A program made the position numbers and the translations under genes. From the IMG/VR virus record IMGVR_UViG_3300032249_001408, positions 1 through 26,235 of that record: 26,235 nt of DNA; one strand, 5' to 3'. The notes under the pieces were generated by a model. That model was given only the letters and a program-made list of their open reading frames with translations, was not told where the DNA came from and did not search any database. Shown here piece by piece: positions 1 through 26,235 of the stretch; within the stretch, counting starts at the first letter, position 1, and every line of letters starts with the position of its first letter. This DNA comes from a virus.

Positions 1-13
1 CATAAATAAACAA

Positions 14-36
14 AATTCATGTAAGCTACATGAATT
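14..36. repeat. Perfect 10-bp inverted repeat, 3-nt centre
   Basis: The arms AATTCATGTA and TACATGAATT are exact reverse complements around the centre AGC. The repeat lies in an AT-rich stretch upstream of the acidic-repeat gene. No T-run follows on either strand, so an intrinsic terminator is unlikely. An operator or protein-binding site is a reasonable guess, but nothing else in the window repeats it. The rest of positions 1-100 holds no gene. A TATAAATT at 72-79 lies 22 nt before the GTG at 101. Confidence 0.6.
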
Positions 37-100
37 CAATATCTAACAAATATTTCTGTAACACTGAAGCTTATAAATTGTAATTATAAGTGTAATAATT

Positions 101-307
101 GTGGATGAGGATGAGGATGAGGATGAGGATGAGGATGAGGATGAGGATGAGGATGAGGATGATTGGGAGGACGAGGACGAGGACGAAGATGATTGGGAGG
201 ACGAGGACGAGGATGAAGATGATTGGGAGGATGAGGACGAGGACGAGGATGAAGATGATTGGGAGGATGAGGACGAGGACGATTGGGAGGACGATGATCA
301 GAATTGA
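101..307 (+). CDS. Acidic Asp/Glu/Trp repeat protein (68 aa)
   Basis: I do not recognise a family. Apart from the initiator and the last two residues (QN) the protein contains only Asp, Glu and Trp: nine Asp-Glu pairs, then five DDWE units separated by short DE runs. This frame is preferred over the overlapping one because the repeat copies differ mainly as GAC/GAT and GAG/GAA, which is silent here but changes amino acids (Met/Thr/Arg/Lys) in the other frame. The start is GTG at 101 with no good ribosome-binding site. The DWE pattern continues one frame over just past the stop, at 306-314, so this may be the front part of a longer gene broken by a one-base shift. Such extreme negative charge could mimic nucleic acid or bind basic proteins, but that is speculation. 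Confidence 0.45.
   Translation: MDEDEDEDEDEDEDEDEDEDDWEDEDEDEDDWEDEDEDEDDWEDEDEDEDEDDWEDEDEDDWEDDDQN
104..157 (+). repeat. GATGAG hexanucleotide microsatellite (9 copies)
   Basis: Nine uninterrupted copies of GATGAG encode nine Asp-Glu pairs at the start of the acidic protein. A degenerate continuation built from GAC/GAT, GAG/GAA and GATTGGGAG units runs on to about 314. The unit is six bases, so gain or loss of copies would keep the reading frame. Confidence 0.9.
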
Positions 308-521
308 TTGGGAGCGGGAACGATCAACAGCAGCTCACCATGAAACATGGCTGGTTCTTTGCGCGGACTTTGATGGAGAACAAGTCTTGAGCAATCGGCA
401 GAAAAGCAGGCGGGCGAAGTTGGGGTTGCATTGGTGTTGTGGTTGCGATGCGAACCTAGTCGGGCAAGGTGAGAAGTGCAGCGTTTGCGGGTACTGTCAT
501 GATCCGAAGAAGATCAGATAA
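306..521 (+). CDS. Zinc-ribbon protein fragment, start unclear
   Basis: The reading frame ends with a clear zinc-ribbon signature: CCGC, ten residues, then CSVC, in the context HWCCGCDANLVGQGEKCSVC, followed by a short basic tail ending KKIR and a TAA stop. Spacing between the two CxxC pairs fits a structural zinc site. The front of the frame (IDWERER) continues the DWE repeat of the acidic gene, but in a different frame, and no convincing start codon with a ribosome-binding site lies inside it. An ATG at 340 is in another frame and gives only 16 codons. Possibilities are a 3' half separated from the acidic gene by an indel, a product of +1 frameshifting near the AAT TGA at 302-307, or a small gene using a weak start. 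Function is unknown; small zinc ribbons often bind nucleic acid or protein. Confidence 0.4.
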   Translation, partial: DWERERSTAAHHETWLVLCADFDGEQVLSNRQKSRRAKLGLHWCCGCDANLVGQGEKCSVCGYCHDPKKIR

Positions 522-549
522 CCGCGTTGAACCGAGGACAAGGATCCAC

Positions 550-572
550 CCCGCCCGCTAAAGACGAGTGGG
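550..572. other. Imperfect hairpin resembling an IS200/IS605 right end
   Basis: CCCGCCCG and CGAGTGGG can pair with two mismatches and a G-T pair around a TAAAG loop, followed by GGTTTC. This arrangement (GC stem, TAAAG loop, GGGTTTC) resembles the right-end hairpin of many IS200/IS605-family elements, but no transposase is present next to it. A second small inverted repeat, CTGAT-GAA-ATCAG, lies at 578-590. Both sit between the zinc-ribbon frame and the end of the 570-residue minus-strand gene. No T-run makes either a classical terminator. Confidence 0.25.
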
Positions 573-598
573 TTTCCCTGATGAAATCAGATAAAATG

Positions 599-2311
599 TC
601 AACTCGGCAACAAATCAAGCAAAGTTTTCAATGTGATTGTCTTTTCTGGTTTGTTTTTTGAAATCTCTGAATTTTCCAAAACTTTATCAAACAAAGTTCC
701 GCTTTTGATTAGTACAATGATGGATTCAATCTCTTCTTGATAAGACTCGGCGATATCGGCTTTTAACCTCTTGTATTCAGATGTGCCGACATCAAATTCT
801 TTCAGTTGCTCCTTTAGTCTGTTTGTGCGGTCTTGATCTTCCATACTTTCTTTCTTAAAATTTCTCCACCAAACTCCAAAATATTTTGCATCCTTTTTCC
901 CCGATGATTTTTTGATTTTATTGAACACGGGTTCCACTATATTTTTCTCTACTGATATGAGTATCTCCTCCTTTGTATCCATGCCCTCGTACAGGGAAGA
1001 AACGGCCCTGTCGCTCAATTCTTGAACCCCAGGAACCAAAGGCGTTTCATCATCCTCGCTCTCATTGTCTTCGGTGCCTTGAACCCCAGGAACCAAAGGC
1101 GTTTCATCATCCTTGCTCTCATTGTCTTCGGTGCCTTGAGCGGATTCGGAACCCTTATCCTTTTTATTTTTTTGGGAGGACATGCCCGGACCATCGTATT
1201 CAGACCCATACAGTTCAGAAATGGCTCTCTTGAACTCCTCGTCTGAAATTAAGGGCGTATTCTTTCTCAAATATGCTACTAGGCTGCCGCTCTTCTTTTT
1301 TGCGGCCCCAGGCACAAAATCCTTGAATGAAGATCCTATTGAGGACTGCAACTCTGATTTTACATCCTCGTCACTGTGAAGGTCTTTGTGGCTTTTCTTG
1401 CCCATCCAGGCTACGACCCATGGTAGTTTTTCGGCCTTTATGATTCCCTTGGGATTAAGCCATTCCGAGTTGGGTTCTAATTCTGTGCCGCCCTTCTTTT
1501 TTGCATCCAGCGCCTCCTTGAACCACCTTCCCATATTTGCAGAATGGCTCTTGGGCTTGCGAGCGGAACCAGACTCGCTTGAGTCCTCCGCGGGAGAATC
1601 ATCTTTTTCTTCTTGGCCCTGTGTTCCGGGAGGATTATCGTCCTTTTCTTGTGGCTTTTCGCGGGGAGCCTGCGATGAAGCGGGAGGATTATCGTCCGAA
1701 GAGCTTTCGGGAGCGGAGGCTGTCTTTGAAGCATTTGTTTCTGGCTCTTCTTCTGAAGGCTTTTTGGGTGCGGATGGCGTTGAAGCCTTCTCTTCCGGCT
1801 GATCAGGAGCGACCTGCCTCTGACCCGACGACGCAGGGGCAACCGAAGGAACAGAACTTTTCACGAGATTCTTGTATTTCAGTATTATGTTTCTGAAATC
1901 CATTTTGAACTGCCTCAGCAGATCAGAAATTTCTATTGAAGACTCGGTCAGAAAATCGCCCAGAACCTCGGAGCATATTTCTTCCGCAAATCCATCTATC
2001 AATCTTACATCCAAGAGATACTCGGCGAGCGTAGGCCTTCCTTTCTTCGATTCGCTCTTTGCTTCCTTGTCATAAAGGTGTGCGTAGTCGGGATTGTCAC
2101 GGGAATGACCCTTCCACAGCCATCTCAATGCTCCTCTCAACCCTCTCCATTTGGGCTGGAAGGGCTTCACAGGCTCGTTTTTGACGGGGATTTGGGAGCC
2201 ACTTCCGTACGAGGCAATGCGTCCGTTTATCTGTCTCTCAAGGTTGGAGACGAGGTCGAATACGTCCTTCTCTAGGCCGTCAAGGATTTCCGCAAAATTT
2301 GTGTTGTTCAT
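599..2311 (-). CDS. Uncharacterised Ser/Pro/Glu-rich protein (570 aa)
   Basis: I do not recognise the family. Residues 1-150 look folded and contain a Trp/Arg-rich stretch (KWRGLRGALRWLWKGH) followed by an NPDY motif. Residues about 150-255 are a low-complexity Pro/Ser/Glu linker. A more ordered part follows, then two exact-length 19-residue repeats (GTEDNESxDDETPLVPGVQ) near residues 393-430, and a charged, probably helical C-terminus. There is no signal peptide or membrane segment. The start lies five bases after the stop of the preceding 72-residue gene, with no obvious ribosome-binding site, suggesting coupled translation. The mixture of ordered ends and a long flexible linker is common in virion internal or scaffold proteins, but no function can be assigned. 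Confidence 0.8.
   Translation of the reverse strand: MNNTNFAEILDGLEKDVFDLVSNLERQINGRIASYGSGSQIPVKNEPVKPFQPKWRGLRGALRWLWKGHSRDNPDYAHLYDKEAKSESKKGRPTLAEYLLDVRLIDGFAEEICSEVLGDFLTESSIEISDLLRQFKMDFRNIILKYKNLVKSSVPSVAPASSGQRQVAPDQPEEKASTPSAPKKPSEEEPETNASKTASAPESSSDDNPPASSQAPREKPQEKDDNPPGTQGQEEKDDSPAEDSSESGSARKPKSHSANMGRWFKEALDAKKKGGTELEPNSEWLNPKGIIKAEKLPWVVAWMGKKSHKDLHSDEDVKSELQSSIGSSFKDFVPGAAKKKSGSLVAYLRKNTPLISDEEFKRAISELYGSEYDGPGMSSQKNKKDKGSESAQGTEDNESKDDETPLVPGVQGTEDNESEDDETPLVPGVQELSDRAVSSLYEGMDTKEEILISVEKNIVEPVFNKIKKSSGKKDAKYFGVWWRNFKKESMEDQDRTNRLKEQLKEFDVGTSEYKRLKADIAESYQEEIESIIVLIKSGTLFDKVLENSEISKNKPEKTITLKTLLDLLPS
1021..1134 (-). repeat. Two tandem 57-bp repeats inside the 570-aa gene
   Basis: Two directly adjacent 57-bp copies (1021-1077 and 1078-1134) are almost identical; a C/T difference changes Glu to Lys in one copy. 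Each encodes 19 residues ending in TPLVPGVQ. The near identity points to a recent in-frame duplication. Confidence 0.9.
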
Positions 2312-2316
2312 TTTTG

Positions 2317-2535
2317 TTATTTAGGCTTTTTTCTGTTCTTTTTGACCGGGGGCAGCTTTCCGTACGGATTGGCGGGGTCTCTTTCGGTTTCGCCGTGGTA
2401 GTCGGCAAATGCGCCCTGGTTCAAGAGTGGATTCTGGATCGGAGGTGTAATGCCTCCCCCGAGACCCCCTCCTCCGCCCACCTCAAGAAGCCACTTTTTG
2501 AAGCCCATGCCATATATATCAAAAACCCTCCTCAT
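2317..2535 (-). CDS. Small Gly-rich uncharacterised protein (72 aa)
   Basis: The protein begins MRRVFDIYGMGFKKWLLEV, followed by a Gly run (GGGGGLGGG) and a Pro/Lys-rich tail ending KKNRKKPK. No family is recognised. It ends five bases before the start of the 570-residue gene, so the two are probably co-transcribed. The chosen ATG at 2535 has no ribosome-binding site upstream; an internal ATG nine codons later is an alternative. The gene is divergent from the plus-strand gene at 2544, with only eight bases between the two start codons. Confidence 0.6.
   Translation of the reverse strand: MRRVFDIYGMGFKKWLLEVGGGGGLGGGITPPIQNPLLNQGAFADYHGETERDPANPYGKLPPVKKNRKKPK
2511..2520 (+). promoter_or_regulatory. 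Candidate late-type promoter motif CATATATATC
   Basis: CATATATATC ends 23 bases before the ATG at 2544. The same ATATA(T/C)ATC core occurs at nearly the same distance before the protease gene at 3596 and, on the minus strand, before the actin-like gene at 9160. No -35 element is obvious. It overlaps the 5' end of the divergent 72-residue gene. T4-like phages use a lone TATAAATA -10 box for late genes, so this may be an analogous element; that is inference. Confidence 0.4.
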
Positions 2536-2543
2536 TTAAAAAT

Positions 2544-3053
2544 ATGAAGCCATGGCGCGGAATAATGACGGTAATTGAAATGGAGCACCTGGACTCTTCC
2601 GGATCCGTCCTTCACAGGGAGGAGAACATCAGGAACATGCTCCACGACTCCGGGGAAGACTTCATATTGAAGGTGCTGTTCGGAGGCACTCCGCTTCCTG
2701 CCAACTATTACATCGGTCTTGACGCAAGGACATCTCTTGTGGCCTCGTCAACCATATCAAATCTTTACGGCCCCGAGCCGACTTCCAATTCCTACGAAAG
2801 ACAGAGGATACAAAACGACAACTTCTCCATAGCAACAAGTCAGTCGGGAGACCGCAGGGCGACGAGTCCCACCATACTGTTCAAGGCCATAGGAGGATCA
2901 TGGGGTCCCGTGAAGAACATATTCCTGTCGACCGGCCTGGGTTACGCGTCGGGCGTCGTACTTGTTTCGTCCGCAAGCCTAAGCAGAACAATAACCGTCT
3001 CCGACGGCGAAATAATCACCATGAAGATGGCGATGTCCCTGTCAGGAAATTAG
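2544..3053 (+). CDS. Phage structural-like protein (169 aa)
   Basis: The sequence has the character of small phage tail or virion proteins: a mixed beta-rich chain with NYYIGLD near residue 54, a central Ser/Thr/Asn-rich part, ILFKAIGGSWGPVKNIFLS, and a C-terminal beta-type segment ending MKMAMSLSGN. I cannot name the family. The 156-residue protein at 20304-20774 has a loosely comparable layout but no convincing sequence match. ATG at 2544 fits the spacing to the upstream ATATATATC motif; ATG at 2565 (MTVIEME, preceded by GCGGAA) is also possible. Its stop lies inside the end of the converging 170-residue gene (12-base overlap). Confidence 0.65.
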   Translation: MKPWRGIMTVIEMEHLDSSGSVLHREENIRNMLHDSGEDFILKVLFGGTPLPANYYIGLDARTSLVASSTISNLYGPEPTSNSYERQRIQNDNFSIATSQSGDRRATSPTILFKAIGGSWGPVKNIFLSTGLGYASGVVLVSSASLSRTITVSDGEIITMKMAMSLSGN

Positions 3054-3554
3054 GGAGCTTTCTAGCCTGGAAAGAGAAGCCATTTCCACTATGTGCTGAA
3101 CCGAGTACTCCCTTCTCCCAACCTTCTGCTTGGTCTTCTTCACCTCGAACCGAAGATATCCGGATTTCAGATTCTCAACATCGGGCGGCCGCGGATTATT
3201 GAACCACCACTTGTCGCGGCTCTTCAGAGCGGCCTGTCTCTCCTCACTCGTCATCTCCGCCATTTTCTCAAAATCCAACTCCTCTGGCGGACTCCACGAA
3301 GACAGGCTGGGGATGTAGATTTCGTATCCGATTTTCGGAACAACTTCTGCTTCGCACGATTTTTCCCTGCAGTTGTGAATCCTATAGGAACAAAACACCT
3401 CGGCGGCAGGTTCTGTCGTCTTTCCCGTCTTGGCATCCACCCATACGGGCACGCAATGGCCCACTGCCTCCACGGTTTTTCCTGAGGCCACATCGGCTAT
3501 TTGCTCTTCGGTCAAAAACAGATGGTGGGTAACGAACAAGGCGAGATTATTCAT
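3042..3554 (-). CDS. Uncharacterised protein (170 aa)
   Basis: No family is recognised. The N-terminus (MNNLALFVTHHLFLTEEQIADVAS) could form a short helix pair, the middle contains several Cys (FCSYRIHNCREKSC) and a Trp/Pro-rich patch (DKWWFNNPRPPDVENLKSGY), and the C-terminus is basic then helical. There is no signal peptide. The ATG at 3554 is preceded by TTTTATTAAA, without a ribosome-binding site, and is 41 bases from the divergent protease start. Its 3' end overlaps the converging structural-like gene by 12 bases. Confidence 0.6.
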   Translation of the reverse strand: MNNLALFVTHHLFLTEEQIADVASGKTVEAVGHCVPVWVDAKTGKTTEPAAEVFCSYRIHNCREKSCEAEVVPKIGYEIYIPSLSSWSPPEELDFEKMAEMTSEERQAALKSRDKWWFNNPRPPDVENLKSGYLRFEVKKTKQKVGRREYSVQHIVEMASLSRLESSLIS

Positions 3555-3564
3555 TTTAATAAAA

Positions 3565-3574
3565 GATATATATC
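3565..3574 (+). promoter_or_regulatory. Candidate late-type promoter motif GATATATATC
   Basis: GATATATATC is a perfect 10-bp palindrome that ends 21 bases before the ATG of the protease gene and 11 bases from the start of the divergent gene at 3554. It matches the motif before 2544 and, as CATATACATC on the minus strand, the one before 9160. Being palindromic it could in principle serve both directions, although spacing is consistent only for the plus-strand gene. Confidence 0.4.
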
Positions 3575-3595
3575 AGTAGCAAGGAGGCCAAACAA

Positions 3596-4450
3596 ATGAA
3601 AAGGATTTCAGTTGTTGCTCTGATTATATCGTTAGTTATAGTTTTTTGCAACCATTCTGTTGCAACGCAACCCATACATCCCATTCTGAAGGAGGATGCT
3701 ACAAGGGTTGACTTCCCGGTTCCGAAGGAGCAGCGGGACGAAAAATATTCCAAGTTCCTCTCCGCATCCGTAAAGGTTTCCGTAAAAGGATCGTCGGGTT
3801 CCGGCACAATCGTATATTACGATCCCTCGTCCGAATGGGTTTACGTGTTGTCTTGCGGCCATCTTTGGGAGGGAAACAAGGATTACGGCTCCGAACCACA
3901 AGAAGAGGCAAAGGTGACGATGTGGTACAAAAACGGCACGAAACTGCCGGAGCCCAGAACCTACGATGCGGAAGTGCTCTTCTGGAGCAACGATAGCGGT
4001 TACGATTCAAGCCTCGTACGATTCAAGTGCGACTGGATTCCTGGATATTTTCCGATATCGCCCAAATTCAAGTTGAAGAAGGGCGATTTGCTTAATTCCA
4101 TGGGATGCGACGGAGGCAGGGAGGTCGCAAGGTACGAGGTCAGGTTTGTCGAGAAAAGGTCTCTTAACATCATTACCGAACTGAACAGCCCTCGTCCCGG
4201 AAGGTCGGGCGGCGGTCTTGTTACAAACGAGGGCGAACTTGTGGGCATATGCTGGGGCACTTCAGACATATCCGGCAAGGGCATAGGTTATTTCACCCCC
4301 GTGAGCTCCATGGAGACGGTGTTTTCAAAAAACAACCACATATGGCTCATAGGCAACAGAAAGATCATGGAGATCGTGCCAATAAAGGACTGGGACAAGC
4401 CGGACAGAAAGTACGAAGGGAACTTCATACCCATGCCCATCATGTTCTAG
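3596..4450 (+). CDS. Secreted trypsin-like serine protease
   Basis: The protein (284 aa) starts with a Sec-type signal peptide: MKR, a hydrophobic core (residues 4-18) and a probable signal peptidase I site after S-V-A (residues 21-23). The chymotrypsin/trypsin-like catalytic triad is visible in order: His89 in LSCGHLW, Asp137 in GYDSSLVRF and Ser204 in GRSGGGL. The oxyanion-loop Gly and the usual GxSGG context are intact, so an active peptidase is expected. Length is typical for a single protease domain; no PDZ domain follows. AAGGAGG 8 bases before the ATG is the strongest ribosome-binding site in this part of the window. A secreted protease in a phage could act in the periplasm or outside the cell, on envelope or competing proteins; the target is unknown. 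It overlaps the converging nuclease gene by 11 bases. Confidence 0.88.
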   Translation: MKRISVVALIISLVIVFCNHSVATQPIHPILKEDATRVDFPVPKEQRDEKYSKFLSASVKVSVKGSSGSGTIVYYDPSSEWVYVLSCGHLWEGNKDYGSEPQEEAKVTMWYKNGTKLPEPRTYDAEVLFWSNDSGYDSSLVRFKCDWIPGYFPISPKFKLKKGDLLNSMGCDGGREVARYEVRFVEKRSLNIITELNSPRPGRSGGGLVTNEGELVGICWGTSDISGKGIGYFTPVSSMETVFSKNNHIWLIGNRKIMEIVPIKDWDKPDRKYEGNFIPMPIMF

Positions 4451-5249
4451 GAAGCTTGTTCAGATCTCCGTCCCAAAAGACCCTTCTCTTGGAACTTTTG
4501 AAGAATGGACACATGTCCCGGTACTCGCACCGCTGGCAGTGCTGTCCGGTGGAGCCTACGACCTGGTCGGGGTCGTGCGAGAATATGGTGTCGTAAACCG
4601 CCAGAAGTTCTTGCTCTACCCCGGCCAGTGACTCCTCGTCATACGAGGACGATACCACCTCCTCGTCCTCGAGGTAGTAAAGGCCCGCCTTTATGTTCTC
4701 CGGTTCTATTCCGAATTCCTTCTGTACCACACGGGAGTAGATGCGGAGCTGCGGGTCGTACTTGACAGTATGCTTGTTTTCCCTGAAAGGCCCCTTCTTG
4801 GTGGTCTTGTAGTCAATTATCCACGCCTTGTCGTCCCTGATTATTATCCTGTCTATGAACCCCGTGACGAACTTCCCGTTCGGGGACTGCAGGTCGTATT
4901 TGAACTTGTGTTCCGTTATGCCGTCGCATCCTATGGACTTGTTCAGTTTTTCTATGGCCCTGATGTGGGACGGCATCCTTTTCTTGTAGTCTATCGGAAG
5001 CGGAGGCGCCTTTTTGCCGTCCTCTATCTCTATCTTCCCCTTGAGCACGTCATTCGCTATCTCGTTAAGGCTTCTCTTCCCATTCTCCTGGACATGGCAC
5101 TCCGCGATCTTGTGGATGATCTTGCCGTACACGAAGTAGAACTGCTCCTCGCCGGGGTTCGGTATCTTCTCGTGGTACTTGAGTTTGTAGTAGTAGGGAC
5201 ACTGCTTGTAGGACTTGCCCCTGGATACGGATATGTGTTCTATTTTCAT
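4440..5249 (-). CDS. PD-(D/E)XK nuclease, RecB/Cas4-like with probable Fe-S cluster
   Basis: This 269-aa protein has the layout of single-domain RecB-family nucleases such as Cas4 and AddB nuclease domains. The N-terminus SVSRGKSYKQCPYYYKLKY matches the typical opening, with Cys17. His46 (GKIIHK), Asp133 (GFIDRI), Asp146-Tyr-Lys148 (IIDYKTT) and the QLRIY motif (167-171) form the active site. Cys238, Cys241 and Cys247 (HCQRCEYRDMC) together with Cys17 fit the four-Cys 4Fe-4S site of Cas4/AddB. No helicase domain is present. A role in phage recombination, end processing or host DNA breakdown is likely. An upstream in-frame ATG at 5309 exists, but 5249 is chosen because ATTAGGT precedes it and the motif layout begins there. 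It is divergent from the primase gene. Confidence 0.85.
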   Translation of the reverse strand: MKIEHISVSRGKSYKQCPYYYKLKYHEKIPNPGEEQFYFVYGKIIHKIAECHVQENGKRSLNEIANDVLKGKIEIEDGKKAPPLPIDYKKRMPSHIRAIEKLNKSIGCDGITEHKFKYDLQSPNGKFVTGFIDRIIIRDDKAWIIDYKTTKKGPFRENKHTVKYDPQLRIYSRVVQKEFGIEPENIKAGLYYLEDEEVVSSSYDEESLAGVEQELLAVYDTIFSHDPDQVVGSTGQHCQRCEYRDMCPFFKSSKRRVFWDGDLNKLPRT

Positions 5250-5272
5250 CAGACCTAATAGAGGCCGGCGGA

Positions 5273-5301
5273 TTGAATTTTGCCGGATTTCCTGGTATAA
5301 T
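5273..5301 (+). promoter_or_regulatory. Sigma70-type promoter of the primase gene
   Basis: TTGAAT at 5273-5278 and a perfect TATAAT at 5296-5301 are separated by 17 bases, and TGG just before the -10 box supplies an extended -10 TG. Transcription should start near 5308, giving a leader of about 14 bases containing the AAGGAG ribosome-binding site. This is the best host-type promoter in the window, fitting early expression of the primase. Confidence 0.75.
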
Positions 5302-5321
5302 TCTCCCACAAGGAGCCGCTG

Positions 5322-6368
5322 ATGTCAATTGATTTCGACAAATTCCTGAACTGGGCGGAGTCCAGGTTTGACGACGTAATTGTAAAGGGGGATGAAATTC
5401 TCCTGAACTCAATATTCTGCGAGGACAGGAAGCACCACCTTTGGTGCAACCCGTACGGAGGCAAGACCAGCAACGAGAACGGCGTCTACCACTGCTGGAA
5501 GTCAGACGAGAAGGGAAGCCTAGTCGGACTGGTCATGATTGTTGACAAATGCAACAACGAGCAGGCGGCGGAAATCCTCAATTCCACTTCTTCGGGCGGA
5601 TTGGGGGACCTTGAAAGGCGCGTCAACGAACTTTTTGAAAAAAAGAGCGAGCCTGAACCGTGCGAACCCGTCCAGGACGGTCTCGGAATGCCACAGGACT
5701 GCTATCTTTTTGACGACCTGCCCTCCTCGCACAGGCTCAAGAGGGACGCCGAGGAGTACCTCAGGTCAAGAAAGATAGAGACGGGAAACCTTTTGATATG
5801 CACTGCGGGAAGGTATAGAAACAGGATAGTCATCCCCTACTACTCGCGAGAAGGCCGTCTCATATACTACAACGGCCGATATATCGGAGATTCGGGAACA
5901 AACCTCCGTTACCTCGGCCCTCCCAAGGAGTTGGGAATAGGAAAGGGCGATGTCCTATATGTCCAGAACTGGCCTTCCGATGGCGAAAAAATATACATAA
6001 CGGAGGGCGAATTTGACGCAATGTCCTTGTTCCAGTGCGGATTCAAGTCTGCGGCTCTCGGGGGCAAGGCAATGAGCGAAACGCAGATGAACATGATCAG
6101 GGGATGCCTGCCTGTCATATGCCTTGATGCCGACGATGCCGGATCGGACGCTCTTCCCAAAATAGCCAAGCAATTGCTGTCCAGGGGGATCACAAACATC
6201 TCGTATGTAAGGGCCTGCAAGGAGTTCAAGGACTGGAACGGCATGCTCGTCGAGAAGGGCGAAAAGATACTGAGGCACTACATTAGGGCAAACGAGCGAC
6301 AATACAACGAATCCGTCGCCCAGGGAGACTGGGAAAGCACGAAGATTGCCATGAGAAAAATAATCTAG
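5322..6368 (+). CDS. DnaG-like DNA primase
   Basis: The 348-aa protein shows the order of a bacterial-type primase without a helicase domain. Residues 1-75 form a zinc-binding-like region with Cys33, His38/39, Cys42 and His57-Cys58 (the GVYHCW segment). Residues about 160-215 correspond to the RNA-polymerase basal domain (GRYRNRIVIPYY, NLRYLGPPKEL, GKGDVLYV). The Toprim domain follows with Glu228/Glu230 in ITEGEFDA and Asp269/Asp271 in CLDADDAG, residues that bind catalytic metal. It should synthesise RNA primers for lagging-strand synthesis. The zinc motif departs from the standard CHC2 pattern (tryptophan-lysine where a second Cys is often found), so metal binding may be altered. A strong promoter and AAGGAG site precede it. 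Its stop overlaps the converging gene by four bases. Confidence 0.88.
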   Translation: MSIDFDKFLNWAESRFDDVIVKGDEILLNSIFCEDRKHHLWCNPYGGKTSNENGVYHCWKSDEKGSLVGLVMIVDKCNNEQAAEILNSTSSGGLGDLERRVNELFEKKSEPEPCEPVQDGLGMPQDCYLFDDLPSSHRLKRDAEEYLRSRKIETGNLLICTAGRYRNRIVIPYYSREGRLIYYNGRYIGDSGTNLRYLGPPKELGIGKGDVLYVQNWPSDGEKIYITEGEFDAMSLFQCGFKSAALGGKAMSETQMNMIRGCLPVICLDADDAGSDALPKIAKQLLSRGITNISYVRACKEFKDWNGMLVEKGEKILRHYIRANERQYNESVAQGDWESTKIAMRKII

Positions 6369-6784
6369 CGAACCTTGGCCATAATTGACAAATCCTCTAT
6401 GTCAAGATAGGGATTCTCCGCAAGGCTTTCCCTCTGCTTCTTCAGCATTTCCACATTCTCGTTGGCCTTCTTCAAGGAAGACTCATTCGTTTTCTTGTAT
6501 TCCTCTATGACCTGCTTGTCCTTCGGATTGGACGGATCCAATATTTCCTCTTCGGATATGGAAACGATGTGATCCATGAAGAAGAAAGTCCGAAGCTTCT
6601 TCTCATTGTTCCACTGCTCCAGACATACGCCCCTGGAGTTCACCTCCAGCACCCTTCCCACGAAGTAGTGGAATACGGGCTGCGGAAAGGTCTGGGGGTT
6701 TTCCGATTTGAAATCCCTGTTCGTCTGCACAGTGAAAACGGTGCATATCTTTCCTACGAAATACTCAAGGCCTTCTATTTTCAT
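6365..6784 (-). CDS. Uncharacterised protein, possible small beta-barrel plus helical tail (139 aa)
   Basis: No family is recognised with confidence. Residues 1-75 look beta-rich (GKICTVFTV, FHYFVGRVLEVNSRGVCLEQ, RTFFFMDHIVSI), which by eye resembles an Sm/SH3-like small barrel. Residues 80-125 are charged and probably helical or coiled coil (KQVIEEYKKTNESSLKKANE). The ATG overlaps the stop of the DUF5659-like gene as ATGA, indicating translational coupling with the actin-like operon. It overlaps the converging primase gene by four bases. Confidence 0.6.
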   Translation of the reverse strand: MKIEGLEYFVGKICTVFTVQTNRDFKSENPQTFPQPVFHYFVGRVLEVNSRGVCLEQWNNEKKLRTFFFMDHIVSISEEEILDPSNPKDKQVIEEYKKTNESSLKKANENVEMLKKQRESLAENPYLDIEDLSIMAKVR

Positions 6785-6996
6785 GGAGTGTATTCGCCGA
6801 CCTTCTTCAGGGACATGATATAGGAGTCGAACCTGTGGAATTCGCTCGATAGATACTCGAGCTTCCTCTGCTCAAACTCCACTTCCTCCTGATCATTGAC
6901 TTCGAATATGAAGTCCCTACCCTTCCTGCCCACGACCTTGTGTCCGTGCATTAGGAGGTAGGCTCCAGCACCGAGGTCACTTACTGTCTTTTTCAT
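6781..6996 (-). CDS. DUF5659-like small protein (71 aa)
   Basis: The sequence (MKKTVSDLGAGAYLLMHGHK, then KGRDFIFEVND and a helical C-terminus) follows the pattern I know for DUF5659 proteins, short phage and bacterial proteins of unknown function with a K-T-x-D-L-xx-A-x-Y-L-L start. ATG at 6996 is preferred over the longer ATG at 7041 because AAGGAAG lies just upstream and the family pattern starts here; the longer form would add a lysine/arginine-rich extension overlapping the actin-like gene. It starts 22 bases after the actin-like gene stop and overlaps the next gene as ATGA, so it probably belongs to that operon. Confidence 0.65.
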   Translation of the reverse strand: MKKTVSDLGAGAYLLMHGHKVVGRKGRDFIFEVNDQEEVEFEQRKLEYLSSEFHRFDSYIMSLKKVGEYTP

Positions 6997-7018
6997 CTTT
7001 CTTCCTTTCTTTCTTTTT

Positions 7019-9160
7019 TCACTTCGCGTTTTCTGCCGCAATCAGGCAGCCTCTGGCTACCGAATAGAGAGGATCCTGCGGTCTGATGACCTCTCCTATC
7101 TTCATTGTAGTAATCTTGGACTGATCAAGTATAGTGCGGAACAGAACATCAAATCCCTTGGGCATGCTGGTGCCTCCCGCGATAACGATGTCTATCGGCT
7201 GTTCTGATCTCGCCTTGTTGCCCGCCTCCTCTATCCCCTTCTTGATCCCCTGCACAGTGTGTTGAATCATTATCTCATACTGGGCTTTTATCGCCCTTTG
7301 TACAAGAGTATCAGGATTATCAACTGTGAGATCGGAATGCATTTTTTCTCTGTTCACATAGGTCGTGGTCTCCTCGCCTATGGCCTTTGAAGCCATCTTG
7401 TCAATCCAGTCGCCGCTGTTTACTAGGGAAAACTGAAATATGGGAGCGCCGTACATCGAGTAGCAGAGATTCACCATACCAGCTCCACAATTTTTAATAA
7501 CCAGATTCGGCCCGCTAAAACTATGATCTTCTGCGACGCGCAAATCATGAACCAAACCAGTGTAGGGTTCGGTTTCTATTGATTTAACCTTTGACAACAT
7601 GAATCCATCTTTGACTTCATTTGTTATTCTTTTTTCAGGTCTTGAATTAGTATTTGTTTTGCGTTTGAAATTCAAAGATTTTTGCAAGGCATCAAATCCA
7701 ATTTGCGAACTTGTATTTACGCAAAAAGAAATTTTCTTACCCGAAATGACTCTGTTTTCCGATTCACAGTAATGACTTCTTGGTTCTCGAGAGTATAAAG
7801 AGGCCGCAATTCCACAACGCCCAAATAGTTGCTTGCACACATGAGCAAGATGAGAGTTTGAATTGAAGAAAGAAATGTGACTTTCTGAAACCATCCCGTC
7901 AGACTTTATCAAGCCAGAAAGAAGAGATTTGGCCTCTTGGTCATTCAAATGGCTGATTTCAAACGGACATTTTTTGAACTTGTCAAAATCGTAGCAGTTA
8001 TTTTTAAACCATTGGACAATTCCTTTTTGGTAGCACTTGATTCGCGTGCAATTTTCGCCCTTTTTAGTTTTGCTTGATTTTTTCCCGAAAACTTTTTTGA
8101 TTAGCCACATCACTCGTTCAATGTTATCATGTTCGTGATTGGCGAAATCTAGTTGAAAACAACCCTCTTTGAGATTAATGCTGCCGTCTCCCAAGAAATA
8201 ACCGATTAATTCACACATTTCTGGAGACAGATTGTAATGAGTTGATTTCCAAATTTTGGAACATGTATTTCTACTCAAAACCTCAACTTTAGGTCGTTCA
8301 ACTGAATCATTTTGTTCTTTTTCAATCGGCTCTCCAACTATGTCTCCGACTTTAATTTCTTCACAACCAATCCATTGCCACTGATTGTCTCGTAATACAT
8401 AAAGTTTGTGGTTGTCAACAAATTCGTAGCCCTCAGCGTATCCCCAAAGTTTGATTTTTGTTTTTGTTCCGCAAAAATATTGTGGAACAGTTTCGTAAAC
8501 AGTTCTCCATCTACCTTTGTGTGTAAAAACCTCGTCGCTCTCTTTTACATCCTCAATGTTAGTCAATCCTCGTTTGGTATATATTTTTGTTCCTGGAACT
8601 AGACAACTCACTCCCACCCCCGTCCAATTCTTGTTCTGAAGTTCTGCATAAACTAGCGCCAAAGCCTCATTGATTGGGTGTGCATCAACCTTGTATCCCT
8701 TTTCGCTTCGGTATGATCTGAACATGGCCTCAAGAACCTTGCTGTGGTAATCGGCATCGGTCTCTTGATTTATGGCGTTGGCGGGAACGGAGTAGTAAAG
8801 CGTCGTGTCATCCTCTTCTATTTCGCCTATGAGGCTGTGGCACATCACATTCATGATCTGCTGGGCGTGCCTTTCCCTGGGATTGAGGCATCCGTCCTTC
8901 ATCGGACGCTTGAGCTCTATCTGATTCATGGTGTATGCCATGTTGACGGCAGACTCGCCAAGGGCGTATCCCACATTTGATTCCTTGTTCTCTATCAGAG
9001 GGACGCCCGCGTTCTTCATCATGTTGAATACAAAACGATTGTCCAACGGCATTTCAAGAAAGGCATTGACCTCCCTCTTATAGACAAATTCATTGTCATT
9101 ATTTCTCTTACAAACCACTAGATTATATGTTCCGACATCCGCCCCGATTGCCTTGCTCAC
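7019..9160 (-). CDS. Actin/ParM-like filament ATPase interrupted by an intein
   Basis: The host protein after removal of the intein is 341 residues, the normal size of an actin/ParM-like protein. Visible ATPase motifs are the phosphate-1 loop (GADVGTYNLVV, residues 5-15), the phosphate-2 loop (GVGVS joined to CGAGMVNL) and the adenosine motif (IVIAGGTSMPKGF, residues 658-670). Residues 186-557 are an intein set into the phosphate-2 loop, so the unspliced chain should not bind nucleotide properly. Phage actin-like proteins (ParM, Alp families) form filaments that segregate or position DNA; that role is likely here. The start is GTG with AAAAGGAG upstream. The next two genes could be partners, but no obvious ParR or centromere-like iterons were found beside it. 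Confidence 0.85.
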   Translation of the reverse strand: MSKAIGADVGTYNLVVCKRNNDNEFVYKREVNAFLEMPLDNRFVFNMMKNAGVPLIENKESNVGYALGESAVNMAYTMNQIELKRPMKDGCLNPRERHAQQIMNVMCHSLIGEIEEDDTTLYYSVPANAINQETDADYHSKVLEAMFRSYRSEKGYKVDAHPINEALALVYAELQNKNWTGVGVSCLVPGTKIYTKRGLTNIEDVKESDEVFTHKGRWRTVYETVPQYFCGTKTKIKLWGYAEGYEFVDNHKLYVLRDNQWQWIGCEEIKVGDIVGEPIEKEQNDSVERPKVEVLSRNTCSKIWKSTHYNLSPEMCELIGYFLGDGSINLKEGCFQLDFANHEHDNIERVMWLIKKVFGKKSSKTKKGENCTRIKCYQKGIVQWFKNNCYDFDKFKKCPFEISHLNDQEAKSLLSGLIKSDGMVSESHISFFNSNSHLAHVCKQLFGRCGIAASLYSREPRSHYCESENRVISGKKISFCVNTSSQIGFDALQKSLNFKRKTNTNSRPEKRITNEVKDGFMLSKVKSIETEPYTGLVHDLRVAEDHSFSGPNLVIKNCGAGMVNLCYSMYGAPIFQFSLVNSGDWIDKMASKAIGEETTTYVNREKMHSDLTVDNPDTLVQRAIKAQYEIMIQHTVQGIKKGIEEAGNKARSEQPIDIVIAGGTSMPKGFDVLFRTILDQSKITTMKIGEVIRPQDPLYSVARGCLIAAENAK
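7490..8605 (-). mobile_element. LAGLIDADG intein in the actin-like gene (372 aa)
   Basis: The intein begins with Cys1 (CLVPGTKIYT, just after GVGVS) and ends LVIKN, followed by Cys+1 of the host protein. Block B His66 is present (FVDNHKLYV), though the usual Thr three residues before it is Val. Two LAGLIDADG motifs of a homing endonuclease are clear: LIGYFLGDGS (residues 133-142) and LLSGLIKSDG (228-237), both with the acidic catalytic residue. Block F reads VHDLRVAEDHSF. The penultimate residue is Lys rather than the common His. The coding sequence is visibly more AT-rich than the flanking host gene, pointing to separate origin and horizontal arrival. The element probably splices itself out and could spread by homing into intein-free alleles. 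Confidence 0.93.
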
Positions 9161-9183
9161 TTTTTTCTCCTTTTAGAATCGCT

Positions 9184-9193
9184 GATGTATATG
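9184..9193 (-). promoter_or_regulatory. Candidate late-type promoter motif CATATACATC
   Basis: Read on the minus strand, CATATACATC ends 23 bases before the GTG start of the actin-like gene, the same layout as the motifs before 2544 and 3596. AAAAGGAG follows in the leader. The motif falls in the 47-base gap between this gene and the preceding one. Confidence 0.4.
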
Positions 9194-9207
9194 CCAATCA
9201 TATTGCC

Positions 9208-9429
9208 TCATTTTCCGAATTCTATCTTGCTAGATGTGAAGTCGGGAATCTGCCACCCGACCTTGTTGTCCGAAACGGAACCTACAGAAGATTCTGAATT
9301 TCCTCCGACAGCAGCCACGCTTATATTGGATCCGTCCAACTTCACGGTCAATTCCAGGGATATGTTTACGAAAACCTCACCGTTCTTGGTAATTACCCTA
9401 GCTTCCCCTGGTTTGATTAGATTTGGCAT
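9208..9429 (-). CDS. Small conserved phage-type protein (73 aa)
   Basis: The pattern (NLIKPGEARVITKNGEVFVN, then LELTVKLDG, and a C-terminal IPDF with IEFGK) is one I associate with short beta-rich proteins in large phage genomes, usually beside virion genes, but I cannot give a family name or function. There is no signal peptide. GGTGGA lies just before the ATG. It sits between the 183-residue virion-type gene and the actin-like gene on the same strand, with short gaps of 36 and 47 bases. Confidence 0.65.
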   Translation of the reverse strand: MPNLIKPGEARVITKNGEVFVNISLELTVKLDGSNISVAAVGGNSESSVGSVSDNKVGWQIPDFTSSKIEFGK

Positions 9430-9465
9430 TTTCCACCCGGTCTAATATAGCTATCTGAGGAGAAA

Positions 9466-10017
9466 TCAACTCCTGCCCACGGAACTGACAGAAACTAGTA
9501 TCTGCACCTCCGCCGGAGCCGATCCCGATTGATTGTTTATTTCCAAGGTGCCTATCGTCACCTCTCCGGGATTAAAGGTCTGCGTGGCTCCCGCCGGTAT
9601 GTCTATTATCGCAGTGTCCAGGCCGTTTATTCTGACCTTTATGTCGTCGGCGTCGCTCTTGTTGGTGATCTGGGCGAAGAGAGCCCACGACCCCGAATCC
9701 CCTGCTATGTCGGCCTTGTTCTGGGCGTATGTGGATCCCGCGGCCGCCACGATGTTGTACACCCTCGGATAGGTGTTCTCGGCTATCTGGTCGCTGTATA
9801 TCGTGCCGTCATCGAAAACAACCTCTATGAACGCCTCCTCCAGAGGCACGTTTGGATAGGCAAATCGCTTCCAGTAGTTGCAGTCGGTGAACGTCTCGCC
9901 GTCCTTCAGCTTCCTGTTGATCCTGTTCGGACCCGTGATGTAGGCCGTCCTCTGGTTGTCGTGTATGTCTAGGAGACCCTGTCTGGAGTTTGTCAATTTC
10001 ACCCTGAAAACGCTCAT
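9466..10017 (-). CDS. Probable virion structural protein (183 aa)
   Basis: The N-terminal half (VKLTNSRQGLLDIHD, TAYITGPNRINRKLKDGE, then NYWKRFAYP) and the segment VFDDGTIYSDQ read like conserved virion-associated phage proteins. The C-terminal half is a beta-sandwich-like stretch rich in Gly, Ala and Thr (WALFAQITNKSDADDIKVRI). No enzyme motif is present. Assignment as structural is inference from composition and context. AGAGGA lies ahead of the ATG. It is divergent from the small gene at 10082, with a shared TATATATA between them. Confidence 0.6.
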   Translation of the reverse strand: MSVFRVKLTNSRQGLLDIHDNQRTAYITGPNRINRKLKDGETFTDCNYWKRFAYPNVPLEEAFIEVVFDDGTIYSDQIAENTYPRVYNIVAAAGSTYAQNKADIAGDSGSWALFAQITNKSDADDIKVRINGLDTAIIDIPAGATQTFNPGEVTIGTLEINNQSGSAPAEVQILVSVSSVGRS

Positions 10018-10046
10018 GTTTTTCCTCTTTTGGTCGAACTATTGTT

Positions 10047-10056
10047 ATATATAGTT
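10047..10056. promoter_or_regulatory. TATATATA element between divergent genes
   Basis: TATATATA at 10048-10055 lies in the 64-base gap between the minus-strand gene starting at 10017 and the plus-strand gene starting at 10082. Distance to the plus-strand start is about 26 bases, close to the 21-23 base layout seen at 2544, 3596 and 9160; distance to the minus-strand start is about 30. It may drive one or both genes. The match to the shared motif is weaker at the 3' end (AG instead of TC). Confidence 0.35.
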
Positions 10057-10081
10057 CAGAATAGGGCTTTCTCGGAGAAAC

Positions 10082-10213
10082 ATGGAAGAACAGAACGAAG
10101 ACAAGGCTGAAGAGGCAATGAGGTGCTTTTTCGGCCAGTTCGGCACGCCGGACATATACACGCAGATAGTGCTGGAGGAATTCTTCAAGGAGCTACTGGA
10201 TGAGCAGAAATAG
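10082..10213 (+). CDS. Very small acidic protein (43 aa)
   Basis: The ATG is preceded by CGGAGA at good spacing, and the frame is open for 43 codons (MEEQNEDKAEEAMRCFFGQF, then GTPDIYTQIVLEEFFKELLD) before TAG. Its last 14 bases overlap the start of the next gene, an arrangement typical of translational coupling in phages. It is acidic and probably mostly helical. Function unknown. Because it is so short the call rests on its start signal, overlap and position. Confidence 0.6.
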   Translation: MEEQNEDKAEEAMRCFFGQFGTPDIYTQIVLEEFFKELLDEQK

Positions 10214-10568
10214 CCTATACCTATACCTCGCAAGGCGTGACAAGAAGGGGATCAAGGTCGTAAGCGGCTTCAGTTTCAAAGGCAAGGCCTATGCCACGCG
10301 CGTGGAGGACATCTCCAGACTCGGCCTGAATCCCCAGATATCCGCGACTGTCGCAAGAGAGGCCTATGAAAATCGCATGGAGTACGAGCTTTTCGTGGAG
10401 TCTGCTGAGTCTTTCGACGACTTGAGAACATCGCTTCAGAAAAGGGGATACTCAAACCTTCCCCTGCAACAGTTCACGGGTTACATAGGACCTACGAGCA
10501 TAAACAGAAATGCACTTGTCACTACAAAATCCACAATGCTTCGGAGGAATTCGGACATCAGAAGATGA
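10200..10568 (+). CDS. Uncharacterised phage protein (122 aa)
   Basis: The protein starts MSRNSLYLYLARRDKKGIKV and includes a helical segment with AYENRMEYELFVESAESFDD and the motif RGYSNLPLQQF. It resembles small conserved proteins of large phages by pattern only; I cannot name a family. AAGGAG seven bases before the ATG lies inside the preceding 43-codon gene, which it overlaps. Its C-terminus is basic (TMLRRNSDIRR). The stop overlaps the converging gene by 11 bases. Confidence 0.65.
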   Translation: MSRNSLYLYLARRDKKGIKVVSGFSFKGKAYATRVEDISRLGLNPQISATVAREAYENRMEYELFVESAESFDDLRTSLQKRGYSNLPLQQFTGYIGPTSINRNALVTTKSTMLRRNSDIRR

Positions 10569-10845
10569 CCATGTTCTTGCTTATCAAGAATGATCCCGAT
10601 CCCACCTTTATGAGATATTCTTCCCCGATTACCTCGGATATAACTCCTCCGTTCTCCGCAAAGTCCTTCGCAACCTTGCAGGCTCTACCCGACTCTATCG
10701 TCATCTTTTTCATTATCCTTTTCGCCCCGAATCTGGTCTCCACCTGAAGGCCCACGAGTTTGCATTCCATGGAGTGATTGAATTCCTCCTGGCTGTTCAT
10801 CCATTTCTTGAAATTGTCGGGGTTGATATAAAAGGAACCAGACAT
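10558..10845 (-). CDS. Uncharacterised protein (95 aa)
   Basis: No family is recognised. The N-terminal half is mixed (MSGSFYINPDNFKKWMNSQE), the middle is basic (RFGAKRIMKKMTIESGRACK), and the C-terminus is a likely beta hairpin (EEYLIKVGSGSFLISKNMVI). The ATG follows directly on the TGA of the preceding gene (TGAATG) with GAAGGA upstream, so translation is probably coupled to the Rossmann-like gene. It overlaps the converging plus-strand gene by 11 bases. Confidence 0.6.
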   Translation of the reverse strand: MSGSFYINPDNFKKWMNSQEEFNHSMECKLVGLQVETRFGAKRIMKKMTIESGRACKVAKDFAENGGVISEVIGEEYLIKVGSGSFLISKNMVIF

Positions 10846-11694
10846 TCAGTCCTTCTCAAAAAAAGAGGGCAAATTTTCTAGACTTATATATTCGGCATTT
10901 TCATATTCTATTCCCGACGAGCAGTCCATCACCTCCACCCCGGCCTGCTTCATCCAGTATATCTGCTTGTCTATTATCCTCTGACACATTATCTGCTGGG
11001 GATACTGGTAAAGTCCGTTCTCCATTCTGACGGAGCCTGGTCGTTCATCCTCAAAGGCCTCGTCGCAGCAGAGCAAGGCTATTTTCCTGGCCCTGTTTCT
11101 CCATGCAAAGCTCAAGGCCGCACATATGGGGTTTCTGTAGTCGTCCAGCCTCATGCATTCATCCTGACCCACTCCGGAATAGTTCGAATCCTGGGAAGAT
11201 CTGTAGAACGCCGGCTGGCCTTCGTATTCCCTTATGAACTTGGGATTTGTCTTGGTGGACGCTATCAGGTTCGGATAGTACCTGTGTTTGCGGGGCAGGT
11301 ATCCGACGCACTCCCCGTAGGGATTGTTGACGAGATAGAAAGTCATGGTCCTCTTGACCTCGGCCTTTTCGCCAGCCATCTCCCATTTAGAAAGACTGCC
11401 GTTCACGCCTATCGTCTTGACCATCTTGTTGGGCATGCCGGCCAGAACCTTCTGCCGCTCCCTCCATCCGTATCCGTCCGAAAATATCACGAGATTTTCC
11501 ATATCCACGCGGTTCAGATCGTCCATGTTCATCCCCGAGACCTTCATGTTCTCGCACTCGTTCCAGAGAAAAAGACTAAGATCTGATCCGCCGAGAGAAT
11601 TTATGTCGATTGGTTTCGCATCAGAGCACAGATTTCTGACCCAAATACCTTCGGCAAGAATGTATTCGTTGTTTCTGTACTTCTTTATTCTCAT
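10846..11694 (-). CDS. Possible Rossmann-fold (DUF115/MptE-like) protein
   Basis: The 282-aa product has alternating hydrophobic strands and short loops: NLVIFSDGYGWRERQKV, KTIGVNGSLSKW, MTFYLVNNPYG, then a Tyr/Arg/Pro-rich loop and KIALLCCDEAF, with a C-terminal GVEVMDCS. The order (nucleotide-binding-like glycine loop, new-residue strand, visible-pose strand, D-E-A-F) reminds me of DUF115/MptE-like proteins, which are often linked to glycan modification, but no catalytic motif is certain. ATG at 11694 is chosen because it overlaps the previous stop as ATGA; in-frame ATGs at 11706 and 11724 are possible and none has a ribosome-binding site. It sits directly downstream of the repeat fibre gene, so a role in modifying that protein would make sense. 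Confidence 0.5.
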   Translation of the reverse strand: MRIKKYRNNEYILAEGIWVRNLCSDAKPIDINSLGGSDLSLFLWNECENMKVSGMNMDDLNRVDMENLVIFSDGYGWRERQKVLAGMPNKMVKTIGVNGSLSKWEMAGEKAEVKRTMTFYLVNNPYGECVGYLPRKHRYYPNLIASTKTNPKFIREYEGQPAFYRSSQDSNYSGVGQDECMRLDDYRNPICAALSFAWRNRARKIALLCCDEAFEDERPGSVRMENGLYQYPQQIMCQRIIDKQIYWMKQAGVEVMDCSSGIEYENAEYISLENLPSFFEKD

Positions 11695-14240
11695 TTTTTG
11701 TTGCATGGTACGAGGGCAAAACAAGCCTGCTCGTCTCCGCCCATAAGGTTGGACGCGTCAAACTGAATGGGTACGGGCCCGCCCTTGTAAACTAGTGGTA
11801 TTTCCAAGTTTTCAGGAACCTCTAGTCTCGCCACTATTTCGCTCGGCATCTTCACCTCTATCGAGTCGGGTATTCCGACCACCCGTATAAATTCGGGTAT
11901 TTCGGAGCCGTCCAGCCTGATTGCGGACGGTATGTCCACCGGGACGAGGCTTATGAATCCTGGGACGGCGGTTGCGTCTATCCTTATGGAATTCGGGACG
12001 CTAGAAGAGTCCAGCGCTATGACGCTCGGAATTACCGATTCATTGATTATCTTTATTTCCTTGGGTATCAGATCGGCTTGATAAAGAACGATCTTGTTGG
12101 GAATGTCCGACTTTATATCTATGAACTTCGGTATGTCATGCGTTATTTTTATGTCGGGAAATTTAGGCACAACAACCTTGATCTCCGAAGGTATCCCCAA
12201 GTCGCTTATTTCTATATCAAAGTTGTCGGTGTTGAAGTCATCCACGAAATTTTCATCAAGCGTATTTGCCCTTCTGAATCCGGCCGAACTAGAGCCTCCG
12301 CACTCCACGGTGACCACACAAGACAACGTCGGGACGTTTCCCCACTCTATGCTCACCTTTGGTGGATCGTCCCATGTCAACGAAGCAGTAATATTGCTAG
12401 GCACATCTCCCCAGGTGAACGATCCTGTCACGCTCGGAACATAATCGCCCCATGTGAACGATCCCGTTACGCTTGGCGTCGGCCCCCACTCTACAGATGC
12501 GGTTACACTGGGGGTATCGCCCCATGTAAACGATCCCGTTACGCTGGGGGTCGTGCCCCAATTAAATGAACTGGTTACCTTTGGCGGAGTGCCCCATATA
12601 AAACTAGCATTGGATATTTTCGGAGGCGTACCCCATACAAAACTAGCATCGGAAACCTTGGGGGGCGTACCCCAGTTGAAACTCGCTCCGGACACCTTGG
12701 GGGGCGTGCCCCAGTTGAAACTCGCTCCGGATAACTTCGGAGGCGTACCCCAGTTGAAGCTCGCGGGAGATATCTTAGGCGCGGGTCCGAAAGTGAAGCT
12801 CGCGGGAGATATCTTAGGCGCGGGTCCGAATGTGAAGCTAGCGGGAGATATCTTCGGCGCGGGTCCGAAAGTGAAGCTCGCGGGAGATATCTTAGGCGCG
12901 GGTCCGAATGTGAAGCTAGCGGGAGATATCGAGGGAGCCGGACCGAACGTGAAACTCGCGGGAGATATCGTGGGCGCCGGACCGAACGTGAAACTCGCGG
13001 GAGATATCGAGGGAGCCGGACCGAACGTGAAACTCGCGGGAGATATCGTGGGCGCCGGACCAAATGTAAAGCTCACCGGGGATATGCTTGGAGGCACGAA
13101 GGATATGACAGGAGGCACTATGTTTATTATGCTTGGAATATTTATGTCAGTGCCTATAGGCGATACATTCAAACAAGGAAACACTATCTGCGGAAGTTCA
13201 ATCTGCGGGTTTGGCTGCTGAAAATCTGGAATCGTTATGTCCGGGAAGTTGGGCACCTGGGGGATGGGCAAAACAAAAGTGGGCGTTTCCTGAACTTCTG
13301 GAACGCCCCCCTTCAGCCTTGAGATCGGGGTCTGCACCACGGTGCAATCGTCCCCGACCACAGTAACAACCGGATCTATATTCGAACCAGAAGCGTAGGT
13401 GTGCGTTCCCGACTGAATGGAGCTTGTCGACTGCCCGTCCCCAAAATCAAGGCTGAATGTGCTGAAAGTCCCATTCACGATGACGCTGTACTGCATCGTG
13501 GTTTCCCTGCATCCTTCCGGACCTTGAGACACATTTGTCTCCAAGGTCACCTCCGCACAGTAGGCATCGTCCGAACACACCGGCTCCTGCTCTAGCTTTG
13601 CTATTTTATCTTCCAGTTCAAAGATGTATTTTTCTACGGAAATCACAGCATCCACAAGCTGATTGTGATGTTCCGCCATAACAAAGCCCCTGACCCATGT
13701 CCCGGAAGGATTGAACTTGGTGGGCTTTCCGCCCATGCTCCTCAGGCACCTTTTGAGTTTGAATATTTTGCCCTGTAGTTCTAGGGTTGTCAAACCTTCC
13801 TCGTAACCAATCCCAGGACGGACAACCTCCACTCTTTCTATTGATCCGCCCGACACAACAGCCTTCAGCCTGGCGCCGGTACCCTTGCCTTTTACCGCCA
13901 TCTCCGGCAGGCAGTATCCTTGTCCCCCGTTCAGCACAGATACGGACAAGATGGAACCCTTTGAATCCAACCTGACATTGCCGAATGTGGCTCCGCTTCC
14001 TGCGGGATCGTTTCTTTCCACCGTGTCGTAGTAGAACATCTCCCCGGATATGTTGGCAAAGCCGTTTTCTGCCCATATCTCTGGCTGGCAGTGTCCCACG
14101 GGGGCTATCTGTATTCCCTCCTCCCAGGCCGAGTTCTCTGCGGCCGTTTTGGCCTCGCTCGTGTTATAAACGAGATAGAGAGTTCTGTCGGAGTCCAGTG
14201 CTAGTGGGTATGCTATCTGCGGGGGGAATCCTGTTGGCAT
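11691..14240 (-). CDS. Repeat-rich fibre/adhesin-like virion protein (849 aa)
   Basis: This is the third of three tandem paralogues. Residues 1-215 carry the shared N-terminal module (YPLALDSDRTLYLVYN, then the AEHHNQLVDAVISVEKY motif followed by a short coiled coil). Residues about 235-315 are PKD-like (FSLDFGDGQ, THTYASG). A Pro/Ile-rich linker leads to a long array of 13-residue repeats, residues about 388-645: eight SFTFGPAPxISPA copies, then SFNWGTPPKxSxA and SFTWGDTPSVTG variants. A second array, residues about 670-815, repeats DIPxxIxL-type units. No enzyme motif is seen. Both arrays suggest extended beta structure, as in fibres. A role in host attachment or capsid/tail decoration is inferred. 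There is no Shine-Dalgarno site before the ATG at 14240, ten bases after the previous stop. Confidence 0.75.
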   Translation of the reverse strand: MPTGFPPQIAYPLALDSDRTLYLVYNTSEAKTAAENSAWEEGIQIAPVGHCQPEIWAENGFANISGEMFYYDTVERNDPAGSGATFGNVRLDSKGSILSVSVLNGGQGYCLPEMAVKGKGTGARLKAVVSGGSIERVEVVRPGIGYEEGLTTLELQGKIFKLKRCLRSMGGKPTKFNPSGTWVRGFVMAEHHNQLVDAVISVEKYIFELEDKIAKLEQEPVCSDDAYCAEVTLETNVSQGPEGCRETTMQYSVIVNGTFSTFSLDFGDGQSTSSIQSGTHTYASGSNIDPVVTVVGDDCTVVQTPISRLKGGVPEVQETPTFVLPIPQVPNFPDITIPDFQQPNPQIELPQIVFPCLNVSPIGTDINIPSIINIVPPVISFVPPSISPVSFTFGPAPTISPASFTFGPAPSISPASFTFGPAPTISPASFTFGPAPSISPASFTFGPAPKISPASFTFGPAPKISPASFTFGPAPKISPASFTFGPAPKISPASFNWGTPPKLSGASFNWGTPPKVSGASFNWGTPPKVSDASFVWGTPPKISNASFIWGTPPKVTSSFNWGTTPSVTGSFTWGDTPSVTASVEWGPTPSVTGSFTWGDYVPSVTGSFTWGDVPSNITASLTWDDPPKVSIEWGNVPTLSCVVTVECGGSSSAGFRRANTLDENFVDDFNTDNFDIEISDLGIPSEIKVVVPKFPDIKITHDIPKFIDIKSDIPNKIVLYQADLIPKEIKIINESVIPSVIALDSSSVPNSIRIDATAVPGFISLVPVDIPSAIRLDGSEIPEFIRVVGIPDSIEVKMPSEIVARLEVPENLEIPLVYKGGPVPIQFDASNLMGGDEQACFALVPCNKK
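11790..12235 (-). repeat. Degenerate array of IP-x-x-I repeats
   Basis: Near the C-terminus of the 849-residue protein, roughly 12-14-residue units of the form (D/E/V)-I-P-x-x-I-x-I/L follow each other: DIPKFIDIKS, DIPNKIVLYQ, LIPKEIKI, VIPSVIALDS, VPNSIRIDA, VPGFISLVP, IPSAIRLDG, IPEFIRVVG. DNA copies are diverged, so this is seen mainly at protein level. The pattern suggests a beta-strand repeat with Pro at each turn. Boundaries are approximate. Confidence 0.7.
12330..12762 (-). repeat. Diverged 36-39-bp repeats (WG-type)
   Basis: This is the older-looking half of the main array. Units encode SFNWGTPPKVSGA, then SFNWGTTPSVTG and SFTWGDTPSVTG, with period slipping from 13 to 12 residues and some units altered (SVEWGPTPSVTG, SLTWDDPPKVS). 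Trp-Gly replaces the Phe-Gly of the neighbouring copies. Left boundary approximate. Confidence 0.8.
12763..13074 (-). repeat. Eight tandem 39-bp repeats with 78-bp higher-order pattern
   Basis: Exactly eight 39-bp units fill 312 bases; each encodes SFTFGPAP-x-ISPA with x being Lys, Thr or Ser. Sequence variants alternate: units ending GTGAAGCTC and GTGAAGCTA take turns in one half, and Thr/Ser units take turns in the other. This points to duplication of 78-bp dimers rather than single units, and to recent expansion. Confidence 0.9.
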
Positions 14241-14250
14241 GGTTTAATAT

Positions 14251-16533
14251 CTAGTAAATGCCCATCTTAAATTGGGAGCCTGATGGCCGTGTTTTTACGA
14301 CCGAGAAAGTCAAGTCTGTGCCGTCAAATTTTATAAAGGCCTTGGTGCTGTAGTCGTAACTGAGGTAGACAATTCTGTCTCCGTCCGACGCCGCCAGAAG
14401 CGTGTTAGACCTGTCATCGAAGCCCGATACGGACAAATCTTGCAGCGACCTGAAGGATACCGAGGAGGAGTTTGATCTTCCCACCTCCCACGTAAGGGAC
14501 GTATCGTTCCAGGCGCATATCTCGCCGGAGTTGTTGAACAGAAAAATGCCATTGGACAGGTTCACGAGCTGACCTTCTAACTTGACAGAGCCGACGATGC
14601 TTGGAAGCTTTGTAATGGTGCCGAATGGATTCGATAGGGTTCCGTTTGTTCTGTAGAAGTCCGAAAGCCTGAAGAACTCGTTTACGGAAGAGTTCCGGAG
14701 TATGTAGCCCGCCGCATCCTTCCACGCCGTTCTGTACACCGCGAAATTTCCGTTGGTGGCCGTGCCGGATTCGTTAAAAAACGAAGGATGCCTCAAAAGT
14801 TCGTCGGCTCCATTTTCAAACGAAGAAAATTGCAAGTCCGTCGGCGACATGGCGGTCTGAGTAGCAAGGTCATAATCCAGTCTTTTGGGAAATGCTATGT
14901 TCATCCCCGAGGAAGGACTTTGGTCTTCGCCGAACAGAAAGTATGTTTTGTCGGCGGAATTCAAGGCGGCCCAGTTCCAGGGCCTGTTTGATATTTCCGT
15001 CACGCTTTCGTAGTGGTCGTCAAATGCGTTGTACTTCCTTATTTGTATCTTCTTGCCGTCCACCACTGCTCCACCGCCAGCCCACATCAAAAGAGAGTTG
15101 CCCCCTCCCCCTGAACTTCCAGTTCCCGCGGGCACGAACTCCACATTGCGACCGAATTCCCTTTTTGACCTGGACAGGGCGTCAAAGTAATAGCTCTGCG
15201 ATCCATAATGATCTAGAAACGAGTTGTCCCTGTCTACCTGGAGCGTCTGGGATCCTAGAGTCTTGAAAGTCTCGCTGTTCAATCCGAACTCATAAGCCTT
15301 GATTACTCCGCTTCCGTTTGTGTTCAGAGACGTGTGATTGAACATCCAAAGGTTGCTTGATTCCACGATGTCAATAGAATTCGGATATTTGGTTATCCTG
15401 TAGGCGCCATATAGCGTATCCACCCTGAGATCTATGTCGTAGTAACCCCCGAGGCTGTACGAAGCCCTGGTCGCCCTATAGTCCGAATGGGGTAGGTCGT
15501 CGCTCAAAGACCATGTGTACTCCTCTATCGGGTCTATTGGGCTTCCATTCCCGTCTATCTTCTCTCCAGAATACCTGTATCCTGGGTTGGAGGGATCCGG
15601 CCCAGAAGGCACCTCTAGTTCTACGAAACTATTGGTTACAGACCTTATTCTTGGGAAGATGCCCTGCGATGAATTTCCTTGGTAATAATTCTGCGATGCC
15701 TTGTGGTTTATCTGTATCACGGCCGGATCCGGACACTCGATCCTTGCGTTTATCATGTTTATGAACTCAACCGAATCCTGTCCGTGCTCGTTCTCCACCG
15801 TAAGCCTGACCGTGTAAATGCCGGGGGACGAGTATGTCTTTGTCAGAGAGCCCCCCGAAATGGAGATTCCGCCAACAACTTCGTTTCTCGACATGAAGTC
15901 CGCCGATCCATCGTACTCCCTCACCAGCGGAGGACCTTCTCCGAAATTCCATGTCATGGTGATCTTGCCGTCGCCGAGCCTGAAACTCTCGTTGCTGAAG
16001 ACCACCCTCAAAGGTGCGATTCCCACCGTGGAGTCCGAAGAGAACCAGACTTTTGGAGACAGAGCCAGCCTCTCTACGTACTTTATTCGTCCCGTCATTG
16101 TTTCTTCATCCTCGCTGTCGTACCTTGTCCCCAAGAAGTACTGCGTGGAAATGAGGGCGTCCTTGAGATGATTGTGATGTCTGTCCACCACATTCATCGT
16201 CACGTTCGTTACTTTCTTCGGCTTCGCCACGTCCAAATCCTTGAAGTCCTCGAGAATTTCAAGTTCGTCAAAGCTTGTGGACGTCTTGGAGTTGTAATAG
16301 AAACTCAAAGCCCTCTTGTCTATGTCCTCGCACTGTTCCGTTAGAGTTATGATTCCGTTTGGCGGGAACCTGGACATGACGGATTCCTCCCCCTCGACGA
16401 TTACGGAGGCGTCTCCCGGCATATAGTCCTCCAAAAGCCTCACCCTCAGCGCATCGTGAACCAGGAAAAGGTTTTTGTCGTCGTCAAAGGCGTTGGGAAA
16501 ATCGCTGGCTTTCGGAATGTTGGAACTAGCCAT
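14251..16533 (-). CDS. PKD-domain and propeller-like virion protein (760 aa)
   Basis: This is the second of three tandem paralogues. Residues 1-135 hold the shared N-terminal module (FPNAFDDDKNLFLVHDALR and VDRHHNHLKDALIST). Residues about 165-265 form a PKD domain (TWNFGEGPP, YSSPGIYTVRLTVENEHG). Residues 270-390 look like a second, diverged PKD-type domain (EEYTWSLSDD, GGYYDIDLRVDTLYGAYR). Residues 395-760 consist of repeated short beta strands with Gly/Asn/Asp turns and aromatic positions (YFLFGEDQ, GIFLFNNSGEICAWND, DRIVYLSYDY), consistent with a Kelch-like beta-propeller. No signal peptide is present. PKD domains are common in surface adhesins, so attachment to host or glycan is inferred. 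The ATG overlaps the previous stop by one base (TGATG). Confidence 0.75.
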   Translation of the reverse strand: MASSNIPKASDFPNAFDDDKNLFLVHDALRVRLLEDYMPGDASVIVEGEESVMSRFPPNGIITLTEQCEDIDKRALSFYYNSKTSTSFDELEILEDFKDLDVAKPKKVTNVTMNVVDRHHNHLKDALISTQYFLGTRYDSEDEETMTGRIKYVERLALSPKVWFSSDSTVGIAPLRVVFSNESFRLGDGKITMTWNFGEGPPLVREYDGSADFMSRNEVVGGISISGGSLTKTYSSPGIYTVRLTVENEHGQDSVEFINMINARIECPDPAVIQINHKASQNYYQGNSSQGIFPRIRSVTNSFVELEVPSGPDPSNPGYRYSGEKIDGNGSPIDPIEEYTWSLSDDLPHSDYRATRASYSLGGYYDIDLRVDTLYGAYRITKYPNSIDIVESSNLWMFNHTSLNTNGSGVIKAYEFGLNSETFKTLGSQTLQVDRDNSFLDHYGSQSYYFDALSRSKREFGRNVEFVPAGTGSSGGGGNSLLMWAGGGAVVDGKKIQIRKYNAFDDHYESVTEISNRPWNWAALNSADKTYFLFGEDQSPSSGMNIAFPKRLDYDLATQTAMSPTDLQFSSFENGADELLRHPSFFNESGTATNGNFAVYRTAWKDAAGYILRNSSVNEFFRLSDFYRTNGTLSNPFGTITKLPSIVGSVKLEGQLVNLSNGIFLFNNSGEICAWNDTSLTWEVGRSNSSSVSFRSLQDLSVSGFDDRSNTLLAASDGDRIVYLSYDYSTKAFIKFDGTDLTFSVVKTRPSGSQFKMGIY

Positions 16534-17519
16534 CAGGAAACCTCCAGCATTTCACTAAGGAAAACCCTTCTCACCTTGTCGCCCGCAAAAACCAGAAGCA
16601 GCGATGGCTCGTACAGTCCAGGATTCTGGTACGTGTGCGAAACTTCGTGCACTGACGGATTTTCTTCCTTGAGGCTCTCTCCGTCGCCGAACACCCAGAA
16701 TCTCTGAATTATGTCTCCATCAGACTGGTCAATAAAACTGTAGGTGAGAGCCGGCGAATTTAGTTTTCTTGTATAGAAAAAGGAGGGCCTTTCGCTTTGG
16801 GAGACAGTCAGGTAATTGGTCTTGGTTGATATTCCTTGGGCGCCCGAGCTTGTCACTATGTGAAGCCTAACCGTGTACGTACCCTCTTTGGCATATGTAT
16901 AGATCGGACTCTTTTCCATGCTCTGTCCGCCGTCTCCGAAGTCCCAGAGAGTTCTGATGATGTCTCCCTCGGAGAAGTTCTGAAATCTCACCGGATCACC
17001 CGGAAGAACTACTCTTGGAAACGCCCTGAACACAGACTTGGGTGACAGAAACTTGAGTTCCATGTCCTTCAGCCTTCTGTTGAGGCTCCCGGAGTCCGGA
17101 TTTGTTTTTAGGCCGGTTCTTTTTTCTATGTTTATGATCGCATCCTTGACGGCGTTGTGCGGCTCGGCAGTAACCGCGTTTGTGGCCCAGGTGCCTGAAG
17201 TCCATTGGTTCTGCCTCGACCCGGCAAAGCCCCTCACAAGATCCTTGAAGGTGTTTTCGGTCTTGGACCCGTAGTAGATCAGTTCCGCCTCGCCATAAAC
17301 GCCCGAAGGCAGCCCTACCCTCAATATTCCAGTGGGGGGAAACAGGGATGTGTCTTCAACTATAATTTTTTTGCCGCTGTACGGAAGTCCCGTCCTCAAT
17401 GTGGTCTCGGCGTTGTTCCTTGCCTCGTACAGGCTGTCTTTGTCGTCCAGTACATCGGGAAAAAGAGACAGTTTTCCGGCGACATATCCAGTATCCAAAC
17501 TAGAGGGTCTTTCACTCAT
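16533..17519 (-). CDS. PKD-domain virion protein (328 aa)
   Basis: This is the first of three tandem paralogues and the shortest. Residues 1-135 show the widespread phage fibre module: FPDVLDDKDSLYEARNNAE, FPPTGILRVG, ELIYYGSKTENTFKDLVRG and AEPHNAVKDAIINIEKRTG. Two PKD domains follow: residues about 165-240 (LWDFGDGGQS, YTYAKEGTYTVRLH) and 245-328 (FWVFGDGESL, SHTYQNPGLYEPSLL). It ends directly after the second PKD domain, with none of the repeats or propeller found in its paralogues. Its start lies inside the end of the coiled-coil gene (8-base overlap) and its stop shares a base with the next ATG, so all three are probably translated in series. Confidence 0.78.
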   Translation of the reverse strand: MSERPSSLDTGYVAGKLSLFPDVLDDKDSLYEARNNAETTLRTGLPYSGKKIIVEDTSLFPPTGILRVGLPSGVYGEAELIYYGSKTENTFKDLVRGFAGSRQNQWTSGTWATNAVTAEPHNAVKDAIINIEKRTGLKTNPDSGSLNRRLKDMELKFLSPKSVFRAFPRVVLPGDPVRFQNFSEGDIIRTLWDFGDGGQSMEKSPIYTYAKEGTYTVRLHIVTSSGAQGISTKTNYLTVSQSERPSFFYTRKLNSPALTYSFIDQSDGDIIQRFWVFGDGESLKEENPSVHEVSHTYQNPGLYEPSLLLVFAGDKVRRVFLSEMLEVS

Positions 17520-18180
17520 CGTTTTTTTCCTTGACGGCCAACTTCGCCTGTTCGCTGGCTAGAAGGGCCCTGTTTTGTATCTGCTCCAATATTCCTATCA
17601 TTTCCTTTCTGGTCGCGGATTCCGAATCCATAGCGAGTATGCACTTGACCAAGTCCAGGTCCAAAGGTTTCTGCAGCAGCAGCCTCAATTCGAGTTCCTG
17701 TGCGAAATTTTCATTCCAGTATTGGGCGTTCGCCTCCGGGTCATCGTGTCTTCTGAGGGGTTCTATTTTCTCTAGCTGACGGTAGGCGCCGAGGAAAAAA
17801 CTCGTCTCCTCCTCGGTCTCTAGGAGCTTCCTCCTCATGTCATCGATGGTGTCCTGAAGGACGGCTTTTTTACGGGAAAGTTTCCTTTTTTGAATGGCCT
17901 TGTACTCCTTATGTAGTTCGTTTTTCTCTTTCTTTTTTTCCAAAAGGGCCATTTTGAGGCCCAGCATTTTAAGTTCGTCCTCGGCGTCCTCTATCCCAAG
18001 GACCATGGATTTCATTGAGCATTTTCTGGCATCAATCTCTCGGAGGCACTTCTGCATCTTGGCCTGCGTGGTGAGCTCCTTTCCGAGGACGAAGTGCTTC
18101 AGCTGGTAGAATGTGTGCCTAGAAGAGACCGGGCGGGATTCCACAAGATCGCACGCCTGCCTGTAAATTTCGCTTGACAT
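17512..18180 (-). CDS. Coiled-coil protein of the tail module (222 aa)
   Basis: No family is recognised. The central part, residues about 60-130, is a long charged helix with heptad-like spacing (ALLEKKKEKNELHKEYKAIQ, DDMRRKLLETEEETSF). The C-terminal part (YWNENFAQELELRLLLQKPL and onward) is also helical. There is no signal peptide. CGGAG precedes the ATG at 18180. It heads the group of three PKD genes and overlaps the first by eight bases. Chaperone, tape-measure-assembly or structural roles are all possible. Confidence 0.65.
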   Translation of the reverse strand: MSSEIYRQACDLVESRPVSSRHTFYQLKHFVLGKELTTQAKMQKCLREIDARKCSMKSMVLGIEDAEDELKMLGLKMALLEKKKEKNELHKEYKAIQKRKLSRKKAVLQDTIDDMRRKLLETEEETSFFLGAYRQLEKIEPLRRHDDPEANAQYWNENFAQELELRLLLQKPLDLDLVKCILAMDSESATRKEMIGILEQIQNRALLASEQAKLAVKEKNDE

Positions 18181-18234
18181 TTTTTGCTCCGATGGGTATT
18201 GTCTAGTCTATTAGAGAAAAAACCTCAAAAAAAC

Positions 18235-18771
18235 ATGAACAGACTAAAAAATCAGCGCGTCTACCTAGCCGGAGCGATGGACAGGGTGGCGGACAGGGGT
18301 TTCGGGTGGAGGGACAGCATAACTCCGTTCCTGAATGAACTGGGAGTGGTGGTATTCAATCCCCTGAACAAGCCCGGCGATCTCGGAGCCGAGGACGACA
18401 CCACCCACCAGGTCAAAAATCTTCTGAAGCAGAGCAAAAAATACGACGAACTTTCCAATGTCATGAAAACCATACGAGCCGTAGATCTCAGGCTCGTAGA
18501 CATAAGCGATTTTCTTATAGTCAACCTGGATCTCAATACTCATCCCTGCGGAACGCTAGAGGAGATATTCCTTGCCAACAGATCCAAGAAGCCGGTTCTG
18601 ATACGGATGGAACAGGGAAAGAATCAAACCCCCGACTGGCTATTTGGGACACTGCCCCACGGCATGTTCTTTTCAACATGGGACGAGGTGAGAGAATACC
18701 TCTTTCACATAGACGGAGACACATTCATCAACCACGAGAACAGGTGGCGTTTTTTCAACATCCGTGGCTAG
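18235..18771 (+). CDS. Nucleoside 2-deoxyribosyltransferase-like protein
   Basis: The 178-aa protein has the layout of the nucleoside 2-deoxyribosyltransferase-like family: an N-terminal strand and glycine loop (VYLAGAM, residues 9-15), an Asp/Arg-rich stretch with WRDSITPFL, the strand DISDFLIVNLD (89-99), and CGTLEEIFLANRSKKPVLI (105-123), where a Glu in the GTxEE motif is the expected catalytic residue. Enzymes of this family cleave or exchange the N-glycosidic bond of deoxynucleosides or nucleotides, so nucleotide salvage or base modification is likely. ATG at 18235 is chosen because homology begins there, although an upstream in-frame start at 18184 exists; no strong ribosome-binding site precedes it. 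It is the only plus-strand gene within the tail block. Its stop overlaps the converging gene by four bases. Confidence 0.75.
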   Translation: MNRLKNQRVYLAGAMDRVADRGFGWRDSITPFLNELGVVVFNPLNKPGDLGAEDDTTHQVKNLLKQSKKYDELSNVMKTIRAVDLRLVDISDFLIVNLDLNTHPCGTLEEIFLANRSKKPVLIRMEQGKNQTPDWLFGTLPHGMFFSTWDEVREYLFHIDGDTFINHENRWRFFNIRG

Positions 18772-19331
18772 CAGATTTTTATCCCAAGTATCGCCTTGAA
18801 CACGGCTCCTAGTTCAGCGGCACCCATTGCCCAGAACTCACGAGATATCTTGAGGGGATTTTCGGAGAGCTTCCCGACCTTCAAGAAAAAATCTCTGTCT
18901 ATCATCATTCCATTCAAGGTGCAATCCGCAAAGGTATTGTAGATTTTGGTCGGCATTCCCTCCTTGTCGTAGTTCACGACTATGGGGAAAAGAACATCTG
19001 TTTCCTTTTCAATCCACACCGAATATCTGTACTGTATGTTCCGGGGAAGCCACGCCCCCTCCATTATCATCATCGTCCAACCCGACTCGGAATTCTTCAT
19101 GCCGTTGTTTATGAGGGATGTGACCGTTTCTCCCCCTCTCAACGTGGAACAAACATCATTCATCTCATCCAGCTGCGGTTTTTTGATGTCCTTTCTGACC
19201 GAACAGACGATATTTGCGTCTTCTTTGTAATTGTTTTTAATGGATCTGACGGTTCCCTTCAGCCGGCCTATGTTGGGATCAGGCGACAGAATTACAAAGT
19301 TTATGTCTATTTCTCTGGTTCCTCTGTACAT
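18768..19331 (-). CDS. Possible glycosyltransferase-like protein (187 aa)
   Basis: The N-terminus (DINFVILSPDPNIGRLKGTV, then SIKNNYKEDANIVCSV) resembles the first beta-alpha-beta unit of a GT-A fold, and WTMMIMEGAWLP occupies the place where family-2 glycosyltransferases have an acidic metal-binding motif. A clear DxD is missing, so catalysis is doubtful; it may be a degenerate relative. The later part (FADCTLNGMMIDRDFFLKVG) also resembles GT-A acceptor-side segments. AAAGGG precedes the ATG, nine bases after the poly-Ser gene. It follows fibre genes, so a role in glycan modification of virion proteins is possible but unproven. Confidence 0.45.
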   Translation of the reverse strand: MYRGTREIDINFVILSPDPNIGRLKGTVRSIKNNYKEDANIVCSVRKDIKKPQLDEMNDVCSTLRGGETVTSLINNGMKNSESGWTMMIMEGAWLPRNIQYRYSVWIEKETDVLFPIVVNYDKEGMPTKIYNTFADCTLNGMMIDRDFFLKVGKLSENPLKISREFWAMGAAELGAVFKAILGIKIC

Positions 19332-19340
19332 CTGCCCTTT

Positions 19341-20237
19341 TTAACTTGAACTTGAACTTGAACTTGAACTTGAACTTGAACTTGAACTTGAACTTGAATT
19401 CGGGGGGAGAATCATTTTGTCAAAATCTATCCTTATCACATCGCTCGGCGAGATAGACCTGTTGAGCCTAAAAGTGCCGCCTTCAGGGCTCTCCGATTCT
19501 ATATATGTGCCGACCCATGCCGATGAAGGGAAAACAACAATGCCTCCCGAATTGGGCACGGTCACAGAAGAGGCCGAATAGCTTAGGACTTTTACGGGAA
19601 CCTTTGTTATTCTCGCTCCGTTCACATAGACCCTGAGCGACCCCTCCACGAAGGGCGTGTTCACCGCAGTGGTTCTGTAGTTTCTGTACGAGGGGCCTGA
19701 CGGAACATCGTATGCGGGGATGAGATCGTAACTGTGTCTGTGAGCAGCGTCGGGAGGGAACACAGAATGCAGGCGAACCGTGTCCGGACTCTGAAACTCC
19801 ATGAATATCGTGGAAGACTTCCTGATACGCAAGATTCCGTTGCTTCCGGCGGGAGGGACGGTAAAAAAATCGCCGGAACCCTCGATCTCTATCTCAAGCT
19901 TGTTCGCCTCGCTTCGGACGCCATCCAGTTTGGCTCGCTCCTCGTCTGTCATTCGGACGAAACCGTCGCCGTCAGCATGGCTTGCTATGCTGTGGTTGGC
20001 ATTGTTCACCGCGTCGGCCTTGATGTCCCCGGCATCGTCTAGAGACTTGTCAAGCCTGGCATTGAGCGATCCGGCACTTCCGGATGCCCCACGAAGAATG
20101 TCGGTGTTTGTGTCAACCTGTATGTTGACAAGACCGATCCTGTCCAAGATGTTCCTCAGGGGCAGATTGTCATAGTGGACATGGTAGGGCTGATCTGCCT
20201 GGTAAAGAACCTCGGGTATGCTTTGGATGTCGGGCAT
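19341..20237 (-). CDS. Tail-fibre-like protein with poly-Ser C-terminus (298 aa)
   Basis: Residues 1-110 read like a phage fibre or baseplate-attached module (YQADQPYHVHYDNLPLRNIL, DRIGLVNIQVDTNTD, ASHADGDGFVRMTDEERAKL). The rest is beta-rich (GILRIRKSSTIFMEFQS, GSLRVYVNGARITKVPVKVL, DVIRIDFDKMILPPN). It ends in 18 consecutive Ser residues encoded by a hexanucleotide repeat, with TAA following at once. No enzyme motif. CGAGGA lies before the ATG. A 66-base gap separates it from the preceding gene, with no clear promoter or terminator in it. A structural tail protein is likely. Confidence 0.7.
   Translation of the reverse strand: MPDIQSIPEVLYQADQPYHVHYDNLPLRNILDRIGLVNIQVDTNTDILRGASGSAGSLNARLDKSLDDAGDIKADAVNNANHSIASHADGDGFVRMTDEERAKLDGVRSEANKLEIEIEGSGDFFTVPPAGSNGILRIRKSSTIFMEFQSPDTVRLHSVFPPDAAHRHSYDLIPAYDVPSGPSYRNYRTTAVNTPFVEGSLRVYVNGARITKVPVKVLSYSASSVTVPNSGGIVVFPSSAWVGTYIESESPEGGTFRLNRSISPSDVIRIDFDKMILPPNSSSSSSSSSSSSSSSSSS
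19344..19397 (-). repeat. ACTTGA hexanucleotide microsatellite (9 copies, poly-Ser)
   Basis: Nine perfect copies of ACTTGA on the plus strand read as alternating TCA and AGT Ser codons on the minus strand, giving 18 Ser. The tract runs straight into the stop codon TAA, which differs by one base from the next expected TCA unit. Changes by whole units would lengthen or shorten the tail without shifting the frame. Confidence 0.95.
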
Positions 20238-20303
20238 TTCAATCCTCGTGTCTTAGGGTCTGGAGCCGGATGGCAATCTATTTACGATATCTGGACGGCG
20301 TTT

Positions 20304-20774
20304 TCAGAGGAACGAAATGCGCCAGTTGAAGGTGAGTTGCATCTGCTGGGTCTTGGATATGCCGGGGAAAGTGGCCATGCTGTAGAGGTCTCCGTTCTGC
20401 ATCTGAAGTGCCATTTCATTCAGGCTAAAACCGTTACCCTCGTTGAAACCAACTACGGATGTGAATATCACCTGGGACTCGTTGTTGACGTCTATGTTGG
20501 CTACGACGGGTTTGGAGACTCTCGTGGTGCCGAACAGGCCGTTTCTGTCGGGCTGAACCACCTTCGGTGCGCTGCCGGTGGTGCCTCCGTCGCCAAAGAG
20601 CATCCTGTTTACGAAGAAGTCGAAGTCGGAACCGATCCTGTTGGCAAGAGACAACGCCAGCGCTTCTCTGCCCCTCTTCAGGATTGCGTTGCGAAACTCA
20701 AAGGCCTCGCTAGTGCCGTCCTCGTATCCCACGACCATCTTTATATCGCCCCTGCATGACTGTGAGTCTTCCAT
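20304..20774 (-). CDS. Probable tail structural protein (156 aa)
   Basis: The chain (VVGYEDGTSEAFEFRNAILK, ALALSLANRIGSDFDFFVNR, MLFGDGGTTGSAPKVV, then VIFTSVVGFNEGNGFSLNEM and LTFNWRISFL) follows a pattern common in small phage tail proteins that carry an FGDGGT-like loop. I cannot name the family. AGGAAAG precedes the ATG, 12 bases after the stop of the large baseplate gene, so it is in the same operon. Structural role inferred from position and composition. Confidence 0.68.
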   Translation of the reverse strand: MEDSQSCRGDIKMVVGYEDGTSEAFEFRNAILKRGREALALSLANRIGSDFDFFVNRMLFGDGGTTGSAPKVVQPDRNGLFGTTRVSKPVVANIDVNNESQVIFTSVVGFNEGNGFSLNEMALQMQNGDLYSMATFPGISKTQQMQLTFNWRISFL

Positions 20775-20786
20775 TTTCTTTCCTCG

Positions 20787-23700
20787 CTATTCCTTGTATT
20801 CTATTTCAAATTCTATTGATTCATTCTGTGACAAAAAATCCACCGAACCCTGACTTCCTCCTCCCATAGAGTTGAGAGCCATGGCGGTGAAGTGAATGTC
20901 GGCCTCCGTACCCGAAAGAATCACTCCTCCGGAACGGTCTACCGAATTGAACCTGTGACCCGGCACCGGAGGATACTCCCTCTTGGGAACGTCCAGAACC
21001 TTCTTTTCAAACTTGTATATTGAAAAATTCACATTCTGGCCGGACACACCCCATTCTCCATGAGGCCCGTTCAAAACAAGTTCAGAACCGTTAATATCCG
21101 ATATAGAGTAGTATTTCCCATCAATTATAACAAGATGGTTTTCTTTTATGTCCTCGGAATTGACCGATTGCGATGTGTTGCCAGATCCGTTTGACACGGG
21201 AATGGAAGCCTCCAGATTGCCCCCTGCAACCAAAACAATACCCTCGTACCCCAGTATTCCAACCTTTCTATCAAGTATTCTTCTGTATGCCTTCGCATCC
21301 TCCCCTCCGACAGAGCCACCCTGGTAGCCTTCTATGTAAAAAACATCACTGTCAATGTTGCTGAATGATTTTATCTTGTATTTTTCGGCTGAAGAGTCCC
21401 AGTTCAAATAGAGATAGTCGCCCGCCTTCAGTCCCTCCGCCCCAGAAACCACAGTCACCATTCCGTAATTCAAAACGGTCAAGAATCCTGAGGAGGAGGA
21501 CTTCATCAATTCGCCGTCCCGGAGGAGCTGCCAACCGACCACCGTACCGGCCGGCGACTCGTATGTAAGAAGCAGGGTTCCGTCCGGAAGTATGTCACGC
21601 ACGATGTATTTGGAACTGGCATGCCTCAAACGCCATACGGGGGCGTTCGCCACACCCGCATCCACATCCCTCTGGGTGGAGATGTTGAGTATGGAAAAAT
21701 CCGTATTGGGGTCGTTCAGTATGACTTGATCGGCCTGCTCTATGTCAACGACCATGTCGCCAATTTTGTTTGAAACTCTGTATTCGAACGTGGGTCCGAC
21801 CATCTGCTCGGACAAAGTTCCGGCCATGACCGCCCTGTCTCCGTCTATGGAAGAAAGGGTTCCGTAAGTTGTGGACGAACCCAGTATTTCTAGCAAATTG
21901 CTGTTCTCGAAAACATCCATGTCTGTGACGGAAGTGTTCACGTTCAAGGCCTCGAAGCCTTGTGTGGTCCCCTTTCTGTCTCCGTCAGAAAGGAACGATT
22001 CGGAGTTCGGAGCCGAAGGAAACAGACAAACCCTCTGGTTGCTTATTGTCCCCGATTCTTCGGCAACAATCTCAAAATCCGCCAGAAGGTCTCTCTTGAC
22101 ATTCAGCATTTGATCTCTGTCCATATTTCTGTTGAATATGTTCTGTGCCTCGCCCGCCAGCGTGTACTCTTCTCCGAAGAAAGAAAGAAGCGTCTCTATT
22201 TTTTCCTCGGCAGGCTCCATGAACTCGTTCATTCCGCCGCTTATGTTGAATGCATGAACCACCGAATGGAAAGGCATGTACTCCTCCGTTATCTGCCTCG
22301 CCTCCTCGAAGCTCTCGTCGCTGAAGGAATCGGCCTCCATGTCCAGCGAGAACTTGCTGCTCTGACAGCGTCCGCACGAGTCCACGAACTCCTTGTCTAT
22401 GTCACACGGATTCAGACTCTCCCTTTTTGATCCGTTGTACTCGTCCATGTTGTACGCGTTTTCGCTGTAGGGGAATTCAGTTCTTATCCTTCCCCATATG
22501 GTCGGATCGGAAATCGGATGTCGGACGGGAACGATCACGTCAAACATCGGATCGTCCTCCTCCAAAAGATGAATGTTCCAGTTTTTTGGCGGGTATTCCT
22601 GGTCTCTTTCGTCCCTGTCGTCCATCAAGGGCAGGTTTCTTATGTAATTCTCCCTGCTCTGTTGCCCGGCGGGGACTGAAGAAGTCTTGTAGAGAACCCG
22701 TATTGAATCGCCCTCCTCCAGTGCGGGTCCAGTCCAGGTTAGCCGACTCTGACTCCACTGGACATGCGATCCGTATGTGTTCAGATCAATTTCAGACCAC
22801 TCCCCTTGGTCTTTGTTCCTGCGCCATAATTTGAAGTTGGAATCCGACGGAAGTATGGCCGTCCTGGAAAGTTCAAAAACATTGGATCCGACGAAGTCAA
22901 AGTGCTCTTGATAGGTGTGTTCCGATGCAACTTGCCACATTCTAGTAAGTTTCAAAAACTTCATGCCTATGTCGCCGAGAGCCTCCTTCAGTCCGGATAT
23001 GCTCCCCTTTTTCTTGAAGTTTGGGATCGCCTTCTTTATCTGCCTGCGCCACAGCGTGGGATCGTTTGATTTGAGGCGGAGATTGAAGAAATTGGAGAGC
23101 AGCGGAAGGAACTGCTCGTGGGTGGCGTTGGCGTCCAGAAGGTCTATTATCTGGTTCGCCATGTTCTCTAAAGATGTGAACCCCGCGGCCACGGAGTCGT
23201 TGAGTCCCTTGATGACGAGAGGGCTTACGTCCGCTTCGGATATAAACGTCTTGAACATCTCCGGAAGATAACGATCCATGAGGGTCTCGTACTTTTCGGG
23301 GTTGGTTACGTGCGTCGGTATGCTCGCCGTGAGAGACCCGTTTCCCTCCAGCGAAAATCCGAGGTGGGCCGTCAGCACTTCCCCCGCGAGATTCGGCATC
23401 CAAGACCAGCAAACGAAGTAGTCTCCCTCCCTGCATCCGTCCGGACTCCACTCCAAAACAAACTTGCCGTCCACAACATCTCCTTCGTCCTCATGAGGAA
23501 ACAGGATGTTGTCCGAGATCACCTTTGATCTCAACTCGACAGGAACCATCTCCGGATTGAGCCATGCCGGATAAAGCTCCCCGGTCTGGGGATTTACATG
23601 TCCTCCGAAAATCTTGACAGGAACGGCGTCCTTGTAGAAGAAATTGGAGCTGAACTTGGATTGCTCTATCTGAATCTTCAAGGCGGCCAATAGGCTGGCG

Positions 23701-24284
23701 GAGTTCTCATCGGGCGACGGCGGAGATCCGTTCTCCGAGAACTTCACAAAAACGAGCCCGCTAGTGCCTAGAGTCACCTCGGACCCCGCCTGAAGAGTCC
23801 ATCCGGAACCTATGTTCTGAATCCCTTCATCAACGAAAAGATACATGCCAGATGCGATCTGGGAGGAGTCGGAAGCGTCTTCGGAACGGCTCCATGATCC
23901 GGAGCTTGCTGAATATATGCCGTTTCCCGCTGGGTTGGTCTGGTTCTTCACCAGCACCCGGTCTCCTTCCGAGAGGCTTATTCCGTCTACAGCATATAGC
24001 CCCGACAGAACCGTATGCGAGGTTGTGGCGACTCTGACATTGTCCTTGAGTTTCAAGCAAAGTGACTTTTTCACCTGCTCGTATTTCTCGAGCAAATCTT
24101 TCCTGCGGAAATCTTTCTGGTACTCCGAAATAGAGGTGTCGGTGAATTCCCTGGAGACGAAATAAACCGCCACGCTCGTTATCTGGTAGGGCGTACGCAG
24201 ACAGTCTCTTCCGTCCCTGGTCTCAAGGATGAATTTCATTTCGTCCGCTATCGTGATGTTTTTGTCTATTCCGACTGTTTTCAT
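20787..24284 (-). CDS. Large tail/baseplate protein with gpI-like domain (1165 aa)
   Basis: Residues 81-182 are a recognisable phage fibre module (NVRVATTSHTVLSGLYAVDG, SLSEGDRVLVKNQTNPAGNG, then GSWSRSEDAS and GLVFVKF). Residues about 335-450 resemble the P2 gpI-type tail protein domain (DANATHEQFLPLLSNFFNLR, DPTLWRRQIKKAIPNFKKKG, SISGLKEALGDIGM), which sits at the baseplate wedge. The rest is mainly beta-rich, with a Cys/Asp region near 615 and repeated Gly/Asp/Ser loops towards the C-terminus; no enzyme motif is seen. Position directly after the J-like gene matches contractile-tail order (gp25/W, J, I). It is far longer than P2 gpI, so it probably combines wedge and fibre-attachment roles. 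The start is ATG four bases beyond the stop of the J-like gene. Confidence 0.78.
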   Translation of the reverse strand: MKTVGIDKNITIADEMKFILETRDGRDCLRTPYQITSVAVYFVSREFTDTSISEYQKDFRRKDLLEKYEQVKKSLCLKLKDNVRVATTSHTVLSGLYAVDGISLSEGDRVLVKNQTNPAGNGIYSASSGSWSRSEDASDSSQIASGMYLFVDEGIQNIGSGWTLQAGSEVTLGTSGLVFVKFSENGSPPSPDENSASLLAALKIQIEQSKFSSNFFYKDAVPVKIFGGHVNPQTGELYPAWLNPEMVPVELRSKVISDNILFPHEDEGDVVDGKFVLEWSPDGCREGDYFVCWSWMPNLAGEVLTAHLGFSLEGNGSLTASIPTHVTNPEKYETLMDRYLPEMFKTFISEADVSPLVIKGLNDSVAAGFTSLENMANQIIDLLDANATHEQFLPLLSNFFNLRLKSNDPTLWRRQIKKAIPNFKKKGSISGLKEALGDIGMKFLKLTRMWQVASEHTYQEHFDFVGSNVFELSRTAILPSDSNFKLWRRNKDQGEWSEIDLNTYGSHVQWSQSRLTWTGPALEEGDSIRVLYKTSSVPAGQQSRENYIRNLPLMDDRDERDQEYPPKNWNIHLLEEDDPMFDVIVPVRHPISDPTIWGRIRTEFPYSENAYNMDEYNGSKRESLNPCDIDKEFVDSCGRCQSSKFSLDMEADSFSDESFEEARQITEEYMPFHSVVHAFNISGGMNEFMEPAEEKIETLLSFFGEEYTLAGEAQNIFNRNMDRDQMLNVKRDLLADFEIVAEESGTISNQRVCLFPSAPNSESFLSDGDRKGTTQGFEALNVNTSVTDMDVFENSNLLEILGSSTTYGTLSSIDGDRAVMAGTLSEQMVGPTFEYRVSNKIGDMVVDIEQADQVILNDPNTDFSILNISTQRDVDAGVANAPVWRLRHASSKYIVRDILPDGTLLLTYESPAGTVVGWQLLRDGELMKSSSSGFLTVLNYGMVTVVSGAEGLKAGDYLYLNWDSSAEKYKIKSFSNIDSDVFYIEGYQGGSVGGEDAKAYRRILDRKVGILGYEGIVLVAGGNLEASIPVSNGSGNTSQSVNSEDIKENHLVIIDGKYYSISDINGSELVLNGPHGEWGVSGQNVNFSIYKFEKKVLDVPKREYPPVPGHRFNSVDRSGGVILSGTEADIHFTAMALNSMGGGSQGSVDFLSQNESIEFEIEYKE

Positions 24285-24288
24285 TTTT

Positions 24289-25863
24289 TCACTCGTACAT
24301 GAATGCTATTTCTATCTGCCCCGGCCTTATGATCTGAAAAAACTTGGTCCTGACGGCGGATCCCGAGTTGTCCGGATCGTCGGTCGTGAAGACCAAATCA
24401 AATCCGTCCGCCTGCTTGACGGACGCAAGGGCCTTGATCAAGTCGCTGTCCCTCAATTCCTGCCCGTACTCCCAGTTGGAAAGCGAGAAGAAGTCCTCCA
24501 CCTTGCCCGATATGGCGGTTCTTATTTCTTGCTCAAACTTTTTGTTTATCCTGGATAGCGTCACCTCCACGCTTACATCCGCCTCTATTACGCTTCCGTC
24601 CTTTATGCAGATGTAGTCGGTTATCATCTTCTTCAATTCGAGCATCTCGGCCAGTTCCGCTTTGAGGCTGTCGTTCGCCTCCTGAAGTCCGTTGCTTCCG
24701 TCCCTGGCGAGTATGTATATGTCTACCACGTTGCCGGCGCACCCGTGGTTCCTCAGGGCCGCGGTGGACTTCCCGATCTGTCCGTGGTATGGCGTGACGA
24801 ACTGGTCGGTGAGGTGCTTGTAGTCCAGACCCGTGACCGCCCTGTCCTGCGTCCTGAGATAGAACGGAAGTTTCCTCCTTATATCTTCTATGGTGTCGCC
24901 GTTGTATCCGAAGTCGCCCTTGGTATAGTTCTTGAACGTGACGGGTATGTTGGAACTTATTCCGAAAACCTGCACCTGGCTCTGGTATTCCACATATCCC
25001 GTTACTATGTTGCCTCTCGTCCCTCCTCCCGTCCTCGCCACGACCTCTATCTGAGATCCTTGTGCGGGACTCAATCCGGCCCTGTTGTTGCCGAACATGA
25101 TGTAGGCTCTGTACGAGGAGTCAAATTCCACCCTGTACTCCCTTCTCGGCTGGGAGTCGCTGAAATAGTCAACCCGCTCCCACAGAATGCCGTCCACCCT
25201 GACGCTTATGGAATCGTAAATGACCGACGACTTGGAAGTGAACACCGACTGAAGCGTCTGTCCCGTTCCCGTGAAGTTGTCCGTGAATGTTCTGCCCTCT
25301 AGACCAACTATGGACGAGTTGATCGTCATGCCCGCCGGAATGATGATGTCCTGGTCAAAAATTGGGTTTTTCTTTGAGTCGGCGGGGAATAGTTCTATGC
25401 CGATCAGACCATCTTCCGTAGCTATGTCTATTGAAATGGGAGCATCTATCACCAGATCCGCAGACAAGGGCGTGTTTATGGTGGCAGTCCACATGGAGCT
25501 TGCGGGAATCGGAGGCGTAGGCTTGAATCCCACGAGCTGGCATATTCTGAAGGCGTTGTCCGGTTCCGTGACGGTGTCTATGAATAGTTCATTGACCATC
25601 TGATCCATCTTGAAGGACAGCGTGTCCGCGATGAAAGCCCAGTTCTCCATGAGCATGATCGCTATGGAGCCTTCCACGAGGTCATTGAAGGTATTTGGCA
25701 GAACGGTTCCGTTGTCGCCGAATCTTTCCTGAATGAACTGGACGAGCCTGGTCTTCAGAGACCAGAAGTCCTGATTGGTGTAGTTCAGACTTGATATCTT
25801 GTCGTTTTTTATGGGGTTTGAATTTGCGTATGGCGATATTTCAAAAGGGCAGTTGTTCTGCAT
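24289..25863 (-). CDS. Baseplate J / T4 gp6-like wedge protein (524 aa)
   Basis: The protein follows the baseplate J/gp6-like layout: a helical N-terminus (YTNQDFWSLKTRLVQFIQER, then MLMENWAFIADTLSFKMDQM and NELFIDTVTEPDNAFRICQL), a beta-rich middle with RAYIMFGNNRAGLSPAQGSQ and VVARTGGGTRGNIVTGY, and the domain DRAVTGLDYKHLTDQF. These are the usual marks of the contractile-tail wedge component that joins gp25- and gpI-like proteins. ATG at 25863 is chosen because GGAGG lies just upstream and it begins one base after the stop of the gp25-like gene; a longer frame starting at 25887 would overlap that gene. Confidence 0.9.
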   Translation of the reverse strand: MQNNCPFEISPYANSNPIKNDKISSLNYTNQDFWSLKTRLVQFIQERFGDNGTVLPNTFNDLVEGSIAIMLMENWAFIADTLSFKMDQMVNELFIDTVTEPDNAFRICQLVGFKPTPPIPASSMWTATINTPLSADLVIDAPISIDIATEDGLIGIELFPADSKKNPIFDQDIIIPAGMTINSSIVGLEGRTFTDNFTGTGQTLQSVFTSKSSVIYDSISVRVDGILWERVDYFSDSQPRREYRVEFDSSYRAYIMFGNNRAGLSPAQGSQIEVVARTGGGTRGNIVTGYVEYQSQVQVFGISSNIPVTFKNYTKGDFGYNGDTIEDIRRKLPFYLRTQDRAVTGLDYKHLTDQFVTPYHGQIGKSTAALRNHGCAGNVVDIYILARDGSNGLQEANDSLKAELAEMLELKKMITDYICIKDGSVIEADVSVEVTLSRINKKFEQEIRTAISGKVEDFFSLSNWEYGQELRDSDLIKALASVKQADGFDLVFTTDDPDNSGSAVRTKFFQIIRPGQIEIAFMYE

Positions 25864-25864
25864 T

Positions 25865-26235
25865 TCATCCTCCGAGGGGAACCTCAAGCTTCAGCTCTTG
25901 CACCTGCTGTATGTTGTCAAAGTCGGTAAAAAGTATCCTTATAAGTAGCACATGACCGACGTCTTCCTTCTTGTCATCCGGATTAAGCGACGGCTCCATT
26001 GAGTCCGCCGAGTTGGTGACCTCTATCTGAGATACCGCTATTCTCGGTTCCCACATCTTTATAGAGTTAGCAATCGTGTCTTTTACGGAGTCCACAAGCG
26101 ACAAAGTGTTCGGCTCGAACAAGAATTTCTTGAGTGGAGTGCCAAATTCCGGAAGCATCACCCGCTCTCCGGGTTCCGTCAGAAGAAGAACCAGAAGATC
26201 GGATTTGACCTGGTTTATCCCCTTCTGCGTCCGAA
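25865..26235 (-). CDS. gp25-like baseplate wedge protein (partial, 5' end outside window)
   Basis: Reading from the right edge, the frame gives KGINQVKSDLLVLLLTEPGE, then RVMLPEFGTPLKKFLFEP and WEPRIAVSQIEVT, the hallmarks of the T4 gp25/P2 gpW-type wedge protein family. The short frame that starts at GTG 26161 is not the true start, because the conserved leucine-rich segment before it continues in frame to the edge of the window. At least 122 residues are visible; the 5' end lies beyond 26235. In contractile tails this protein helps join the wedges to the tube/sheath initiation complex. Its stop is followed by the J-like gene one base later. Confidence 0.9.
   Translation of the reverse strand, partial: RTQKGINQVKSDLLVLLLTEPGERVMLPEFGTPLKKFLFEPNTLSLVDSVKDTIANSIKMWEPRIAVSQIEVTNSADSMEPSLNPDDKKEDVGHVLLIRILFTDFDNIQQVQELKLEVPLGG

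Follow-up and report, generated by a model that had tools for sequence, protein, structure and literature searches.

A volactin gene of a virus is interrupted in its phosphate-2 loop by a 372-residue intein, which is most probably a functional class 1 element that homed into the gene recently. The gene lies on a viral record of 26 kb (IMG/VR IMGVR_UViG_3300032249_001408; its 26,235 nucleotides are called the window here) that also encodes baseplate and tail proteins and is therefore probably part of the genome of a large tailed phage. With the window copy included, at least 16 distinct inteins occupy the same junction in volactin genes.

Architecture of the Precursor and Its Intein

The open reading frame at 7019-9160(-) has 713 codons and no internal stop. 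The intein comprises precursor residues 186-557, its removal leaves an extein of 341 aa, and its GC content is 37% vs. 48% in its own extein. The main features are as follows.

7019..9160 (-), precursor ORF with GTG start, volactin split by the intein, 713 aa
9167..9174 (-), ribosome-binding site AAAAGGAG, 6 nt upstream of the GTG, read directly from the sequence
8606..9160 (-), N-extein, 185 aa, last residues TGVGVS, matching PF25216 profile positions 2-172
7490..8605 (-), 372-aa intein, LAGLIDADG endonuclease inserted in a Hint splicing domain (Pfam, motifs, model)
7019..7489 (-), C-extein from C+1 (CGAGMVNL...), 156 aa and stop
8567..8605 (-), block A, C1-LVPGTKIYTKRG
8408..8419 (-), block B core V63-D-N-H66, with Val at the Thr position
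8183..8209 (-), LAGLIDADG motif 1, LIGYFLGDG, with D140
7895..7921 (-), LAGLIDADG motif 2, LSGLIKSDG, with D236
7490..7558 (-), blocks F and G, GLVHDLRVAEDHSFSGPNLVIKN
7493-7495 (-), K371, the penultimate residue
7490-7492 (-), N372, the last intein residue

The limits and length of the intein given in the original prediction proved exact by ORF, Pfam and residue positions, and its reading of the LVIKN end, with Lys for the penultimate His, and of two intact LAGLIDADG motifs is borne out by K371-N372 and by the catalytic Asp kept in each motif (D140, D236). Pfam recognizes two LAGLIDADG_3 stretches in the precursor (PF14528, 44 bits, cut-off 22.5); matches to Intein_splicing and Hint_2 both lie under their cut-offs. 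Structural matches of the endonuclease include I-DmoI and PI-SceI, and the model of the whole precursor, in which confidence is only moderate in the intein part, resembles the intein endonucleases TliVMA, PI-SceI and PI-PfuI and also MreB and ParM.

The residues at positions 1 and +1 are those of a class 1 intein (C1 and C+1). Block B keeps the His of its TxxH motif and has Val for Thr, an assisting residue that is not obligatory. Block F contains D354 and H361, and block G ends in K371-N372 directly before C+1, so that D354, H361 and N372 are kept and the penultimate His is replaced by Lys. A single sequencing error could not have produced this Lys, because the change from His (CAT/CAC) to Lys (AAA) requires two base changes.

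The Host Protein Is a Volactin

Volactins are a family of actins named from Haloferax. The extein matches the volactin family PF25216 on both sides of the intein (192.4 bits, cut-off 35), an intein-free relative, L070, scores 211.6 bits against the same family, and the extein is 32-34% identical to homologues on haloarchaeal plasmids, whose loop reads S-F-G-A-G-M. Searches of solved structures with the extein, by single sequence or by profile, gave no match, and fold comparison and an MreB profile alignment were therefore used. The model of the intein-free L070 protein (pLDDT 87) has the actin fold, matching MamK (Z 29.2), MreB (Z 26), BeeR and crenactin. The earlier description of the host gene as actin-like is thus made more precise by the family assignment and supported by the fold of its relative. 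Volactin of Haloferax forms dynamic filaments (PMC10869688), and by analogy the phage volactins may do so too. Among the viral contigs that carry relatives the longest has 533 kb, and relatives also occur in two records of uncultured phages (595 and 485 kb).

In 84 of 94 loci a small gene lies 3' of the volactin gene, with tandem copies in L099 (7534-7989). Its product belongs to no clear family and is a possible candidate partner of the volactin filament.

6784..7041 (-), small gene adjoining volactin, 86 aa as listed (68 aa in the matched part), present in 84/94 loci

Two contigs from MAG bins, L099 (Neisseriaceae) and L100 (Verrucomicrobiales), also carry volactin genes. The possibility that L099 is a cellular carrier was rejected because its neighbouring genes follow the phage gene order, and its bin label is therefore probably wrong. 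Elsewhere in the window, a long tail-region protein (11691-14240(-)) has repeats of about 14 residues (SFTFGPAPSISPA) followed by SFNWG repeats, and similar repeats occur in L099; another tail-region protein (19341-20237(-)) has a C-terminal run of about 18 Ser, and at the edge of the contig (99-521(+)) an ORF encoding Met-Arg repeats is probably a simple DNA repeat.

The Intein Interrupts the Phosphate-2 Loop

In a profile alignment with a Verrucomicrobial MreB, volactin G-I-S|F-G-A-G-M is aligned with V-D-I-G-G-G-T of MreB, which sets S-F-G-A-G-M opposite D-I-G-G-G-T and places the intein between the Ser equivalent to Asp and the next residue. This alignment confirms the phosphate-2 loop as the insertion site. 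Where the actin phosphate-2 motif has Asp, every volactin seen in phages and haloarchaea has Ser (L070 and its relatives, L103 and L104 included). Since every one of the 161 loops that the search pattern retrieved has it, as do the haloarchaeal homologues, this Ser is, on the aligned sequences, a feature of the volactin family.

The comparison with intein-free relatives that the original prediction had proposed shows an uninterrupted loop. L002 and L070, the closest intein-free relatives at 94% identity, read G-V-G-I-S-F-G-A-G-M, and the intein-free proteins align over the join without gaps; the intein is an in-frame insertion at a conserved site and is missing from these homologues. The site is empty in 90 distinct relatives, where Ser is followed by F in 61 cases and by C in 25, and the Cys that would remain at +1 after splicing should therefore be tolerated. 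It is a reasonable inference that unspliced volactin cannot bind nucleotide and that splicing is needed.

An Intein Family at One Junction

The search for the same insertion site among phage actin-like proteins, also proposed beforehand, returned 15 further distinct inteins, 14 of them complete, after the same invariant Ser; in all 14 relatives with a known 3' end the intein stands directly before C-G-A-G-M. The intein family was found only when a two-sequence alignment served as query, and the window intein alone retrieved no relative and no close copy from IMG/VR. An intein in an actin-like gene had been called unusual, and it does appear to be unreported, but with at least 16 inteins at this junction it is not an isolated case. 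Identity between the carrier volactins falls as low as 28-35%, and the divergent ones (L086, L087, L088, L117, L120) have extein identities of about 28-48% outside their own pairs. The inteins of such divergent volactins are more alike than the exteins (58% vs. 28% for L082 and L120), as for a mobile element, with which this pattern would fit.

The Val in block B, which had been put forward as a peculiarity of the window copy, is indeed present but is common to all 15 relatives. Because all 16 inteins share it at the Thr position, it is by this comparison a family trait and not a mark of decay. The intein C-terminus, by contrast, is IHN in 14/14 relatives with a known C-terminus, and IKN is unique to the window.

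Inteins were also seen in other genes. A terminase-like phage ORF with two inteins occurs in L094 (2-4264) and L097, and a DNA cytosine methyltransferase-like ORF in L096 (3909-5762) contains an intein directly 5' of the C in the catalytic P-C motif (GGVP|C; C-extein C-Q-A-W).

The window intein is the outlier of the volactin family. It is 44-49% identical to every other member, and the others are 52-79% identical among themselves. Of 96 positions otherwise invariant in the family, 20 are changed in the window copy and 0-5 in each of the others; the departures of the window copy lie in both the splicing and the endonuclease parts and include H371K, Y353H, C110L and C337L, and many are mild (I/L, L/V, W/F). 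Residues 110 and 337, Cys in all other complete inteins and Leu in the window, are possibly a contact pair. The terminal branch of the window intein (1.09) is the longest of the family (median 0.27), and that of its extein is 0.06. This status fits faster or relaxed evolution, and it also fits an unsampled deep lineage. The exteins of the window and L080 are 88% identical, and their inteins had therefore been expected to be sisters; the AU test (p 0.445) does not reject this grouping, nor do the data establish it, so that acceleration in place and independent acquisition are both compatible with them.

Flanking DNA Points to Recent Homing

The DNA around the window gene is mostly 96-100% identical to that of L070. 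A divergent tract, from about -115 to +41, lies at the junction inside this otherwise 96-100% identical sequence.

8606..8720 (-), divergent tract on the N side, read as a co-conversion footprint
7448..7489 (-), divergent tract on the C side; beyond it, from +42, 462 bp are identical to L070

Changes private to the window number 16 in 157 bp at the site vs. 19 in 2432 bp elsewhere (Fisher p about 2e-11, with tract boundaries chosen after looking at the data), and the bin from -120 to -1 holds 14 of them vs. 0-4 in the other listed bins. From about -720 to -120 it is mostly L070 that is the odd one, and other recombination must therefore also have occurred. A donor of the divergent tract was looked for without success, no sequenced candidate fitting it better than the intein-free kin. 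A tract of this kind is the trace expected from co-conversion, and it suggests recent homing.

Splicing, Mobility, and Alternative Readings

In the mechanism proposed for this intein, the 713-aa precursor would be translated and splicing would start at C1, with transfer of the N-extein to C+1. Cyclisation of N372 would release the intein and restore the 341-aa volactin, with G-V-G-V-S-C-G-A-G-M as its phosphate-2 loop. With K371 present, Asn cyclisation would probably lean on the block F His, H361. The LAGLIDADG domain would make the intein mobile, by cleaving intein-free volactin genes of phages that infect the same cell. From the residues that are kept, the window copy is predicted to splice and its nuclease to cut the empty site.

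Mycobacteriophage inteins are known in which the penultimate residue is Gly, Lys or Ser; the tested Gly intein splices fully and is slowed by a change to His, and the block F His is able to take over, the penultimate His being assisting and not obligatory (PMC5050341). As a non-His mycobacteriophage intein splices fully and H361 is kept, Lys371 gives no ground to expect that splicing is slow or conditional. The original prediction had suggested that splicing might be of this kind and act as a timing switch. In such a switch Lys would slow Asn cyclisation until a cue (redox, pH, temperature or infection stage) released it, and filaments would form late. The site within the nucleotide-binding motif, where unspliced protein should be inactive, and the influence of the penultimate residue on splicing speed in one phage intein (PMC5050341) speak for such a switch. 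However, Lys is found in only 1/15 inteins with a known C-terminus, intein-free phages manage without a switch, the non-His residue was the faster one in the tested phage case (PMC5050341), and the present results show neither a cue nor a benefit. A timing switch based on slow or conditional splicing is therefore neither supported nor favoured, and we consider it very unlikely. Equally improbable is the wider proposal that the intein is kept as a control of filament timing, with loop splicing gating assembly and H371K retuning the gate.

A decaying intein, in frame but splicing poorly, so that much volactin would stay unspliced or be cleaved at the N-junction, is rather unlikely, if less so than a switch. 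Its departures at invariant positions in both parts, with H371K and C110L/C337L among them, and its long branch would agree with decay. Yet all 372 codons are open, C1, H66, D354, H361, N372, C+1 and both LAGLIDADG Asp are kept, and many of the changes are mild. Moreover, the intact extein has stayed similar to its kin, which makes it probable that its product is needed, and the flank suggests recent homing and hence recent activity in the donor lineage. The low GC of the intein relative to its flanks and the lack of a close copy in IMG/VR could also be explained if the intein of another phage had been joined into the volactin gene during assembly. Such an artefact is highly improbable: both joins are perfectly in frame, at the junction used in 15 other precursors, and the flanking tract is identical to no other contig.

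Relation to Known Systems and Significance

The window intein shares its arrangement with the class 1 LAGLIDADG inteins TliVMA, PI-SceI, PI-PfuI and PI-PkoII, which likewise combine a Hint domain with an inserted endonuclease and have C1, the block B and F His, the terminal Asn and Cys+1; with PI-PkoII there is also a weak sequence match. It differs from them in its volactin host, in the Val that its family has for Thr at B:7 and in the penultimate Lys of the window copy. The inteins of Bethlehem gp51 RDF and other mycobacteriophage genes (PMC5050341) are also phage class 1 inteins with a non-His penultimate residue (Gly, Lys, Ser), but they reside in other host genes, and the rest of the volactin intein family keeps its His. 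VolA (HVO_2015) of Haloferax volcanii belongs to the same family as the phage volactins (PF25216), and the haloarchaeal plasmid homologues have the same S-F-G-A-G-M loop. By contrast, the phage volactins are encoded by tailed phages, whereas polymerization is known for the Haloferax protein and the haloarchaeal copies were seen without an intein.

No published report of an intein in an actin-like gene, or of a phage volactin, was found, which is weak evidence given the incomplete coverage of the literature. Inteins and volactins were each known before; what is apparently new is their combination, and the presence of volactins in large phages. The inteins described here form a new family of mobile elements in a host gene apparently unreported so far. 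With them the actin superfamily joins the genes invaded by mobile inteins, again at the most conserved catalytic motif. With 16 or more allelic inteins sharing a site across diverse phages, and with many empty sites, the family offers a ready system for testing inter-phage homing, the tolerance of the penultimate residue and the role of phage volactins.
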